From a virus: DNA of 64,000 nucleotides. The stretch is from the IMG/VR virus record IMGVR_UViG_3300028840_005911, positions 124,001 to 188,000 of that record. One strand, 5' to 3'. Made by a program: the position numbers and the translations under genes. The number at the start of each line of letters is the position of its first letter. The stretch's first letter is position 1. Shown here in pieces: positions 1-64,000 of this stretch. The notes below the pieces were generated by a model, which worked only from the letters and a program-made list of their open reading frames with translations, searched no databases and had not been told where the DNA came from.

Positions 1-1834
1 TTTCAGACCTTATGAGTCTTCCAACTCCCTGTTTCATAGAGATTAGCGCTCTGGGTATAGAATACTCGAAGAACGACCTTGAGCCCAGGTGCTTGTTCAT
101 GTGGTGCAACACAGGATCGTCTGGCGGTATGAAGGGGAGCTTGTCGATAACCAGGCAGCTAAGCGCCTTTCCGGGGATGTCCACACCCTGCCAGAAGGAT
201 GCTGTGGCCAAGATGACGGCGTTCTGTCCATCCGCCTTCTTGAACCTGTCTATGATCTTGCTCTTGGGCAGTTCACCTTGCATGAGGATATCGAACCCCG
301 GGAGCCGGAGCTTGGACCTGACCTCCCTCATGTTGCGGTAGGACGTGCAAAGGAGCATGGTCCGGCCGCCGATCTTGTGAGCTATCTCCTGGACGACGTT
401 AGCCACCTCATCGGACCACCCTCTGTCCCTGGGGTCAGGGAACGGATGATCAGGGACCACCGCAAGAACCCTCGAGGAGTCGAATGGTGTCGGGGTGATC
501 ATCGAAGAGTACTCCGAAGGTTCGAGACCAAACTGGTCAGCCACGAAGTCGAAGTTGTTGTTTGTGGCCAGGGTTGCGGAGGTGGCTACGAGGGTTTTGC
601 TGTCCAGAATCTCTTCCCTGAAGAACCCCTGAACGTCTATCATCTTCCCGCACAGGGAGGAATCACCTGCCGCGCCTTTCTCGGTGTAGTACACGAGCCC
701 GCCGGGCAGTTCCCCATCGAGGCCGAGACAAGCCACTTCGATGGTGGCTGCATGTTCCCGACACTTCTTGGATCGGGCTGTCCACTTCTTCTGTTGGACC
801 CTCATCGCCCCTGCCGTCTTACCGGAAGTCCCGGAGATATTCTTCTCGAGATTCCTGGCGGCCTTCATATACACCCCAGCGGCATCCTTGAGAGCCTGAA
901 TCAGGCCGAAGTCGGGACCCAGAGGACGGTCGATGATCTTCTCCCTTCGGGCACCTATCTCGGCGAAGAACAGGTCGGCTGCCTCACCGGCCCTGATTTT
1001 GACGCTCACTCCTCCGATGTTGCTCAGAGACGAGAGGTTAGCCAATGCCCATCCAACGCTTCTGCGATTGACCTGGAACCCCATGAAGTCTCTGGCGATG
1101 TCTACGGCTTCATGGGCTTCGTCCATCACCAAGACCTCATGGTCCGGGAGCAGCTTGACGAACTCCTCGGTACCGGACCGCACCACGAAGTCACTGTACA
1201 GGTAGTGGTAGTTGGTCACGATGATGTGGGGCGGATTATCCTCCTTCCTGGCATTGTAGAGGAAGCACTTGCCCGCCCTCTTGTACTCGCAACTCTCCTT
1301 GATGCACTCATCTGTCTTGCAGCACACCTCTGACCATTGAGATTGGGGGTACTCGACATCCATATCGCTCTTGTCCCCAGTCTCCGTCTTCTGAGACCAG
1401 GCCAGTATGTCTGCCAACCACCTAGGGTAGTTCTCGTAGCTTTCCAGCATAGAGTCCAGCTTGGACTGGCACAGGTAGTTCCCCACACCTTTCATGAGGG
1501 AGAACTCGAGCTCGGGGAGCGGCTTGTCTTTGTACATGCGTCCTTTCAGGATCTCCCTGACGGACGGCAAATCTTTATTGATGAGCTGCTCCTGCAGGGT
1601 GATGTTGGCAGTGACTACCACCACCGGTCCGAACCCCTCCATCGCGTAGAGCGCAGAAGGGATCAGGTAGGCCTGTCCTTTCCCTGTTCCAGTGACCCCC
1701 TCAACTAGAAGGTGCTTGCCGCTGGCTATGGAAGCAGCCACGTTCTCAGACATAGCTATCTGCCCGGGCCTCGGACGGTAGCCTTCAAGCTTCTCTGCTA
1801 CCCACGTGTCGAATATTTCGGCTATCGAAATCAT
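1..1834 (-). CDS. DinG/XPD-like Fe-S DNA helicase (partial, runs off the left edge)
   Basis: A superfamily 2 DNA helicase of the DinG/XPD type, expected to unwind DNA 5' to 3' and remove D- or R-loops. Walker A is GVTGTGKG near residues 46-53, the DEAH box (VMDEAHE) lies near residue 238, and a cysteine group between them (CCKTDEC, ESC, GKC) fits the family's 4Fe-4S insertion. The downstream motif ASFWQGVDIPG is the family's helicase motif V region. The gene is open through position 1, so the C-terminus is missing. It starts with ATG one base after the stop of the preceding small gene, which implies translational coupling in the accessory operon. The helicase family is secure; a role in replication or recombination is inferred. 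Confidence 0.93.
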   Translation of the reverse strand, partial: MISIAEIFDTWVAEKLEGYRPRPGQIAMSENVAASIASGKHLLVEGVTGTGKGQAYLIPSALYAMEGFGPVVVVTANITLQEQLINKDLPSVREILKGRMYKDKPLPELEFSLMKGVGNYLCQSKLDSMLESYENYPRWLADILAWSQKTETGDKSDMDVEYPQSQWSEVCCKTDECIKESCEYKRAGKCFLYNARKEDNPPHIIVTNYHYLYSDFVVRSGTEEFVKLLPDHEVLVMDEAHEAVDIARDFMGFQVNRRSVGWALANLSSLSNIGGVSVKIRAGEAADLFFAEIGARREKIIDRPLGPDFGLIQALKDAAGVYMKAARNLEKNISGTSGKTAGAMRVQQKKWTARSKKCREHAATIEVACLGLDGELPGGLVYYTEKGAAGDSSLCGKMIDVQGFFREEILDSKTLVATSATLATNNNFDFVADQFGLEPSEYSSMITPTPFDSSRVLAVVPDHPFPDPRDRGWSDEVANVVQEIAHKIGGRTMLLCTSYRNMREVRSKLRLPGFDILMQGELPKSKIIDRFKKADGQNAVILATASFWQGVDIPGKALSCLVIDKLPFIPPDDPVLHHMNKHLGSRSFFEYSIPRALISMKQGVGRLIRSE

Positions 1835-1835
1835 A

Positions 1836-2036
1836 TCAGTACTCTTTCCCCCAAATGTCTGCATCCATCTTCCCGCCCTCAACGAAGTGGACGACATTTT
1901 TTATCCGGAAGTGTCTTCCGTCCTCCAAAGCCACAGCTTCACCTATTTTTGGTATTTCTCGAACCTTGTATGTCCCAACAAGGTGAGGATCTTTATCGCA
2001 ATCCTTCCACAGCCGTATTTCGATAGCCTGGTTCAT
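1836..2036 (-). CDS. small hypothetical protein (66 aa)
   Basis: I do not recognise this protein. It is a short mixed-charge protein with no membrane segment or cysteine motif. Predicted strand-forming stretches (HLVGTYKVREIPKIGEAVAL, then HFRIKNVVHFV) suggest a small beta-barrel-like fold. Its ATG overlaps the stop of the HD hydrolase gene in an ATGA junction, and its own stop lies one base before the helicase start, so it belongs to the same operon. Being locked between two enzyme genes by overlap supports it as a real gene, not a chance frame. Confidence 0.7.
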   Translation of the reverse strand: MNQAIEIRLWKDCDKDPHLVGTYKVREIPKIGEAVALEDGRHFRIKNVVHFVEGGKMDADIWGKEY

Positions 2037-2458
2037 CTCGTGTCCTCTATTTCTGGGTAAAGTATCTCGTAGGCCTTCTCGTACCTTTTGGACAAGCTCT
2101 CTGGTATATTCTCTTTTCTATTTAGGTGATCGACGACGTCGTAGTACTTTACCAACCTACCAAGCTTGTTCTTGGCTGCGCGGTCTATGAAGTCCATGTA
2201 CTCCTCTCCCTTTCTCCTGGTTACCGCGTCGACCGCTTCCACAATCTCCTCTGTGAATCCGAACTCACGGAGCTCTTCTAGAGTGACCGGGGTGTCCTCC
2301 ACGATGTCGTGCAGCGCGGCCACGATCTTCATCTCGATTGTGTGACAACCCTCCATGACGCTGAGGACATGGAGAATGTAGGGGTGACCAGCCTTATCGA
2401 CCTGGCCCCTGTGAGACTCAGCCGCAAGAATGATAGCGGCGGTCAAATGTTCGTGCAT
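2033..2458 (-). CDS. RelA/SpoT-type HD-domain hydrolase, (p)ppGpp hydrolase-like (141 aa)
   Basis: A single-domain HD phosphohydrolase resembling the ppGpp hydrolase half of RelA/SpoT and the small Mesh1-type hydrolases. H25, H30 and H50-D51 sit in HPYILHVL and LHDIVEDT, the latter being close to the HDVVEDT signature of SpoT hydrolases. YYDVVDHLNR near residue 105 matches the third metal-ligand segment. No synthetase domain is present. The start is the ATG at 2458, preceded by AAGGAGGG; a longer in-frame reading lacks such a site. The likely role is lowering the host alarmone during infection, which is inference; other nucleotide substrates are possible. Confidence 0.82.
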   Translation of the reverse strand: MHEHLTAAIILAAESHRGQVDKAGHPYILHVLSVMEGCHTIEMKIVAALHDIVEDTPVTLEELREFGFTEEIVEAVDAVTRRKGEEYMDFIDRAAKNKLGRLVKYYDVVDHLNRKENIPESLSKRYEKAYEILYPEIEDTR

Positions 2459-2530
2459 ATTTCCCTCCTTGTAACCTGCCCATCGCTGCCGCCCGCCCTG
2501 AGGAGAGCGGCAGAGTGGAGAGGCCACTTG

Positions 2531-2881
2531 TCAAACTATCTTTGTGCGCAGCACAGTGACATTTTCACCAGATAACTCGTCCACTATTCTGGTGCGGTAG
2601 GCCTCCGGTTTGTACAACCTGGGTATAGTGAATTTGAAGATGACGTCCGTTTTCCTGCAGGTGAATGACCCTTCCTCGTTAGAGAACAGCTCAGTTCCCC
2701 AACCCTGCATGCTAACGTTCTCAAATCCCCCCAAGGCTATAGAAGCTTCACACTCTTGGTAGGCAGGTACCTCAACGAAAACGTACCTGTGCACTAGTCT
2801 GGGAAACAGAGAGATTACGGTTACCGAGATAATGCTACCAAGTAAGAGGCCGGCTGCGAACCACATCACGGTCATCTCCAT
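2531..2881 (-). CDS. small membrane-anchored protein (116 aa)
   Basis: Unrecognised protein with one N-terminal hydrophobic helix (VMWFAAGLLLGSIISVTVIS, about residues 5-24), followed by a soluble region of roughly 90 residues rich in beta-prone segments with two cysteines. This suggests a single-pass inner-membrane protein facing one side. Its start immediately follows the stop of the DUF932-like gene; two closely spaced ATG codons (2881 and 2875) are possible starts. Placed in an early-type accessory operon, it could act on the host envelope or exclude other phages, but nothing in the sequence proves that. Confidence 0.65.
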   Translation of the reverse strand: MEMTVMWFAAGLLLGSIISVTVISLFPRLVHRYVFVEVPAYQECEASIALGGFENVSMQGWGTELFSNEEGSFTCRKTDVIFKFTIPRLYKPEAYRTRIVDELSGENVTVLRTKIV

Positions 2882-3952
2882 TCAGTTGAGTCCGGCGACC
2901 TCGCCCGCCAGAGACTCGAGCTCGAGACGACGGTGGTCATCCACGTCATCGCTCTTGGCGAACCAGGAGATGGCATTGGAGAAGCGCCACTTGGTGTTGC
3001 CCGGAGGGAGCTCCTCGACGCCGCCCATGTTGAAGACCTCGACGATCTTGTCCATCTCGCTCTTGTTGATCTTGCTGTTCTTCCGGAGCTCCTCGAGGGC
3101 CTCCTTGAGGTTGACCTTCTCCTCGCTGCAGGCCTTCAGCCTGTCCAGGTTCTCCTTCACCTTCTCGGGCTTGAACTGGGCCTCGACCACGTCCCTGGTC
3201 AGGGAGGCCAGGGCCTCGTTGTCCAGCCTGTGGGTCTCGTCGCTGGCCTCTACATCGTCAGGGATGCGGCTGCCGAGATGCACCTTCCTGAGGGCCTCGG
3301 TGCCTGTCATACCGTTCAGGCACGTCAGGCGGATGAACACCTGCCTGAGGCTGAACGCGCCGTCTCCGAAGTCGGAGTTTGACATGGCCATACCGACGAT
3401 CATCGGCTCGCCGGGGAAGGGCTCCACGATATCTGTGAGGCCAACCTGGATGGCAAACTTGGTGTCCATGCATCTAGACCACGTCGGCACGGCGTTGAAC
3501 TTCTGGACCGACTCGATGAAGGCCTCGACGCACAGCGGGGTGTCCAGCCGGCGGTACTTGTCGCTCAGGAACCCCCTGACTTCTCCTCCGACCGTGCGGA
3601 TGAGGTGCCTGGAGGCGTCTCGATGCCCGTAGAGGGTGTTCAGGTTGTGGACCAACAGGTCACGTCCCCAGTTGGTGCTGGAGAGGGTATCCACGAACTT
3701 CCTCTGGAGGCCGACCTTCTCCGTACACTGCTGCATGGCGTGCCGGTGGAGGTTGAATCCCACCTGATCCCCCTTGAAGGGGAACCCCATCTGCACCCTC
3801 TCGGCCACAGGAGCGTGGCTGTAGACGATTTCTGTGGTCGGTGCGAGGTAATCCTTGGGTTGGGACTCTTGGACCCTCTGTAGGGCCTCCTGGGCGTTCT
3901 CACGGCCATTGTTGATGAGTTCCTGGAGCTTATTTCTTGCTGTCTGACTCAT
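2882..3952 (-). CDS. DUF932-like phage/plasmid protein (356 aa)
   Basis: The central segment GEVRGFLSDKYRRLD near residue 125, together with the flanking alpha/beta region that ends in long charged helices, matches the pattern of the DUF932 family of phage and plasmid proteins. The biochemical role of that family is not established. The protein is soluble, without membrane segments or cysteine clusters. The N-terminal 30 residues and the region at about 250-300 look helical and may form coiled coils. It lies between a membrane protein gene and an unrecognised gene in one minus-strand operon. The family assignment rests on recall of a motif, not on a search, so it is moderate. Confidence 0.68.
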   Translation of the reverse strand: MSQTARNKLQELINNGRENAQEALQRVQESQPKDYLAPTTEIVYSHAPVAERVQMGFPFKGDQVGFNLHRHAMQQCTEKVGLQRKFVDTLSSTNWGRDLLVHNLNTLYGHRDASRHLIRTVGGEVRGFLSDKYRRLDTPLCVEAFIESVQKFNAVPTWSRCMDTKFAIQVGLTDIVEPFPGEPMIVGMAMSNSDFGDGAFSLRQVFIRLTCLNGMTGTEALRKVHLGSRIPDDVEASDETHRLDNEALASLTRDVVEAQFKPEKVKENLDRLKACSEEKVNLKEALEELRKNSKINKSEMDKIVEVFNMGGVEELPPGNTKWRFSNAISWFAKSDDVDDHRRLELESLAGEVAGLN

Positions 3953-3966
3953 GGCGATCTTCCTTC

Positions 3967-4467
3967 CTAGAATTGTTCGATGTCTAACTTTCCCTTGGGG
4001 GTCTGGGAGTAGCTCAAAGAGACTTCAACCTCCCGACCTCCCATGTTCCTGGCTGAGCGCATGGCATCCACGTTGCTCCTCTGCAAGTGAGAGGCCATGC
4101 CGACGTTTGGGTTCCCCACCCTGAGTACTGCCCCGGGTCCGGGGATGTAGTTCTGTCTGCATCTCCCGTTCTCGAGGTTGTTGGTGTCATAGACGGCTGA
4201 CTTGGACAGGACGTGACGCATGTTCAGCTTGCTCAGGTAGTGCTTCAGTGGCAGCCCCTCTTCATAGGCGACCTTGTATTCGCCCGGGGCGTATCCCTGT
4301 ACTCCTGAGATGATGAACACAACAGCTGATGGATCCGTGGCCTCTTTGCTGGCCTCGTTCTGAACCCCCAAAAAGGGGGGTGGTACGAATTCGTCTGGCG
4401 GCTTCTTTTTCTTGGGTTTCTCCTCCTCTTCTTCGCTTTTCCACGGTATGTTCAGTGGGTTGATCAA
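3967..4467 (-). CDS. hypothetical protein with acidic/lysine-rich N-terminus (166 aa)
   Basis: Unrecognised protein. Near the N-terminus are runs of glutamate then lysine, followed by a proline-rich linker and an alpha/beta region (VVFIISGVQGYAPGEYKVAY). The best start is the TTG at 4467: it overlaps the upstream stop in a TTGA junction and has GGGGAGA just upstream. A GTG at 4491 in the same frame would add eight residues but overlaps the previous gene by 28 bases. It lies directly after the ParB-like gene and shares its charged composition, so the two products may work together; this is inference. Confidence 0.6.
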   Translation of the reverse strand: MINPLNIPWKSEEEEEKPKKKKPPDEFVPPPFLGVQNEASKEATDPSAVVFIISGVQGYAPGEYKVAYEEGLPLKHYLSKLNMRHVLSKSAVYDTNNLENGRCRQNYIPGPGAVLRVGNPNVGMASHLQRSNVDAMRSARNMGGREVEVSLSYSQTPKGKLDIEQF

Positions 4468-5315
4468 CTGCCATCTCCCCTGAAGAGCCACATCGGGTCC
4501 TTCTCCCCCCTGAGGACGTAGATGACGTCCAGGATGGCTTTGAACCTGGGGTTCTTCGGGTAGTACTCATGGAGGTGAGTGACCTCCTTCTGGATGATCT
4601 TGCACCTCTCCTTGACATCCTTGGTCAGGGGGAAGTCCGCAGGGTCCTTCGGGATGTAGTTCACCTTGTTCCTGGACCCGGCCTTGGATTTGCCTATCTT
4701 CATCCTACCGGACTTCTTCTTTTTCTTCTCCTCTTTGACCTCTTTCTCTGCAGCGGCCGTGGGCTTGCCTTTGACCTTGGATAGGACCTTGTTCTGCTTC
4801 CTCTTCGGCAGGGAGGACACCTGGGACCCCACCCGGGTGCTGATCCCGCCCTTTTTGGCCGGCTTCTTGGCGGCCTTCTTCACCTGAGCGGTGCCGGACT
4901 TGAGGATCTTCTCGATCTCCTTGATCTTCCTGGCGGTCAGCCCCACGGCCTCCTTGATCTCCTCCGTGGTGGCGTCATGCTTCATCAGACGCTCCACGGC
5001 GTTGACCTGCTCCTCTTTGGTGAGAGGCTCCCGGTTCTCGTTGGCCGTAAAGGAGATGATGAGCGCTTCTTTGTAGGTCACCTGACCGAGGTCAACTACG
5101 TCTATCTCGGTCAGGCCGCATTTCCTGGCAGCTCTGAATCTCCTCTCTCCGTCGATGACGGATGGCTTCTCGTCGTTGTCTATCCTCCCCATGATTATAG
5201 GGGCGACCATCCCCGTCTCTAGGATGGACTCTATCATCTCGATGGGGGGATCTGTGTCCTGTCTCGCGTTGAAGTTCCGTTTGATCTTGACGTCACGTAG
5301 GGGTATCGTCTCCAC
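4464..5315 (-). CDS. ParB/Spo0J-like nuclease-fold protein
   Basis: The N-terminal 100 residues carry the ParB/sulfiredoxin fold signature: a strand with DVKIKRNFNAR, then PIIMGRI, then DGERRFRAARKCG, the classic ParB box II. A predicted HTH follows (TTEEIKEAVGLTARKIKEI, about residues 125-145), then a long lysine/alanine-rich linker and a C-terminal helical part. In phages such proteins act as partition factors, CTPases or DNA-modification-linked nucleases. The start is uncertain. GAGGAGG abuts the ATG at 5321 too closely, whereas the GTG at 5315 has the ideal spacing, so that is used here. The gene overlaps the previous one by about 20 bases. Confidence 0.8.
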   Translation of the reverse strand: METIPLRDVKIKRNFNARQDTDPPIEMIESILETGMVAPIIMGRIDNDEKPSVIDGERRFRAARKCGLTEIDVVDLGQVTYKEALIISFTANENREPLTKEEQVNAVERLMKHDATTEEIKEAVGLTARKIKEIEKILKSGTAQVKKAAKKPAKKGGISTRVGSQVSSLPKRKQNKVLSKVKGKPTAAAEKEVKEEKKKKKSGRMKIGKSKAGSRNKVNYIPKDPADFPLTKDVKERCKIIQKEVTHLHEYYPKNPRFKAILDVIYVLRGEKDPMWLFRGDGS

Positions 5316-5643
5316 TTTCATCCTCCTCGATGGTGACAACCCAAGGTTGTCCGTCTTTGAAATCGATATACCTGGGGACTGGTTCCCCCAGTATTGGCCT
5401 CACGAACTTCATTGGGCCTTTAGGCCTTTCTGGGTCTGCATCAGGATGCAGAAAGACATGGAGGGGATTGGGGACCCACACGGAGCCATCCTCCTTGGAG
5501 AAGATGGTGGATGTCCCGAAGGTCTGTAGGGACTTGGCGGCTATGGTACCGAGAAACATGATGGCCGCAGCCACTACCTGCTCGTCCTTGGACTCGAGCA
5601 TGTCCATGTGGAAATCAACGGCTTCTTCTTCTTCTTCAGTCAC
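5293..5643 (-). CDS. hypothetical acidic protein (116 aa)
   Basis: Unrecognised. It opens with six acidic residues and a helical segment, then a beta-rich half (GPMKFVRPILGEPVPRYIDF), and ends in an acidic tail. A GTG start at 5643 forms a GTGA overlap with the stop of the upstream 68-residue gene. There are no membrane segments or metal motifs. Tight overlap on both sides supports translation as part of the 1-6613 operon. No function is proposed. Confidence 0.6.
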   Translation of the reverse strand: MTEEEEEAVDFHMDMLESKDEQVVAAAIMFLGTIAAKSLQTFGTSTIFSKEDGSVWVPNPLHVFLHPDADPERPKGPMKFVRPILGEPVPRYIDFKDGQPWVVTIEEDESGDDTPT

Positions 5644-5846
5644 TTTGAACCCCTCGACCAGGTAATCATGGCGTCGTCGTAATCATCCACTGCTTTCCTG
5701 AGATTGCCCACCAGCTCTGCTGCTTGTGACAGGGACGCAGGTGATATGTCTTTGCCGGTGGTAAAGTCTCTGCCTCCTGTCAACAGTCTTACCAGGGCAG
5801 CCAGTCTGCCTGCGCATTCCAAAGCTCTCTTCTTATCCTTGTTCAT
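5640..5846 (-). CDS. small helical protein (68 aa)
   Basis: A short, mostly alpha-helical protein with many alanine, leucine and charged residues and no cysteine motif beyond a single Cys. The start at 5846 forms an ATGA overlap with the DnaJ-type zinc protein upstream. The preceding bases CCAAGGAGGTTCC provide a ribosome site at normal spacing. A longer in-frame reading upstream is explained by overlap with that gene and is not used. Function unknown. Confidence 0.65.
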   Translation of the reverse strand: MNKDKKRALECAGRLAALVRLLTGGRDFTTGKDISPASLSQAAELVGNLRKAVDDYDDAMITWSRGSK

Positions 5847-6613
5847 GGAACCTCCTTGGTGTATTCGCAGCTCGCTGCTACTCCACTCTGAAGCACAAAC
5901 CCTTTCTCGGTATGTCCACCGACGGCGGTCGGTACCCATCCTGCATCGATCATGCACATCCACTGCTCGTAGGTAGCCGTCTCGTACCCAAATGCGCTCG
6001 CGCCCGTATCAGCGAGCCACCTCGCCAGTTTTTCTGGCGTGTCGAAGACAGGGCTGATTGGAGATCCTTCTGACACGGTCTCCCATATCTGCCATCCCTC
6101 ACCTGCTGGGGGCTCTTCAGGTTCCCAGAGCTCGTATGCTTCTTTAGCTCCTTTTTTGGTCCAGACGTTACCATCACCTTTACAGGTCTCACAGAGACCC
6201 CAAACCCCCTCCCTCTCTGCCCTGGCTCGTACGCAGACGTATTGGTCGGCACCACTGAATAAGGATGTCGACCTCTGTGACCACTCGTTCACCTGCTCTG
6301 CCGTTATCTTGGGCGGTGGCTCGATCTTCTTCCAGCCGTCCTCCCTGGTCCACATGTGCGTGAAGTCCTTCAGGCAGTTATGCTCGATGAGGGCGTCGAC
6401 CTCGTGCTGGGTGATGTTGTAGCACCACTTGCGGCCAGTATTTGCGAAGTCGTACCAGTCGTCCGAGATCTGCTTCGTCTCCGGATTGTACCCGGACCCG
6501 TCGCAGTAGGGACATCTTTTGCAGTGTTCATAATGCGGATTGATGAACCCTTTCCAGACTTCTCTCAGAGGCCAATCGAAGTCGGGCGCGACCCTCTTTA
6601 CTTCTCTTCCCAT
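5843..6613 (-). CDS. DnaJ-type zinc-finger protein (256 aa)
   Basis: Two CxxC zinc modules are visible: CKRCPYCDGSGYN near residue 32 and CETCKGDGNVW near residue 145. Both follow the CxxCxGxG pattern of the DnaJ central zinc domain. There is no J-domain, so this is not a complete co-chaperone. The region between the fingers is rich in tryptophan, and aromatic residues are frequent throughout, which fits a compact binding protein. The ATG at 6613 follows GGAGGAGAAT. This is the first gene of the minus-strand accessory operon and lies directly below its putative promoter. A role in binding a host protein or folding intermediates is a guess; the zinc modules are seen. Confidence 0.72.
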   Translation of the reverse strand: MGREVKRVAPDFDWPLREVWKGFINPHYEHCKRCPYCDGSGYNPETKQISDDWYDFANTGRKWCYNITQHEVDALIEHNCLKDFTHMWTREDGWKKIEPPPKITAEQVNEWSQRSTSLFSGADQYVCVRARAEREGVWGLCETCKGDGNVWTKKGAKEAYELWEPEEPPAGEGWQIWETVSEGSPISPVFDTPEKLARWLADTGASAFGYETATYEQWMCMIDAGWVPTAVGGHTEKGFVLQSGVAASCEYTKEVP

Positions 6614-6635
6614 ATTCTCCTCCTGGTGTTTCCAC

Positions 6636-6696
6636 AGACTAAATCCTGGAGAGGTTTTAGTCAACGGTTGTTTTTGTCGAATGGTTGGACTAAAAT
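6636..6696. promoter_or_regulatory. divergent promoters with inverted repeat
   Basis: Between the divergent genes, the plus strand has TTGTTT (6668-6673), a 17-base gap and TAAAAT (6691-6696), which fits a sigma70-type promoter for the gene at 6706. The minus strand has TTGACT (6664-6659), a 17-base gap and TAGTCT (6641-6636) for the accessory operon. The octamer TTTTAGTC at 6655-6662 is repeated as its reverse complement GACTAAAA at 6688-6695. The repeat overlaps the minus -35 and the plus -10, so a bound dimer would shut both promoters. Assignment is by inspection only. Confidence 0.5.
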
Positions 6697-6705
6697 GAAG
6701 ACGTT

Positions 6706-7026
6706 ATGATGAAGCTGAGCGGCAAGCGATTCGACTTTGAAGATAAGGCGAGTGATTCTACTTTGCTTGTACCAAAAACTGACGTAAATTTGAAGTCATC
6801 CAGACAGGTCATCAAGTTCTCTACACACGAGCTCAAGATCCTCTCGAAGTTCCGTAAGGAAGTCAACAAGGTGAGAGAGAAGGAAGGGAAGAAGGTCCTT
6901 AGCCTGTCCGACCTCGTCCGGCTCATAGTCCTGGATTTCATTGCCAGTTTGAAGAGTCCATTCTACTTCGTGGACCTCGACGGGACCCTCGAAAAGTGTA
7001 AAAATGACCCTCGAAAGTACGTGTAA
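6706..7026 (+). CDS. putative small DNA-binding regulator (106 aa)
   Basis: Unrecognised protein transcribed divergently from the accessory operon. The middle part reads as a short strand (RQVIKFSTHELK), a charged helix, then LSLSDLVRLIVLDFI, a layout compatible with a ribbon-helix-helix regulator, though the spacing is not diagnostic. There are two adjacent ATG codons at 6706 and 6709. A single-gene island facing a divergent promoter with an inverted repeat is typical of an autoregulated repressor, and that context is the main reason for the call. A small non-DNA-binding protein remains possible. Confidence 0.6.
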   Translation: MMKLSGKRFDFEDKASDSTLLVPKTDVNLKSSRQVIKFSTHELKILSKFRKEVNKVREKEGKKVLSLSDLVRLIVLDFIASLKSPFYFVDLDGTLEKCKNDPRKYV

Positions 7027-7081
7027 TTATTAACGAATTCGTTTACCACGTGGCATAAAATTTCCTTAATGATTACTACGG

Positions 7082-7100
7082 GTTGCAGAGGCAACTTTTA
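7082..7100 (+). terminator. weak intrinsic terminator after the plus-strand gene
   Basis: GTTGC, a four-base AGAG loop and GCAAC are followed by TTTTA, about 55 bases after the stop of the 6706 gene. The stem is only five pairs, so termination would be weak. The 7027-7081 stretch before it is AT-rich and holds no gene that I can see. Confidence 0.4.
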
Positions 7101-7106
7101 CGCTTA

Positions 7107-7142
7107 GACCACTGCCGCAAGGAGGGTATGTCGGCAGTGGTC
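7107..7142. repeat. 11-bp perfect inverted repeat in convergent gap
   Basis: GACCACTGCCG at 7107-7117 pairs perfectly with CGGCAGTGGTC at 7132-7142 across a 14-base loop. It lies between the 3' ends of convergent genes (plus 6706-7026, minus 7167-7373), which is where a bidirectional terminator is expected. No clear T-run follows on either strand, so it could instead stabilise mRNA 3' ends. The remaining bases up to 7166 hold nothing else recognisable. Confidence 0.5.
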
Positions 7143-7166
7143 CGGCGGCCGGGACAACCGCCTACC

Positions 7167-7373
7167 TTATATCCTGGGTGCGTAAGCTCGAGGGCCTTCG
7201 ATCTTCTTGGTCTTCAGCTTCACCGCCGGCGTCTTGGTAAGCCGACCTTCGAAGCCGTGAGGGCACTTGTCTATCTTGGACGTGGTATTGCCCTGGATGT
7301 TCTGTTCCAGGACCACGTTGGCGATCTTCTCCAGCTCCTCGAGGAAGGCTGGGAGGAGGTCATGCAGGTCCAT
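7167..7373 (-). CDS. small late protein with DELEKIA-type tag (68 aa)
   Basis: The last gene of the late block. Its N-terminus contains AFLEELEKIANVV at residues 9-21, the motif that recurs in many virion-region proteins of this window; this is the main argument that the frame is real. The rest is basic and lysine-rich, with one Cys and one His. No ribosome site is visible upstream of the ATG, but the start lies two bases after the stop of the tube gene, so re-initiation is likely. Function unknown; a packaged virion component is inferred from the tag. Confidence 0.6.
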   Translation of the reverse strand: MDLHDLLPAFLEELEKIANVVLEQNIQGNTTSKIDKCPHGFEGRLTKTPAVKLKTKKIEGPRAYAPRI

Positions 7374-7375
7374 TG

Positions 7376-8355
7376 CTACAGGGCCAGCTGATCCGAGGCA
7401 TCCAAGCCAACCAGGGCAAGGGCGCTGACTGCGACGGGCAGAGCGCGCTCGAACTGAATGCCGACGTTCTCCTGGATGATCGTACCCTGGGAGTCGGTGG
7501 CGATGGTGTGGTTCGGGATGTAGCAGGACTCCATGTACACCGCTCCGACCGTGTCCTCGTTGGAGTCACGGAAGTAGGCCATCATCCCAATCGGCTGATT
7601 GAAGAGATCAGAGGCCAGATTGATGTACATGTTCTCGTAGCCCGGCGGGATCTTCACGTTGTGCGCGTTGGCCACGGTTAGAGCCCCGAGGTTGTTCGCC
7701 CCGATGACACTCGGCACCAGAGTGGGCGGGAACAGGTCCTGGTAGTATGCATACAGGACGCGGAGCAGAGAGGGGCCGTGGTAGAGCACGCGGCTCAGAC
7801 CAACCTGGCCCACCGTCCGACCACTGATGAAGAAGGACCGTTCGGACCCGATCTCAAAGATCCGGTTGAACTGCCGGGTGTGACTGAGATTGAAGTTCTG
7901 CACAATCCCGATGGGGAAGACGATGTCGTCACCTGCTCCCTCGGCCAGGCCGGCTCCCACGAACGTCTGGTTTCCGATGTTGGCTAGACGGGGCGGACCT
8001 GCGGCGAGCAAGGTGAAGTTCCCCGAAAGAAATTGCAACCGTTACGAGGGCTGTTTAGACCCTCCCAGGAGTTTCCTCCTGGTGTCGGACTATATCTTCT
8101 CCCCGAAGGGAGCCGGGCACTCGTGGGGCCGCTTATTGCTTACGCTGCTCACAGCCCTAGTCTCTGAACCTTCCGCAGTACTACGTGCGCTTCCTACGGC
8201 TTGGCTGCTGATTCCCACCACCTCAACGTGCTGAGGGTCCCAGCAATTCACCCGGTGCACCTGCATGATTACTCCTGCAGGGGGCCAAATTGACCGTCTA
8301 CCAACCCCGCTTGAACATAGTTCGTATACGGAGCCCACTGAGATAATCTAGCCAT
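7376..8355 (-). CDS. putative tail tube protein, split by a group I intron (exons 8355-8279 and 8039-7376; 246 aa)
   Basis: The 5' exon starts at ATG 8355 (AGGAGG nine bases upstream) and encodes MARLSQWAPYTNYVQAGLVD onward for 25 codons plus two bases, then meets an in-frame TAA unless spliced. The 3' exon restores the frame at Leu26 (CT joined to G) and continues LQFLSGNFTLLAAGPP to the stop at 7376. The product is a soluble, glycine/valine-rich protein without membrane helices. Its place downstream of the sheath gene suggests the tail tube, although the 241-residue protein at 9066 is an alternative candidate. The reading frame across the predicted junction is exact (247 codons), which supports the splice model; the exact splice sites remain inferred. 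Confidence 0.72.
8040..8278 (-). ncRNA. group I self-splicing intron (about 239 nt, no internal ORF)
   Basis: Read on the minus strand, the conserved core elements appear in order. P is AATTGCTGGGA (8248-8238). Q is AATCAGCAGCCAAG and pairs with P as P4. R is GTTCAGAGACTA (8169-8158). S is AAGATATAGTCC (8098-8087), whose TAGTC pairs with GACTA of R to form P7. CCGGGT before P pairs with GCCCGG as P3. P8 is CTCCC-TTCG-GGGAG next to S. P9 is CCAGGAG-GAAA-CTCCTGG (8082-8065). An insertion between R and P3 fits the P7.1/P7.2 of subgroup IA, common in phages. The terminal G is taken as position 8040. The P1 helix is CCTGCA/TGCAGG, with a U-A pair where U-G is usual, so the 5' site could shift. Confidence 0.87.
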
Positions 8356-9061
8356 GTTTCCTAACCTCCTGTCTCTGGTTATGGACTTCCAGGATGGTGG
8401 AGCACATCTCCAGGAGATCGTCAACGGACATGTTGCTCTTCATCTCGTTTACCACTCTACAACAAAGAACCACGTTGTCCTTCGTGTACCCTTTACGGGA
8501 ATCGACCCTGTCTATACTCACCGCTTCAGGTTTTCTTCGCCCGTCGAATGTCATTTTACGACTTGTGTAGTGGCACAGCCCCTTCTGTCTGTACCACAAC
8601 CGGACCAGGAACTCTTTGGTAAGATCGAAATCCATACCTGCGTTCCTGGCCCTTGTTCTGGACGCACCCAGAAGGCTCATGAGCCTATGGGAGGGAGACT
8701 TACCGAGTCTGCGCTTGTCGTATTCAAGGCGGCACTCTTTACAGTAAGTATCAACATCCTTCCCTTTTCCGTAGTACTCCTCAAGGGGTTTGATGAACCC
8801 ACACTCTCGACAGATGCGGGCCCCGTCCAGCTCGGAGTCGATCTCCTTCATCTTCTTGGCTTTGGCCGCCCTAAACCTGAGCTCTTCGGCCTTCTCGACT
8901 CCAACTACCTTTTCCCGCCTACGCTGTTGGGACTCCAGGGCGCTGGCCTTGGCGCACGGCTTACAGTAGCCGGCAGGTTTACCCTTCCTGAAGTAGAACT
9001 CCCGGAAGGGTTTGTGCTCCTCACAATGAGGGCACCACCTGGTCTGGTCCGCAGAAGACAT
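8348..9061 (-). CDS. HNH homing endonuclease next to the intron (237 aa)
   Basis: Two N-terminal zinc modules (CPHCEEHK with YCKPC, then CRECGFIK with YCKEC) precede an HNH nuclease core. That core has CHYTSRKM, then VSIDRVDSRKGYTKDNVVLC, then NEMKSNMS, the arrangement seen in phage HNH endonucleases. The gene lies directly upstream of the intron-split tube gene and its 3' end overlaps that gene's start by eight bases. It is not inside the intron. No good ribosome site precedes the ATG, so coupling to the upstream gene is likely. It probably cleaves an intronless or HNH-less allele of the neighbouring region, moving both elements together; this last point is inference. Confidence 0.88.
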   Translation of the reverse strand: MSSADQTRWCPHCEEHKPFREFYFRKGKPAGYCKPCAKASALESQQRRREKVVGVEKAEELRFRAAKAKKMKEIDSELDGARICRECGFIKPLEEYYGKGKDVDTYCKECRLEYDKRRLGKSPSHRLMSLLGASRTRARNAGMDFDLTKEFLVRLWYRQKGLCHYTSRKMTFDGRRKPEAVSIDRVDSRKGYTKDNVVLCCRVVNEMKSNMSVDDLLEMCSTILEVHNQRQEVRKHG

Positions 9062-9065
9062 TCGA

Positions 9066-9791
9066 CTATGTCACGATCCCGAGCGTGATGGGATCCGCTG
9101 TGACGCCGTCCGACGAGACAGTACACACCGCAGCGTCACCATTTGCCATGCCGGTCAGGTCGGTGACCTCGAGAGGAAGAGCGGTGTCGGTGATGGCACC
9201 GTTGACTTCCTGCGCGATCCCGCCGACTGAGACCACGAAGCCTTCGCCGACGCCCCCCGACAGAGACGCCTGAGCGGTCACGACCGGAACACCTGCGCCA
9301 CCGGAGACGACCTGGACCAAGCGCGCCGCATCGGCATCACCGTCGATGGCCACCTTGACGGCGTCTGCGTCGTCCGAGGCACCACCCTTGTCGATCTCGA
9401 TGTCGGTTCCAGACACGGCGATGGCCAGACCACCACCGGCGCTGTCCACGATCTCGACCGTGATGCTGTTGCCGGGCTCGCCGGGACGATTGGCGGTGAA
9501 CGCCAGCTCCGCAGTACCGGTGCCGACCGACAGCGTAGCCTTGGTCTGGCTCTGCAGGAGCTCGGTGCCTGTGATGGCGACATCGACAGGGAGGCCGGCG
9601 ATGGAAATCGCAGTACCGCCTGTTGCGAAGTCGACGGTCGGGAATCCTGTGCGACCTTCCAGACGCCCGAATGCGGACTCGGTGTCGTCGCGAAGGTCAG
9701 CGACCTCTCCTGCTACGCCGCCCTTGCCGAGCCGGACAAGGTGAGGCTTGTTGGGGCCTTCATTGCTGAATGAGCGTGATCCTGATGACAT
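9066..9791 (-). CDS. virion structural protein, tail region (241 aa)
   Basis: Low-complexity, Gly/Ala/Val/Asp-rich protein with a beta-rich module resembling repeats of phage structural proteins (GEPGNSITVEIVDSAGGG, then VSGTDIEI, then a helical AVKVAIDGDADAARLVQVV stretch, about residues 85-170). Residues 1-45 are a charged N-terminal region. It lies between the sheath and the tube candidate, separated from both by HNH genes, so it belongs to the tail module. It could be the tube itself, a tube initiator or a decoration protein. No membrane segments or cysteines other than one are seen. Confidence 0.6.
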   Translation of the reverse strand: MSSGSRSFSNEGPNKPHLVRLGKGGVAGEVADLRDDTESAFGRLEGRTGFPTVDFATGGTAISIAGLPVDVAITGTELLQSQTKATLSVGTGTAELAFTANRPGEPGNSITVEIVDSAGGGLAIAVSGTDIEIDKGGASDDADAVKVAIDGDADAARLVQVVSGGAGVPVVTAQASLSGGVGEGFVVSVGGIAQEVNGAITDTALPLEVTDLTGMANGDAAVCTVSSDGVTADPITLGIVT

Positions 9792-9806
9792 TGTGTTCTC
9801 CTCTTC

Positions 9807-10631
9807 TTATTGTAGTCTAGTGAGTATTGCCTTCATACGGGCAGCTACTCGCTCCCCGCCCGACATCTTCTTGTTTACCAGCTTTTCGAGAACGGTGATG
9901 GCCTCCTCCACGTTCTGAATAGGCTCGTGTCCGTACCCGTGGGACTTCTTGGTCCGTAGTTGGAGATTCTCTATCCGGTTGTCGTCCCTGGTCCCGTTGA
10001 TGTGGTGCACGACCTCGTCCGCAGTAAGGTATCGTCCTACGTGCTCCTCCATCACCAGCCGGTGCTCCAGGACGTAACCATCTTTGTCGGCATTTGGGTG
10101 CCCCTTGCACATCTTCTTGAGATACCCGCGCTGATAGGTGCGATAACCCTTTGGGAGACGTCCCCTGTTCTTTTTCTCCCTGAGCTTGTTCCCGTCCTCG
10201 TCGATGATCCCAGCTTGGCGCTGGATTGCATGCTTGTTGCACATCCACCGATTCACAGGGCGTCTCTCGCAGCCAGGGACCTTGCACTCGGCGGCCTTCG
10301 GGTACGAAGCTAAGGATTTTCCGGAGTCCGCCTCCGGGACCTTTACTCCGACATCCTCGCCCTTCTTCCATCTCTGCCAATGAGCAGAACAGAGGCCTCG
10401 CCCTACTGGACGACTCCCGCATTCTGGAACTATGCACCTGGCTCCAGGGCCGTAAGAGCGCACCCTTTTCGGTGGGCGAAGCTCCTCTCCGGTCTCTACA
10501 TCTATTTGACCTCTGCGGGTCGCCATGTAGTGATTGAAGCAAAACCCCTTCGCCCCCTTCTTCGTAGTGTTTGTACACCCTTCGAACCTGCATTCCGGCC
10601 ACTCTGTTCTCTTCGGTCTTCCTTTTTTCAT
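9807..10631 (-). CDS. HNH endonuclease with three zinc fingers (274 aa)
   Basis: Three similar N-terminal fingers of the pattern C-x4-C-x(10-15)-C-x2-H are seen: CRFEGC with CFNH, CIVPEC with CSAH, CKVPGC with CNKH. They are followed by a linker and an HNH domain: GYVLEHRLVMEEHVGRYL, then VVHHINGTRDDNRIENL. This is the HNH_3-type fold of free-standing homing endonucleases; the fingers give DNA target specificity. It sits between the sheath gene and the 241-residue structural gene. A perfect hairpin covers its ribosome site (see 10632-10657), which implies translational control. No intron is recognisable next to it. Confidence 0.88.
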   Translation of the reverse strand: MKKGRPKRTEWPECRFEGCTNTTKKGAKGFCFNHYMATRRGQIDVETGEELRPPKRVRSYGPGARCIVPECGSRPVGRGLCSAHWQRWKKGEDVGVKVPEADSGKSLASYPKAAECKVPGCERRPVNRWMCNKHAIQRQAGIIDEDGNKLREKKNRGRLPKGYRTYQRGYLKKMCKGHPNADKDGYVLEHRLVMEEHVGRYLTADEVVHHINGTRDDNRIENLQLRTKKSHGYGHEPIQNVEEAITVLEKLVNKKMSGGERVAARMKAILTRLQ

Positions 10632-10657
10632 GAGGTAACCTCCTTTTCGGTTACCTC
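10632..10657 (-). promoter_or_regulatory. RBS-sequestering hairpin before the HNH gene
   Basis: GAGGTAACC (10657-10649 on the minus strand) and GGTTACCTC (10640-10632) form a perfect nine-pair stem around the loop GAAAAGGA, and the ATG follows at once. The AAGGAGG ribosome site spans the loop and the start of the 3' arm. Read-through mRNA from the sheath gene would fold and mask it. Phage T4 homing endonuclease genes are known to be controlled by hairpins of this kind. Confidence 0.7.
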
Positions 10658-10676
10658 ACTTATAACTAACTTTGGA

Positions 10677-13600
10677 CTAAACTACAAGTACGAGTCTCAC
10701 GTAATTGCATGGATATGGAACGTCCAAAGTGATGTCGATCAACACCGTGTCCGGGTTGTCAGCGTCCTGGATGATGTTGTTCACATCCGCCCCGATGACC
10801 ACATTGTTCTCCCTGAGGAACGACCCCAGGCCCTCAACCACCGTGCTGAGGTTGTCCAGGAAGGGCTGTGTGATGTTGGACCGTCCAATGAAGGTCCGCA
10901 GACCCTTGCGGTAGAACTTCGCACAGTAGTCGACCACCTTCGTGATGGACAGCTCTCGGGTCTCGATACTGGTGAGGTCCGTGGAGAGCTGGTGGCGACA
11001 GATGACCGGGGCACCATCCTCGTCCTGGACCAGAATGTATGTACCACCGGCCGCCATCACGTTCATCTGGCGGTTGGTGAACTTGTCGTTCGACCCCACT
11101 ACCCTGGTCAGGCCGGTGATCGGGAAGTTGGTGAACCCCTGCTGCGGAGGCTGCTGGCCAACCATGCCCGAGATACAGGCTGTGGCGTAGTACCCCTCCA
11201 CGAGCTGCTCGAGCCCGGTGACGTTGATCCCACACTGATCAGGGTGGACGTAGTACATCCTCCGGTCACCGTAGGTCTGAGCAACACCCTGGATAGTCTC
11301 GGCGATGGCCTGATAGTCAGGCTTGGTTGTGCCCGAGACCAGGAGCTCGTCACCACGGATGTACAGAGACCAGTCGTCGCTGATGATCCCAGTGGGGAGC
11401 GTAGTCTCGCTGAAGAACGAGTCGGAGTTTCCATCCCCAGTCGCGAAGGTGGTCCGCAGAGTGATTGTCGTACCCCCTGTCACCTTCTGGACCAGGTAGT
11501 ACTTGTCGTCGGTCCCCAGGTCGATATAGACCTCGTTCTCGATTGCTCCCGTGGTCGGGTTGATGTCCAGATTGGGATCGATACCCGCTGCGATGAGGGC
11601 CGGAGCCACGTTCACATCCACGGTGAGCTCGTTCGAGGTCGGGGTGGAGTTCGCATCGGTTCCAGATGCCAGAAGGTCCGGGGAAGCCCGGTCCGGGATC
11701 TCCGGGTTGAAGAAGTAGATGCGCTCACCCTTCTGCTCGGGCTCGCTCATGAAGTTCACGTGGGTCTGGAAGGTCTGATGCACCACCGGGTTCTGCGAGG
11801 CGGTACAGATGGCGTAGACCTCCTTGCTCTCCAGGTACTCCGCGCAGGTGGCATATCCTGCCGGGGTGCCGTCCGGTGCATCCGCAGAGACCTCAGGGAC
11901 GCCGATGGATGCCACTGTCACGCCGGGGGCGTTGAGCAGTTGCAGGTAGAGCATCAAGGCACCGGGGTTGTCGGTGCTGATGGGATCTGCAACCTCTCCG
12001 ACCGTCGATGTGTCATCCACGGTGAGCAGGCTCGGCTCATCGGCGTCCGGGCTCAGATCGAGACGCAGTGCCTTGTAGGCGATGTACGTGTCCGCGAACC
12101 CGCCGGCGAACGGATCACCGGTCAGGCCGTCACGCAGGATCTGGCTCTGTAGAACGATGTTACCACTGACGTCGATAGCCATATCAGGGGCAGGCCTGCC
12201 GCCGCCAGTAACGCTAGTATCGTCCGTAAAACCGAGAATAGAATTCGCAGAACCATCTGTCACCTCGATTTCGGAAGCCTCCCCGACCTTGTTGCTCTCC
12301 AGCTTCAGGTACGGGGGAGAGTCGGAGGTGGCCTCGGCGATGTTGGTTGTGAGCTCGTTGATCTTGTCGAGGACATGCTGCAGGGAGGTCCCGCCATCAT
12401 CCTCGTCGGCCACGAAGGTCACGTCATACTCTGTCGGGTTGTTGTCCAGAGACCACTTGAAGTTGGTACCGTCCAGGTCGGTATCCGTACCGTTGTAGGT
12501 ACCGATGGCCAGGTTGGGAACGGAATCCGTGGCGGTGATATCGATCTCTGCTGTGAGACCAACGTTCTCTCCACGGGTTCGGATGGCGAAGTAGGTCCCT
12601 GTAGCGGACTCCACACCTGTGCTGAGTGCGGAGTAGGCCTCGGTCCAGAGTGCCTGAGAGTTCCAGTCAGCGATGGCGGCTGACAAGGTGCCGTGGGCGG
12701 CGGCCCAGGTAATGGTCTCCGCCGCCTTGGCCGTACCCTTGAACTCCGGGGTATAGGTGATGGTCTCAGCATTGACCGTGGCGCTGAAGGCAAGGGCCCC
12801 AACCGCGAACGCCGGGGTACCGGGCAGGTACCTGATGTTCTCACCGACGTCGGTGCTGGCCAGGGTCATACCCAGGTTCATGCCGGCCGTCTCTGCGGAG
12901 TAGGTGATCCCCGCCCCGGAGCCGGTGTTGTCCGCCTTGGTGCGCAGACCAAGGTAGGTACCCGTCGAGTGCTCGTCACCGACGTCGTTTGCCGGGTAGG
13001 CCTCGAAGTTGGTCGCTGCAGCATTGATTCCGGCGATGGCTGCGGCAAGGTCTGCCCAACCCGCCCCGGAGCTGATGGTCTCAGTGGTCTGAGCCACACC
13101 ATCGATGGTGACATCGCAGTCGAAGCTCTCGCTGGCCCCAATCGGGTAGGTACCGGTCGAGGCACCCACGATGTAGGCGACCGAGGCGGCAGATGTCTGC
13201 TGGGTTCCGGTCTGTGCTGCCGCCGTGCTTGCCGACGGAGCCGGGTAGGAGAGCCCGTTGGCCCTGACCCAGAAGTACTTGGGAGCAAACGGCACGTTGG
13301 CCGTCATGATGTTCTGCTCGACCTCCATGGTCAGGCGGCTGGTAGTCACCGACACCACTTCCCCGATGTCCACACCCTCGGCCACGACCGTGTCGCCAGC
13401 CAAGATACTGTAGGAGGTGAAGTCCACAGCCGAGGCGGCAGGGGTGTCACCAGCGCTGAGCAGCTTCTGAGTGGTACCCTGGTAGAACTCGATGCGGGGG
13501 CTAAGCAAATCGCTGTCCCCATCGTCGATGGCGTAGAACCCGGCACCGACAGCCAGCTCGGGCTCGGCGGCGCTGAATCCGAGGCCATCGGCCACAGCGT

Positions 13601-14276
13601 TGGCTGTGCCAGTCTCACGCACGACCACGGACGCACGGGCTCCGTACCTGGTGGACTGCAGAGCCAGCTTGCCAGCGTCCCCACCGACACCGGTGATCTC
13701 CTGGCCGTCGAAGGCGACCCCAGGGACAACGGCGTTGATCTGGGCTATGACCTCGGAGATGGTGAGGGTCCCGCCCGGGGTAGTGGCCGCGAAGGTGATG
13801 GTGACATCAGCAGACGTCGGCAGGGTCCCAGCAGTCGGAGGCAGCGCAGTATGGCTGTCCTTCTGGAAGATGAGGGTCCTGCCATCGATGTCGAACCCAG
13901 CGGGCTGCCCGGTGCCCATCACGTAGGGCTGGGTGGACGTGTTGATGTTCGCCAGGAAAGCCTGAGTCTGGCTGAGCTCGTTCAGGGCTCCTCCAAAGTT
14001 GAAGAAGGTCCTGATGCTGTCTTCCTGGATGTCCACCTCATCGATGTTCCCTCGCGGAGAGGGGAACGATGACTGGCTGACGGTGACCTCGAACTGCACG
14101 TAGAGGTCTGTCAGCTTGGCATCACTGTTCACAGTCCCGTCGCTGTTGGTCACCTCGATCACTTCGAAGAACGGAGCGACACTGCAGGGGACCAGGGTCG
14201 GGGTCACAATCGTGGGGGATGTCGACTGGAACTCCTGGATTACTTCTGTTCCCGGCCTTGCGAGCTCAGTAGCCAT
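10677..14276 (-). CDS. contractile tail sheath protein, expanded (1199 aa)
   Basis: The N-terminus (APGTEVIQEF near residue 7) and the last 250 residues (DRRMYYVHPDQCGINVTGLE, then PITGLTRVVGSNDKF, then YCAKFYRKGLRTFIGR, ending in DVPYPCNYVRLVLVV) match the sheath fold, in which N- and C-terminal arms link subunits. The protein is about twice the usual 450-700 residues. The extra mass is a tandem series of roughly 100-residue modules, about residues 150-710, each with a threonine-rich strand, a helix such as TISEVIAQINA or SLQHVLDKINE, and a GSANSILGF-like end. These would project from the tail surface. The start ATG follows GAGGAG. Sheath identity is firm; the function of the modules is inferred. 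Confidence 0.9.
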   Translation of the reverse strand: MATELARPGTEVIQEFQSTSPTIVTPTLVPCSVAPFFEVIEVTNSDGTVNSDAKLTDLYVQFEVTVSQSSFPSPRGNIDEVDIQEDSIRTFFNFGGALNELSQTQAFLANINTSTQPYVMGTGQPAGFDIDGRTLIFQKDSHTALPPTAGTLPTSADVTITFAATTPGGTLTISEVIAQINAVVPGVAFDGQEITGVGGDAGKLALQSTRYGARASVVVRETGTANAVADGLGFSAAEPELAVGAGFYAIDDGDSDLLSPRIEFYQGTTQKLLSAGDTPAASAVDFTSYSILAGDTVVAEGVDIGEVVSVTTSRLTMEVEQNIMTANVPFAPKYFWVRANGLSYPAPSASTAAAQTGTQQTSAASVAYIVGASTGTYPIGASESFDCDVTIDGVAQTTETISSGAGWADLAAAIAGINAAATNFEAYPANDVGDEHSTGTYLGLRTKADNTGSGAGITYSAETAGMNLGMTLASTDVGENIRYLPGTPAFAVGALAFSATVNAETITYTPEFKGTAKAAETITWAAAHGTLSAAIADWNSQALWTEAYSALSTGVESATGTYFAIRTRGENVGLTAEIDITATDSVPNLAIGTYNGTDTDLDGTNFKWSLDNNPTEYDVTFVADEDDGGTSLQHVLDKINELTTNIAEATSDSPPYLKLESNKVGEASEIEVTDGSANSILGFTDDTSVTGGGRPAPDMAIDVSGNIVLQSQILRDGLTGDPFAGGFADTYIAYKALRLDLSPDADEPSLLTVDDTSTVGEVADPISTDNPGALMLYLQLLNAPGVTVASIGVPEVSADAPDGTPAGYATCAEYLESKEVYAICTASQNPVVHQTFQTHVNFMSEPEQKGERIYFFNPEIPDRASPDLLASGTDANSTPTSNELTVDVNVAPALIAAGIDPNLDINPTTGAIENEVYIDLGTDDKYYLVQKVTGGTTITLRTTFATGDGNSDSFFSETTLPTGIISDDWSLYIRGDELLVSGTTKPDYQAIAETIQGVAQTYGDRRMYYVHPDQCGINVTGLEQLVEGYYATACISGMVGQQPPQQGFTNFPITGLTRVVGSNDKFTNRQMNVMAAGGTYILVQDEDGAPVICRHQLSTDLTSIETRELSITKVVDYCAKFYRKGLRTFIGRSNITQPFLDNLSTVVEGLGSFLRENNVVIGADVNNIIQDADNPDTVLIDITLDVPYPCNYVRLVLVV

Positions 14277-14290
14277 CTTAGCACTCCTCT

Positions 14291-15076
14291 TTACGTGGGA
14301 TATGATTCCTCATCCACTTCTTGTTCAAAAGATACCTCGGGCGGCTCTGTCACCAATGGTTGTGATGTAACGACCCGTCCCCTCACTCGAGGGGGTCTAA
14401 CTTGGTTAAGCCTCCCGGCGCTGTACATCGATTGAGCCTTGTTGACCTTGAGGGTCAGCTCGAGCTTCCTCCAGACCTGGGTGTCCAGGCTCCGAATGAT
14501 CCACTGGGGTTGCCAGAAGAACGGCACCGTGACTACCACACCGATGAGCTCGTCCACGGCCAGCGGGCCGACGTAGGCGGACGCCGGAGACTCTTCGCTG
14601 ATTCCATGGTTCTGCGCCACCTTGTGGATGCCATCGATCTTGCACATGATCCTGTGGAACACGTTCGTGTAGAACGAGGCGTTCCACGCCATTACCCTGG
14701 CGAAGTTGCCGGACTTGGACATGCAATGGTAAGCCATAGTCGAGGAGACCAGGTCTGTGTGCTTCCGCTCCCCGGTACTGAAGGTAGTATGCTGGTGTTG
14801 GTCGAGGCTGATGTTACCCCACTGCGACTTTCCGAGTATACATACGATATGCGGCAGCTTCTCGATAGCCGATACCTCTGGCTTCTCAGCGGTTATCATG
14901 AGCTCGGTCATCTCTTCATTGGGGCTCCACCGAAGACCGCAACCCTCTGGGAACTCCCTGAAGAGGTTCTGCAAGAAGTAGACGAAGATGCGCTGAAGCT
15001 GGGTCATGGGGTCGGATCCCATCCCAGGTTCGAACGGCTGGAAAGGCCGCGCTGTTGCTGCGGGGCTGTTCGTCAT
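14291..15076 (-). CDS. putative tail terminator / neck protein (261 aa)
   Basis: Unrecognised by family. An early helical segment (QLQRIFVYFLQNLFREFPEG) is followed by mixed strands (VEVSAIEKLPHIVCIL and ELIGVVVTVPFFWQPQ) and a disordered acidic C-terminus. The gene lies immediately before the sheath gene in the direction of transcription and overlaps the small tagged protein upstream by ATGA. In contractile phages this place commonly holds the tail terminator or a tail-completion protein, so that role is inferred from order alone. Confidence 0.5.
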   Translation of the reverse strand: MTNSPAATARPFQPFEPGMGSDPMTQLQRIFVYFLQNLFREFPEGCGLRWSPNEEMTELMITAEKPEVSAIEKLPHIVCILGKSQWGNISLDQHQHTTFSTGERKHTDLVSSTMAYHCMSKSGNFARVMAWNASFYTNVFHRIMCKIDGIHKVAQNHGISEESPASAYVGPLAVDELIGVVVTVPFFWQPQWIIRSLDTQVWRKLELTLKVNKAQSMYSAGRLNQVRPPRVRGRVVTSQPLVTEPPEVSFEQEVDEESYPT

Positions 15077-15396
15077 TTCTTCGCCTTCCTCATACCTTTG
15101 GCAGCGGCCTGAGCAGCGAGTTGCTGCTGTTGTCCAATCGCCATTGCCGCGCCCATCGTGGCCACACTACCAAGAGTCCCGGCTACCATCTTGAAGAGCT
15201 GGGGGTTCTTTATCAGATTGGGAGCCAGCTTCCTTATGCCGGGCTCTATCCCAGCTGCCAGGGCCATCCCTGCACCCATCCCGACTCCAGAAGCGAGCGC
15301 GTTCTTCAGAACCTGCTTCAAGACCGACTGGTTGACAGGAAGACTCTCCTCCTGAGCGATCTTCTCGAGCTCGTCTATGCAGGCATCGAAGTTCAT
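15073..15396 (-). CDS. small tagged protein with hydrophobic glycine-rich helices (107 aa)
   Basis: It starts MNFDACIDELEKIAQEE, carrying the recurrent late-protein motif at residues 6-15. Two hydrophobic glycine/alanine-rich segments follow (ASGVGMGAGMALAAGI and MVAGTLGSVATMGAAMAI), then a basic C-terminus. The composition resembles a membrane-active peptide or a glycine-zipper protein. ATGA overlaps link it to both neighbours. It may be a packaged protein ejected into the host envelope; this is inference from the tag and the helices. Confidence 0.6.
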   Translation of the reverse strand: MNFDACIDELEKIAQEESLPVNQSVLKQVLKNALASGVGMGAGMALAAGIEPGIRKLAPNLIKNPQLFKMVAGTLGSVATMGAAMAIGQQQQLAAQAAAKGMRKAKK

Positions 15397-16274
15397 ACTT
15401 CACCCAGAAGGTTCGGCACGGGGTTTCCGGCTCTCGGAGAGAGTGTCATTGGTCTTGTATACTCCCTCTCCGGAGAGAAATCCTGAGAGATATCAAGGCG
15501 GATGGGCACCTTGGACCTGATTTCCCCGGGCGGGATTCTATGTAAGACAAGTTCCTGATGCACAATAGCTCTCAGCTTCTCTGTCGTGGTCAACCTCTCG
15601 ACATGCCAACGTTTATTCTCAGCCTCTACAATCATATCTTTGGGCTTTATAGGTGGGAAGGCGGAAACCCTGGCGGTAGTATCCTGTTTGGCGCGCTCAT
15701 TGGGGTCGGTTCTCTGGATAGACTTCGACGAAGGGTCGATCTGGATGTAGATCTTTATCGGGCTCGCAAAGCCCCCAACCCATCTCATGTCGTAGCACGT
15801 GCCGCAGTTCTGCATCTTACCACGGCCGATGGTATTTCCTTCTGGACCGACGTCCACGCAGTGGCGGCATTTCTGTCCAAAGGTAAGGGCCGGGTAAAGG
15901 AGAGCAACCCTGCCGTTGAACTCCTTGAGCAGAAGGTAGTGCCTCCTCTGGATCTCAAGGGCTATCCTGTCAGGCTTCTCCCTGAGCCACTCCGGACCGA
16001 AGTTGCGTTCGGATCCGTCGTCCTTGTTCACGATCTTGAGACGGTAGTAATAGTTCCGCCACTTGTGCAGAAGATGTACGTCAGGGTCGCGAAGGAGGTA
16101 GATGTTCTGTAGGGGCCCAGCCAGTTGATGGTAAGGTCCACCGGGCCCATCGACGCTGCGGTAGACGTAGAAGTCGAAACGCGAGAGGATCTCGTCAGAG
16201 GTGACAACCTCCCAGAAGATGTCCAGATGGTCGAGGTCGAATGACCTCACCACGAATTTGGTGACTTCGATCAA
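15393..16274 (-). CDS. virion-associated protein with Fn3-like start and zinc pair (293 aa)
   Basis: The first 100 residues look like a fibronectin type III-type beta-sandwich (FDLDHLDIFWEVV, then FDFYVYRSVDGPGGPYHQL, then YYYRLKIVN). A CRHC and CGTC pair near residues 136-160 could bind one zinc. The second half is mixed alpha/beta with strands such as IKIYIQID. Genes of this kind with Fn3-like folds occur in phage neck and baseplate regions, and this one lies between a large Gly-rich protein and the neck genes. The exact role is unknown. Confidence 0.55.
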   Translation of the reverse strand: MIEVTKFVVRSFDLDHLDIFWEVVTSDEILSRFDFYVYRSVDGPGGPYHQLAGPLQNIYLLRDPDVHLLHKWRNYYYRLKIVNKDDGSERNFGPEWLREKPDRIALEIQRRHYLLLKEFNGRVALLYPALTFGQKCRHCVDVGPEGNTIGRGKMQNCGTCYDMRWVGGFASPIKIYIQIDPSSKSIQRTDPNERAKQDTTARVSAFPPIKPKDMIVEAENKRWHVERLTTTEKLRAIVHQELVLHRIPPGEIRSKVPIRLDISQDFSPEREYTRPMTLSPRAGNPVPNLLGEV

Positions 16275-17951
16275 TCATCCACCAAGCAACTGAGAAAGGT
16301 CTACTCCCTTGGACTTGGCCCACTCGAAGACTGAGTTTTTGCCAGCTTCGAAACCCTCTTCAAGGCCCATGTTTCTGGCCTTCACGGCTGCATTCTCGGC
16401 TACCTCTTCCAGTCTCTGAAGACCGCCTGCGGCTTCCCTACCGAAGGTCTGCGCAGCCAGTCCTCCCAGCCCACCTACAGCCGCCCCGGTGAGTCCGCCG
16501 ATGGCAGCCCCCCGTGCTGTCTGACCCTCAGGGGCACCGATGGCACCTGCTCCGGCTCCACCGAGACCAACCAACCCAGCTCCTACAGCTGCGGGACTGG
16601 TGGCCACCCCTTTGAGCAGCGACTTGATGCCCGACCCTGCAGCTGCTCCCTCTTTACGCAGGGTCGGTGTGCTAGGGACCTGACTCCCTTGGGGAGCGTT
16701 CCCAGTCAGTGCTCTGTGGTAGAGGGCCGCGCCGATGAGCGCCCCCTTACGGAGACCCATGAGAGCCCCGCTCCGGATGCCCTCCTGTTTACCGATACCG
16801 TACCCCCTGGCCATCTGAAGGTTCTGGATGGTACGTTCCTCCTCAGCTTCTTCACCCCCAACTCGCCTGCCGAGGGCCCGTCCACCGACGGCTCCTCCGG
16901 CCAGTCCCAGTCCCGCGCCGATGGCTGCACCAAGCCCGGTCCTGCCGGCCAGTCGACCGATCCCGGCGCCCAGACCTGTACCGAGGGCGCCACCTCCGAG
17001 ACCTCCGAGGATTCCTCCTCCAATGCCGTACTGGCGCTTCATGAATTCCGGGTCCACTCTCTCACGGGCTTCCTCGAGCGCCTCACGGAGCTCCTCTGGA
17101 GTTGCAGCAGTCTTCTCCTTCACAGCTTCCTTGATGGCCTTTACTCCCTTGCCGGCAAGCATACCACCGAGAGCTCCACCGCCGACTGCCCCAGCCCCGT
17201 AACCGAGAAGACCAGCCGGTAATCCAAGTCCGGGCCTTTTCAGGGCTCTGGATATCAAAGCGCCGAGACTTTGGCCTGCGGCGGCGCCTGTGATTCCGCC
17301 AATGCCAGCTCCGAGGGCTCCGGCGGGCAGTCCAGCGTAGCCCCCTGCCGGGCCCCCTTCTGCTGCTCCTGACATCATCCCACCTACCGTACCGGCAAGA
17401 AGGGGCAGGTGCTCCGGCCCAAGAACGACGCCAGACTTCTTCTCTTTCCAAGGCTTGATCGGCCCCTTGTATGGGGGGCCCTGTTCTTGCTTCCCAGGCT
17501 TGCCTTGGCGGGCAGCGATGCGGGCCTTCATTTCGGCCGGCATGTCAGGATGATCCCGCTTGAGAGCGCGGTAGATCTCCTTGACCTTCTCCGGGCGGTC
17601 CTGCTCTGTGAAAGAGGGCATGTCCTTTTTGGCCAGCTTCTCCTTGATGGGAACCCCGACAGGTCCTTCACCTTTGCCGACGCCCTTTCCCCTGCCTTTG
17701 CCCTTCGACTTGATCTTTCCTCCGGGGCATTCCTCGGCAGCCACCTTGCGCATGCCGCACATGCACTTCAGGATGGACCCGGTCTTCACCATGCCTCGCC
17801 CACACTGTGGGCAGTTGTCCTCGGGCATAAAGACCCCGGCCAGTTTGGCAAGATCCTCCGCCGGGAGTTTGGAGAGCTCCTCGGAGACTGTGTTCTTGGT
17901 CTCAATCTCCCCGGCTTCATTCTTCAGTTCCTCGAAATACTTGTCCAGCAT
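16275..17951 (-). CDS. large glycine-zipper protein with zinc ribbon (558 aa)
   Basis: Residues 1-40 are helical (MLDKYFEELKNEAGE, a variant of the recurrent tag, then LAKLAGVF). A zinc ribbon follows (CPQCGRG, then CMCG, near residues 47-70), then a basic lysine/glycine linker and more than 300 residues of alternating small residues (GGILGGLGGGALGTGLGAG and similar). The latter form many glycine-zipper or GxxxG segments typical of membrane-inserting proteins. In tailed phages such proteins are candidates for ejected channel-forming proteins, so that role is proposed as inference. It could also be an internal head protein. It is too short and lacks the coiled coils expected for a tape measure. 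Confidence 0.55.
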   Translation of the reverse strand: MLDKYFEELKNEAGEIETKNTVSEELSKLPAEDLAKLAGVFMPEDNCPQCGRGMVKTGSILKCMCGMRKVAAEECPGGKIKSKGKGRGKGVGKGEGPVGVPIKEKLAKKDMPSFTEQDRPEKVKEIYRALKRDHPDMPAEMKARIAARQGKPGKQEQGPPYKGPIKPWKEKKSGVVLGPEHLPLLAGTVGGMMSGAAEGGPAGGYAGLPAGALGAGIGGITGAAAGQSLGALISRALKRPGLGLPAGLLGYGAGAVGGGALGGMLAGKGVKAIKEAVKEKTAATPEELREALEEARERVDPEFMKRQYGIGGGILGGLGGGALGTGLGAGIGRLAGRTGLGAAIGAGLGLAGGAVGGRALGRRVGGEEAEEERTIQNLQMARGYGIGKQEGIRSGALMGLRKGALIGAALYHRALTGNAPQGSQVPSTPTLRKEGAAAGSGIKSLLKGVATSPAAVGAGLVGLGGAGAGAIGAPEGQTARGAAIGGLTGAAVGGLGGLAAQTFGREAAGGLQRLEEVAENAAVKARNMGLEEGFEAGKNSVFEWAKSKGVDLSQLLGG

Positions 17952-17960
17952 GGTCTTCTC

Positions 17961-18563
17961 CTAGTAGCCGTAGCCGGGTTGAGGTGTTGGTTGAGATCCC
18001 AGCATGTAGGCGCCGAGACCAATCGGCACAGAAGCGCCAATTGCCACGTTCAGTGGGTTGATCTTCCTGCCGCCCTTCCCCATGACCCACTTGCTCTTGC
18101 CAGAGACAACTTTCGGGACCCCTCCCAGCTGCCACTGGCTAGTGCCGGTCGCAACGCCCGGCTTCATCCCGAGTCTCTGAGCATAGGTACCGAGTCTCTT
18201 CTTCAGGATGCCTGCCCCAGCCTTCAGCCCACGGCCGATACCGAGGCTCCCGAGACCTTTCAAGAGGGCGATTCCGGCATTCTTCTCGATCTCATCCGCC
18301 CAGTTGACGTAGAACTCTGCGAGCTCGTTGCTGCCGGCCATCTTCTGGAGGCCGTCGAAGTTGCTTGCGACCTCATAGGCCAGGTCCCAAGGCTCCTTGC
18401 CGATCCCATAGGCCAGCTTGACGAACTTGGGGGTGAGAGCTCCGGACTCCCATTCCTCCCGCTCGAGGTCGTAGAGATACTGCACCTCTGCAGTCTTCTC
18501 CATTGGAGGTCCGCAGAGGTCGAACAAAGTGTTCAGGTTCTGGACCAGGCTTTCAGAGTTCAT
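17961..18563 (-). CDS. virion-region protein with EIEKNAGI motif (200 aa)
   Basis: Unrecognised. The first half is helical and contains three copies of a short KxA element (MEKTAEV, LQKMAGS, IEKNAGI). The last is followed by ALLKGLGSLG, close to a segment of the protein at 32936. The second half is basic and glycine-rich and ends in a proline/glycine tail, with one hydrophobic segment (IGASVPIGLGAYMLG). It lies between the 44-residue gene and the glycine-zipper protein. A minor virion or ejected protein is likely from context. Confidence 0.55.
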   Translation of the reverse strand: MNSESLVQNLNTLFDLCGPPMEKTAEVQYLYDLEREEWESGALTPKFVKLAYGIGKEPWDLAYEVASNFDGLQKMAGSNELAEFYVNWADEIEKNAGIALLKGLGSLGIGRGLKAGAGILKKRLGTYAQRLGMKPGVATGTSQWQLGGVPKVVSGKSKWVMGKGGRKINPLNVAIGASVPIGLGAYMLGSQPTPQPGYGY

Positions 18564-18572
18564 GGTACACCT

Positions 18573-18707
18573 CTACGGGATCCAGTAAAACAGGACCCAC
18601 TGGCCGTCTTTCTCGATGATCTTGACGATGTTGGCCGTGGCGACTGGCTCATCGTTGATGAACTCCACCATGGCATCGGCAGTCGCAAAGTGTACATGCG
18701 CAAGCAT
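18573..18707 (-). CDS. small protein related to the 33390 gene product (44 aa)
   Basis: A short gene with a good ribosome site (AAGGAGGAGCC then ATG at 18707). Its product starts MLAHVHFATADAMVEFIND and ends NIVKIIEKDGQWVLFYWIP. The protein encoded at 33390-33773 begins with a similar strand-helix (VRVLQFESPDALTTFAG) and ends DIVDIRQKDGRWYLFYEV. The short protein therefore looks like the same small beta-alpha-beta fold without the insertion seen in the longer one. It is probably a small virion structural protein; the function is unknown. Confidence 0.7.
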   Translation of the reverse strand: MLAHVHFATADAMVEFINDEPVATANIVKIIEKDGQWVLFYWIP

Positions 18708-18716
18708 GGCTCCTCC

Positions 18717-19208
18717 TTACCACGGGCCCAAGAGGTTGTTGACGTAGGCGTATTCGGAGTGTAGCCCGTCGCCATCCAACGCCCATTCGATGTTGAGAGC
18801 CTGGAGGGCCCTGAGCTTCTTCTGCTCGTAGTTGTTCTTGAACAGCTGAAGAGCAGCCTGGATCATCTGGGGGTTCTCCGTCTGCACGTTGATCCCACCA
18901 TCCGAGTACGCCAGGTAATTCCTCATGTGGAGGATCATCAGGGACTCGAGAAGGGAGATGACCACCCCACGGATGAAAAGACCCCTCCAGTTTCTCTCCA
19001 TGAGAGTGTCGAGGTCAGATATCAGAAAGGGTGGGGTCGATGACCAGTCACTGACCGCGTCCAGAATAGCCCATGCAATATGCCTATTGCTGTGGTCCAC
19101 CCCCTCAGTCAGCCGGTTGAGTTCCGGAAAGTCTCGAAGAAATAACCGTACATCACCGATCAGAGTCCGAGTGTGGGGGCTGTTCAGGATATCCTGTACC
19201 CCGGCCAC
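18717..19208 (-). CDS. putative neck / head-completion protein (163 aa)
   Basis: Mostly alpha-helical, soluble, 163 residues, with a GTG start at 19208 following AGGAGGAGTAA. It lies downstream of the capsid gene among small head genes. In tailed phages this place commonly holds head-tail connector proteins of 120-170 residues with a helical fold, and the composition fits. There is no sequence signature I can name, so the role is inferred from size and order. Confidence 0.5.
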   Translation of the reverse strand: MAGVQDILNSPHTRTLIGDVRLFLRDFPELNRLTEGVDHSNRHIAWAILDAVSDWSSTPPFLISDLDTLMERNWRGLFIRGVVISLLESLMILHMRNYLAYSDGGINVQTENPQMIQAALQLFKNNYEQKKLRALQALNIEWALDGDGLHSEYAYVNNLLGPW

Positions 19209-19664
19209 TTACTCCTCCTTCTCCTCTTCCTTCTTCTTGCCACGGCCCCGCCGCTTCGGCTTCTCTTCAACCTTCTCCTCAGGCTTCTCTTCGCTGGCCT
19301 CGAGGATCTCGGGAACTTCCTCGGTCGTCTTCTCCTCGACCTTGGGCTCCTCTTTTGGGGCCTCTTCGGGCTTCTCCTCCTGAGGCTCCTCCGCCTTGGT
19401 CTCTAGAAGAGCACCGTGAGCGAAGACACCGTTCAAGGGCTTCTCAGCCTTGGGAGGCTTCCTGGCCTTCAGGTAGTCTTCTGGGGGAGTCTCACCGAGG
19501 TGAGCCAGGCCGGCGGCGACTTCCTTCATGAGCTTGCGGGGGTTCTTGAGGGCCTCGTCGGGGACACGAACGAAACGACCCGGAGCCACTGAGCGGCCAT
19601 AGAGGAAGAGGTTCTGTGCCTCCACATCGGTCTCGGGATGGTCTGAAATGTTCCATACCTTCAT
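19209..19664 (-). CDS. structural-region protein with highly charged Glu/Lys tail (151 aa)
   Basis: The first 70 residues form a small globular part (VWNISDHPETDVEAQNLFLY, then GRFVRVPDEALKNPRKLMKE) that resembles short phage proteins located just after the capsid gene. From about residue 70 onward the protein is almost only Glu, Lys and Pro. Such tails are disordered and may bind DNA-associated cations or scaffold proteins. The stop is followed at once by the GTG of the next gene. Function unknown. Confidence 0.6.
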   Translation of the reverse strand: MKVWNISDHPETDVEAQNLFLYGRSVAPGRFVRVPDEALKNPRKLMKEVAAGLAHLGETPPEDYLKARKPPKAEKPLNGVFAHGALLETKAEEPQEEKPEEAPKEEPKVEEKTTEEVPEILEASEEKPEEKVEEKPKRRGRGKKKEEEKEE

Positions 19665-19667
19665 GCT

Positions 19668-20153
19668 CTACTCCTCTTCGTCGGGCTCCATGAGTGCGTC
19701 GATGATCTCGCCCTTGGTCTTGTAGTCCTCGGGGTCGAGTCCGTATTCCTCTGCGAGCTCGTCCAGCTCCTCACGCTTCATCTTCTTGAGAAGCGCTTCG
19801 TCGAGGAACTCGGCATCATGCTCACCGGCGTCATCTTCGCCTTCAGGTTCCTTCTCGGGTTCCTTTTCGGGGGCCTTGGCTGCCACCTTCCCGCCGGCCA
19901 TCTTGATCAGATCGTCAGCGGTGAGCTCGGCACCGGTCTCCGTGGAGACGACGGAGATCCACATCTCCTCAATGCCTTCACACAGCTTCTCCAGGTTGGC
20001 CTTCAGGGCACCCTCGTCGAGCTCGGTGCCACGACGTCCGCGACGGCGGATACGGGTACCATCCTCGAGCAGGAAACCGGTCCTTCTACCGGAACGGAGG
20101 ACCCGCGCAGTCCTGCTGATCTTCTTGTGGGCCAAGTTCGTTACTAGGATCAT
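19668..20153 (-). CDS. capsid-region protein with SAP/Rho-N-like C-terminal domain (161 aa)
   Basis: The N-terminal 45 residues are strongly basic. A globular segment follows (LEKLCEGIEEMWISVVSTE), then an acidic linker. The last 40 residues read LKKMKREELDELAEEYGLD and TKGEIIDALME, the helix-extension-helix pattern of SAP, HeH and Rho N-terminal domains that bind nucleic acids. It lies immediately after the major capsid gene, separated from it by a long hairpin. A role at the head vertex or in organising packaged DNA is plausible but inferred. Confidence 0.65.
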   Translation of the reverse strand: MILVTNLAHKKISRTARVLRSGRRTGFLLEDGTRIRRRGRRGTELDEGALKANLEKLCEGIEEMWISVVSTETGAELTADDLIKMAGGKVAAKAPEKEPEKEPEGEDDAGEHDAEFLDEALLKKMKREELDELAEEYGLDPEDYKTKGEIIDALMEPDEEE

Positions 20154-20172
20154 GGGAGTCCTCCGGACAATC

Positions 20173-20230
20173 GAGGTTGAGTCCTGGCCACGGAGGATGG
20201 AGGCCTTACCCGCAACCAGGACTCAACCTC
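20173..20230. repeat. 15-bp perfect inverted repeat after the capsid gene
   Basis: GAGGTTGAGTCCTGG (20173-20187) pairs perfectly with CCAGGACTCAACCTC (20216-20230), with a 28-base loop. It fills the gap between the major capsid gene stop and the ribosome site of the next gene. No T-run follows, so it is unlikely to be a simple terminator. It is more likely an mRNA-stabilising or partly attenuating hairpin that raises capsid output relative to downstream genes. Confidence 0.6.
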
Positions 20231-20259
20231 AATCAGGTTGGTGTCTCAGTCAGCTTCCC

Positions 20260-21384
20260 CTAGTACTGCTGCACTGCGGGGAAATGCAACCCGTCATCTA
20301 CCCTGTTGTTGATGGCACCGAGGTCCTCCTCAGCGCTCGGAATCTTGGCCTCGAACCCGGTGTCGGTGGCCGTGGGGCGAACCGAACCGCGATAGAGCTC
20401 GAGCTTCCGGCAGGAGGCGATGTTGATGATGCCGATTGCGATGTCCTCCCAGCTCTGCCAGGTGATGACGTTCGCGATCTTGTCGATGTAGAACTTCGTG
20501 TTGTTCAGGATGTAGAACTTCCCGAAGAACTGCGGAGCGGTGAACACGTACACGTTGCCGGTACGCAGGATGTCCGTCTTCACTGTGCGGATCACCTTGC
20601 GGCCGAGCAGGGTGTTGTACTTGTACCCGTCCACGACGGTCTCGCTCTGGATGCGGTCACCGAAGTCCTCGACGGTCCACTGGAGCACATCGTCGTGGTC
20701 CCCCTCGGTCAGGAGAACGCGCTCGCTGCGCAGACGATTGTTGTCCAGGAGCTTGAAGAGGTTCACGAAGTCCGGGCGCTGGATCGGACGAACGGTGAAG
20801 TCCGTACCGTCAGCCGCCAGGGCCAGCTCACCCTTGACCACGGAGACCACCTGCGCGTTGACATTGCCGGCGCGGATGTTGGTGGCGTTGTACTCCACGG
20901 TGGTCGTGGTGTTGGTCTCGGTCTGCAGAGCCTGCACACCGGCCTCGATGTGGCGCAGGAACTCGCGGTCCTCGATCTCCTGGATGTCCTTCACCGTGTT
21001 GTCCTCGATGACCTTGGTGATGGGCATCTCGTAGGCGAGGAGCTCCTGCTCGGGCTTCTCGAACTTCTCCGAGCTGATGGTGAAGAAGGGGACTTCGGCC
21101 TTGGGCGCACGCACGAAGCGGGCGGTAGGCTGGCTGCGGAAGTCAATCGCCATGGCGCGGGACTGGGGTTCCACGTCGACGATCTTCACCAGGGTGTCGT
21201 GGTTGGTGCTGCGCTGGCAGTCCGTTCGGGTCACCTGCTCGGGGGGCAGGATGTGACGGCTGAACGCCACTTCGCGCAGTCGGTCACGAATCCACGATCC
21301 GCCCAGCTCGGCGGTTTTGTCCTTGCCTTCCTGAGAGTCGAGTCTCTGATTGAAGAGCTCGATTGCTGCTTGTACCATACTCAT
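20260..21384 (-). CDS. major capsid protein (374 aa)
   Basis: Soluble alpha/beta protein of a size typical for HK97-fold coat proteins, with an N-terminal helical arm (VQAAIELFNQRLDSQEGKD). A long beta-hairpin-like stretch follows (PFFTISSEKFEKPEQELLAY), then a spine-helix-like segment (IQEIEDREFLRHIEAGVQAL) and a C-terminal beta-rich region. It lies after the protease and scaffold-like genes and before neck genes, is preceded by a clear AAGGAGAAT ribosome site and is followed by a large hairpin that suggests very high expression. The call rests on size, order and fold-like features; I did not recognise a specific family. Confidence 0.78.
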   Translation of the reverse strand: MSMVQAAIELFNQRLDSQEGKDKTAELGGSWIRDRLREVAFSRHILPPEQVTRTDCQRSTNHDTLVKIVDVEPQSRAMAIDFRSQPTARFVRAPKAEVPFFTISSEKFEKPEQELLAYEMPITKVIEDNTVKDIQEIEDREFLRHIEAGVQALQTETNTTTTVEYNATNIRAGNVNAQVVSVVKGELALAADGTDFTVRPIQRPDFVNLFKLLDNNRLRSERVLLTEGDHDDVLQWTVEDFGDRIQSETVVDGYKYNTLLGRKVIRTVKTDILRTGNVYVFTAPQFFGKFYILNNTKFYIDKIANVITWQSWEDIAIGIINIASCRKLELYRGSVRPTATDTGFEAKIPSAEEDLGAINNRVDDGLHFPAVQQY

Positions 21385-21406
21385 GACTATTCTCCTTTCT
21401 TTCTCA

Positions 21407-21883
21407 CTAGCCGTGGAAGGCGGACACGAACCGCAGCCAGCCGTTGTTGTTGGCCGGCAGGCGGGTCACGTAGCCCACGACAAAGCCGGCACTCTGCTCG
21501 GCCAGGCCGCGACGGATGATGCCTGCACCACCGAGGTCGAGGTCGAAGACCGCCAGCTGATCGCCGATGGCCAGACCGGTGGAGTCCATGACCTTGGTCT
21601 CGGCCTCGTACATGGTCATGTACAGGATCGGACCCTTGCCAAGGGCCTGGGTCTCGTAGCGGCCCCGTTCCGCGAAGTACGCGAAGGAGGGGACCGTGGC
21701 CTCGTCGGTCATGTCGCCCGCATTGTCACCGCCGCGATCCATCTTGTAGGCGGTGTCCAGCTGGAGCCACTCACCCTCGATGAGGGGGCGTACGTTGTCG
21801 GGGTTGAGAATCGCCGGCGTAGCCATCTCGAAAGACCGGCGATGGATGTTCTGGAACTCACTGATGAGTTTGAAGTAGTTCAT
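21407..21883 (-). CDS. putative capsid decoration or minor head protein (158 aa)
   Basis: After a helical start (NYFKLISEFQNIHRRSFE) the protein is beta-rich and glycine-rich (GEWLQLDTAYKM, then ILYMTMYEAETKV, then SAGFVVGYVTRLPANN). This composition is common in head decoration proteins. It is encoded immediately upstream of the capsid gene. The start at 21883 has GGAGG at suitable spacing; an internal ATG (at MATPAIL) is less well placed. Decoration is inferred from location. Confidence 0.6.
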   Translation of the reverse strand: MNYFKLISEFQNIHRRSFEMATPAILNPDNVRPLIEGEWLQLDTAYKMDRGGDNAGDMTDEATVPSFAYFAERGRYETQALGKGPILYMTMYEAETKVMDSTGLAIGDQLAVFDLDLGGAGIIRRGLAEQSAGFVVGYVTRLPANNNGWLRFVSAFHG

Positions 21884-21914
21884 TTTCTATTCCTCCGTTT
21901 CTTTGTTTCCTGTC

Positions 21915-22262
21915 CTATCGAGGGTCTTCGCCGGTCATGACGAAATGCTCGAAGGGGTGGGTTCCGTTGCCGGGGATCTCGGACAGCCCGAACATATTCG
22001 ACTGAGGAGAGGCCAGCTTGATGGCTTCCTCGGTGACGTCCAGGTTCTCGACCTCCTTGAGAGCAGCAACCTTCGCTTCGATGGTGAGCTCGTCATTGAG
22101 GCCTTTCTCCTCCATCTCTTGAGCAATCTTGACGATCCGCTCGTCCCGCTCCTTGGCAGCGATCTTCTCCTTGAGATCCCTGTTCTCGTCGACGAGATTG
22201 CGAATCGCGGCCCCTGCCTGCTTCAGAAGGGCCTTGGCTTTCTGGGAACTGATCTTTTCCAT
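21915..22262 (-). CDS. coiled-coil head-assembly protein (115 aa)
   Basis: Almost entirely helical and highly charged, with a heptad-like stretch (LLKQAGAAIRNLVDENRDLK and onward to about residue 55). A short disordered C-terminus follows. It contains the KIAAKE and VKIAQE elements seen elsewhere in the late block. It sits between the scaffold-like and decoration genes. Together with the 490-residue neighbour it may act as a scaffold or internal core protein; this is inferred. Confidence 0.55.
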   Translation of the reverse strand: MEKISSQKAKALLKQAGAAIRNLVDENRDLKEKIAAKERDERIVKIAQEMEEKGLNDELTIEAKVAALKEVENLDVTEEAIKLASPQSNMFGLSEIPGNGTHPFEHFVMTGEDPR

Positions 22263-22288
22263 CTTAGTCCTCCTAAACGGCGTTGGGC

Positions 22289-23761
22289 CTACATTTGACC
22301 AGTCGGAGGCATCGGGGGAGCTGCAGCAGGAGCTCCGGCGGGAGCCGCCGCAGGTGCCGCACCGGCCGGAGGCATCGCAGGCGGTGCCATCGGAGGGGGT
22401 GCTGCTTGACCTGTAGCAGGCGGAGCGCCGGCGATCATGCTCTCCTTCTCTGCCTCTGACATCTGCTGGGACTCTCCTTCCGCCGCTGCGTCCGCGATGG
22501 CCTGTGCGGCAACCATCTCTTCGGGAGATGCCTCACCTGCCATACTGGCCTCTTCAGGGGTGAGATCCGCCCCTTCGGCCATCTTCACCAGGACCCCGAT
22601 CTTCTTCTTGATGTCGGGATCGGATGCAGCGAGCTTCTTGAGAAGTTCCCGTGCCGCTGAAATCTTCACACCTGCTTCCTGGGTGTTATCCAGCGACTCG
22701 TGAAGTGTCTTGTCATGGGTCTTGGACATGGCCGGCTCGGTGAGAACCTCTGCCAGCTGACCCTTGTTCTGCTGTTTGGCCTGGCCCTTGGTAGCGTCGA
22801 TGGCGGCATCGTTGCTACCGACCAGCTCACGGCCTCCACCGGCGCCTTCGGTCGGGGCTGCCTCACGAGGAGTCAGCTCACCAGCCTCGGAGCCCTGGGA
22901 CTGTGCCGGGGGGACGCCAGCCGGGGACTGAAGGTCCGGGGTGGTTCCGCCCTCGATGGCGTGTCCCTGTTGGCCGATCTTGGCCGGGTTGATGGCGTCT
23001 TCGGCCAGCTTGCCGAGCAGGGCCTCAGCAACGTTCTTGGGAACGTGGCCCTCTTCTGCCATCTTCTCGGTGAACTCGGAGGCCTTCTTCAGGGTCCCAC
23101 CACCTGCGGTCTCGGCACCAGGCTTCTTGGGGTCCTGAACAGCAGACACCTGCATGGCCTTCTGTGCCATCGCGGGGGTGATCTGCTTGCCTTCCTTCTC
23201 GAGGACCTCACGGACTTTGGCCTGGGCCTGCTTGAGGACATCCTCAGGCTGCTCGGCCATCATCATCTCTTTGTTGGTCTCGAGGGCGTTGGGGGCGTCG
23301 GCCGGGTTCGGCTTCTCCGACGGGGCGACCGCCTTCGGGCTCTGATGGCCCGGGGTGGCCTCGCCACTCTCGCCGGCGTCCAGGGAAGTCCCAGGGGCGT
23401 CGGCCTGTTCTGCCTTCATGGCAGTTCCGGGCCCGCCGGGCAGAGGCGCCCCGCTGTCCAGGGGCGGATTCTGAGGAATCTCGTCCTGGGCCGCCTTGAG
23501 GAGCTCCTCGTGGACGGTTGCGTACTCGGCCAGCTTCTCTTCGGCAGAGCGGTCGTCGATGACTTCGTGGAGATGGTCCGCCAGGTAGTCACATCCCTCG
23601 GCGATCTTCATGATCTCGTCGAGGTCGGCCTCCTGGGGATTCTCTTGAGCAGCGACTTTCTCCTCTGCCTCCCCGCCCGTTTCAGCCTCAGCTGTCTTGA
23701 GCATAGACTTCGAGCTGGCGAGGACCTGGCTGACCATTTCCATGATGGAAGTATTACTCAT
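22289..23761 (-). CDS. scaffold-like / prohead core protein (490 aa)
   Basis: A long, low-complexity, Ala/Glu/Pro-rich protein with helical blocks separated by disordered linkers and no cysteines apart from one. The last 60 residues are a Pro/Ala/Met repeat. Several KxA elements (EEKVAAQE, EEKLAEYA, TEKMAEE, LGKLAED, LKKLAAS) are spread along it, which would suit repeated processing by the prohead protease. Its position between the protease and the capsid gene is the standard place for a scaffold. The role is inferred from composition and order; no family is recognised. Confidence 0.6.
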   Translation of the reverse strand: MSNTSIMEMVSQVLASSKSMLKTAEAETGGEAEEKVAAQENPQEADLDEIMKIAEGCDYLADHLHEVIDDRSAEEKLAEYATVHEELLKAAQDEIPQNPPLDSGAPLPGGPGTAMKAEQADAPGTSLDAGESGEATPGHQSPKAVAPSEKPNPADAPNALETNKEMMMAEQPEDVLKQAQAKVREVLEKEGKQITPAMAQKAMQVSAVQDPKKPGAETAGGGTLKKASEFTEKMAEEGHVPKNVAEALLGKLAEDAINPAKIGQQGHAIEGGTTPDLQSPAGVPPAQSQGSEAGELTPREAAPTEGAGGGRELVGSNDAAIDATKGQAKQQNKGQLAEVLTEPAMSKTHDKTLHESLDNTQEAGVKISAARELLKKLAASDPDIKKKIGVLVKMAEGADLTPEEASMAGEASPEEMVAAQAIADAAAEGESQQMSEAEKESMIAGAPPATGQAAPPPMAPPAMPPAGAAPAAAPAGAPAAAPPMPPTGQM

Positions 23762-23773
23762 TTTTCGGTCTCC

Positions 23774-24037
23774 TTAGGTTCTCACCGGGGGCGGGGTAAC
23801 CGCTTTGCTCTGTGCAGCTGTACCTTGCGCCGCCCTTGGTGGTTGCGAGTTCACTACGGTGTAGTTTGTTGACTTCACTTCGGACTTCAAAGAGGTAGAG
23901 GGCTTCTGTCCGGTGGTGACGGTGGCCGGCTTCGTCGGAGAGGAAACAGCAATATTTGACGTAACAGGACCAATGGCCTTGTTCGCCGCTATCTTTGTCA
24001 GCTCATCCATGAACGAAGCCAGCATCACACTGTCCAT
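23774..24037 (-). CDS. small tagged, disordered late protein (87 aa)
   Basis: It begins MDSVMLASFMDELTKIAANK, a clear copy of the recurrent motif at residues 9-18. The remainder is a disordered Thr/Ser/Pro/Lys region with no predicted structure. An ordered N-terminal helix followed by an unstructured, positively charged tail resembles T4 internal proteins packaged with DNA. It could be processed and retained in the capsid. The call is by analogy only. Confidence 0.55.
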   Translation of the reverse strand: MDSVMLASFMDELTKIAANKAIGPVTSNIAVSSPTKPATVTTGQKPSTSLKSEVKSTNYTVVNSQPPRAAQGTAAQSKAVTPPPVRT

Positions 24038-24055
24038 CTCTACCTCTCGGAGGTC

Positions 24056-24841
24056 TTACTCGGAGTCCTGCAGGAATCCATGCTCACCGAGCATTTCCCA
24101 GGCACGCTTCTCGACGGCCGCCGCCAGCTTCTCCTCGTCGGTGGCCTCGGTCTCGACGTCGTAGCCCGCCTCCTTCAGGATCGCGACGGCGCGCTCCTCA
24201 GCCAGCTTGTCCAGGAAGTCCACGGAACTCTTCTTCGACATGGCTGCGCCAGCACCCAGGCCAGCGAGACCAGCAGCACCGGCAGCCTCCGCCTTCGGGA
24301 CCTCTCCCAGGGCGCCCAGGATACGCTCCTTGGCGCTGCGGCCGACCTGACCACCGCTGCGGCCCGGCTTCGACCACTTTCCAGCGGCCTCGGCCACCGG
24401 GGCGTAGCGACCCTTGATGGCCTTGAGTACCTTGCCCCCCACCGCCTTGACTGCCTCGCCCTTGCCGGCGGACTTCTCGATGGTGGCCAGCTCGTCGACG
24501 TAGGCGTGGGCCATCTGGCGCCCGAGGAAGTCGGCCTGAGCCATCTTCTCTTCGACGCTCTCCTCTTCCTCCTTCTTCTCTTCCTTCTTCTCCTTGGGAG
24601 GCGCCTCCTCGGAGGTCTCCTGGGCGACCTTCACGATGGCGCTGTCATCGCCGAAGACGGCGTGGGCGACCTTCATGATGGTGTCATCGCTCAGGCTCTC
24701 GATGTCGTAGCCCTCTCCGGCCACGAGCTCGTTCAGAAGCTGGGCTTCCTCGAGGATCTGTGCCTCTGCCAGCTTCTCGGCATCCTCAGAGATGCCGATG
24801 TTCTTGTGAGTGTTGTACATCTCGGCAAGAAACGGATTCAT
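24056..24841 (-). CDS. prohead/virion protein rich in KxA elements (261 aa)
   Basis: Helical, charged protein with Glu/Lys-rich linkers. It contains VDELATIEKSAGK near residue 120 and VDFLDKLAEE near residue 210, both variants of the recurrent motif, as well as AEKLAEA, VKVAQET, EEKMAQA and EEKLAAA. A basic Ala/Gly central part has a hydrophobic run (AAGAAGLAGLGAGAA). It lies between the protease gene and the small tagged protein, which suits a prohead core or internal protein. No family is recognised. Confidence 0.55.
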   Translation of the reverse strand: MNPFLAEMYNTHKNIGISEDAEKLAEAQILEEAQLLNELVAGEGYDIESLSDDTIMKVAHAVFGDDSAIVKVAQETSEEAPPKEKKEEKKEEEESVEEKMAQADFLGRQMAHAYVDELATIEKSAGKGEAVKAVGGKVLKAIKGRYAPVAEAAGKWSKPGRSGGQVGRSAKERILGALGEVPKAEAAGAAGLAGLGAGAAMSKKSSVDFLDKLAEERAVAILKEAGYDVETEATDEEKLAAAVEKRAWEMLGEHGFLQDSE

Positions 24842-24906
24842 GTTGTTCTCCTCTTACAAGAGTTTTGAGTTTATTCCTACGGCACTTCGCAAAGGCTGAA
24901 CTCCTC

Positions 24907-27714
24907 TCATGCCGATGTTCCACGAACGATTCGACCGCCGGCCTGCTCGAGCTCCTGGGCAGCTTGCTGAGCCTGCGGAGTCTTCATGATCTGACGGATT
25001 GCCGCTGCCCCACCCATTGCGGTCAGCCAGGGGTGATCCGCAATGAGCTTCGAGAGGATATTCAGATCCTCCCCTTGCTGAGCTTCTCCACGGAGGTGTG
25101 CAGAGTACATGAGGGTCAAGGGGATGGACCCCAACACGGCAAGGATAGTATTCCTGTCCGGGACCCGGATACCGCCTCGTAGAGCTGGTGGCAATTGAAT
25201 TTCCCCTACCTTGAAAATGTCGCTGTCCCTCATGTCGTAAAGACCGGCCTGTAGCTCCGGCTCTTCCGAAATGATCTCGGGTGCGTATGTCGCAGCCTTT
25301 ATCATCTCTCGTCGATACCAATTGTAAGCGGACGAAACTTTGGAGAGAAGGGGAGACTTGGAAATTTTCTCCGATACGTCCCTTTTTGGGGCAATGGTTA
25401 TGCGAACCACACGCCGTTCCATCACCGGCTGCGCGTAGGACCTCTCCTCCAAAAAGGGGAGAAGTTTCCGCATGAGGTCCTTTAGGAAATATTGAGGGCC
25501 GAGCTGGTCGCATAGGGGTGTTTCTCCAGAAGCGGGTCCGAATATCTCTCCCCGCCTGCCGAAGTGATCAGCGAGTCCTTTCTGACCCAGGCTGACCAGA
25601 ATGATTCTCTGGAACTCCCTTGGACGGAGCACCATCCCCATAAGAGATGGCGTTGAGAGCGCACTTCGTAGGTCACCTTTTCCAAGCTCATCCAACACCT
25701 CTATCGGAAGGTCGGGTTCCCTCTCAGCCAGCAGCGGGGAAACTTTCCCTATCGCCGCCTCCGGGCCGATTTCTTTTACTATCTCAGCCCACTTTTTGTG
25801 GGAAGCCAGCTTGAAAGGATTGATGGCCGCTGTCTTTTCCATGTTAGAGAAGCTGTCACCGAGGCCGGAGCCCACATGGTAGGTCTCTTCTCCACTCACC
25901 TTGTTCCTCCAGATCCTTTCCCGGCGGACGGGCTTCTTTGAGGAAAATAGGTCCTCGAGCTTGATATCCGCAGCTATCTTCTCCAAGGATGCCACCTTCT
26001 CACCCTTAACCTCTCCCTTGATAACCTTCTTGAAGGTCGTCATCGGCATGATGGTCATGGACCTGAAGAACTTTGGGCTGTCGTAGTGCTTCAGATAGGC
26101 ACCCTTAGCCTCCTCCGGGGAGTTGAAGCCCAGCATGGCCTTGTCCTCATCGTACTTCCCAGTCTTGACGAAGTTCTGGTGGACGATATACGCGAACTTG
26201 GCCTTGGGGTTCGGGCCTAGGTAGACGTCCAGGCGGTCCTTGTCGGTCCCCTTCGTGCCCAGGATCTCGCCGTAGGCGTTGATCATCTTCGTCTTCCAAC
26301 CCTTACCCTCACGAACACTGCCAGGCTTGTTCTCGATGTAGATCTTCAGCCCTTGGAAGACCGCAGTACCTTCGTAGGGGTACTCCTTCCTGTTTGGGGT
26401 CGGAGGCGGGCCGATCTTGATGGCCGCCGTCTTCTCGTCTTTCCCCTCGAAAAGGGGGCAGACGCCTCCAAGCTCGATTGGACCGTCCACCAGATCACAT
26501 CCCTGCGGCTCTATGAAGTGCTCGCAAACCCCGCACCTCTTGTTCTTGTCAGTCTCCGAGGTCGGCATATATCCGGCCTCATCTTTGCTATAGGGAGGGG
26601 TGGTACTGGTCTGGGCCACCTTCATAGGCGGGGTAAAAGGGTCCTCGATTTGGGTTTCTGATCCGTGTTTTGTGAGTATGAATCGTGCAAGGTTCTTGCT
26701 GAGGTTCATCCTCTTAGCCACGGTCCTGAGATCCTCGGTAGAGACTTCCTTCGAGGCCGGGGGTGGAGGAGCCAACTTCTCGATCTTGACCTTCCCCTTG
26801 CCATCTGTCTCGAGCCCGCTGACCAGGTAGTGTTTCTTCGGTTCACCGGTAGCTTCACGAGCCTTCTCAATCTTGAAGGAGGATACGGAGGCGGCTTTCA
26901 TGAGTCCCTCCTCGGGCATTGGTCCGTACAGATGGTCGGCATCCACAATCGATTGTGGGAGATGCTCGACAGAAGCCAGCTTAGACATAACCCAGGAGGT
27001 CTTGTCTGCTCCGATGAAGACGAAGCTGATATCGAAGAACCTGGGGTACGGGTTGTCCACCGATACCTGCCTGCCGTCAGGAAAGATGTGGCCCATCCCA
27101 TATTTCTTGATATGGATGCAGTAATCCTTACGTGTCTTGGATTTGTTCCCACAGATCTCGCAGATGTCGTACGGCGTCCTGCAGCCCATCGATGTCGAAG
27201 GATAGTGACCGTCGTCTATCTTGGCTACTACCTCTGCAGCGCCATTGCACAGGGCCTTGTCTCTGTTGACCAGAACAACTAGTTCGACGCGCTTCATAGC
27301 CGGGTTGAGACAAGCCACTTGGATGGTGCCGAAGGCTCTGTTGGGATCTTTATTGCGGTGGTGAGCAAAAGCGTGAGCTGTATAGAATGTCCAATACCCG
27401 TAGGGAGGGATTATCTTGTTGGTGAAGTCGTCTATTCCGTGGTCTTTCGGACCATGGGTACGGCAGTCGTGCTCCAGTACGGGCCACCTGAACCGGTCGC
27501 CGTTGACGTTACTCCCGTAGTACTCTGATGCGCCGAGGGCGTTCACCAAGAGAGCGATGTTCTCCATGTCTGACTTGTAGGTGCCAAGCCAGTCTTGGAT
27601 CTCCGGCATGACCGGACCGGCCAGCTTCTTGATAGACTGCCCCGGCCGGAAGATCTGCACGAGCGGCTCCCCGTCTGGAGCTACGCCCGAAAATGTGGAG
27701 AGCTTGGTCAGCAT
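24907..27714 (-). CDS. prohead protease fused to a pyrophosphatase-like domain (935 aa)
   Basis: The N-terminal 200 residues carry the capsid-maturation serine protease pattern: SNVNGDRF near 68-75, the histidine segment AHAFAHHRNKDPNRAFG (H114-H119), the strand VELVVLVNR, and the serine segment YPSTSMGC (171-178), followed by a zinc-binding CEIC and YCIH group. Residues about 430-560 match the phage inorganic-pyrophosphatase-like (InPase) domain: KDRLDVYLGP, then a GKYDEDKAMLGF segment, then the YLKHYDSPKFF region. A helical C-terminal third with hydrophobic segments follows. KxA elements (SLEKIAAD, MEKTAAI) flank the InPase domain and may be self-cleavage sites. The protease would cut the tagged head proteins nearby. 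Protease identity is good; the InPase call is moderate. Confidence 0.8.
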   Translation of the reverse strand: MLTKLSTFSGVAPDGEPLVQIFRPGQSIKKLAGPVMPEIQDWLGTYKSDMENIALLVNALGASEYYGSNVNGDRFRWPVLEHDCRTHGPKDHGIDDFTNKIIPPYGYWTFYTAHAFAHHRNKDPNRAFGTIQVACLNPAMKRVELVVLVNRDKALCNGAAEVVAKIDDGHYPSTSMGCRTPYDICEICGNKSKTRKDYCIHIKKYGMGHIFPDGRQVSVDNPYPRFFDISFVFIGADKTSWVMSKLASVEHLPQSIVDADHLYGPMPEEGLMKAASVSSFKIEKAREATGEPKKHYLVSGLETDGKGKVKIEKLAPPPPASKEVSTEDLRTVAKRMNLSKNLARFILTKHGSETQIEDPFTPPMKVAQTSTTPPYSKDEAGYMPTSETDKNKRCGVCEHFIEPQGCDLVDGPIELGGVCPLFEGKDEKTAAIKIGPPPTPNRKEYPYEGTAVFQGLKIYIENKPGSVREGKGWKTKMINAYGEILGTKGTDKDRLDVYLGPNPKAKFAYIVHQNFVKTGKYDEDKAMLGFNSPEEAKGAYLKHYDSPKFFRSMTIMPMTTFKKVIKGEVKGEKVASLEKIAADIKLEDLFSSKKPVRRERIWRNKVSGEETYHVGSGLGDSFSNMEKTAAINPFKLASHKKWAEIVKEIGPEAAIGKVSPLLAEREPDLPIEVLDELGKGDLRSALSTPSLMGMVLRPREFQRIILVSLGQKGLADHFGRRGEIFGPASGETPLCDQLGPQYFLKDLMRKLLPFLEERSYAQPVMERRVVRITIAPKRDVSEKISKSPLLSKVSSAYNWYRREMIKAATYAPEIISEEPELQAGLYDMRDSDIFKVGEIQLPPALRGGIRVPDRNTILAVLGSIPLTLMYSAHLRGEAQQGEDLNILSKLIADHPWLTAMGGAAAIRQIMKTPQAQQAAQELEQAGGRIVRGTSA

Positions 27715-28314
27715 CTAGGGCTTCTCGGTATGATCTGCTGGGCCACCAGGGAACACTGCCGCTGGTTTCACTCCGGGGATGGCCCTGGCGGGTTCGGGCA
27801 GGAGACTCTCTGACTTCCTGGTCTCTGCGATCTGCTTCCTCGAGGACACGAGCTCATTGATGCTCTTGATCGGAGCCCCTTCCATGCTCACCGCTTGAGA
27901 GACGTACTGCCCGGCGACCATGGGGTCCTTGGCGTAGTGCGGGTTGAACCGGTAGAGAGTGTCGAAAGACTTCTGTACGGACTCTGAATCCATCTCACCC
28001 AGCTGAGGGTTGTCGTCCATCATGGCCTTGTACGACCTGCTCTTGTTGATAGCGTCCGAGATAGCACCGAACCCCCTGTTGATGAGGCCTTCGCCCGCTC
28101 GAGCAGCCAGTCCCATGGCTGACAAGGCACCGGTGTAGATGAGCATGTCCTTCAACATCTTGGGGTCGATTGCCGACAGCTTCTCCATTGCCTGTTCAAA
28201 GAGCTCGGGGTTGGCCTGGGCCTCCTTGATGAACTCGGAGGTGTTCCTTCCGATCCTCTCCACCTGTTCGTCGGTCAACTTGCCTGTCTCTACGAGCTCG
28301 TTGATGATACTCAT
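27715..28314 (-). CDS. helical late protein (199 aa)
   Basis: Helical N-terminal half (VETGKLTDEQVERIGRNTSE) with IKEAQAN and MEKLSAI elements. One hydrophobic helix (MLIYTGALSAMGLAARAGEG) lies near residues 57-76, and the C-terminus is proline-rich and disordered. It starts in an ATGA overlap with the upstream gene and ends just before the protease ATG. It may be a membrane-active internal virion protein; the sequence alone does not settle this. Confidence 0.5.
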   Translation of the reverse strand: MSIINELVETGKLTDEQVERIGRNTSEFIKEAQANPELFEQAMEKLSAIDPKMLKDMLIYTGALSAMGLAARAGEGLINRGFGAISDAINKSRSYKAMMDDNPQLGEMDSESVQKSFDTLYRFNPHYAKDPMVAGQYVSQAVSMEGAPIKSINELVSSRKQIAETRKSESLLPEPARAIPGVKPAAVFPGGPADHTEKP

Positions 28315-28571
28315 GGCATCCTCATCTTCGTGAGTTGACTTGCGGGAATGTTATGGCGAAGACCGAGCCTGGCCTTCTTCATCTGCTGTGCCAGGTGGGC
28401 ACCACCCCACAGAGTACCTCCGGCTACGGCCGCCTGACCAGGGTGCTTCCATGCGTAGCGTCCCAGGCCCCCAAGCATCTCGGTGCCTCTGAGAAGAGCC
28501 CGGGGGAGTAGCTTGGCGATGCTACCCTCCTTGGTCAGCTCCTGGGAGACTCTACTGAGCCTGAGCAACAT
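28311..28571 (-). CDS. small basic late protein with hydrophobic segment (86 aa)
   Basis: A basic, helix-prone protein. TKEGSIAKLLPRALLRG near the N-terminus is followed by a glycine/alanine-rich hydrophobic stretch (AAVAGGTLWGGAHLAQQ). The ATG at 28571 has GGAGAAGAG in front and overlaps the end of the upstream gene by 20 bases; the longer in-frame reading is a shadow of that gene. The tight overlaps on both sides support it. Function unknown. Confidence 0.55.
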   Translation of the reverse strand: MLLRLSRVSQELTKEGSIAKLLPRALLRGTEMLGGLGRYAWKHPGQAAVAGGTLWGGAHLAQQMKKARLGLRHNIPASQLTKMRMP

Positions 28572-29811
28572 GGCTCTTCTCCATGGCTTGCTTGAGGACA
28601 CCGTCGACTTCCTTGAGGTTGTCGAGGACAACGTCAGCGGCCTTGGCCAGCTCCCTGTACCCCTTCGCCATGTCATTGAAGGCCGAGAAGGTCTTGACCA
28701 GCTCGTTGTCCGGGTTGATGGTCCGGTGAGTAGCCGCCTTCTCCATGTCGTACCTGATGACGTCGACCTGGGTCTGGGTCAGATCGAGGCCTCGATTGAC
28801 CAGCCTGGGGACGATCTCCTCCATGGCCTCCTTGACGATGTCGGCGTCCCCGACCTTCGACAGAGCGTGGGTGATCTCTCCGAGAGTGACTCCCTCATAG
28901 AGACTCTGCTCGATCATGTGGGCCATGCTGTCGACAGCCTCCTTGATCATGTAGGCGTTCTTTACCAGGGCCTGGCTGGAATCCTCTGCCATCTTCACCA
29001 GCTTATGGCGCACCCTGACGAGGTCACCGAAGGGGTTGCTCTGGGGATACTCTTCCTTGCCGCAGGCAAACTTCTTGATGGACTCCAGTGAGACGCCCCG
29101 ACCCAGGTCGTCACGCACCAGGTCGGCGTGTACCCCGCCGAGCTTCACGTGCTCCATGGCAGACTTGCCCAGCGCCTCCTCTTCCATCTCCTCGAGACGG
29201 GTATAGTAGTCCGGGATCTCCGCCAGGTGGTCCTTGGCGATCTCATGGGACAGGCCAGGGTCGTTGGTGTGTTCCATCTCTACCTTGTCGCCCATCCTGA
29301 GCTCGGCCGGGTCGAACGCTGTGTCGGGCCTGTTGTCGGCGAGACCTCCCTTCAGCCTGTCCTTCGCCATCTTTTCCATGACGGGGCTGACCGGCTCCAT
29401 CCCGAACATCCTGCACAGGACGTCGTCTGCGGTCAGATTCCTGTTCACATCGGCAGGCGGGGCGGTGAAGTATTCCTGGTTGGCTGCCGTCTTCTCCACC
29501 GGGCGTGCATCCTTGTCCAAGGTGCCAAGCACAACATCCGGATCGGCGATGTCGAAGTTCACGTTCTTGTCTCCTGCCTGCTTCTCGAAGATGGACCGGA
29601 AGGTATCGACGTTGGCGAACTCAACGACCCTCCGGATCTGGTCGCTGGAGATGTCGGGATGCTGACGGACCTCTGAGAGGACAGCGTCGTTCAGAGACGC
29701 CACCTTGTCCAGGTACATGTCAGCTGCCCGACGGCCCATGATCTCCAGGTCCGTGGTTGAAAGATCCGCATGCGGAAGTTGCCTTTCGAGACCGAGGAAT
29801 TTCTCATCCAT
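28552..29811 (-). CDS. virion-region protein with DUF5661-like segment (419 aa)
   Basis: A helical, acidic protein. At about residues 175-215, GDKVEMEHTNDPGLSHEIA, then DHLAEIPDYYTRLEEMEEEA, closely fit the DUF5661 pattern (a short conserved phage segment with an EHT motif and PDYYTRL). The biochemical function of that domain is unknown. KxA elements recur (LDKVASL, FEKQAGD, VEKTAAN, MEKMAKD), suggesting the protein is cut during head maturation. It is the first gene of the sub-block below the promoter gap at 29812-29888. Confidence 0.65.
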   Translation of the reverse strand: MDEKFLGLERQLPHADLSTTDLEIMGRRAADMYLDKVASLNDAVLSEVRQHPDISSDQIRRVVEFANVDTFRSIFEKQAGDKNVNFDIADPDVVLGTLDKDARPVEKTAANQEYFTAPPADVNRNLTADDVLCRMFGMEPVSPVMEKMAKDRLKGGLADNRPDTAFDPAELRMGDKVEMEHTNDPGLSHEIAKDHLAEIPDYYTRLEEMEEEALGKSAMEHVKLGGVHADLVRDDLGRGVSLESIKKFACGKEEYPQSNPFGDLVRVRHKLVKMAEDSSQALVKNAYMIKEAVDSMAHMIEQSLYEGVTLGEITHALSKVGDADIVKEAMEEIVPRLVNRGLDLTQTQVDVIRYDMEKAATHRTINPDNELVKTFSAFNDMAKGYRELAKAADVVLDNLKEVDGVLKQAMEKSHVAQAQ

Positions 29812-29829
29812 TTCAGTGTCTCCGTTCCT

Positions 29830-29858
29830 TTGACTACTATTTGGCTACGCAGTACACT
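29830..29858 (+). promoter_or_regulatory. sigma70-type promoter for the HTH gene
   Basis: TTGACT (29830-29835), a 17-base spacer and TACACT (29853-29858) lie 30 bases before the GTG start of the plus-strand gene at 29889. The -35 matches consensus in five of six positions. The gap 29812-29888 holds no gene. Confidence 0.6.
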
Positions 29859-29888
29859 TCAACTAAAGCCTAGCACGGAGGTAAAATA

Positions 29889-30236
29889 GTGGGAAGGATT
29901 GTGTATGATGGAGAGACAGTTGTTGATCGGGAAGAAGCCCTTGAGATTTTAGGGATAAGTAAGCGCTGGCTGTGGGATCTCGTCAAACAAGACATCATTT
30001 TGACGGTCAAGCTCCCGGAGGAGAAGAAACCTTACTACTACCTGAGAAGCATTGAGAGTTACCAGAGGGCCAAGAAGCTCATCAAGAACCGTACCGGGGC
30101 AATCATCCGACTTCTCACCCGGGTAGACGAGCTCGAGCACAAAATGTCCTGGTTGATGAACAATATGCCTGCCCCGATAGAAGAGTACCACGATATCCGG
30201 AAGATCATGAACAAGAACCACCCCGACCTTTTCTAA
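29889..30236 (+). CDS. MerR/excisionase-like HTH protein (115 aa)
   Basis: The N-terminal 60 residues read VVDREEALEILGISKRWLWD, then a beta-wing (IILTVKLPEEKKPYYYLRSI). This is the winged helix-turn-helix pattern of MerR-like and excisionase (helix_turn_helix_17) proteins. A C-terminal helix pair (AIIRLLTRVDELEHKMSWLM) could dimerise. The GTG start at 29889 follows CGGAGG by eight bases. It is a lone plus-strand gene in the late block with its own promoter, converging on the terminase gene with a four-base overlap. A regulator of late transcription or a DNA-architectural factor is likely. Confidence 0.75.
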   Translation: MGRIVYDGETVVDREEALEILGISKRWLWDLVKQDIILTVKLPEEKKPYYYLRSIESYQRAKKLIKNRTGAIIRLLTRVDELEHKMSWLMNNMPAPIEEYHDIRKIMNKNHPDLF

Positions 30237-32041
30237 CGGTCGATGTCCCACTCCTCCTTCTCGCCGCTATCCTTGTCCAGCTCCTTGACTGGTGTGATGA
30301 TGTCCGGCCTCTTCCTGAAGTGGAACGACGCCAGGAAACAGAACAGGGCTGAGTGAAAAGAGTCATCGGGACATCCCGGGGCGTGCTTGTACACATCCAT
30401 ACGCAGTCTGTCATTGTACTCTGAGAATATATTCAGGAAGTCTCCAGCGAAAGGTTCCTCAAACTCCTCCCATCTCGGGTATCGAAAGACGTCCCTTCTC
30501 TTGACCGCATTAAAGTAGTCCGACATCACCTCGGTCCGGTGGCAGACGTACCTCGGCACTCCGAGCTGGGGGTCCCACTTGATCTTTCGCTTGACGTTGC
30601 CAACCCACTGGTACTTCTTGATCTTCTCAGCTCCGTACTGCCGCACTAGGGTATCGTTGGGCCAGAAACCACCACCATAGTCTGCGCCAACGTAGGACAC
30701 GTTGAACTTGTCGATGAGCCTCATGATCTCTCTGATCTGAACCTCCGGCTCTGACTCGAGGCCTTCGAACCTCTTGAAGTAGAAGTACACGAACTCCTCC
30801 CCGGATGTGATAGGGAGGTACGCAGCGAGACAGACAACGGTGAAGGCGTTCTCACTACCTCCGCTCCAGTCGATACCCATGAACACCGGGTAGCCGGAGG
30901 AGTACTTCTCGGCCACCTCCAAGTAGTGTTGCATCGATAACTTGCTCCAGCAGTTGTCCCTGACATCCTGCCGGGTGAGTGGACGGGTGCCGGAGTCATA
31001 GCTAAGTCCGAGAACCTCGTTGTAGAACTTCGCCCTGCTGTACTGCCTCTGCTTGTGGAGGATGTCATCCCACTCTACCCAGGGGACCATGAGCTGAGGA
31101 ATGCGGTAACCTTCAAACGGTTTCTCGACCCGGGGCTTCGGATTCAATGAAGCCCATTGCGCGTCGGGGTCCATCGGATGTATGGGTTCTCCGCACTTGT
31201 CACAGATGAGCCCTTCCTTGCCGATGTTATCTTCAGCCAGGATGTTCCAGTGCCACGACCCCTTGTTCTTTGGGGTGCCATGATGCCGGCAGGGTACCAC
31301 CCACTCGTTCTGGGTAGAGAACTTGGACCAGTAGTGCTCAATGGTACCGTCCAAAGACTTCGGGGTACCGCTGTAGGTGTGGAGCTTGTAGGATGAGTGG
31401 GATGCACACTCCTCGATAACCGGGATGTTATCCAAGAGAACATCCTGGAGCTCATCTATGTTTATCATGTCGGCTGGGACACCTCGAACGCGGTCCGCAT
31501 TAAGGAAGGCAAACCTCATCGTGATCTGACTACCGTTGATGAACTTCTTCTCGAGAATGTTGGACAAGAGTTTGGTGTTGGTCAGGGATCTGATCTCGGG
31601 GGAGACCTCTATCGGCTCTTTGACCCTGTCCCGGCTGAACACTTTGGTCTGGGTGTTGGACGGGCTGACGTAGAGGGATCTGAAGTAGGGTATCAGGCTA
31701 CAGTACGTTAGTATCCTGTTGCCCACGTAGCTTGATTTTTCAACTTGGCGTCCCGCCTTGAGGAGCAGCCTCTTATGGCTAGTGTCATAGATGGGGCGGA
31801 GATATCTACGCTCCTCGAAGTTGAAGCTCTTGAGCTCCCCTCCGGCAGGTATCTTTATAGCAAACTCAGTGAACCTCGAGGGTGGTACGTCCAGCTTGTC
31901 GGTATTGTCCAAGTCTAGGAGGTCTTCACCTTCTTGTGCAACAGGGCAGTTGGAATACCATTTGAATGCCTCATCCTCATCGATGGAGGCTCTCTTCTTA
32001 TGAGATGTAGCTTGACCAAACTGTCCCGAGGTCACTATCAT
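30233..32041 (-). CDS. terL: terminase large subunit (602 aa)
   Basis: DNA-packaging ATPase-nuclease. The ATPase Walker A is AGRQVEKSS (about residues 93-101), related to the SRQxGKT form of T4 gp17 but with Glu in place of the usual Gly. Walker B is MINIDELQDV near residue 190 and the coupling segment is HTYSGTPKS. The C-terminal RNase H-fold nuclease shows VFMGIDWSGG, SYVGADYGGG and CPDDSFHSAL with its acidic residues. A zinc-like CDKCGEP lies between the two domains. The length is typical. No small subunit was recognised nearby. The start ATG is only about 30 bases from the divergent plus-strand gene at 32071. Confidence 0.95.
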   Translation of the reverse strand: MIVTSGQFGQATSHKKRASIDEDEAFKWYSNCPVAQEGEDLLDLDNTDKLDVPPSRFTEFAIKIPAGGELKSFNFEERRYLRPIYDTSHKRLLLKAGRQVEKSSYVGNRILTYCSLIPYFRSLYVSPSNTQTKVFSRDRVKEPIEVSPEIRSLTNTKLLSNILEKKFINGSQITMRFAFLNADRVRGVPADMINIDELQDVLLDNIPVIEECASHSSYKLHTYSGTPKSLDGTIEHYWSKFSTQNEWVVPCRHHGTPKNKGSWHWNILAEDNIGKEGLICDKCGEPIHPMDPDAQWASLNPKPRVEKPFEGYRIPQLMVPWVEWDDILHKQRQYSRAKFYNEVLGLSYDSGTRPLTRQDVRDNCWSKLSMQHYLEVAEKYSSGYPVFMGIDWSGGSENAFTVVCLAAYLPITSGEEFVYFYFKRFEGLESEPEVQIREIMRLIDKFNVSYVGADYGGGFWPNDTLVRQYGAEKIKKYQWVGNVKRKIKWDPQLGVPRYVCHRTEVMSDYFNAVKRRDVFRYPRWEEFEEPFAGDFLNIFSEYNDRLRMDVYKHAPGCPDDSFHSALFCFLASFHFRKRPDIITPVKELDKDSGEKEEWDIDR

Positions 32042-32070
32042 AATTTTGCGCCTTTTTGTGGTACAAGAAG

Positions 32071-32589
32071 ATGGACCAACGAGAAGTTACCATTCGGAAG
32101 CGGCTGGGATGGGTTGAGCATCTCAGAAACGATCTTCTTTTTCTCATTGGTGAGGAGGACATACATCATACCTTCAAGATATATCCTACTGTCGACCCAA
32201 TCAAGTTCATAATGCGCGCCCTCCTTACAGGAACCCTACCGAAAGATAGCAGGCAACCACTCCGGGACTTCATCAGGGGCTGGGCAGAGAGATACGACTG
32301 TGAGATCCCAAGGATCAAGATTCACAAAGGCGTTGTGTCTGCAGAGGTCTACACCAAGCGCAGACACTGGACAGGAGATACAGATGAGAATGATAGCAGG
32401 CCTGGACGAGGTCGGGATGGGGAGCCTGGCCGGCCCTCTAGTGATAGTGGTGACAGCATTCAAGAGCGGGACGGAGATGCCGGAGGGGGTGATGGACTCG
32501 AAGAAGCTGACCAAAAAGAAAATGCGAAGTCTAGTAGAACCTATCACCAGTATAGCGACGTTTGTGGGTGTAGGCTGGGCATCGAATGA
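32071..32589 (+). CDS. hypothetical protein overlapping the RNase HII gene (172 aa)
   Basis: The first 105 residues look like a real small protein (VTIRKRLGWVEHLRNDLLFL, then helical and basic). Beyond position 32384 the frame overlaps the RNase HII gene by 206 bases in another phase, and its product becomes a low-complexity Gly/Asp/Ser tail. Either the overlap is real or the gene ends earlier through a frameshift. The ATG at 32071 has only a weak AAGAAG site. Confidence concerns the N-terminal part only. Function unknown. Confidence 0.5.
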   Translation: MDQREVTIRKRLGWVEHLRNDLLFLIGEEDIHHTFKIYPTVDPIKFIMRALLTGTLPKDSRQPLRDFIRGWAERYDCEIPRIKIHKGVVSAEVYTKRRHWTGDTDENDSRPGRGRDGEPGRPSSDSGDSIQERDGDAGGGDGLEEADQKENAKSSRTYHQYSDVCGCRLGIE

Positions 32590-33094
32590 GCTCATAGACG
32601 AGATAGGTATCGCTGATTCCTGGCAGACCGCCAGCTCAATAGCCCTCGAGAATATACCCGAGCTCGATCTGCTTCTGATCGATGGGGTAAGAGAGGTGAA
32701 GAGCTACGAAGGCAACCAGGTAACGGTGAAGAAGGGTGACGACAAGCACTGGCAAATATCAGCGGCCAGCATCATAGCCAAGGTCATCCGCGACCAGGAG
32801 ATGAGATACCTGCACGACTTTTACCCGAGCTATGGGTGGATCACCAACTCTGGGTACGGGACGAAGGTTCATAAGGAGGGCCTGTTGGAGAGAGGACCGT
32901 GCCCCCTCCACAGGAGGACATTCCTCAAGAAGATACTACGCGGGAAGAACTCCTTTGGCGGCCTGCTCCCTGAGAAATCTCTCTCGGATGGCGGCAATGG
33001 GGGAGACCCCAGACTCCGTGGCCCGTGGCACTGGGCCCACCGAACCTCTGAATGCTTTCGGAGGCGTGGCTCCCGCAGCGATAGCCTTACGTAA
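32384..33094 (+). CDS. rnhB: ribonuclease HII
   Basis: Removes ribonucleotides and RNA primers from DNA. The catalytic signatures are clear: AGLDEVGMGSLAGPLV at the start (D and E of the active site), DSKKL near residue 45, LLIDGV with its Asp, then ISAASIIAKVIRDQEM and YGTKVHKEGLLERGPCPLHR. The start is the ATG at 32384 with GGAG upstream; a second ATG follows at 32390. The conserved domain ends near residue 190. About 45 further residues overlap the antisense gene at 32936-33388 and look unrelated to the family. It serves lagging-strand primer removal, yet lies in the late block, away from the replication genes. Confidence 0.93.
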   Translation: MRMIAGLDEVGMGSLAGPLVIVVTAFKSGTEMPEGVMDSKKLTKKKMRSLVEPITSIATFVGVGWASNELIDEIGIADSWQTASSIALENIPELDLLLIDGVREVKSYEGNQVTVKKGDDKHWQISAASIIAKVIRDQEMRYLHDFYPSYGWITNSGYGTKVHKEGLLERGPCPLHRRTFLKKILRGKNSFGGLLPEKSLSDGGNGGDPRLRGPWHWAHRTSECFRRRGSRSDSLT

Positions 33095-33388
33095 CCCGAC
33101 AGGGGACGTAGCCAGTTGCTGCGGGCCCATCGTCCATGTCGCACCACCAGGAACCGTCGGAGGGGGCATCTTCACCGACCTGGTAACCCCCTTAGCAGCT
33201 TGCCCAGCGAACGTCGGAGGACCGGTCACCTTCGTAGCCGCAGTCATTTCCGGAGCAAGCTTCTTCCCCATACGGGTGAGGAACTTCCCGAGCCCAGTGC
33301 GGAGAGCTCTGATACCTGCTTCTTTCTCGATAGACTCGAGCTCATCAAAGAAGGCTGCCATCATGGCTTCTGTTGCGACCTTGTCCAT
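32936..33388 (-). CDS. tagged late protein (150 aa)
   Basis: The N-terminus contains the best example of the recurrent motif, MMAAFFDELESIEKEAGI, followed by RALRTGLGKF, close to a segment of the 17961 protein. The rest is basic, proline/alanine-rich and likely disordered. The ATG at 33388 lies just after the stop of the upstream gene. Its 3' end overlaps the RNase HII gene on the other strand by 159 bases. A packaged internal protein is inferred from the tag. Confidence 0.6.
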   Translation of the reverse strand: MDKVATEAMMAAFFDELESIEKEAGIRALRTGLGKFLTRMGKKLAPEMTAATKVTGPPTFAGQAAKGVTRSVKMPPPTVPGGATWTMGPQQLATSPVGLRKAIAAGATPPKAFRGSVGPVPRATESGVSPIAAIRERFLREQAAKGVLPA

Positions 33389-33389
33389 A

Positions 33390-33773
33390 TTACACCTCGT
33401 AAAACAGGTACCATCGACCATCTTTTTGCCTGATGTCTACGATATCAGACGCGGCTGCGAAGATGGCCGCCAGGGTAAGGTTGAAGGTGGCATCGTCGTT
33501 ACCTGAGCCTCCGGTGACCGACACCGGGTTGGTCGGGTCGGTGGTGTACGCCCCCTCGAATTCTACCGCGATACCATCGATGACTTTTCCGGTCTCGCTT
33601 GTGACCTTGAGGGTAGCAGCAACCTCAAACCCTCCACCGACTACGGTCAGGATGTCGTCCACTTCGTACCCGTTCCCGCCAGCCACTATGGCCGCGTTGG
33701 TAACCTCCTTGGCGGCGCCGGCGAAGGTAGTGAGGGCATCCGGAGACTCGAATTGAAGTACTCTTACTGCCAT
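33390..33773 (-). CDS. small structural protein with inserted beta module (127 aa)
   Basis: The two ends resemble the 44-residue protein at 18573: the start VRVLQFESPDALTTFAGAA and the end DIVDIRQKDGRWYLFYEV. Between them, about 70 residues form a beta-rich module (GGNGYEVDDILTVVGGGFEV, then EGAYTTDPTNPVSVTGG) of a kind repeated in phage tail and fibre proteins. So this is the short fold carrying an inserted surface domain. The start overlaps the ligase gene end by ten bases. It probably decorates the virion; this is inferred. Confidence 0.65.
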   Translation of the reverse strand: MAVRVLQFESPDALTTFAGAAKEVTNAAIVAGGNGYEVDDILTVVGGGFEVAATLKVTSETGKVIDGIAVEFEGAYTTDPTNPVSVTGGSGNDDATFNLTLAAIFAAASDIVDIRQKDGRWYLFYEV

Positions 33774-35278
33774 GTCCTGATCCTTTCGAGTTCGTTGAAG
33801 AACGCTGCCTTCTCTATGTCACCTTTGTCCAGGTGCCATTCTTTGAACCTGGGCTGGAACATGGCTCCCAGGCTACCGTCCTTCTTTTTGAATACCTTCC
33901 TAGCTTTCACTTTGGCTACTCTCCCTACGTAGGCATCTGGGTCCTCAAGCATGCGCCGCCCCTCCTCGTGTTTGAACCCACCTACCTGTCCTACTATAGG
34001 ACCATCCACCGTCCATGAGTAGCTCACTGACCCGGCCCTGTCCAAGGTCTTCCCGTCCTTGCTGACCGCTGGGTTCACCTTCCGCGCCACGACGTCGAAG
34101 TCGGGCAGCACCTTAGCCTTCACGGGCTTACTGGTCTCACCTTTACTGACAAGGACTACCCCTTCATCGGTGAGAGGATACTTCTTAGACTTGACGGCAT
34201 TGAGTAAACCAATCTTCTCCAATGCGCCGATAACCATCCTCGGGAGAGGGAGCTCTTCTATCTCGTCCGTCACCTTCTCGAGGATCTTTATCTTCTCCTC
34301 GAAAGGTTCCTTGCTGACATCTTTCCCTTTGTACTTGAGGACATTGAATGGGATTGGGACCAGCTTGATACCTGACTTGGCCTGCTCTTCTCTGCTCCTC
34401 CACACCTTGGCATTGAGAAGGCCACCAAGCTGCTCTGCGGGTATGGCCTTGCCGTCTTTCAACCTGACCCCGATGGTCTCGGCAAGCAGGAGCGTGTTAT
34501 CGAGCTCCTTCGGCACCTTCTGTTTCAGAAGCTCCGGCATCTTGTGGGTGTGCTCGATGAGTCCAGTCTTCGCCCTCTTAGCAACCCGGTACGAGAAGGC
34601 CCGGGGCGCCCTCCCAGCCTTCAGGTCCAAGACGGTGTGGGCCCCGTCGAACTTCGGCATCATCACCTGGGTGTCGTCGGTGGGGTCGACGGAGTCGATG
34701 TCGATCTCTTTGTAGGTCTCCTTACCCGAAGGGATGTCAGGCCTCTTGGACCGGGTCTGTGTCTTGTTGTGGAGGAACCACTTCCCCTTGCCATCGGTCC
34801 GTATCGAGTACTCCTCTGGCTGGTCGCCCTCGTACAGGTTGAACCTGAGCTTGGTCTCCTTGTCCTCCCCCGGCTTGGCGTGGTAGACCTCAGCCTTCTC
34901 CCGCCTCCCCTTTTTTACTACACCTTTTCCGTAGGTCGTTGTGATGGGACCCGTGTAGTCCATGTACGGGACCTCGTGGTCGAACGTGGGGATAACCCTC
35001 ACGGACTCCCCAGGTCCGGGAAGATCAGACCGCTTCGGCATTACGAACGAGTGGGCGATACCGGTCTCCGGGTTGCCAAATCTGATGTCGGTATGTAGCC
35101 CGGCCCTCTCAGCAAGGTGTGGGTGAGCAGAGAACTCCCATGTCTCCGGCTCGGTTACAGTCGGGAGCCCGCTACGGTGTCTTGCAGGAACCCCTGGCCC
35201 AAGATAGCCCTTCTCGTAGTGAGGCTTCTCACCTCGAGTGACAGCCTCGGCAGCCTTGGACAGGAGGTACAGATTCAC
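33764..35278 (-). CDS. ATP-dependent DNA ligase with N-terminal LigD-type 3'-phosphoesterase domain (504 aa)
   Basis: The first 130 residues match the LigD PE domain: HPHLAERAGLHTDIRF (H52, H62, D64), then SFVMPKR, then FDHEVPYMDYTG (H101), then YGKGVV. This domain trims 3'-phosphates and ribonucleotides from DNA ends. The ligase domain carries KFDGAH (K209 is the adenylated lysine), LLLAETIGVR near 264, DEGVVLVSKG at 372-381 and KAKVLPDFD at 388. The OB domain is about 390-485. The C-terminal DIEKAAFFNELERIRTWQ carries the recurrent late-protein motif. The start is GTG at 35278. Location among virion genes plus the tag suggests packaging; end-sealing of ejected DNA is a possible role. Confidence 0.88.
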   Translation of the reverse strand: MNLYLLSKAAEAVTRGEKPHYEKGYLGPGVPARHRSGLPTVTEPETWEFSAHPHLAERAGLHTDIRFGNPETGIAHSFVMPKRSDLPGPGESVRVIPTFDHEVPYMDYTGPITTTYGKGVVKKGRREKAEVYHAKPGEDKETKLRFNLYEGDQPEEYSIRTDGKGKWFLHNKTQTRSKRPDIPSGKETYKEIDIDSVDPTDDTQVMMPKFDGAHTVLDLKAGRAPRAFSYRVAKRAKTGLIEHTHKMPELLKQKVPKELDNTLLLAETIGVRLKDGKAIPAEQLGGLLNAKVWRSREEQAKSGIKLVPIPFNVLKYKGKDVSKEPFEEKIKILEKVTDEIEELPLPRMVIGALEKIGLLNAVKSKKYPLTDEGVVLVSKGETSKPVKAKVLPDFDVVARKVNPAVSKDGKTLDRAGSVSYSWTVDGPIVGQVGGFKHEEGRRMLEDPDAYVGRVAKVKARKVFKKKDGSLGAMFQPRFKEWHLDKGDIEKAAFFNELERIRTWQ

Positions 35279-35286
35279 CGGTCATC

Positions 35287-35856
35287 CTATTTGAACTTGG
35301 CCACCCCGACGTCGAGCTCGGTGTAGATCTTGTTGATCATCTCGAACAGGGTCTTGTCAGGGAGGGAGCCCGCCCCTTGAATCTGAACAGCGTAGGACCC
35401 GAGGTTGACAACGACCTCCTCATCGGAGCTGTCACGCCCGATGACGGTCCCCTTGTCCACGGCGTAGTCCCCGTGCCAGCTGCGGTCCATTGCCACCTTG
35501 ATGATGGCTTCCATGTTGTCAGGGAACCTGAGGTCGGAAACCGTTTCGAACCTACCAGGGATGTACCTGAGCCTGGTACCTCCACAACGTGGGCAGGGCT
35601 GGACATGTCCGGGCGCAGCCTTGATCTCGGTGTTGCATTTCAAACACCTTGGGATGTAGTGACCCTCGGTCCAGACATCATCCTTCCCGCCTCGGGGGAA
35701 GAGGTGGAGGATGACATCGCCCTCTTTGCGGAGCCACTCGCCAAAGATGTTGGCGAAGTCCAAGACCTTGTTCAGCTCAACGAGCTTGTAGCTTGCCTGG
35801 GACATCGTCTGTCCGAGTTGTTCGTCCATTGCCGAAAGGCTATCCGACATCTCCAT
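35287..35856 (-). CDS. zinc-ribbon protein, baseplate/late region (189 aa)
   Basis: A four-cysteine ribbon CLKCNTEIK and CPRCGG lies near residues 71-93, followed by a beta-rich part (YIPGRFETVSDLRF, then VVVNLGSYAVQIQG). The N-terminal 60 residues are helical. The ATG at 35856 has AGGAGGGTACC in front, so it is preferred over a longer reading. Phage baseplate hub or T4 gp26/gp51-like zinc proteins occur in such positions, but no family is recognised. Role unknown. Confidence 0.55.
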   Translation of the reverse strand: MEMSDSLSAMDEQLGQTMSQASYKLVELNKVLDFANIFGEWLRKEGDVILHLFPRGGKDDVWTEGHYIPRCLKCNTEIKAAPGHVQPCPRCGGTRLRYIPGRFETVSDLRFPDNMEAIIKVAMDRSWHGDYAVDKGTVIGRDSSDEEVVVNLGSYAVQIQGAGSLPDKTLFEMINKIYTELDVGVAKFK

Positions 35857-35866
35857 GGTACCCTCC

Positions 35867-36709
35867 TTACTTTCCTGATTCACTGTGTGATCCTTCTGAC
35901 GCGATCTCCGCCAGGGCTTTGATCTTCTGCTCCTCTGGTACGAGCAGGAACTTGCTGAACCGCTTCAGCATCTCCTCGAAGCCCGCACCCTCTGCGAAGA
36001 GGGTATTGTAAATCCCGACGAGCTCCTTGGCGTACTTGGCGGTTATCTCCGCTGTCTCTTTGGTGTCTGTCATCCACCTTGTGGCCTCGAGCCTAAAGTG
36101 GATGATCCGGTAAGCGTCCTTGAGCGCCTCCTTCCCTTCGACCTTCGGCTCGAACCCTGCCCTCCACATGGCCTGGTCCTGGCTGCACCGAATGGCGGCC
36201 AGGTACTGGTCCCGGTTCACGTTCCTGTGCAGGAGGTCGAACCACTCGGTGTCGCTCACCCGATTGTAGTTCCAGATGTAGTGCTTGTAGATCTGGATGA
36301 TCTTCACCGAGAGATCAGACCCGGTGCCGAATGACTTCGATAGGCTGTCGACTATCTGGTCCTCGACCACGTCTCCCATCAGCAAGACTCGGAGTTTGAA
36401 CTGGAGACGATGCTGGGCAAGCAGGTTCAACATCTTGCGCTCGTCCTCTCCAGGACGCCACAGGGTGTATATCTTGTTGGCCTGCATGAACTCCACAGTC
36501 TCTTGATGAGTCTTATCGTTGAACCTGAACGTTTTGGGAGGAGTGAAGTCATCCCTCAAGGCTTTCGCCTGGGAGTTCGTCGGTCCCGGAAGGTCCAGCT
36601 TGCGGAGGTCGTCGTCGAGCTCCTGGAGGAACTCCTTCCACTGGTCATCCCCGAGAGGCCACCTCTTAGCTATGAGGTACTTTATGTAGTACTCCGATGG
36701 ATGTGCCAC
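35867..36709 (-). CDS. helical late protein (280 aa)
   Basis: Soluble, helix-rich protein with several tryptophans and no obvious motif. The segment AHPSEYYIKYLIAKRWPLGD at the start and the long helical stretch in the last 100 residues suggest an extended subunit. It lies between two structural genes downstream of the spike and follows the 663-residue gene after only three bases. A baseplate component is a reasonable guess from the context. Confidence 0.5.
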   Translation of the reverse strand: MAHPSEYYIKYLIAKRWPLGDDQWKEFLQELDDDLRKLDLPGPTNSQAKALRDDFTPPKTFRFNDKTHQETVEFMQANKIYTLWRPGEDERKMLNLLAQHRLQFKLRVLLMGDVVEDQIVDSLSKSFGTGSDLSVKIIQIYKHYIWNYNRVSDTEWFDLLHRNVNRDQYLAAIRCSQDQAMWRAGFEPKVEGKEALKDAYRIIHFRLEATRWMTDTKETAEITAKYAKELVGIYNTLFAEGAGFEEMLKRFSKFLLVPEEQKIKALAEIASEGSHSESGK

Positions 36710-36712
36710 GAC

Positions 36713-38704
36713 CTACTCCGCAAAGGTCAGTTCCTTCTGCTGGAGAGCCTTGAGGCCCTTGATGACGTCCTCCATGGCTACCAGCATTCTCTCCGCCGCC
36801 ACCTCTGGAACATCGCTCAGGCCTATCCTGATTGCGATGAGCAGCTCGGCAATCTTGGACGAGGTCTCCTCGAGACAGGGAAGCATGTCCACGAAGGTGG
36901 CCACGTTCTCTGCATTCAGGAACCCCAGACCGAGGATCTTGTCTGTCGTGAGGGCATCGTTCAGGAACGCCGCCTCCTTCACCAGAGAGAAGCTCTTGAT
37001 GGGGTGGGGAAGATTATCCAGATGCTCGCGGACGTTCTTCCTTGCCGACGCGATCTTCTCACTGACTGTACCCAGAACCTTGACCCCGGGGACTGTCACC
37101 AGATCACCCGAGCTTGCCTTGTCCAGGGACTCCTTGACGAAGTTGGGGATCATCCCGAGGGCTGCCCCCAGGAACTCAGCCTTGTCCCTGTCGATGAACT
37201 TCGTGTGTTCCTCAGCGATCTTGACGACCGAAGGCCCACGGAAGGAGTAGACGTCGCCGTCACCGACGATCTCCACCGTGCCTGCCCAGTCCTTGTTGGC
37301 GGTCTTGGAGAACATCATCGGCTCGGCCACGAGTTCGACCTTCGCCTTCAGGGGCATCCAGCAGAAGGTGGCCGGCACGGCGTACTCCATCTCCCCGACC
37401 TTGGTCACGACCTTCAGTCCCTCCGAGAAGGAGATGGTGACCTGCTCACCGGTGCCGCACTGTCCGACGTAGGACACCTGCCCGGTGGGTCCGGAGAAGG
37501 TGCTCGTGATGGTCATGGGAACGAACGCCTTGGCTGTGCCGTGGTCGATGTAGTAGAGCGCACCGTATCCCTGAGGAACGCCCCGGGGGATGTCAGTGGA
37601 CTTGCTGACGAACTTGCCGGCGATCATCTCCTGCAGAGCGAACTGGGACCCGTTGTTGAACAGGCTGAGGGGGAGAGGCTGCATGTCCATGGACAAGAGG
37701 GTAGGGAAGACCCACCCCGTGAGCACGTTGCCCGTAGTGTCTTGGACATTCCACAGACCAAACTGGTCAGCGTTCTTGACCTCCTCGGCATCCAGGGTGT
37801 CCTTGGCTGCGGCCTCCGGGCTGGCAGTGATGCTGCCGTCGCTCTCCATGCGGGCCACGAGATCCTGGTCACCGATGAGCTCCTGAGCGGTGCCCGGGTC
37901 GACCTCCTGTTCCTGGGGTGAGAACATGTCCGTGTTGGCCCACTTGACCATGCACTTCCCGTTGTCCAGCTTCCGGATCTGAACCACGTCCGGGGGAATG
38001 CTCTCCCAAACCGTGTTGGCGAACTTCTTCAGGTCGGAGACCTCGAGGTTGGAAGCTGAGGCGAAGGCGGCCTGCATGCCCTCGTCACCCTCAGATATCT
38101 TGGCCCTGATGCTGGGGTCACTGGCTTCCTTCAGGAACCTGTTCTTGTGCTCCTCCAGGACAGTGCCGCTGAGCATAGGAAGGATGGGTACGAAGCTCTG
38201 GACCGAAGCCGCCTTGATTCCTGTGGAGTACCCACCGTAGGTCTGGGGCGGCACGAGCTCGTGGATGAGTGATGTCTCCCTGGGCTTCTCCCTGACCCCA
38301 TCGAACAGGGCAGGACGGAACAGAGACTCACGGAGCTTGTCCTCAGTGAGATGATGGTAGGTCCGGCCGGTCATGAAGACATCGAGGGGGGACAGCATCT
38401 GGTCCTTGACGATGATCGGGATGTGGGCCTTGGACATCTTGTAGAGGCCACGCTCCTTGGTATTCATCTCGGTCTTCGGAGTGACCTCGATGGAGCCGAA
38501 GGCGTACCCACGCTCCTCATCCACCCGGTCCAGGATGATATGGACATCGAACCCGCTGAGGTACGGCAGCTGCTTGTAGGCCTCTTGGGTGATCTCCTGC
38601 GGCCACGTGTCGACGTTGTCCGATAGCTTGATCATCATACCGGCCAGCTTCTCCTTGCCGGGGATCTCTATCGTGGAGTCGAGAAACAGGGGTTGCATTT
38701 CCAT
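36713..38704 (-). CDS. large late structural protein (663 aa)
   Basis: Unrecognised, mostly beta-rich in residues 90-470 (ERGYAFGSIEVTPKTEM, AHIPIIVKDQML, GALYYIDHGTAKAFVPMTI) and helical at the C-terminal third. KxA elements occur at MFSKTANKD, VKIAEEH and SEKIASA, and a KEAAFLNDAL segment resembles the recurrent motif weakly. It is preceded by AGGAGC and lies directly downstream of the spike gene. A virion or baseplate protein is inferred; an adhesin role is not excluded. Confidence 0.55.
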   Translation of the reverse strand: MEMQPLFLDSTIEIPGKEKLAGMMIKLSDNVDTWPQEITQEAYKQLPYLSGFDVHIILDRVDEERGYAFGSIEVTPKTEMNTKERGLYKMSKAHIPIIVKDQMLSPLDVFMTGRTYHHLTEDKLRESLFRPALFDGVREKPRETSLIHELVPPQTYGGYSTGIKAASVQSFVPILPMLSGTVLEEHKNRFLKEASDPSIRAKISEGDEGMQAAFASASNLEVSDLKKFANTVWESIPPDVVQIRKLDNGKCMVKWANTDMFSPQEQEVDPGTAQELIGDQDLVARMESDGSITASPEAAAKDTLDAEEVKNADQFGLWNVQDTTGNVLTGWVFPTLLSMDMQPLPLSLFNNGSQFALQEMIAGKFVSKSTDIPRGVPQGYGALYYIDHGTAKAFVPMTITSTFSGPTGQVSYVGQCGTGEQVTISFSEGLKVVTKVGEMEYAVPATFCWMPLKAKVELVAEPMMFSKTANKDWAGTVEIVGDGDVYSFRGPSVVKIAEEHTKFIDRDKAEFLGAALGMIPNFVKESLDKASSGDLVTVPGVKVLGTVSEKIASARKNVREHLDNLPHPIKSFSLVKEAAFLNDALTTDKILGLGFLNAENVATFVDMLPCLEETSSKIAELLIAIRIGLSDVPEVAAERMLVAMEDVIKGLKALQQKELTFAE

Positions 38705-38712
38705 GGTTGCTC

Positions 38713-39837
38713 CTATTTGACTTTTACCTTCTGAGCCAGGAGACCAGATAGCTTGGCCCCCAAAGCTGAGATGGACGCATTCTGTGTGAGAGGGGCACCA
38801 AAAGAGGTAGCCTGGTTGATGCTAAGGTAACCTAAGAGCTCGGCAAGGAAGGTCACCATCTCAGTCCCCAGTATAGCAGGGTTGGTCGCATCCGGGCCGC
38901 CTATGTTGGTCATCGGCGCCGTAATGGTCTTCGTTCCGGTGACATTCTCTTTGCTGTCCCCACCGACTGTCTCTTCCAGGTTCGCCGCAGCGTCGAGAAG
39001 AATATCCGTTCCAGCCGTCACCTCTACGTTGCCCTGTTGGGCCTCGACCAGGACGTCCGCCTCTTCGGACAAGACAGAGACGGTCTGCTTGGCGGCGATG
39101 CTGCAATTTCCCTCCATGTCCCAGGTGACGTTGCCCGTTTTGGTTATCGTCAACCGAACTTGCTGTTGTCCATCGTCAAGACCTGAGTCATTTACCACCA
39201 AGTCTAGTGTAGTCTCACTGTCCTCCCCGTGGGAACCTACTGTAAGTGTTGCGATATGCTTGGGGTCGTTCGCAAGGTTCTTCGCGAGGAGACCAAACTG
39301 TGTCGGGGAGTCCCCTGTGGTGGTCTGGTCATCCCTCTGTGTTTCCCAGTACAGCTTACCCCCGAAGGTCTCGAGGTTGTAATTCTCGCAGAAATCCCTG
39401 ATGAAGTTCCTGACCGGGATGTAGATCCTCTGGGCTATGCTGGTGGCACCGATCTGGATGGCTCCACCCCTACGAAGAACGATGAAGTTGTCATCCCTGG
39501 TCCGGAACATGATGTCTCCGGGGTTCAGGGACTGTCTGTTTCCTCGGTAGCTTGCATTGTCCTCGTCGTATGGGGACTGGAATCCCATGATGAACGGGGT
39601 GGAGAACTCCCCATCGCTGGGCTTACACAACCAGACCAGGGCACCAACCTCCGGCTGGGCATACATTCCTTCGCCACCCATGTAGTGGAAGTAGGGAGAG
39701 GAGACCTGGATATCGAAGAACCTCTTCCCGGCATGTTCGGTGATCAGGTCCACGGACCAGTCTTCGATGTTCACGTTGACGATGCGGGCCGTCTCTATGA
39801 CCGCCGGTACGAAACCTGTCTCAAGTAGTGATGCCAT
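38713..39837 (-). CDS. baseplate spike protein (gp5/gpV-like) (374 aa)
   Basis: The first 110 residues resemble the OB-fold of baseplate spike proteins (VNVNIEDWSVDLITEHAG, then GMYAQPEVGALVWLCKP, then PFIMGFQSPYDED). Residues about 210-330 form short strands with regular turns (DVLVEAQQGNVEVTAGTDIL, then TKTITAPMTNIGG), consistent with the triple-stranded beta-helix needle. The C-terminal part is helical. It lies directly after the RNA polymerase gene with a seven-base gap and forms part of the baseplate hub module. The role is puncturing the outer envelope. Confidence 0.7.
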   Translation of the reverse strand: MASLLETGFVPAVIETARIVNVNIEDWSVDLITEHAGKRFFDIQVSSPYFHYMGGEGMYAQPEVGALVWLCKPSDGEFSTPFIMGFQSPYDEDNASYRGNRQSLNPGDIMFRTRDDNFIVLRRGGAIQIGATSIAQRIYIPVRNFIRDFCENYNLETFGGKLYWETQRDDQTTTGDSPTQFGLLAKNLANDPKHIATLTVGSHGEDSETTLDLVVNDSGLDDGQQQVRLTITKTGNVTWDMEGNCSIAAKQTVSVLSEEADVLVEAQQGNVEVTAGTDILLDAAANLEETVGGDSKENVTGTKTITAPMTNIGGPDATNPAILGTEMVTFLAELLGYLSINQATSFGAPLTQNASISALGAKLSGLLAQKVKVK

Positions 39838-39844
39838 GCGCTAC

Positions 39845-42800
39845 TCAATAGAGCCAGGGCTCTTCTGGGGTCCCATCAGAAAACTCTTTTCCGTAGGCCA
39901 TACCGGGGATCGGGTGGGTCCCATGAAGCATCGACTTCCACCCCTCTGCGGAGGCATCGAGCACGGTCTTCTTCAGGTTGGTCGCCTGCATCCTTGCCAA
40001 CCAGTCCTGATGCATGTCCTGCGACAGGACTGCTGTGCCCCGTAGAACAGGGTGGTACTTCACTGGCTTCTTGGCCCCCTCCACACTGTTGTACGACCTT
40101 ATCTTGGAGGTTGGGGCCAGATCTCCACGGAGGTACTCCGGGTGGTCTCCGGGGTCTACCACCTGACTGAGGTTGGTTAAGGACCTAACGAAGGTCTCTA
40201 TGTTCCTCCGCTTCACCGGGGACACGGCATCGTAGACGCCCTTCACCTCGTCGGTGATGTACCTCTGGACTGTCCCTATGTTGGTGAGGGGCAGGAGCTC
40301 GAGGGGATTCTTGGGGCCTGTGGAGAGTGCGTCGCCCTTTTTCACCTCAGCGCCTCTTCGAACCGTAAGCTCTCGTCTCGAGGGAACGAAGTGTCTCTTG
40401 TCTTCTACGTACACATTGTGCCCGCCGGCCGGGTCTTTCTCTATCTTCCTCACCTTCCCGCTGCTCTGGGACAAGGTGGCCGCACCAGGGAGGGTCTTGG
40501 GGAACTCGAGTAGCTGTTCTATTCTCTTGAACTGGTTCCCTGCCGTCGTGCTCTTGGCCCCTACGATGGACCCCTCGTGGAAAGCGGACATGGAAAGTTG
40601 GGACATCGGCTCTCCCATAGCCTGGGAAGCTATGACTCCAAGGTTGGTACCCTTCGGGTATACTTGACCGTCAGGACCAAGACCATAACACTTCGAACAC
40701 AATCCCTCACCGTGCGCGCACTTCAATGGCGTCCTTACTGGTATCTCACGAATCTTGTTGTTCTTCAACCTGTTGATGAGATCCATGTCAACGAGTGTCC
40801 CTGCGGGGATTACCCCCTTGTCCTTACCGACCTTCGATCCCAGGTTGACATCCTTGGCCGTGAACCTCCCAAGCGCATCTCTGTCGTTGATTGAAAGGGC
40901 GATGCCCTTCGCGGTCCCGCAGTCATCCGAGGTAACCATCTGGTTCATGGTGATGTTCATCATCTTTTTGGACATGAACCCGGGGTCTTTGGTCTGTTTA
41001 GTCCTCCCGATGATGCCCATGCGAGCCCCATGCATTGAGGCCCAGTAAGACCCTACGTCCAGACCTTCGGAGAAGGACTTGTTGATTGGTGTGAGGACAG
41101 GCTCACCTTTGGAATCCACTACCAGGGTGGGACCGAAGACGATCTGCTTGAACTGGTTCCAGTTGCCCCGGGCCCCGGACCGGATCCAGTCGTACATTCT
41201 GTTCTGTGACCTGTCCAACTGCGCCTTGCCCCTGTCTGAGATATCCTTCGCCGCGTTGGCATATATCTTTGCCAGCTCCTTTTCGAGCCTGGCCTTGTTG
41301 GATATCCTCCTCTTCGCGGACTTGGCATCCTTGTCGGCTCTTCCGAGCCTGAGATCGCGGTACCGAGTGTCGGCAACGAAGTCGTCCAATCCAACCGAGA
41401 GACCTGTGGAGTAGAAGTTGCCAAGGTCTTTGTACCTGCCTGCTGTCCCTGAGAAACTTTTCAGGTCTTCAGACGCTACCCTGCTAAGGAGATCGTGGAG
41501 CGTCTTCTTGTCCAAAACGGTCTTCTTGTCCGTAAGCAGCTTCTCGTCACGGAGATCTTCGGGAAGGGCCTGGTATAGCATGAGCCTGGCCACCGTCGTC
41601 TCCTTAGCAGGTGCTCCCAGCTTCTCGAGCTCAGAGAGCTTTGAGAGCTCACGGATCTTTATGAGGTCAGTCTCTGCTATCTCACCTTTCTGAACAGCCC
41701 TGGCAGCATCTGCGGCCGTGTCGTACACCTTACCGGTTCTCTTCCCAGTCTCGGTCAACTTGTACAATCCAAGCATGGCCTCCTGCCGGGGCGTGTACAT
41801 CAACAACCCGGTTGAGGGGCTGAACAGGTTGTTGGAGGGCATCATCTTCACGGTCTCGTCTACGGCTTGCTGGCTTACGGGAACGAAGGCCGACATGGTA
41901 TCACCGTCGAAATCCCCGCCAAATCCTGAAGTAACTAAGGGGTTTACCTTAATTGCTCTACCTTCGGTGAGTACAGGTCTGAATGCCTGGAGACCGTACT
42001 TATGCAGGACTGGGTCTCGCTTCATCATCACCGGGCGATCCTTGACCACATTCTCCAACGCCCGGATGGCGATTGAGCTGTTGGTCCTAATCTTGTCCAA
42101 GGCTTCTCCGGGAGTGTAGCCCATCCTCACCAGGTTGGCGGATACGAAGGGCTTGTAGATCTCCATGGCCGCCTTTCTTGGCAGTCCTACTTCGTCTAGT
42201 GCGAGGGAGGGCTCAGGGACAATTGTCCCTCGAGCCGACATATCCTGCCGCCGGCCGATGATGTTCTTCTGGAAGAATGCCTCCTTCGGAGACTTTCCGC
42301 CGGACTCTCCCCCCAGGGTGGAGGCGATGCCGCTGAGCTGACGTCCATACTGGGTCTTGCCTGTGAGAGCAAGGGCCCTCATACCATCGTACAAAGAGGA
42401 CACCAGCTTGTGGCGCTCTTCTTCCGGAAGACCTTTTGGGAAGTCACGCAGTTGATCGTTGACCTTTCCGATACCCTTGTATAGCCCATTGAGATCGTCG
42501 TAGTTGATATTCCCGTTGTCCATGATCGACACGGGTCGCATAGCCGGAGGCAGCACAGGTATCATGGAAGATGTGTAAGCCTCAACGGGGTTGAGCTCAG
42601 CCTTCTTCAGAGCCCGGAGGTATTTGATCTTCTTGTTTGCCTCGTCTAGCTTGGCACCTCTGAGATCCTTTACCTTCCCCTCCAGGGTTTTGAGATCCTT
42701 ATCGACATCCACCTTCTTCAGCAGGTCGACTATTACGGGCGCTCCGGTCTTCCCGTCTACGTCCTTCGTTCCCTCGAGCAGTCCTTGGAAATCCTTTGCC

Positions 42801-45800
42801 TTCAGACCGGTAAGGGTTCTGATGGGCTTCTCGAATATCGGAGTAGGCATTCTTTCCGCCAGTGGGAGGTGGGACCACTTGTCTCCCAGCCGTCCCTGAG
42901 GCCACGTGGTGCCTGTCACCTTGGGATCGAACAGTCCTCCCTTCTCTGGGATGATGGATCTTCCTCGACTGGTGCCCTTGAACGCCTTGCCGGCATCTTC
43001 TATGGGGCCGTTGCTCATCTTGAGAACTTCATCGTCGGTCAGTGGGGACAGCACCAAGGAGTTTCCATCCTTGGTCACATCGACCCCCATACCCTTTAGG
43101 TAGCCTTCGAACTTCTTATAGACGAACGGTATCTTCGGAGGGGGGATGGGCTCCCCATTTTGAAGAGCGAACCATACATCGTCGTTGAGATCAGACTTCA
43201 TGGTCTGCATCTCCCTGATGTTGTGCCGTGCACCATGGGCCAGCAGAGCGTACAGACCCATGGCATCCATGCTCTGACCGCTCGTCGGACCGCCACCCTT
43301 CGGGGTCAGGTTGACGTCGTACTTGTCCCGGGACCGTGCCTGAAGCTTCTTCTCCGCCACGTGGTGGAGCTTCAGGATGTACTGCTTTCCGGTCAGGACT
43401 TTCTCGTACTTCTTGTTGGTCTTCGGATCTACAAGGTCCTCGGTGTCTGACAGGCCGTGCTTCTTGAGCTCAGCCTTCATGTTCCTGACATAGTCCTTGT
43501 TGTCGGGGTCGAAGTTGTCCGCGACATAAGGCTTGCCGGTCTTCTCAGCTATCTTGGATGCGGCAGTCTCGAGTACCTGGCCGAGGTTCATTCTGCTGGG
43601 GATACCAGTCTGGTTGAGCAGGACCTCCATGTGGTTGCCGTCTTTATCCTGCGGCATCTCTCGGTCGGGGATGATGGCGGTGATGATGCCCTTGTTGGCA
43701 CTCCTGCCCACGATCTTGTCACCAATGATTGCCGGAGAGTCGGCGCGGAGATAGACGTTAGTTTGCTTCCCGTGCTTCACTACCTTTACCACCTTAGCCG
43801 GGTAGTCGTGCTCCCACGTTATGGGCCTCGGCTTCACCGGGGTGATAGATTTCTTGGGGAAGAACAGGTTGAGCATCTTCTGCTCTGGGGTGATCTCTTC
43901 CACCTTCAACTGACCGACCAAGAGATCTCCCGGTTCTACTGTCTCACCGACTTTGATAACGGCATCGTCGTCCAGCTTCTTGACCTGGTCCTTGGTGTAG
44001 GCGCCTGCTGTGTGTGCGGTGAACTTCTTCTTGTCGAGGATGACATTCTTCTCGGCAGTCACCCCCTCACGATGAAGATGCTGCGAGGTGAGCTTCTCAG
44101 CTGCCGACTCTGAGATGACTATCCCGTCCTCGTAGTTGTACCCCCTGTAAGGCATGTAGGCCGTCTTGAGAGAGGTACCAAGGGCAAACTTGCCGCCCTT
44201 GGTGAAGTTCGAGTCTGCTACGACCTGACCCTTCTTGACCTCGTCGCCTTTCTTGACCAGGGGGTTGGAATTGAGGAAGCTCTTGTTCTCATTGAGCGGG
44301 AAGTTGTCGTAGAGCTGGACCTCGTAGCGCTCTCCATCCTTTCCACGAATGATTATCCCGTCGTCCTTGACCTTCTCTACCTTTCCTGACACCGGGGAGC
44401 TGTGAGAGTTGAACCTCCCAACAGCCTGTTCGAAGGTAAGGTTACCTCCGCCCTTCACCTGGACCAGAGGCTCCTCCCTATGCTTCAGGGAGACGGCCTG
44501 CTCAGCCTGCTTTGAAGCCATCATGGCCCTGGTACCTTGGGTGTTCTGCAGGAATGGAATCATATTGGCAGAAAAGTCGAACATCCCCTTCGAAGACTCG
44601 AGGATGTAGTCTACCTGCCCTGGCACCAAAACAGAGATGTTCCCCTCCCTATCAGAGACCTTCACCTCTTTCTCCCTGGGGACAGGTTGGCCCCCAACCC
44701 ACTTGTACTGGTCCGGGAAGGCCAGGTTGGAGTGGAGGGCAGTGTAGGGGTCGATCTCTTCGTACTTCTGCTTCTTGGTATTGTAGGCCCGGATCTTCAG
44801 AGTGTTGCCATCCTTCTTTGCGCCCAGAGCCATCTGCAAGATGGTACCGGTTCTCTCGCTCTCCGGGGTTTGAATGCTGTCGATGAATCCGATGTGGCTG
44901 TTACTGACACCTTGCGCCTCCAAAGTTAAGGCGTGGGCGCTCATGATACCGTGCTCACCTCCAATTGTGGTCTTCCTGTTGCCATTCAGGAACCCCATCG
45001 GGTTGAGCTGCTCTGGTCTCTCAGAGATGACTGAGTTGGTGAAGAACCTCTTGATCTGACCTCCGAATAGCTCCGGGTTGACTACGGTCCGCACCTTGTT
45101 CGACTTATCGACTACGGTCTGCAGTTTCCCCGATATCTTCCTGCGGACATCCTTACTGAGCCTCTCGGTGAGAAGGTCCTCAGTGGAGTAGACATCCTTG
45201 AACTCGAGGGAGTCTCTATCGTCTGGCTCATCTTCCTGCCTCGAGACCTTGAGGATCTTGTGTGACCCGGTAAGGAGCGCCTCGCCTGTTACCTTGTTGA
45301 AAGGTTTACCGAGGGTGATCTTCGTGGAGTCCGGCCTGAGAGCTGTACCATCGAAGGCCTCAATGATCTTTTTCTGTGCCTCCTTCAAGTCGGTAGGGGC
45401 TTTCCCAGTGATGGCGCGGTACATCTTACGGATGTCGTTCTCAGGTTTTGCGGCCCTGTTGGCGGTCAGAAGCTCCTTACCCCACCTCTTCTCGATGTCA
45501 TCATCGGATACCCCCAAGGTCTTCAAGATAGGGTACAGACCGATTGACGAGCCACCGTATTTGATGCTCATCTTTTTGGTCTCGGGGCTGAACTCCATCG
45601 AGAACCCGCGCCCTTCCACGCCCTTGGCAAGGTTCCACTGAGAGGCGAGCTCACCGTTCTCCTTGATCCTGGTATAGACCCCGGACTTCAAACGCAGTTG
45701 GTTGGCCACCTGCCATTCATTGCCATCCACGATGTAGGTATACCGGCGGGTGATCTTGGGGATGCTCCCCACGTTTACAGTCTGTCTGTCCTTGATCTTA

Positions 45801-46036
45801 CCGGTCTTGTTGTCCACCAGAGAGACGTCTGCACGGATTGGTACCGTCCATGACCTGCCCTTTACCTTCGCATCTGTCTGGGTACGGATGTCGTCGATGT
45901 CCTTGTTGTCGTCCACCCACACCTTGTGGGCCACGACCGTGTTCTTTGCGCCCTTGACCGGGAAGTATTCCTCTACGGTCTTGGACATCCGGTCCTTGAG
46001 AACATTGAACGCACTTTCAGGGTGGATGTAGGCCAT
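39845..46036 (-). CDS. single-chain DNA-directed RNA polymerase, beta and beta' fused (2063 aa)
   Basis: Residues 1 to about 1020 correspond to bacterial beta: GGEHGIMSAHALTLEAQG and IQTPESERTG (rifampicin region, about 360-397), GYNYEDGIVISE near 635, GRSANKG near 777 and GIPSRMNLGQVLET near 805. Residues from about 1021 correspond to beta': EKGGLFDPKVTG, IPVLPPAMRPV, NIIGRRQDMSARG near 1262, LHKYGLQAFRPVL, the catalytic DFDGD at D1375-D1379, and a C-terminal KCAHGEGLCSKCYG zinc site. The trigger-loop entry GVIASQAMGEP lies near 1799. The N-terminal beta' zinc finger is missing. No alpha, omega or sigma gene is seen. AAGGAG precedes the ATG. The gene lies inside the structural block, so packaging in the virion is possible but inferred. 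Confidence 0.97.
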   Translation of the reverse strand: MAYIHPESAFNVLKDRMSKTVEEYFPVKGAKNTVVAHKVWVDDNKDIDDIRTQTDAKVKGRSWTVPIRADVSLVDNKTGKIKDRQTVNVGSIPKITRRYTYIVDGNEWQVANQLRLKSGVYTRIKENGELASQWNLAKGVEGRGFSMEFSPETKKMSIKYGGSSIGLYPILKTLGVSDDDIEKRWGKELLTANRAAKPENDIRKMYRAITGKAPTDLKEAQKKIIEAFDGTALRPDSTKITLGKPFNKVTGEALLTGSHKILKVSRQEDEPDDRDSLEFKDVYSTEDLLTERLSKDVRRKISGKLQTVVDKSNKVRTVVNPELFGGQIKRFFTNSVISERPEQLNPMGFLNGNRKTTIGGEHGIMSAHALTLEAQGVSNSHIGFIDSIQTPESERTGTILQMALGAKKDGNTLKIRAYNTKKQKYEEIDPYTALHSNLAFPDQYKWVGGQPVPREKEVKVSDREGNISVLVPGQVDYILESSKGMFDFSANMIPFLQNTQGTRAMMASKQAEQAVSLKHREEPLVQVKGGGNLTFEQAVGRFNSHSSPVSGKVEKVKDDGIIIRGKDGERYEVQLYDNFPLNENKSFLNSNPLVKKGDEVKKGQVVADSNFTKGGKFALGTSLKTAYMPYRGYNYEDGIVISESAAEKLTSQHLHREGVTAEKNVILDKKKFTAHTAGAYTKDQVKKLDDDAVIKVGETVEPGDLLVGQLKVEEITPEQKMLNLFFPKKSITPVKPRPITWEHDYPAKVVKVVKHGKQTNVYLRADSPAIIGDKIVGRSANKGIITAIIPDREMPQDKDGNHMEVLLNQTGIPSRMNLGQVLETAASKIAEKTGKPYVADNFDPDNKDYVRNMKAELKKHGLSDTEDLVDPKTNKKYEKVLTGKQYILKLHHVAEKKLQARSRDKYDVNLTPKGGGPTSGQSMDAMGLYALLAHGARHNIREMQTMKSDLNDDVWFALQNGEPIPPPKIPFVYKKFEGYLKGMGVDVTKDGNSLVLSPLTDDEVLKMSNGPIEDAGKAFKGTSRGRSIIPEKGGLFDPKVTGTTWPQGRLGDKWSHLPLAERMPTPIFEKPIRTLTGLKAKDFQGLLEGTKDVDGKTGAPVIVDLLKKVDVDKDLKTLEGKVKDLRGAKLDEANKKIKYLRALKKAELNPVEAYTSSMIPVLPPAMRPVSIMDNGNINYDDLNGLYKGIGKVNDQLRDFPKGLPEEERHKLVSSLYDGMRALALTGKTQYGRQLSGIASTLGGESGGKSPKEAFFQKNIIGRRQDMSARGTIVPEPSLALDEVGLPRKAAMEIYKPFVSANLVRMGYTPGEALDKIRTNSSIAIRALENVVKDRPVMMKRDPVLHKYGLQAFRPVLTEGRAIKVNPLVTSGFGGDFDGDTMSAFVPVSQQAVDETVKMMPSNNLFSPSTGLLMYTPRQEAMLGLYKLTETGKRTGKVYDTAADAARAVQKGEIAETDLIKIRELSKLSELEKLGAPAKETTVARLMLYQALPEDLRDEKLLTDKKTVLDKKTLHDLLSRVASEDLKSFSGTAGRYKDLGNFYSTGLSVGLDDFVADTRYRDLRLGRADKDAKSAKRRISNKARLEKELAKIYANAAKDISDRGKAQLDRSQNRMYDWIRSGARGNWNQFKQIVFGPTLVVDSKGEPVLTPINKSFSEGLDVGSYWASMHGARMGIIGRTKQTKDPGFMSKKMMNITMNQMVTSDDCGTAKGIALSINDRDALGRFTAKDVNLGSKVGKDKGVIPAGTLVDMDLINRLKNNKIREIPVRTPLKCAHGEGLCSKCYGLGPDGQVYPKGTNLGVIASQAMGEPMSQLSMSAFHEGSIVGAKSTTAGNQFKRIEQLLEFPKTLPGAATLSQSSGKVRKIEKDPAGGHNVYVEDKRHFVPSRRELTVRRGAEVKKGDALSTGPKNPLELLPLTNIGTVQRYITDEVKGVYDAVSPVKRRNIETFVRSLTNLSQVVDPGDHPEYLRGDLAPTSKIRSYNSVEGAKKPVKYHPVLRGTAVLSQDMHQDWLARMQATNLKKTVLDASAEGWKSMLHGTHPIPGMAYGKEFSDGTPEEPWLY

Positions 46037-46162
46037 GCCATCTCCTTAACCGGCGCTGCGTGGCACCTCGAAGACTCAACACGCCATAAATTCTACGAGA
46101 TTTCTCGGTATAAGAGAAGTGTATAGGAGAGTCATACTACTTTTCTTCAGACGAAAGGAGGT

Positions 46163-46303
46163 ATGCGAGTGACTTCTGGACCGAAATCCACGGAGATTTT
46201 GGAGCACGACATCGACGATCTGTTGAGCTGCACGGAGGATGAGGAAGAAGAGATGGATGACGAAGAGAACCAACAAGAAGAAGAAGGAGAGCAAGATGGT
46301 TAA
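46163..46303 (+). CDS. small acidic protein (46 aa, or 44 from GTG 46169)
   Basis: A short gene with a strong AAAGGAGG site. The ATG at 46163 is only one base from it, so the in-frame GTG at 46169 is a likely true start. The product is mostly Glu, Asp and Gln after residue 25 and resembles acidic DNA-mimic or anti-host peptides in charge. It overlaps the next short gene by eight bases. The upstream gap 46037-46162, divergent with the polymerase gene, must hold promoters for both, but I see no convincing -35/-10 pair there. Confidence 0.55.
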   Translation: MRVTSGPKSTEILEHDIDDLLSCTEDEEEEMDDEENQQEEEGEQDG

Positions 46304-46409
46304 GCTGTTCATTTTCATGTTTCTAGCGGGGTTCTGTAAGGCGGTACTGAACATCCTCGAGGATGAGGTGGCACAATGCCATGCTGCTTCTTGTGCGGGG
46401 AGGCCGTAG
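46296..46409 (+). CDS. very small membrane-segment protein (37 aa)
   Basis: It starts MVKLFIFMFLAGFCKAVLNI, a hydrophobic helix of about 16 residues, followed by a short polar tail with three cysteines. GGAG lies eight bases before the ATG. It overlaps both neighbours (eight bases upstream, 34 downstream), which is common for coupled phage micro-genes but also lowers confidence. Possible small inner-membrane peptide. Confidence 0.4.
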   Translation: MVKLFIFMFLAGFCKAVLNILEDEVAQCHAASCAGRP

Positions 46410-46732
46410 AGGACGAAATCCTCCGACTCCAACTTGGACTGGTCCAGTACAAGAAGAGGGGTCCGATATTCCTCGCAGATACTTTTGAGGATGGGTCCGC
46501 AGTCAAGTGGATCCATCCCAAATGCGCACCTGGGTGTTACCCCCACCTCATGCGCTACGACTACTGCGCTATCTGCGGTCACCAATTCTACGAGGAAGAG
46601 TCGGCCCTCTTCATAGAAGCTGGGGAGTTCCAAGGATGGAGAAGGAGGTCGAAGTTCGACGGGGAATCCGGGGGCGTGCTGCACTACATCTGCGCAGAGG
46701 AAGAGCTTGGATTTGACCTATGGCGGGAGTGA
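46376..46732 (+). CDS. zinc-binding early protein (118 aa)
   Basis: Cysteines and histidines lie in paired groups: CCFLCGEA at the start, HPKCAPGC near residues 48-56, and CAICGHQF near 64. This is a layout typical of a treble-clef or RING-like zinc domain. The second half is acidic and aromatic. GAGGTG precedes the ATG. It lies in the plus-strand island 46163-47007, in which two neighbouring proteins have related zinc motifs. A role in binding a host protein is plausible but unproven. Confidence 0.6.
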   Translation: MPCCFLCGEAVEDEILRLQLGLVQYKKRGPIFLADTFEDGSAVKWIHPKCAPGCYPHLMRYDYCAICGHQFYEEESALFIEAGEFQGWRRRSKFDGESGGVLHYICAEEELGFDLWRE

Positions 46733-47007
46733 TACCAAAGAAGGCGGGCCCCAACAGTGTGGGGTGCGAGAACTGCGGAGAGGCATGTGAAGATGAAGTA
46801 ATCCTGTTCGTCCACATAGTAGAGGGGGAGGAGACCGAACTACCATTCTGCAGCGCCGAGTGTTGGCAAGAGTACTTCGACGTACTGCCGGCCACAGAGC
46901 TCAAAGAGAAGTATCGCGAAGAGGCGAACTTCATCTACAACCAAGTCTGTCCGGCATGCAAAGCCAGGTTCAGGAAGAGAGTGTACAAGGAGGTGAATGG
47001 GGGTTAG
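46720..47007 (+). CDS. zinc-binding early protein (95 aa)
   Basis: Three cysteine pairs are visible: CENCGEACE near residue 16, CSAECW near 44 and CPACKARF near 77, enough for one or two zinc ions. It overlaps the previous gene by 13 bases and the portal gene on the other strand by four bases. The layout CxxC-x(24)-CxxxC resembles MYM/FCS-type fingers. Function unknown. Confidence 0.6.
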   Translation: MAGVIPKKAGPNSVGCENCGEACEDEVILFVHIVEGEETELPFCSAECWQEYFDVLPATELKEKYREEANFIYNQVCPACKARFRKRVYKEVNGG

Positions 47008-50000
47008 ACCATCGCGGCTTCAGGGCCGCGTCTCGGGGGCTTATTCTCTGGAAGGGGGAGAGCGGCAGAGTTCGTATGAGCCCCGGACCTGGAATTGAGA
47101 ACTTGAACCACCAGGCTATAGAGCTGGGGATTTCCTTGACGGAGGTTCGCCAGCTCAGCCTGTTTCTGGTTATCGGGGAGAGCATCGAGCCAAGCAACAA
47201 TCCTGTTGGCTATGTCCAGCACGCTCATCTGTGGGCCGGAAGCGTCCAAAGGTGACTGGGCGGCCTCCATAGGCGGGGGCTGCTCTTCTTGAGGAACCAT
47301 ATCAGAGACAGGGGGTACCATACCCATTCGGTTGGCCATCCCCTGCTCTTGGACCATCATCTGCCCCATTGCGGCGGGGCTTGCGGCACCAGGTTGTCCG
47401 GCAGCCATCATACCCATCTGTTGCATCTGATCAGCAGCTTGTGGGTCCATGGGTGGCTGTCCGGCGGCCTGGGCCTCGAGCATGGACTTCTGTGCTCTTA
47501 GCTGGTACTTCTGGATGACCATCTGAGACTCACCCTGAATGGTGGCCTGGCCGATAGCCTGCTGTCTTTGAGCCTCGAGCATCTTGACACGCTCGTCGTC
47601 CATTCTCTTCTGCTCGGCATCGAGATCCCAGTCGGTGTCCTCCATGAGAGACCTGTCAGAGAGCTTGCCTGCCTGGTTGAGCTGCAGATGGAACGCGCTC
47701 CTCTGGAGGTCGTCTGCCATCTTGAACTTCTTATATCTCGGGGCGACCGTACGCCATCCCATGAATGCGGCGATCTTCGGGATGATGAAATGCTTAACCA
47801 TTCGGAGGCGGTCTGACTTCTCGTCCAAGAACTTGTTCTCCAGCATACGGAGGGAGACATTGGATCCCGAGAAGCTGAGGCCACCGAAGACGAGCTCAAT
47901 CGGAACACCCATTCCGGCGACGATGTGCTCGAGCCAGACACGGTACTCCTGGGAGAGGAGAAGAGCCTTGCCATCACCGCCGAGGGTCTGCTGGTTGACA
48001 GGGATAGGCATTATGGGGATGTAATTGTTGTCCAAACGCCATCTGATGAGCTCCCGCTCCATCTTGTTGCGCCAGCTCCCTAGGTTGACTGAGCTGTACA
48101 CATCTGAACTTGGCCCCGCAGACTGAGGGAACAGGATGCGAAGAGGAACTATATGTTCAACTGCTATGCTATTTTTCGTAGCTACCCCAGGGCAACAGAA
48201 GGTTGTATCCTCGGTGATCTTAAAATCGATGTAAGTGTCCTCTTCTACTTCCTCTATGGCACACACCCTGGTGGCGAAATATTCCTTCCAAAAGAATCCA
48301 CTTTTACCGGAAGTCACTTCGATGGTAGTAGCTCTGTCTTTGCTCCAAAGATCCAACATCCTGTCCTTGGACGGGCCGGTTAACATGACATGGAAATGCT
48401 CATTTCCACCTTTGATGGTTCTGCCACTGGGAAGAATACTGTCTTTAGTGGTGAAAGATCGGACGGTGGCTATACACCCTAAATGTAGACACATCCTGTA
48501 GGAATCATAGGCCAGGTCTCTACTAGAGGTAGATAGTGTGGCGGATTTTTCCCTGACATGTCCATCGGCTTCGAACAGCCCCTTCAGAAACGCAGCTTTC
48601 ACTTCGTCTGAGGCGTGCAAGATATGCTCGGGGACCTTCTTGTCTGTTGCTGTCCCAGGTACCAACCCTTTAATTATGTGTCGGGCAATAGTATTTGATA
48701 ATACGACCGGGCTCACCGCCACATTCTTTTCTTCTAAGGTGCAGTCCACTTCGAACACCCTGTGAACGGCTGATATAAGCTCTTCGGTGTAGTAACTCGG
48801 GTCATCACTTCCTATAGAGAACTCGACGTGCCGCGCACCACAGCTACCATCCCCAGCGTACCACCCAAGAATGTACCCTAGATCCTCGTCCATTTTCAGT
48901 TTGGACGGGAACCGGTTAGGTAGCCTTCCTTCTTTGGTGTACCTCTTGGCTGTCTTTTCTGGAGTAGTGTTTCCAAGCTCCTTACCGGACTCCAACCTCT
49001 CGAAAGCTTCGGCGGTCTCAAGAGAGCAGCCTGGGTAAACATAGCTGTCTGTACCCTTAATGCCGGACACCTCTGAAACATCTATCTCGGTAACGTCTGT
49101 ACGTAGCTCCCTTGGGTAAAGAACATAATCCCCTACGGAGATCTGTCCTGCGGGGCATACGTACTCCTCGTAGAGGTGAGGGTTCCTCAAGATCACCGTA
49201 GAAATCTGTTTCTCCTTCGTATCCTTTCTCCTGTTCACATCGTTCCTGCCTATAGTTAGCACAGGATGGTTTGGAGAATAGACCGATGGAAATGCCCTTA
49301 GGCCAGTAGGAGTTATTTTTACACCTATCTCGTCCTCCCTGGAATCCCTATACCACTTGTCCTCAACAGGCTGCCACCTTCCCCTGTGGGTACGAACGAT
49401 ATCCCCAACCTTCACGTCATCGGCAGTTTTCAGACCATCGATGGTCTCGATTAGGGTTTCAGGGGAGACGCACTCGTTCGCTTTTTTCAGAACCTGTAGG
49501 TAGAAGGTATCCTTGAGCACGGGGAGGATCATAGGAAGCCCCCAGCCTTTGTCCTTCTGTGCGATGCTGGGCCGCTTCATGTGGTACAGATTGTCTTTGC
49601 TGAAGAGCAGCGACTTGTTGGACTTGACAGCATCGATGAAAGGCTGCGCCACCCTCTCGATGGTCTCTTTTTTACCTAGCCGGATACCGTTGGCCAGGTT
49701 CGGGGGAAGCGTGAAGTAGTATCTGTTCTCCCCGGTGGCTTCGTTGTGCTCGATGGTGATGTACTCTGGGTTCCACCTGATGAGACGGATGTCCCGCACA
49801 GATCGGACCGGCATATCCACCACTCTGTACGGACCGTAACGGCCACAGGAGCATTCCCCTTCGAACTTGAAGTCCCTGAAGACGTACTTGGTCCTCTCCA
49901 CCTTGGTCTGCTTCCCACACGATTTGCACACGAGATACTTCTGGAACGGGAAGTGGATAGAGATAAATGCGTTACCGTAGGCGTGGTAGTCGATCCCTGT

Positions 50001-50333
50001 CTCGATCTCGAACTGCTTGAACTCGAGGATGTCGTTGAACAGGAATTCCCACTTCGTCCGTAAGGCAACGCTGTCCGAGTCGAGAATGAGATCGGTGACC
50101 GGGTACTCGGCCATCTTGTAGACGATGGCGTTGATGATCGGGTTGGTCAGGAAGTAATACCTGCACCACCTGAGCATTGCCTTGAACGAGCTCGGCAGGT
50201 AGGTGTGGGCCAGGTCGAAGAACGGAGATGGATACCTTACCGCACCAAGGGCCTCACTAGTCAGAGACCTACCACTGTTACGTGAGAACCTGAAGGACCC
50301 CGCCGGTCCGAAGTCGATTGGAGTAACACTCAT
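47004..50333 (-). CDS. portal protein precursor with intein (1109 aa; 675 aa after splicing)
   Basis: The N-extein (residues 1-287) has portal features: a helical start, then WEFLFNDILEFKQFEIETG, then DYHAYGNAFISIHFP, a four-Cys insertion (CKSCG with CSCG), and RLIRWNPEYITIEHN. The C-extein continues SIAVEHIVPLRILFPQ and ends with a Gln/Met/Pro-rich disordered tail. Residues 288-721 are an intein (separate entry). The insertion lies after NE at the conserved junction before SIAVEHI. The start overlaps the upstream gene by ATGA. The portal forms the vertex ring through which DNA enters and leaves the head. Confidence 0.9.
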   Translation of the reverse strand: MSVTPIDFGPAGSFRFSRNSGRSLTSEALGAVRYPSPFFDLAHTYLPSSFKAMLRWCRYYFLTNPIINAIVYKMAEYPVTDLILDSDSVALRTKWEFLFNDILEFKQFEIETGIDYHAYGNAFISIHFPFQKYLVCKSCGKQTKVERTKYVFRDFKFEGECSCGRYGPYRVVDMPVRSVRDIRLIRWNPEYITIEHNEATGENRYYFTLPPNLANGIRLGKKETIERVAQPFIDAVKSNKSLLFSKDNLYHMKRPSIAQKDKGWGLPMILPVLKDTFYLQVLKKANECVSPETLIETIDGLKTADDVKVGDIVRTHRGRWQPVEDKWYRDSREDEIGVKITPTGLRAFPSVYSPNHPVLTIGRNDVNRRKDTKEKQISTVILRNPHLYEEYVCPAGQISVGDYVLYPRELRTDVTEIDVSEVSGIKGTDSYVYPGCSLETAEAFERLESGKELGNTTPEKTAKRYTKEGRLPNRFPSKLKMDEDLGYILGWYAGDGSCGARHVEFSIGSDDPSYYTEELISAVHRVFEVDCTLEEKNVAVSPVVLSNTIARHIIKGLVPGTATDKKVPEHILHASDEVKAAFLKGLFEADGHVREKSATLSTSSRDLAYDSYRMCLHLGCIATVRSFTTKDSILPSGRTIKGGNEHFHVMLTGPSKDRMLDLWSKDRATTIEVTSGKSGFFWKEYFATRVCAIEEVEEDTYIDFKITEDTTFCCPGVATKNSIAVEHIVPLRILFPQSAGPSSDVYSSVNLGSWRNKMERELIRWRLDNNYIPIMPIPVNQQTLGGDGKALLLSQEYRVWLEHIVAGMGVPIELVFGGLSFSGSNVSLRMLENKFLDEKSDRLRMVKHFIIPKIAAFMGWRTVAPRYKKFKMADDLQRSAFHLQLNQAGKLSDRSLMEDTDWDLDAEQKRMDDERVKMLEAQRQQAIGQATIQGESQMVIQKYQLRAQKSMLEAQAAGQPPMDPQAADQMQQMGMMAAGQPGAASPAAMGQMMVQEQGMANRMGMVPPVSDMVPQEEQPPPMEAAQSPLDASGPQMSVLDIANRIVAWLDALPDNQKQAELANLRQGNPQLYSLVVQVLNSRSGAHTNSAALPLPENKPPRRGPEAAMV
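48171..49472 (-). mobile_element. LAGLIDADG intein inserted in the portal (434 aa)
   Basis: Self-splicing protein element. Splicing block A is CVSPETLIET (Cys1 at portal residue 288) and block B is YSPNHPVLTIG. The endonuclease carries two dodecapeptide motifs, LGYILGWYAGDGS near residue 485 and LKGLFEADGHV near 584, so it is of the LAGLIDADG type and may be active. Block F/G is DFKITED, then CCPGVATKN followed by extein Ser722. The penultimate residue is Lys in place of the usual His. The DNA looks more AT-rich than flanking portal sequence, as expected for a horizontally moving element. Confidence 0.92.
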
Positions 50334-51130
50334 CGTGCACCGTAATACTTGGCGATTGTGCCCAGCTGCTCACCAGCCTCTTCAGGCGTAGGAGCCTCCG
50401 CAGCTTGTTGTAAAGAAGCACCGGCCCTCATCCTATCCAAAATCCTGCCGGCGGCCGACCCCCCTCTATGAAGGCCATACCACAGAGCCATGGGGGCGAG
50501 CATCCCGCCCGTCCCGGTACCAAGAAGCCACCCTGCAGCTCCTCCGGTCTCCCCAAGGAGCCTCTCAATGGTTCCCCCTTCCCCTGTAGGGGTCGGTTCC
50601 TTGGCTCCTACAATACTGGGGATGGCGCCGGCGGTGAAGCCTGTGAACATACCCTTCTCCCCGACCGGGAGGTACTTCGTTGCCCGGGTCTTCCCTGTCC
50701 ACCCACGGCGAGAGAGCTCCTCAGCCAAGGCCTTGACCCGGCCGGGTCCTTGTTCCCCACGGATAATGGACATGAGGGGAGTCCCTGCAGGTTGCTGAAG
50801 GTGGCTGGCTGATTGGAGACGCAGAGCCGGAAGCTTATACCAGGGTGTCCTTGTCCCATGTGCAGTGCGGGCCAACTCACTAACCAGTTCCTTCTTCGTT
50901 CTGGGATCAGCCATGGGGGCCATACTTCTCCACCCCCTGGCCATGCCCTCGAAAGGATGCTGAACCCGGTGGGCGAGCTCTTGAAGACCACCTGCGCCAC
51001 CCTTAGCCGCCTTCCCCCTGAAGATACCCTTTAGCTTACCGACCAGTTTGGCTTTGTTTGCTGTCTTGGAGATGGACTCAGTCTCCTCGAAGAACCCGGA
51101 GAGCACAGTGTCATCTAGTGGGTGATCCAT
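50330..51130 (-). CDS. tagged late protein with glycine-rich hydrophobic region (266 aa)
   Basis: The N-terminus carries SGFFEETESISKTANKAK (a variant of the recurrent motif), followed by a basic glycine-rich region. Residues 160-230 hold hydrophobic, glycine-rich segments (MFTGFTAGAIPSIVGA and AAGWLLGTGTGGMLAPMALW) that could insert in membranes. It ends in an ATGA overlap with the portal start. The combination tag plus membrane segments again suggests a packaged and ejected protein; function not otherwise known. Confidence 0.55.
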   Translation of the reverse strand: MDHPLDDTVLSGFFEETESISKTANKAKLVGKLKGIFRGKAAKGGAGGLQELAHRVQHPFEGMARGWRSMAPMADPRTKKELVSELARTAHGTRTPWYKLPALRLQSASHLQQPAGTPLMSIIRGEQGPGRVKALAEELSRRGWTGKTRATKYLPVGEKGMFTGFTAGAIPSIVGAKEPTPTGEGGTIERLLGETGGAAGWLLGTGTGGMLAPMALWYGLHRGGSAAGRILDRMRAGASLQQAAEAPTPEEAGEQLGTIAKYYGAR

Positions 51131-51975
51131 GACTTGAGCTCCTCCAGCTGTTCCACCAACTGCTTACGCCGAAGCACCTGATACTTATAGGCTACCACAA
51201 GCTTCGCCGCTTGAACATCCTCGGGGATGGTCTCGTCGAGCTCGAGACCCAGGTCATTTCTTAGCTCCTCGAATCTATCCTTGGCGGGCTCAGGATCTCG
51301 GGTGAGAAACTTCTCTATGTTTCTCCCCACATCTGGGGCAACGAACCTCGAAGGCTTCCTGTCCAGAGGGTGCTCCCCGGTGAACCTTCCGACGCAAAAG
51401 TCACACCTGTTGTCGTCCAGGTCGTCGTAGTCCACAGTACCACAGTCCCGGCAATGGAACTTCGGTGCTGACAGAACAGTCTGTGCGAAGTCCAGGGGGT
51501 CGGGCAGGTAAGTGACCCCTTCATCGATGGCGCAGGCAGCCACGTATCTCTCCACCTCGTCCGAGAACTTCTCCTTCTGAATGGAGTTGGCCATGTCCAC
51601 TCCGGCCATGAGCTTCGACATAGTGCACTTCTGCCCGACGTCGAACCTGGGTATGCAGTTGTTCAGAGCCTGGATAACCTTCTCGAAGACATGCCACTCT
51701 TCCCAGAACGCAGTGGACATACCCAAGGTGCGGACTGCCTGGATCTTATTCCAGTTGTGCTCGCTGATAGATGGAGCCCTAAACACATGAAGGATCTCTT
51801 TCTTCAGGGTCTCGGGCTCCCAGGCGAACCAATTGAAACCGAACTTCTCCATGAGGACCATGGAGAGGGCTACCGGATGTGCATCGTGGTAGCTGAAGAA
51901 TCGGATGATGGGTTCAAGGGATGCTCGGACTGCGGCCGGAGCAGTGCGGGCATTGATACCCCACTTACTGCTCAT
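51115..51975 (-). CDS. late protein with zinc ribbon (286 aa)
   Basis: Helical N-terminal two thirds (PIIRFFSYHDAHPVALSMVL, then IQAVRTLGMSTAFWEEW), then CRDCGTVD and CDFCVGRF near residues 180-200 as a zinc ribbon, then a charged helical C-terminus. The ATG at 51975 overlaps the end of the upstream gene; longer readings upstream are shadows. It precedes the tagged protein and the portal in the operon. Head-related role inferred. Confidence 0.55.
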   Translation of the reverse strand: MSSKWGINARTAPAAVRASLEPIIRFFSYHDAHPVALSMVLMEKFGFNWFAWEPETLKKEILHVFRAPSISEHNWNKIQAVRTLGMSTAFWEEWHVFEKVIQALNNCIPRFDVGQKCTMSKLMAGVDMANSIQKEKFSDEVERYVAACAIDEGVTYLPDPLDFAQTVLSAPKFHCRDCGTVDYDDLDDNRCDFCVGRFTGEHPLDRKPSRFVAPDVGRNIEKFLTRDPEPAKDRFEELRNDLGLELDETIPEDVQAAKLVVAYKYQVLRRKQLVEQLEELKSWITH

Positions 51976-53074
51976 ACCCCTCTGACCCTCCCGAAGCGGA
52001 CAGGTCCGCGCCCATCCGAGCGATGATCTTTTTCTGGGGGAGCGGCATCGAGTTGAATACCCCCACCGGGTCCTTGGCGAACTCGCGTAGGATGTCGTCG
52101 GTGAAGATACGATACATGCCGCTCGCATGATTCTGGGCAAGGTTCTGCAGCTCACGGTCGGTGACCCTGTCTGCACCTTCCTCCCAAACGACCTTGGCGG
52201 TCTTGTCGATACCGAAGGTCGATGTCCAAGGATCTGGCACGGCCTGGTCCCACATGGAATCCAGGCCGTACCGCGTGTCGAAGACACGTAGGTGGTGGGC
52301 ATAGTCATCAGGAAGGATAGAGGCGGACTTCTCGAACAGATCGTCCAGGAAGTCACGTTCCTCGGAGTGAGGGTCGAAGACGAGTTTCCTCATCTCCACT
52401 GCTTCTTTGCGTTGCTCTTCGCCGGCGTAGGTCTGGGACCCAGCCTCTTTGATCTTCTCATCGAGGGGGAACCCAACCTTGCCTGATTTCGCGGCGAGCT
52501 TCGTTGAGAACTGCCGACGCATCTCGGGATGCATCTGGTGCTGGTTCTCGAGGTAGTAACCCTGAGCCCTCTCGATGAGGTCCCAAGAGTTTATGGGGTA
52601 GAGCCTCTTCCCTTCCTTCGTGATGTAGCAGTAGTCCTCGTCGGACTCGGGGGCGGCGACCTTCACCTTCGGTGTAGGCGACTGACCGGTGACGTCCACG
52701 ATGTTGTCTCCGACGTCTTCCAGCTCAGCGGCCTTGGTCAGGGCAACCGGAGGCAGGATACCATAGGTCACGCACTTCTCGACCAGGTTACTGGCCGCAG
52801 TCTTGATGGCATCGTCAGGCAGCTTGTCGCCGTGCTCCATGAAGTACATGACCGAGATGGCTGTGGTCCCCGGGTCATGACATGCGAACTTGCGCATCAT
52901 CTGACCACCATCGACCGCCACCAGGGCAAAGTCCTCGTTGGCCAGCTTGTTCTTCTCCTTGATGTCCGCCTCCTTGATGATGTCGGGAAGCGAGTCGACA
53001 TCAGGGAACTTGGCCTTCAAAGTTCCACAGCGATCATCGTAAAAGTCCAGAACCACGCCTGCGTACTTGTTCAT
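51965..53074 (-). CDS. first gene of the late block, structural-region protein (369 aa)
   Basis: Unrecognised acidic protein, mostly helical, with KxA elements (IKTAASN, TKAAELE, VKVAAPE, TKLAAKS, FEKSASI, IDKTAKV). Such a density of elements suggests several processing sites. The start at 53074 lies below the gap at 53075-53200, which holds the putative late promoter. Its C-terminus overlaps the next gene by 11 bases. A virion internal or head protein is inferred. Confidence 0.55.
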   Translation of the reverse strand: MNKYAGVVLDFYDDRCGTLKAKFPDVDSLPDIIKEADIKEKNKLANEDFALVAVDGGQMMRKFACHDPGTTAISVMYFMEHGDKLPDDAIKTAASNLVEKCVTYGILPPVALTKAAELEDVGDNIVDVTGQSPTPKVKVAAPESDEDYCYITKEGKRLYPINSWDLIERAQGYYLENQHQMHPEMRRQFSTKLAAKSGKVGFPLDEKIKEAGSQTYAGEEQRKEAVEMRKLVFDPHSEERDFLDDLFEKSASILPDDYAHHLRVFDTRYGLDSMWDQAVPDPWTSTFGIDKTAKVVWEEGADRVTDRELQNLAQNHASGMYRIFTDDILREFAKDPVGVFNSMPLPQKKIIARMGADLSASGGSEGYEQ

Positions 53075-53103
53075 AGTGCACCTCTCTTCGACATCAATTC
53101 TAA

Positions 53104-53132
53104 AGCTAACCGGTTTTGGTGGGGACAGTCAA
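53104..53132 (-). promoter_or_regulatory. candidate late-block promoter
   Basis: On the minus strand TTGACT (53132-53127) is followed after 17 bases by TTAGCT (53109-53104), or after 18 by TAGCTT. The -35 is good, the -10 weak. Phage-specific transcription could use other signals. The gap 53075-53200 is shared with the plus-strand operon, for which I see only a partial TTATAA element at 53157-53162. Confidence 0.4.
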
Positions 53133-53200
53133 GGCGAAAATATTGGAAATTCTTGGTTATAAGCAAACTAGAAGATACCACCGATTACGACGGAGGAAAT

Positions 53201-53599
53201 ATGGACTACGCGAGACAGAGTAGAATGCGATCATGCTTTAACGGAACTATCGAAAGGAATTGTGGTACTTGCATTGCCCATCCGGACAACGGGGGCAAGT
53301 GCTGTTACGGGGAGAAGTTCGATCCTGAGGACCCGGAGTGTATCGACTGCGTTCATTGTGGGGACTGTGAAGAGGAGTGCTATCAGCCAGACTACCGTAT
53401 GGCCCGGCGGAGCAGGGTGAAGATCAGATCCAGGAGGGATCGGTCCATTGCACGGGAGCCGGACGTCGTCAGCATCGAGAAGCGGGCGAATGCCGATAGT
53501 CGGATTCTACACCGGCTTTGTAAGGAGTTTATCTGGGGAATGGGGGTCGGAGGTTTCAAGTCTCTCTACGAGTACATGTCGAGAAATCGCTGGCCATAA
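53201..53599 (+). CDS. cysteine-rich zinc protein, start of the replication operon (132 aa)
   Basis: Thirteen cysteines lie in residues 9-65 (NCGTCIAH, KCCYGEK, ECIDCVHCGDCEEEC). This is a dense CxxC array suited to several zinc ions or a metal cluster. The C-terminal half is basic with arginine-rich stretches (RRSRVKIRSRRDRS), consistent with nucleic-acid binding. GGAGGAAAT gives a strong ribosome site for the ATG at 53201. Position at the head of the replication operon suggests an early regulatory protein; function unknown. Confidence 0.65.
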   Translation: MDYARQSRMRSCFNGTIERNCGTCIAHPDNGGKCCYGEKFDPEDPECIDCVHCGDCEEECYQPDYRMARRSRVKIRSRRDRSIAREPDVVSIEKRANADSRILHRLCKEFIWGMGVGGFKSLYEYMSRNRWP

Positions 53600-53601
53600 C
53601 G

Positions 53602-53624
53602 CTATACATATACTATATGTATAG
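53602..53624. promoter_or_regulatory. palindromic operator before the XRE gene
   Basis: CTATACATA (53602-53610) and its exact reverse complement TATGTATAG (53616-53624) flank a 5-base centre. The palindrome lies 14 bases before the start of the XRE regulator gene and within its leader. The regulator probably binds here to control itself and the downstream operon. Confidence 0.65.
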
Positions 53625-53637
53625 GACGAGGTGACGC

Positions 53638-54048
53638 ATGGAACTTGGAAAAATCATCACTGATATCCGTAAAGGTTCTCTTTACCCGAGGCGTAGCGAT
53701 TTCGCCAAGAACATCGGTATCAGCCATGAGGGGCTCCGGAAGGTGGAGTCCGGTGCCCGCATTCCTCAGAAGGATACCCTGGACAAGATCCTGAACATCG
53801 GCGGGCTGCCGGACAGGGAAGCCGACAGGATCAGGCACATCAGAGACCTCGAGCTGGCCAGACAGATGGACATCAACCTGGACTTCGACGACAATGAGAT
53901 TCCTGATGCCGCCCTCAATGCGCTGTCCAAGAGCCTGACCAAGGACCTGCATGAGTATCTCGAGGAAAACGAGTACGTCCTCCCTGAGGAGTGGGACACC
54001 GCCCTCGAGCTCATCTTCAGGGAGACTCTGGAGACCCACCTGAAATGA
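53638..54048 (+). CDS. XRE-family transcriptional regulator (136 aa)
   Basis: The N-terminal 60 residues form the classic five-helix lambda-repressor-like domain: LGKIITDIRKG, then SDFAKNIGISHEGLRKVESG, then KDTLDKILNIGG. This fits a DNA-binding repressor or activator of the XRE type. A helical C-terminal part may dimerise. It overlaps the next gene by ATGA and is preceded by a 23-base palindrome that is a good operator candidate. It likely tunes expression of the replication genes. Confidence 0.85.
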   Translation: MELGKIITDIRKGSLYPRRSDFAKNIGISHEGLRKVESGARIPQKDTLDKILNIGGLPDREADRIRHIRDLELARQMDINLDFDDNEIPDAALNALSKSLTKDLHEYLEENEYVLPEEWDTALELIFRETLETHLK

Positions 54049-55526
54049 GATACCGGATCATCGAGCCCGGTAGAGCCTACGTGACAAACAACCTCCTGCT
54101 ACCCAAGGAGGAGATCAACATCCGTGCGGTGAAGAACGCCCTGGAGTTCATCATGGGCGAAGAGGTGGACATCGATCCCCTGACCGGGGAGTTCCTGGGC
54201 ATGAAGAACAGGATACTCAAGCTGTGGGACGAGAACGATACCCACATGGTGGTCCCAAGGAACTTCATCGGCCGGCGCGACTACTGCAAATTCAACTTCG
54301 AGTTCTCGACAGAGGGTGTCTCATTTGACACAGTTCCGTTCGTGTGCCTTGCCAATCCCCGTAACGAGATACAGGAGAAGGCCCTCGAAGCCATAGTGTG
54401 CAGTAACAGAGACGGCATCCTCAACCTGGCTTGCGGGATAGGGAAGACGGTTATCTCCCTCATGGTTATAGCGGAGCTCAGGACTCCTACCCTCATCGTG
54501 GTCAACTCCAAGAATCTGATAGCCCAGTGGAGCGAGGAGATCAGGGAGCACTTGAGGGTAGATGACGGGAGATGGTTGGCGGTACCAGAGATAGGTATCA
54601 TCGGTGGAGGAAAGGTAGAGATCGATGCACCAGTGGTGTTGGCCACCATCCAGTCCCTGTCTGCCAAGAGAGATTCCCTGTACCAGGCCATCAGGGAGAG
54701 GTTCGGGCTGGTAATCTATGACGAGGCCCACCACATGTCCGCTCCCGTATTCGTACAAGGTGCTGACGTAGGGCACGGGAGACGTCTTGCCCTCACTGCT
54801 ACAGCCTCGCGGACGGACGGCCTCGAGTCGATCTACCAATACCACCTAGGCCCTGTCCTGTATCGATACCTCGAGCAGGAGCTCATTCCACATACCTACT
54901 TCTACCGGCTGGTATGGGATATGCCCCCTGGAGACATACCACAGATCCTGGACAAGAATGGTGAGATCCACACCAGCAAGATCAAGACCTACCTCGGGGC
55001 AGCGGAGTGGAGAAACGACCTCATAGCGGCTCAGATACGGAGAGATTTGGAAGAAGGCAGGGAAATTCTTGTACTTAGCCACAGTAAGGAGGGCGTCAAG
55101 AACCTGGCCAGAAGGTTCGGGGAAAATAACTACATCATTGGCGATATAAGAGACGAGAATGAAAGACACAGGATATTACGTGAGAGCAATCCGGCCTTCG
55201 GAGTCTTCCATTTGGCCCGGGAGGCTCTCAACAAACCCACCATGGATACCCTCTACATCACCACCGTCTTCGGGAACTCCAACGACCTGCAACAGTCCTG
55301 GGGACGTATCCAGAGGGTGAAGGCCGGGAAGCAAGATACCGTCGTCAGAGTTTACGAGGATGACGCCCGCGCCTTAAAATTAGCCCCAACTGACAAGAGA
55401 GCAAAGAAACCACTGAAGAGTTGTGTGAGATCTTGTGGTAGCCTGCGTAGGTTCCTCAAGGCTCTTAGATACCCATTCGACAGAATCACAGTAATCGTGG
55501 AGGACGAAGATGGAAGATCAAGCTGA
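54045..55526 (+). CDS. XPB/UvsW-like SF2 helicase (493 aa)
   Basis: Walker A is LACGIGKTVISL (near residue 130), the DEAH box is VIYDEAHHMSAP near 225, motif III ALTATASRTDG near 250, and motif VI QSWGRIQRVKAG near 425. The order and the GIGKT and TAT forms match the XPB/SSL2 and T4 UvsW branch, which remodels forks and recombination intermediates. The ATG at 54045 overlaps the stop of the XRE gene. A longer reading upstream is just that gene in another frame. It works in replication or repair; assignment to helicase superfamily 2 is firm. Confidence 0.92.
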   Translation: MRYRIIEPGRAYVTNNLLLPKEEINIRAVKNALEFIMGEEVDIDPLTGEFLGMKNRILKLWDENDTHMVVPRNFIGRRDYCKFNFEFSTEGVSFDTVPFVCLANPRNEIQEKALEAIVCSNRDGILNLACGIGKTVISLMVIAELRTPTLIVVNSKNLIAQWSEEIREHLRVDDGRWLAVPEIGIIGGGKVEIDAPVVLATIQSLSAKRDSLYQAIRERFGLVIYDEAHHMSAPVFVQGADVGHGRRLALTATASRTDGLESIYQYHLGPVLYRYLEQELIPHTYFYRLVWDMPPGDIPQILDKNGEIHTSKIKTYLGAAEWRNDLIAAQIRRDLEEGREILVLSHSKEGVKNLARRFGENNYIIGDIRDENERHRILRESNPAFGVFHLAREALNKPTMDTLYITTVFGNSNDLQQSWGRIQRVKAGKQDTVVRVYEDDARALKLAPTDKRAKKPLKSCVRSCGSLRRFLKALRYPFDRITVIVEDEDGRSS

Positions 55527-55911
55527 CGGCAGGACACTGATGGTAGTCACCTCAATGGCCGGGGACAAGTTCCTTGGGTACATCAACAGCCAAGAGGACA
55601 TCATTCGAGAGAGGAGGGAGATCCACCTCTATGAGGTGCGACTGGTATTCGAGAGGATGGAGAAGTTGACGGACAGAGAGGGTAACTCGGGTATCGTCAG
55701 GAACCTGACCCTCATGGCCATCGATGCCAATGCCAGCCCCCTGGAACACACGGAAATCACCTACGCCACCATATACAAACCGGATGCGAAGTCTCTCCCG
55801 CACTGGCAGACAATGATCGACAGGGCAAAGGAAACAGAGATGGCCACCCTCGCCATGGAGTCCGGTCTTCACCTCCCAGGAGCTCCGAACATTATGGGCA
55901 GGCAGCAATGA
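55510..55911 (+). CDS. hypothetical protein in the replication operon (133 aa)
   Basis: Unrecognised alpha/beta protein (TLMVVTSMAGDKFLGYINS, then IHLYEVRLVFERMEKL, then LTLMAIDANASPLEHTEITY), possibly a small beta-barrel. It overlaps the helicase gene by 17 bases and the glycosylase gene by four (ATGA), so it is translated in the operon. No catalytic motif is visible. Confidence 0.6.
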   Translation: MEDQADGRTLMVVTSMAGDKFLGYINSQEDIIRERREIHLYEVRLVFERMEKLTDREGNSGIVRNLTLMAIDANASPLEHTEITYATIYKPDAKSLPHWQTMIDRAKETEMATLAMESGLHLPGAPNIMGRQQ

Positions 55912-56579
55912 TCTGGACCCCGGAATGGAAACAAGAGCAGCTCGAGGCCCTCGAAGACGAATGGATCAATTGTCAGGGGTGTGAGCTCCACGAAGAGAGG
56001 ACAAACATCGTCTTCGGAGAGGGCAACCCTGACGCGGACATCATGTTCATCGGGGAGGCTCCTGGAGAGGCTGAGGACGAAGAGGGACGACCATTCGTAG
56101 GGCGGTCAGGTGAGTACCTCCAAGATATGTTCGACGCCATGAAGATCCTCAGAGAGGATATCTACATCACGAACATCATCATGTGCCGCCCGCCAGACAA
56201 CAGAGACCCGAGGAAGGATGAGAAGCTGGCGTGTTTCGAGAGACTGCGGAAGCAGATCTACATCGTGGACCCCATGCTTCTGATACTCCTTGGCCGGCAG
56301 GCCATGCAGATGCTCATCGGGACCCGCCACAAGTCCATAGAGTCCGCCATGGGTAAGGTACTGGAAGCGAAAATCGAAGGAGAGCACTTTCATCTAACTT
56401 ACCCCGCAATGGTCGTCTACCACCCCGCCTTCATGCTCCGGAACGATATCATCGACCCGGACACCAAGAAGTGGCAGGTGGGTGGATACTCGCAGAAGAC
56501 CTTCATGGCCATTGAGGATGGTCTGAGGATGGTCAGGAAGACCGCTAACCACTACGAGAGAGTTCAAAGGAGAGGATAA
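55908..56579 (+). CDS. family 4 uracil-DNA glycosylase (223 aa)
   Basis: Removes uracil from DNA. The family 4 signatures are clear: C22-x2-C25 (CQGC), [20 protein letters not shown] near 49-68, CRPPDNRDP near 93, C109 and HPAFMLR at 172-178. The four cysteines (22, 25, 93, 109) match the 4Fe-4S cluster of this family. Family 4 enzymes are common in thermophiles but also occur in mesophiles and phages. It overlaps its neighbours by four and one bases. Position between two helicase genes supports a role in repair during replication. Confidence 0.93.
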
Positions 56580-57094
56580 TGCCGAAGATGTCTATCAAGA
56601 GGGGTACCCGGAAGCGCGAGGATGCCCCAGAAAAGGATAACTCCGCACTGGTCAAGGCCAGGGAAGCAGTAGGTGAGTTCGAGTCCGTGAGGGACGATCT
56701 GGAGGACATGAGGGATGCTTTCGAGGAGAACTTCCCAGAAGCCTCGAAGGAGATCCACCACATCCGGCAGGTAGAGGACGAGGTACTCACGCTCATCGAT
56801 AAGGCCAAGCTGGCTGTCAGGGATGCCAAGGTGAGTGTGGGGGACTTCAAGCTCACCCGCAAGTTCTCCAGGGCCGGATATGATGACAAGGAGTTCCTCG
56901 ACGCCATCATCCGGTCCAAGAACAAGGATCTTCTCTTCGACCTGGTCAAGACCGGGGTTATCGCCTCGGTGAAGGTGGACGGAGAATCCTCCCGGGTCTA
57001 CTTCGAACGTGACGAGGGTGCGTACAGGGTCGTCAAGGACGCCTGGCGCGAGAAGGCGGAGCTGACCCCCAGCGTCAAAGTTCCGAAGATTTAG
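56579..57094 (+). CDS. hypothetical coiled-coil protein (171 aa)
   Basis: A mostly helical, charged protein; residues 28-75 look like a coiled coil (VKAREAVGEFESVRDDLEDM). The C-terminal 60 residues form a small alpha/beta module (DKEFLDAIIRSKNKDLLFDL, then ASVKVDGESSRVYF). Its start shares bases with the glycosylase stop (TAATG). No family is recognised; it may be a DNA-repair accessory protein. Confidence 0.55.
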   Translation: MPKMSIKRGTRKREDAPEKDNSALVKAREAVGEFESVRDDLEDMRDAFEENFPEASKEIHHIRQVEDEVLTLIDKAKLAVRDAKVSVGDFKLTRKFSRAGYDDKEFLDAIIRSKNKDLLFDLVKTGVIASVKVDGESSRVYFERDEGAYRVVKDAWREKAELTPSVKVPKI

Positions 57095-57097
57095 CTC

Positions 57098-57562
57098 ATG
57101 GAACAAATTGAGTTAAAAGACGTCGGGATGCTCGAGAGGGTGTCCCGAGAGAGATACGTGACAAGCAAGGATGAGGGGGACTACCATCGGCAGCAGTCGG
57201 TGACCTATGTTCGAGACACACTCCCGGAGGAGATCATGAGCAAGATAGAAGAACACGTCGGCGATGGTGAAGGTTCTGTGGTAGTGAGCGCCGAGCTCGC
57301 CACCAGTGTCGACTTCGGATGCAAGGCGGGTGCCTTCGTGAGCATCAAGCTCGCATGCAACAACACTGTTGATGATGCCCTGGCTGTCCATGACATCATC
57401 CAGCCCCTGGTGGCAGAGGCCGTCGAGGAAGACTACAAGCATATGGAGCATCTGCGGGACAGGATCCTGGGCAACGTCAAGGACGACAAACCTGCAGCTG
57501 CCGAGAAGATCAGCAAGTCCTCAAGCTCGAAGCGGAGGCGGCCCTCATTCAAAAGGAAGTAG
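57098..57562 (+). CDS. hypothetical protein (154 aa)
   Basis: Alpha/beta protein with a beta-rich core (SVVVSAELATSVDFGCKAGA, then FVSIKLACNN) and a basic, serine-rich C-terminal tail (KSSSSKRRRPSFKRK) that could bind nucleic acid. It lies in the replication operon with almost no spacing to its neighbours. No match to a known family is recognised. Confidence 0.55.
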   Translation: MEQIELKDVGMLERVSRERYVTSKDEGDYHRQQSVTYVRDTLPEEIMSKIEEHVGDGEGSVVVSAELATSVDFGCKAGAFVSIKLACNNTVDDALAVHDIIQPLVAEAVEEDYKHMEHLRDRILGNVKDDKPAAAEKISKSSSSKRRRPSFKRK

Positions 57563-57564
57563 AG

Positions 57565-57894
57565 ATGTACACCAAGGACACCAAAGACGCACTCGACTCG
57601 ATATCCGTAGCCGAAGGTTCCTTCGTCTGGAGACCATGGACCGGCCAGCCTGAGCCTGAGATATCTCTCAAGGCGGTCTATCTGAACAAGAAGACCGGGT
57701 CTACCTTTGGCTCATGCTCTGTGACGAACACTCTTCTGAGCCCTGAGACGGTGTCCGCTCTGGTGAAATTCGTAAAACTGGCCGAAGGCGACTTCGCCAA
57801 GGCCGTCTTCACCAGGTCGAAGGAAGACTCCTCGGACTATCCTGAGAGCCAATCCGTCTACGAACCTGGTCCACTAAAGGGTTTAGGGGAATGA
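57565..57894 (+). CDS. hypothetical protein before the helicase gene (109 aa)
   Basis: Small alpha/beta protein with a beta-rich first half (SFVWRPWTGQPEPEISLKAV) and a helix (SPETVSALVKFVKLAEGDF). It overlaps the DnaB-like helicase gene by ATGA, so the two are coupled. It could be a helicase loader or inhibitor, but no sequence evidence supports this beyond the neighbour. Confidence 0.55.
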   Translation: MYTKDTKDALDSISVAEGSFVWRPWTGQPEPEISLKAVYLNKKTGSTFGSCSVTNTLLSPETVSALVKFVKLAEGDFAKAVFTRSKEDSSDYPESQSVYEPGPLKGLGE

Positions 57895-59465
57895 GCAGCG
57901 TAGAGTGGAGGATCATCAAGGAGATACTGAGATCTAGGTCCCTGTCTGGGGCAGTGAAGGCCGGCCTCAAAGCCGACCATTTCAGAGACGGGGAGGTTAG
58001 GGATGTCTACGAATACATCGAGAAGCATTGGTACGATCTCAGGACCAGAAACCACGTACCTCTTGAGGAGGACATAGCGAGAAGATGGCCAATCTACGGA
58101 GAGTCTGAACAGAGTCCAGAGGACGTTGGCGCCATCCCAGCCCTGGTCAAGATGCTACAGACCCTCAGCCTCGGTTCCGACATCCGTGGCCTCACGGAGT
58201 ACCTCAGGGAGCTCATAGAGGTCGATGACCCGGAGACCGTTCTTCAAGTCCTGAAGGCCCGGGTGGCGGAGGTCAACTACTCGTATGAAACCTCCAGGGC
58301 ATTCGGTCTTCGAGAAATCATCTCGGGCGTCAAGGATGCCTACGAAGGTGCGAAGTCCGGAGCCTTGTACGGGATACCTTGGCCTTGGGACTGTCTAACT
58401 GCCGACACCATGGGAAAGAAAAAGGGAGATTTTATCTGTATTTACGGCAGAATGAAGAGCGCCAAAACATGGATGGCCTTGGCCAGTGCCGTAGAAGACT
58501 ACATCACATACAACCAGAGAGTGATGATCTGGTCGAAAGAGATGACTGCCGAGAAGCTCCAGCTTCGCATAGGCAGCATCTTGATGAAGGTCGACTACCA
58601 ACTACTCAAAGCCGGTAAGCTCCCACCGCGTATCGAGGAAAAGTCATTCAAAGTACTGGCCGACTTGGAGAAGATCTTCGAAAGGTCACCCGCCGAAATC
58701 AAGAAGGCCGCCGTGTCCGAACACACCAGGGATTTGATAGTCCTCAGCGGCAGGGAGGCACCAAAGGACGTCGCAGCCTTGAGTGAGATGGTGAACGAAT
58801 ACCAACCTGACATCCTGTACGTTGACAGCTTCTACCACCTCAACACCGAACGGGCCGGGGCACGAGCTCAACCGTGGTACCGTATTCAATGCCTTGCCGA
58901 GGATCTCAAAGAGCTGGCAATGGACAGAGAGATACCCGTTGTGGGGATCACCCAGGCCAACCGTGAAGGTGAGAAAGGGATGGGTAAGGATCTCACTGAG
59001 GTGGCTGGCAGTGACGCCATTGCTCGGGAAGCCGACCTCATGATGCGGGTCATCAAGAAGAGGCAACGCGAGGTCCATGAATCGGACTACGAGATCAAGG
59101 GAGGTACAGAGCCCAAACGGAAACAGGAGAAGCCAAAGAAAAATAAGCTGAGCATCCGTCGCGGTACCCGCGTTAAGGCATCCAACCCCATTCCTAAGAA
59201 GGCGCAGGAGATCAGAGACGCCGACCCACCAACACGGGTTGGGATGGAGATCGCTGTGCTTCTACCTGGCAACAGGGAAGGTGTTTTGGAGGGGTTCACT
59301 ATCCACTCCGTGCCTGGGTACTGCTTCAACGTTCTTCAGTCGAGCATGGACCCAGACTCGGTCAGGAAGTGGGTAACCCGTGACGACAAGGAAGCCGCGA
59401 AGGTACGTAGGAAGAACAGCAAGCCGGAGGACAACCTACCCTCTCTCAAAGGCACCTTCAGGTAA
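57891..59465 (+). CDS. DnaB-like replicative helicase (524 aa)
   Basis: RecA-fold hexameric helicase. The N-terminal domain (about 1-110) is helical as in DnaB. The core begins near residue 180 with Walker A YGRMKSAKTW, in which the second Gly of GKS is Ala but the Lys is kept. Then follow VMIWSKEMTAEKLQLRI (the family's strand with Glu) and Walker B-like PDILYVDSFYHLN. The H4-type motif is VVGITQANREG. The protein lies directly before the primase, as is common in phage replisomes. The C-terminal 100 residues are basic and disordered. Confidence 0.9.
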   Translation: MSSVEWRIIKEILRSRSLSGAVKAGLKADHFRDGEVRDVYEYIEKHWYDLRTRNHVPLEEDIARRWPIYGESEQSPEDVGAIPALVKMLQTLSLGSDIRGLTEYLRELIEVDDPETVLQVLKARVAEVNYSYETSRAFGLREIISGVKDAYEGAKSGALYGIPWPWDCLTADTMGKKKGDFICIYGRMKSAKTWMALASAVEDYITYNQRVMIWSKEMTAEKLQLRIGSILMKVDYQLLKAGKLPPRIEEKSFKVLADLEKIFERSPAEIKKAAVSEHTRDLIVLSGREAPKDVAALSEMVNEYQPDILYVDSFYHLNTERAGARAQPWYRIQCLAEDLKELAMDREIPVVGITQANREGEKGMGKDLTEVAGSDAIAREADLMMRVIKKRQREVHESDYEIKGGTEPKRKQEKPKKNKLSIRRGTRVKASNPIPKKAQEIRDADPPTRVGMEIAVLLPGNREGVLEGFTIHSVPGYCFNVLQSSMDPDSVRKWVTRDDKEAAKVRRKNSKPEDNLPSLKGTFR

Positions 59466-59468
59466 AAG

Positions 59469-60560
59469 ATGTACGTAGCAGACGAGATCGCAACCAACTA
59501 CCTCAAGCGGGTAAGGATCAAAGAGGGTTTTATTGCCGCCGCCTGCCCGTTCCACAAGGAAGGTAACGAGAAGCACCCCTCTTTCTGGATCAACAGAGAG
59601 ACCGGGAAGTGGGGGTGCTTCGCCTGTCCTGCTGGTAGCAATGATCTGAAGGAGCTTCTCAGGCTCCTCGGTCACTCCAGCAAGAAGCTCGACAAGGCCC
59701 TTGAGGAACTGGCCAAGGAGGCTAAACAGAACAAAGAACTACGGGAGGCAGAGCAGAGAAGACAAGCAAGGAAGAAGTTTCGAGGAGAGTACATCTTGCC
59801 AGAGTCCCTTCTGGGGGTATACGACTGGTGTCCCGAAGAGCTATTGGACGAGGGTTTTGAGGAGAGCGTCCTCATCGACCACGACATAGGCTACGACAAG
59901 ACACTTGGGCGTATTACCTTCCCCATCCGGGACATCTACGGCAATTTGATTGGGATATCCGGTCGGAACCCGGACGGGATACTCCCAAAGTACAAGGTCT
60001 ATTCGGGTAGAAAGGTGAGCGACGACGGAAAGATAGAATACAACGAACTTGGGGAGCATTTCCCCGACTACTCAAGCACAAACATACGAGATCACCTCTG
60101 GAGAGGACAACATGTCTTCCACAAGCTGGTCAGTGGGGAGGATGAGCAACTCATCATCGTAGAGGGCTACAAGGCCGCGATGTGGCTCGTCCAACACGGA
60201 TGGGAGAACACAGTCGCACTGATGGGTGCCCGCATGTCCAAGACCCAAGAACGGCTCATCAGGTACATGAGTACCGAGACGTGGGTGTTCCTGGACAACA
60301 ACGAGGCCGGGTTGACTGGGGCCAAGAAGGTTTGCAACAGCCTGGCCCAAAGCACATTCCCGGTATACCTGTGCAGCTACCCGGACTACTGTGATGAGTA
60401 TGCCCAACCAGACGATCTTGAGGAAGACGAGCTCGAAGAAACGCTGTCATCAGCGCGAATCATTGGAGGATTCAACAGATGGAAACTAACTGGAACGACC
60501 TCAAGCCGGTACGAGACAAAGAGAAAGCGAACAGGAGGGCGGGCTCCGGGGCACGGATGA
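59469..60560 (+). CDS. DnaG-like primase (363 aa)
   Basis: Makes RNA primers. The zinc module is CPFHKEGNEKHPSFW with CFAC (C26, H29, C50, C53), the CHC2 form. The TOPRIM core has LIIVEGYKAAMW with its Glu near 225, and VFLDNNEAGLTG near 273-284, where the usual DxD is DNN. An RNA polymerase-like segment lies between them (IGYDKTLGRITFPIRD). The protein is short, without the C-terminal helicase-binding domain of bacterial DnaG. It follows the helicase gene by three bases. Confidence 0.9.
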   Translation: MYVADEIATNYLKRVRIKEGFIAAACPFHKEGNEKHPSFWINRETGKWGCFACPAGSNDLKELLRLLGHSSKKLDKALEELAKEAKQNKELREAEQRRQARKKFRGEYILPESLLGVYDWCPEELLDEGFEESVLIDHDIGYDKTLGRITFPIRDIYGNLIGISGRNPDGILPKYKVYSGRKVSDDGKIEYNELGEHFPDYSSTNIRDHLWRGQHVFHKLVSGEDEQLIIVEGYKAAMWLVQHGWENTVALMGARMSKTQERLIRYMSTETWVFLDNNEAGLTGAKKVCNSLAQSTFPVYLCSYPDYCDEYAQPDDLEEDELEETLSSARIIGGFNRWKLTGTTSSRYETKRKRTGGRAPGHG

Positions 60561-61648
60561 GATATCTCTGGCGCATGGACGGAGTCAAGACACGGGTACG
60601 CTTCCAGAAACCCGAGACCCCGTACATCAGTCCGGAGGGCGGTGGCGAACACCCGTTCAGGATTGGCCGGCGGCGCTTCCTGAAGAACTTCGGCAAGAAC
60701 GGCATCTTCATGGAGTGTGGGTACGACAAGTGCGTGCCGGATGCCCTGGGTAACCCTCAGGAGTTCGACCTCGTGGATGTAGACCCCGACCCGGACATGA
60801 TCAAGTCCGAATGCCAGCCCTACATCGCCGTCGCGGGGTGGATCGAAGAGTGGTACCACATCACCGAGATAGAGAGGAAGGACAAGACCGGGACGTTCAA
60901 GACCAGGGTCCGGTGCGAAGGACACGGGTGTAAGTACTGCAAGAACGATGACCTGCGGGTCTTCGGGAAGAAGTTCTACACCACCTTCACCATCGACCAG
61001 TGGTGGGCAGTGTTCCGTCCCCTCGACAACCGGGCACACACCATCGACCGCACTGGACATGACCTCCTCCTGTACGACTACCGGTGCAGGGAGTGCGAGG
61101 AGCTCCTCGTGGACTTCCTCGGTAGCTGTCCACAGTGTGGTGAGGAGACCGTCTCTGTCGACATCGAGGCCGAGGAAGCCATGTGCGATGAGTGCCAGTT
61201 CACGTGGTCCATCCATCCTGACGAGAACCCGAATATCCTGGAAGCGATCGACCAGGATATGAAGTGCCCCAGTTGCGGGCACGTCGCGATGCCGAAGCCC
61301 TGCTACGAGTTCGCCGATGAGTCCGTGGCCGGTGAACCGGACCCCTGCGACCTGTTCGACATCCAGATCGCCATGCACAAGGGTGATGACAAGAAGATCG
61401 TCATCGACGGATGGGACGTCGCGGACCCGAATCCCAAGCTGTTCGATCCCAAGTTCCAGGGAGGAGACGAAGCAGGCGAGAAGATCGCAGAGAGGAACAA
61501 GGTCCCTCTCGACCTCGACGAGCTCCTCCAGGCAGATCCCCCTGCCGTACAGGCAAAGATCCTCGGGAAGCGGAACCCCTTCGATAGCGGAGGTGACAAC
61601 AGAACCCGCCGCTACCAGAGGCCCAAAACCGAGGAAGACGACGAGTAA
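60557..61648 (+). CDS. candidate ssDNA-binding protein with zinc ribbons (363 aa)
   Basis: Zinc pairs occur at CEGHGCKYCK near 115-125, CRECEE, CPQCGEE, CDEC and CPSCGH (about 175-245). The N-terminal region is basic and beta-rich and the C-terminus is acidic (KTEEDDE), as in ssDNA-binding proteins that recruit partners by an acidic tail. It is encoded between primase and polymerase, where an SSB or recombination mediator is expected. The ATG at 60557 forms an ATGA overlap with the primase stop. An ATG at 60479 with GGAGG would add 26 residues but overlap by 82 bases. SSB role inferred. Confidence 0.6.
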   Translation: MRYLWRMDGVKTRVRFQKPETPYISPEGGGEHPFRIGRRRFLKNFGKNGIFMECGYDKCVPDALGNPQEFDLVDVDPDPDMIKSECQPYIAVAGWIEEWYHITEIERKDKTGTFKTRVRCEGHGCKYCKNDDLRVFGKKFYTTFTIDQWWAVFRPLDNRAHTIDRTGHDLLLYDYRCRECEELLVDFLGSCPQCGEETVSVDIEAEEAMCDECQFTWSIHPDENPNILEAIDQDMKCPSCGHVAMPKPCYEFADESVAGEPDPCDLFDIQIAMHKGDDKKIVIDGWDVADPNPKLFDPKFQGGDEAGEKIAERNKVPLDLDELLQADPPAVQAKILGKRNPFDSGGDNRTRRYQRPKTEEDDE

Positions 61649-61659
61649 CATCTAACCCG

Positions 61660-61689
61660 GAGGGGTGGGGCATTCGTGTCCCACCCCTC
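61660..61689 (+). repeat. 10-bp hairpin before the DNA polymerase gene
   Basis: GAGGGGTGGG (61660-61669) and CCCACCCCTC (61680-61689) pair perfectly around a 10-base loop. It lies 13 bases before the GTG start of the polymerase and just upstream of its GAGGTGA site. No T-run follows. It could be an attenuator or an mRNA-processing site that sets the polymerase level below that of the upstream genes. Confidence 0.6.
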
Positions 61690-61702
61690 ACTGAGGTGAT
61701 AC

Positions 61703-63748
61703 GTGGCCCAACGATTCATGCTGGACCTGCCGAAACCACAGTACGCAGAGACAGACAAGGAAGCACTGCAGCTTCTCAAAAGATGCTTGAAGCTGACGAA
61801 GACTCAGCCCAATGACCCCTTCGGGTTTGACACCGAGACTCACGCCAAGAAGCTGCCGTTCAAAGTTGGGGCACGTTTCCCAATCGACCACATCACAGAC
61901 ACCATCACCTTCTGGTCCATAGCGTTCAAGGTCGGAAGCATCGAGGAAAGGTGGTGTCTTCAGCAGAAACACTTCGTGATGTTCTCCCCACTCCTGGAAA
62001 ACCCAGAGACCACCCTGGCCATCTGGAATGCGAAGTTTGATACTCACATATCATGGAACAGCGGGTTGAACATCCTGAACTGCAAGGTCATCGATGTACT
62101 CATCATGGCCAACTATTACGACGAAAACTATCAGGGTCGTCTCGGATTGAAGGAATCCGCCAAACGTTGGCTGGGCCTTCAAATGGTAACCTTCAAGGAT
62201 CTCTTCAAAGGCGTCGTCGGACCTGACGGCAAACCTGTGAAGGAATACGAGACGCCCCTGTTCGACCTACCTCTCGACCGGGTCGTAGACTACGCATCGG
62301 ATGACGCTTATGCACACCTGATGCTCTACTACTTCCTTCGGGACGAGCTAGAAAGGATACCCCTGAACCCCGACCTTCCTCACGACAGAACCTTGTGGGA
62401 TCTGTTCCAAGAGGTAGAGATCGATATGACCGAAACCTTGTGGAAGATGGAGCGCCGGGGCATGCCTGCCGACAGGGAGCACATCGAGACCATCATCCCG
62501 AAGTTGGAAAAGGAGATCCTCAAGGTCGAGACCGACATCAACAGGGAGGCCGGGAAGCCGACAAACATCAACTCTCCGAAACAGTTGCAGGCCCTGTTCT
62601 TCGGTCCCAAGAAAGAAGGCGGTATGGGTCTCGAGCCTCTCAAAAGGAGCAAGAAGACAGAGGCCCCGTCCTGTGATGAGGAGGTCTTGGATAAGCTGGC
62701 AACCAACCACGGCATAGAAGTAGCCAGGATGATCATCCGAGCTCGGAAGCTCAAGAAGGTTCAGGGAACCTATGCAAACCCGCTGCTAAACATGGTCGAC
62801 TACTTCCCAGACGGGAGGATTCATCCATCGTTCAATCAGTACGGGGCCAGGACAGGACGTTTCTCAACGACTGGTCCAAACTCGCAAAATTTCCCCCGGC
62901 CCGACACGGACGAGTGGAAGATTCGAGATATCTTCGTAGCCGGTCCAGGGAAGGTGTTGATAGTCATCGACTATGGACAGCTCGAGATGAGGATCACCGC
63001 CGACAGAACCAAGGACAAGAACATGCTGCAGGCCATCCTGAAAGGCGAAGACCTGCACTGTAGGACCGTAGCCTTGGCATGGCCCGGTGTCGAGTATGAG
63101 GATGTGGTGGCTGCCAAGAAAGCAGAGGACCCAACGGATGACCAGAAGGAGCTAAAGGCTCTTCGTCAGCGCGCCAAGACAACGGGGTTCGGTATCATCT
63201 ACGGCATCGGACCCCCGGGCCTCAGCAAGCAGCTTGGCATCCCATTCGAGGAGGCCAAGGATCTCATCAACCTGTACCTCAAGAAGGCATACCCGGGCGT
63301 CAATGATTACATCAAGTACGTACATGCCCTCTGTGCGGAGAACAGGGCCCCAGACGTGCTGGTAGACCCGGAGAGGCAGAAAAGGTTCGTGACGACCATC
63401 CTCGGGCGTCGTAGGCGCCTTCCTGACATCGTCCACCACAACCGCGACTTCCGTGGAGCGGCCGAACGTGAGTCATTCAATGCCATCGTTCAAGGCTCGG
63501 CGTCTGACATCACCAAGTGCGCCATGCTCAGGATTGACTACAGCCCGCTCCTGATTGACCGGAACGTCCAGATTCTGAACCAGATCCACGACGAGATTGT
63601 CATGGAAGTCCCAGAGGAGCACGCTGAAGAGGTGCTCCCGGTCATCGAGCACATGATGATCAACCCCTTCGGAGATGGTGAGGAGGTCTTGGAGGTTCCG
63701 CTTACGGTGGACGCCAAGATCGTTGACAGGTGGTCGGAGGCCAAGTAG
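61703..63748 (+). CDS. family A DNA polymerase with 3'-5' exonuclease (681 aa)
   Basis: Replicative polymerase of the PolA/T7 type. Exo I is FGFDTETHAK (D43, E45), Exo II AIWNAKFDTHISW, Exo III YASDDAYAHLML. Polymerase motif A is VIDYGQLEMRI (D423), motif B KTTGFGIIYGIG with Phe at the nucleotide-selection position, and motif C QIHDEIVMEV (D630). The protein has no 5' nuclease domain. The start is GTG 61703, preceded by GAGGTGA. The exonuclease keeps its acidic residues, so it should be proofreading. It lies last among the recognised replication genes. Confidence 0.97.
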   Translation: MAQRFMLDLPKPQYAETDKEALQLLKRCLKLTKTQPNDPFGFDTETHAKKLPFKVGARFPIDHITDTITFWSIAFKVGSIEERWCLQQKHFVMFSPLLENPETTLAIWNAKFDTHISWNSGLNILNCKVIDVLIMANYYDENYQGRLGLKESAKRWLGLQMVTFKDLFKGVVGPDGKPVKEYETPLFDLPLDRVVDYASDDAYAHLMLYYFLRDELERIPLNPDLPHDRTLWDLFQEVEIDMTETLWKMERRGMPADREHIETIIPKLEKEILKVETDINREAGKPTNINSPKQLQALFFGPKKEGGMGLEPLKRSKKTEAPSCDEEVLDKLATNHGIEVARMIIRARKLKKVQGTYANPLLNMVDYFPDGRIHPSFNQYGARTGRFSTTGPNSQNFPRPDTDEWKIRDIFVAGPGKVLIVIDYGQLEMRITADRTKDKNMLQAILKGEDLHCRTVALAWPGVEYEDVVAAKKAEDPTDDQKELKALRQRAKTTGFGIIYGIGPPGLSKQLGIPFEEAKDLINLYLKKAYPGVNDYIKYVHALCAENRAPDVLVDPERQKRFVTTILGRRRRLPDIVHHNRDFRGAAERESFNAIVQGSASDITKCAMLRIDYSPLLIDRNVQILNQIHDEIVMEVPEEHAEEVLPVIEHMMINPFGDGEEVLEVPLTVDAKIVDRWSEAK

Positions 63749-63771
63749 GTTAATCGAAACCGGGACGTTGT

Positions 63772-64000
63772 ATGAATCTCAATGAAGTAGCCAAAATTGT
63801 CTCTTTCAGAACCGGGATGGACCGCGACGTCCTTACCAGCCTTCTCCCCGAGATAGTCGATGTCATCGTGACCGCCCTCCAAGCTGGTCACGAGGTAAAG
63901 ATACGTAGGCTCGGGACATTCACGTGGAAGCTCAACAAACCCACCAGGAGAAGGCACCCGACTACCAAAGAGCTCGTCAACATACCGGGAGGCTACACCA
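63772..64000 (+). CDS. HU/IHF-like DNA-bending protein (partial)
   Basis: Seventy-six codons are present, starting MNLNEVAKIVSFRTGMDRDV. The middle part VTALQAGHEVKIRRLGTFTW and the following KLNKPTRRRHPTTKELVNIP match the HU/IHF dimer core and the start of its DNA-binding arm, including the conserved RxxP and TxE positions. The gene runs off the window end, so the last part of the arm and the final helix are missing. It may compact phage DNA or assist initiation of replication. Confidence 0.88.
   Translation, partial: MNLNEVAKIVSFRTGMDRDVLTSLLPEIVDVIVTALQAGHEVKIRRLGTFTWKLNKPTRRRHPTTKELVNIPGGYT

Follow-up and report, generated by a model that had tools for sequence, protein, structure and literature searches.

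Tailed phages of the mReC group encode bacterial-like beta and beta' subunits of RNA polymerase (RNAP) that lie on a branch apart from those of cells (PMC7481178, Weinheimer and Aylward 2020). That study reports no fusion of the two subunits, required the motif NADxDGD, and gives the capsid as PF07068 and the terminase as PF03237 (PMC7481178). A June 2026 review describes jumbo-phage RNAPs as enzymes without homologues of alpha, sigma or omega (PMC13282480), and the RNAPs of crAss-like phages, P23-45 and YonO are highly diverged, with standard sequence phylogeny said not to apply to them (PMC10770324). Here we describe a phage lineage in which beta and beta' form one polypeptide. Its nearest cultured relatives are phage Arash (OQ632216) and the Vibrio phages D69, D148 and D181, whose RNAPs belong to the same clade and have the same beta-to-beta' fusion. 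A literature search for a fused beta-beta' phage enzyme, with preprints and most subscription journals outside its scope, found nothing on point.

The window analyzed is a stretch of 64,000 nucleotides, positions 124001-188000 of a 192,446-base virus record. On its minus strand a single uninterrupted ATG ORF (39845..46036) with a good ribosome-binding site ahead of it (AAGGAGATGGCATG) encodes a 2063 aa chain that Pfam and a PDB sequence search identify as a beta-beta' RNAP. The Pfam matches run in the order Rpb2 domains 3, 6 and 7, then Rpb1 domains 1-5 (best 3.3e-58), and the PDB search matched bacterial beta' with E=2.9e-115. The beta-like half spans residues 1 to about 992 (43061..46036, minus strand), as placed by the Rpb2 domains and by alignment to E. 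coli and B. subtilis beta, and the beta'-like half begins at about residue 993 (SLVLSPLTDDEV; 39845..43060, minus strand), as placed by the Rpb1 domains and an alignment of the seam. The seam itself is direct: the beta C-terminus PPPKIPFVYKKFEGYLKGMGVDV leads almost straight to the beta' N-terminus SLVLSPLTDDEVLKMS, and the variable tails of the bacterial subunits are absent there in the alignment to E. coli and B. subtilis. The landmarks PESERTG (residue 391), GYNYEDG (632) and GIPSRMNLGQ (811) on the beta side are followed by GRRQDMSARG (1261), DFDGD (1375) and GEPMSQLSM (1808) on the beta' side. ORF, Pfam order and residue positions thus agree with the initial annotation, which had claimed one 2063-residue chain in the order beta then beta' carrying all of these landmarks. 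An assembly artefact or frameshift as the source of the single chain is ruled out by the many independent contigs with the same ORF.

The catalytic residues of the chain are highly conserved. They include the beta active-site lysines K774 and K782 (E. coli K1065 and K1073; 43691..43717), the catalytic DFDGD loop at residues 1375-1379 (41900..41914) and the trigger loop GEPMSQLSMSAFHEGSIVG with H1820 (E. coli H936; 40559..40615), all on the minus strand. The three catalytic Asp, both beta lysines, and the equivalents of beta' R425 and H936 are invariant in 64/64 clade members. In two relatives, L011 and L039, the trigger loop is interrupted by an intein. The N-terminal zinc cysteines of beta' (E. 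coli C70, C72, C85, C88) are present in 0/64 members, which extends to the whole clade the loss of the N-terminal zinc finger first noticed in the window, and the C-terminal zinc cysteines (C814, C888, C895, C898) are kept in 63/64, the window's chain included. Alignment also shows that the beta flap tip is shortened compared with bacteria. The bacterial flap tip holds sigma region 4, so the contact with sigma must differ from the bacterial one. In the rifampicin pocket of the window's chain four residues are changed (D516E, H526G, R529K and S531T in E. coli numbering), and from these changes early transcription by the phage RNAP would be predicted to resist rifampicin.

Structure prediction against bacterial RNAP, as the initial annotation had proposed, was run with AlphaFold2 on residues 560-1700 together with 34 relatives. 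The resulting model (pLDDT 82.9, pTM 0.72) had bacterial beta' chains as its best PDB matches, with a best E of 7.6e-44. Its best viral match was a protein of 1127 residues, the length of the Rhizobium phage RHph_Y65 beta' subunit. Each fused-lineage record tested carries one RNAP, counted as one Rpb2_6 match per record, and a search for a second Rpb2_6 match in the window's genome found none. Record G013 gives two RNAP matches, both from a single gene that an intein interrupts.

The single chain is not peculiar to this record. Of the 212 related stretches that an IMG/VR search returned we kept the 80 best, and we find the same single chain on well over 50 IMG/VR contigs, mostly beside a portal gene; pooling with a second scan gives 121 single-chain loci, some of which repeat the same contig. 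Among bacterial and archaeal genome assemblies only four RNAP fragments matched, all in metagenome-derived assemblies. Across a large phage clade the single-chain RNAP is the norm and no one-off fusion. Some apparent splits and matches were set aside in this survey. The fragments in L082, L170 and L185 form one frame when TGA, which falls at tryptophan positions, is read as sense; L101, a candidate second type of split, and the fragments of L298 were likewise not counted, each being one frame if a lone TGA is read as sense, a reading that is unsure. Several phage-collection matches labeled as Staphylococcus, Listeria or Enterococcus phage appear to be host rpoBC contamination, and we left them out of the phage evidence.

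We built a maximum-likelihood tree under a mixture model from fused and split phage enzymes and six bacteria, a bacterial set that does not contain Helicobacter or Wolbachia. The fused and cut phage enzymes are united in one clade (97 bootstrap, 93 SH-aLRT, 98% of 200 bootstrap trees) and the six bacteria form a separate one (100/100 in the maximum-likelihood tree), with the separate-gene phages YerA41, Carin-5, L236, L244, L250 and L256 outside both. Two other trees agree with this result. The window's enzyme is not nested in bacteria, so the tree gives no sign of the recent bacterial capture for which this phylogeny had been suggested as a check. Arash and the Vibrio phages are cut at one place within beta', at about residues 1461/1481 of the window's chain, and this cut appears as one change on the first of the two other trees. 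In the second of them the deepest branches of the fused clade are single-chain (L141, L152 and L153, then L070, L075 and L176). One cut site, one change and single-chain deepest branches together indicate that the subunits fused once and were then cut once, and we consider this order of events, one fusion first and one later cut within beta', to be likely. In that second tree L211, a long single-chain branch, groups with the cut enzymes; its placement is unsure.

The RNAP gene lies within a block of structural genes on the minus strand. Upstream is a portal protein of 1109 aa (47004..50333), a homologue of Arash gp204 (2e-53) that includes an intein of 434 aa with Hint and LAGLIDADG matches (48171..49472), starting CVSPETLIE and ending ATKN before S. 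Directly downstream is a spike or hub-like protein (38713..39837) with weak matches to DUF2345 (E 0.0035) and to baseplate-hub PHROG 430 (E 0.0047). The placement between portal and spike genes given in the initial annotation is therefore firm on the portal side and weaker on the spike side. The terminase large subunit (30233..32041; homologue of Arash gp1, PHROG 675 at 2e-59) and the major capsid protein (20260..21384; homologue of Arash gp226, 6e-35, PHROG 2522) are encoded on the same strand, and the genome as a whole has Arash homologues of capsid, portal, terminase, tail and sigma proteins. A portal homologue is near the RNAP in 71/85 loci, several of the others ending at a contig edge, and a spike/hub-like homologue is near it in 54/85.

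The suggestion that the RNAP is a virion enzyme gains support from Arash, for which the proteome of phage particles was analyzed and both RNAP and sigma were detected (PMC10585845). Arash Gp206 gave 3516 spectra and 128 unique peptides, more than any other virion protein (PMC10585845); it is annotated as beta, and by sequence comparison we find that it contains beta joined to the N-terminal part of beta'. The rest of beta', Gp216, gave 1210 spectra and 40 unique peptides, and the sigma factor Gp10 gave 467 spectra and 24 unique peptides at 100% coverage (PMC10585845). Normalized by length, which makes spectral counts a rough measure of amount, these are 231, 200 and 200 spectra per 100 aa for Gp206, Gp216 and Gp10, with the portal at 152 and the capsid at 434. 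Primase and ligase were detected with only two unique peptides each (PMC10585845). The particle list holds 116 proteins (PMC10585845) and clearly includes carry-over, and the authors themselves allow for carry-over of abundant proteins (PMC10585845). We therefore regard the Arash proteome as strong but not conclusive support for a virion RNAP. For the window's phage packaging is inferred by analogy with this relative, which is about 32% identical and has a cut enzyme, and from the conserved portal-RNAP synteny.

The initial annotation saw no sigma gene, which is correct for the window; elsewhere, the genome encodes a 252 aa sigma factor that belongs to the Arash Gp10 family (G000:50868-51626, minus strand). 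It is 27% identical to Gp10 and sits in a run of genes matching the order of Arash gp6-gp14, most of which were detected in virions (PMC10585845). A family member is found in 18/20 long records, the two without it being contigs of 139 and 150 kb. A 15-member profile of the family matches RpoS over regions 2-4 at 4.6e-15, and Sigma70 region 3 (Sigma70_r3) is matched by 15/15 members. Alpha (PF01000), also reported as not visible, was found in 0/20 related records, as was omega (PF01192), with control genomes positive in both searches. This sigma probably binds the window's RNAP.

An unbiased count of the words that precede genes put GGTATAAG at the top in the window's genome, with 13 occurrences in upstream windows against 0.84 expected. 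The whole genome has 18 copies compared with about 2 in Markov simulations, and 15/18 are intergenic by simple gene calls. Most of the sites lie 23-70 nt ahead of a start codon, and most fall at 80-122 kb, a region of small genes; an AAAAT-like element is found 18-21 nt upstream of them. One such site (46107..46114, plus strand), with an upstream AAATT, points away from the RNAP gene. The same procedure again placed GGTATAAG at the top in G002 and in Arash, where nearly all sites are on the strand of the non-structural genes. Counts exceed those of the reversed control in most of the clade (18 to 4 in the window's genome, 31 to 5 in Arash, 33 to 8 in G002, 22 to 6 in G013); enrichment was absent from the clade members D69, G006, G007 and G009 and from four phages with other RNAPs. 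No TTGACA was seen upstream of GGTATAAG, and the conserved part is GG, not TGn. A literature search for GGTATAAG as a phage promoter, again with preprints and most subscription journals outside its scope, found nothing on point. From its position and enrichment we infer that GGTATAAG may serve as a promoter; the Gp10-family sigma is a candidate to recognize it. Two sigma-region-4-domain proteins (G000:81500-82393 and 95264-95773) are each encoded downstream of GGTATAAG sites, which suggests a cascade.

Taken together, we think it probable that the lineage uses an alpha- and omega-independent single-chain RNAP, packaged with its Gp10-family sigma, to transcribe early genes from GGTATAAG promoters. 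The chain and sigma would be packed together in the particle as a two-protein holoenzyme, and both would enter the cell along with the phage DNA. Early non-structural genes would then be transcribed from (G/T)AAAAT followed after about 15 nt by GGTATAAG, with no need for the host RNA polymerase, and the early products would include the two sigma-region-4 proteins, which may redirect later transcription. The fusion of beta to beta' could stand in for the role of alpha in assembly. We lean, with less assurance, toward the broader reading that this is a widespread lineage with the simplest known sigma-dependent bacterial-type RNAP: one sigma and one chain of ~2063 residues, carried in the particle and paired with a conserved promoter of their own, would do without alpha and omega and serve as the one enzyme throughout infection.

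Other readings of these data differ in which enzyme acts and when. The RNAP could be made during infection for middle or late genes and be present in Arash particles by carry-over, as raised by the Arash authors (PMC10585845), or as an assembly by-product; that each genome has one RNAP, unlike phiKZ, would fit a post-infection enzyme. We find this improbable, since peptide coverage of the Arash RNAP is far above that of the replication proteins and per residue similar to that of capsid and portal, its core and sigma occur in similar amounts, the gene is found among structural genes and next to the portal throughout the clade, and GGTATAAG precedes non-structural genes. A somewhat more credible, though still unlikely, reading is that GGTATAAG is used by the host RNAP with host sigma-70 at an extended -10, given that TATAAG resembles TATAAT, or through one of the two phage sigma-4-domain proteins, which do lie downstream of such sites. 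The conserved GG in place of TGn, the lack of an upstream TTGACA, and the sharing of the motif among phages with quite diverged sequences, while four phages with other RNAPs are not enriched, argue against this reading.

Dependence of the chain on host alpha, omega or sigma would make it a hybrid enzyme; a bacterial-type fold would in principle admit host subunits, and neither alpha nor omega is encoded in any of the 20 records examined. This is more doubtful still than the carry-over reading, as the phage sigma is conserved in 18 of those 20 records and is in the particle in Arash, phiKZ-group RNAPs function without alpha and omega (PMC13282480), and the part that alpha plays in assembly could be taken over by the fusion. 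A fused bacterial rpoBC like that of Helicobacter or Wolbachia, if captured recently, would account for the closeness to bacterial RNAP and for the shared beta-then-beta' order, but we give such a capture almost no weight: the fused enzymes of phages group in a single deep clade (97/93) apart from that of the bacteria (100/100, in a tree without Helicobacter and Wolbachia), and close relatives in bacterial genomes amount to the four fragments in metagenome bins.

The packaged, sigma-dependent single chain that we favor resembles several described systems in part. Its beta and beta', like those of the mReC phages, resemble the bacterial subunits and branch apart from cellular ones. The mReC motif NADxDGD differs from GGDFDGD in the window's chain, while relatives L010 and L011 have NADFDGD. 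The mReC capsid PF07068 matched 0/20 records in a search whose positive control was also silent, and a search for the mReC terminase PF03237 in the window's phage did not find it. A contig from the metagenome of the mReC examples (3300017989) encodes beta' and beta in separate genes and has two RNAPs, and another contig from that metagenome, L300, is single-chain; the window's clade may overlap with mReC.

The Arash group shares with the window's phage a portal beside the RNAP and homologous capsid, terminase and sigma, and Arash itself shares the GGTATAAG motif, for which D69 is not enriched. The difference is in the enzyme: the Arash/Vibrio chain is cut within beta' (residues about 1461 to 1481 of the window's chain) into two genes and has a degenerate trigger loop, whereas the window's chain is whole, and the cut form is derived relative to the single chain. 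The clade is a case, rooted on bacteria, of fusion first and splitting later, and Arash, cultured on a Salmonella host, makes packaging, host independence and the promoter testable.

With crAss-like phi14:2 gp66, P23-45 gp96/gp64 and YonO, the window's enzyme shares two barrels in one polypeptide, and P23-45 gp96 is also a virion RNAP. Unlike these, it aligns directly to bacterial beta and beta' (E=2.9e-115 for beta') and, if our reading is true, would be near enough to bacterial RNAP for residue-by-residue comparison. phiKZ and AR9 likewise have cellular-type RNAPs without alpha or omega, including a virion RNAP. However, their RNAPs consist of four or five polypeptides and there are two enzymes, compared with one ORF and one RNAP per record here, and they have no sigma homologue recognizable by sequence (PMC13282480), whereas the window's genome has one. 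The presence of sigma sets the lineage against the picture of jumbo-phage RNAPs drawn in the recent review (PMC13282480). If the proposed mechanism holds, two polypeptides suffice for a working transcription machine of the bacterial type, with no alpha scaffold.

The RNAP reading frame of three related IMG/VR loci (L082, L170 and L185) is open only when TGA is read as sense, and the TGA codons of these three fall at tryptophan positions of the polymerase. The same reading is needed at L101 and L298; however, each has a lone TGA, within an intein in L101, and both are ambiguous, as is L083, whose lone stop codon is TAG rather than TGA. The frames of L082, L170 and L185 indicate that phages of the fused-RNAP clade may use a TGA-recoded code.

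We also observed intein-like inserts of ~330-410 aa in the RNAP chains of L011, L039/L040, L048, L063, L092, L099, and L101. They occupy several different sites, the majority at or close to the active site. The trigger loop holds an insert in L011 and L039, and L039 has another at the TPE motif. In the beta part, inserts lie in the GNK lysine region (L063, L099, L101) or at the GIP motif (L048), whereas in L092 the catalytic DFDGD loop is interrupted. In the window, the portal gene is interrupted by an intein (48171-49472, minus strand) that is 434 aa long and shows both Hint and LAGLIDADG signatures.

Near the capsid gene, the minus strand of the window encodes a 935-aa protein with an inorganic pyrophosphatase domain (24907-27714; PF18823, 8e-35). 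Its partial homologue in the cultured Salmonella phage Arash, gp222, is a virion protein (PMC10585845). The Arash gene directly 3′ of that for the beta′ C-terminus encodes a DNA helicase, gp217, which is also found in virions (PMC10585845), with 243 spectra per 100 aa, per residue approximately the level of the RNAP.

Outside the window, the plus strand of the whole record (G000) encodes two sigma-region-4 proteins, at G000:81500-82393 (domain match 2e-18) and G000:95264-95773 (6e-12), both preceded by sites of the promoter-like motif GGTATAAG. The product of the former carries a Cro/XRE-like helix-turn-helix at its N-terminus, ahead of the sigma-region-4 domain.

In the sister-lineage phages of record G020 and of IMGVR_UViG_3300033145_001320, the single contig that holds both L236 and L262, beta′ and beta are separate genes and each phage has two RNAP sets. 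The presence of two RNAP sets is a feature that these phages share with phiKZ.
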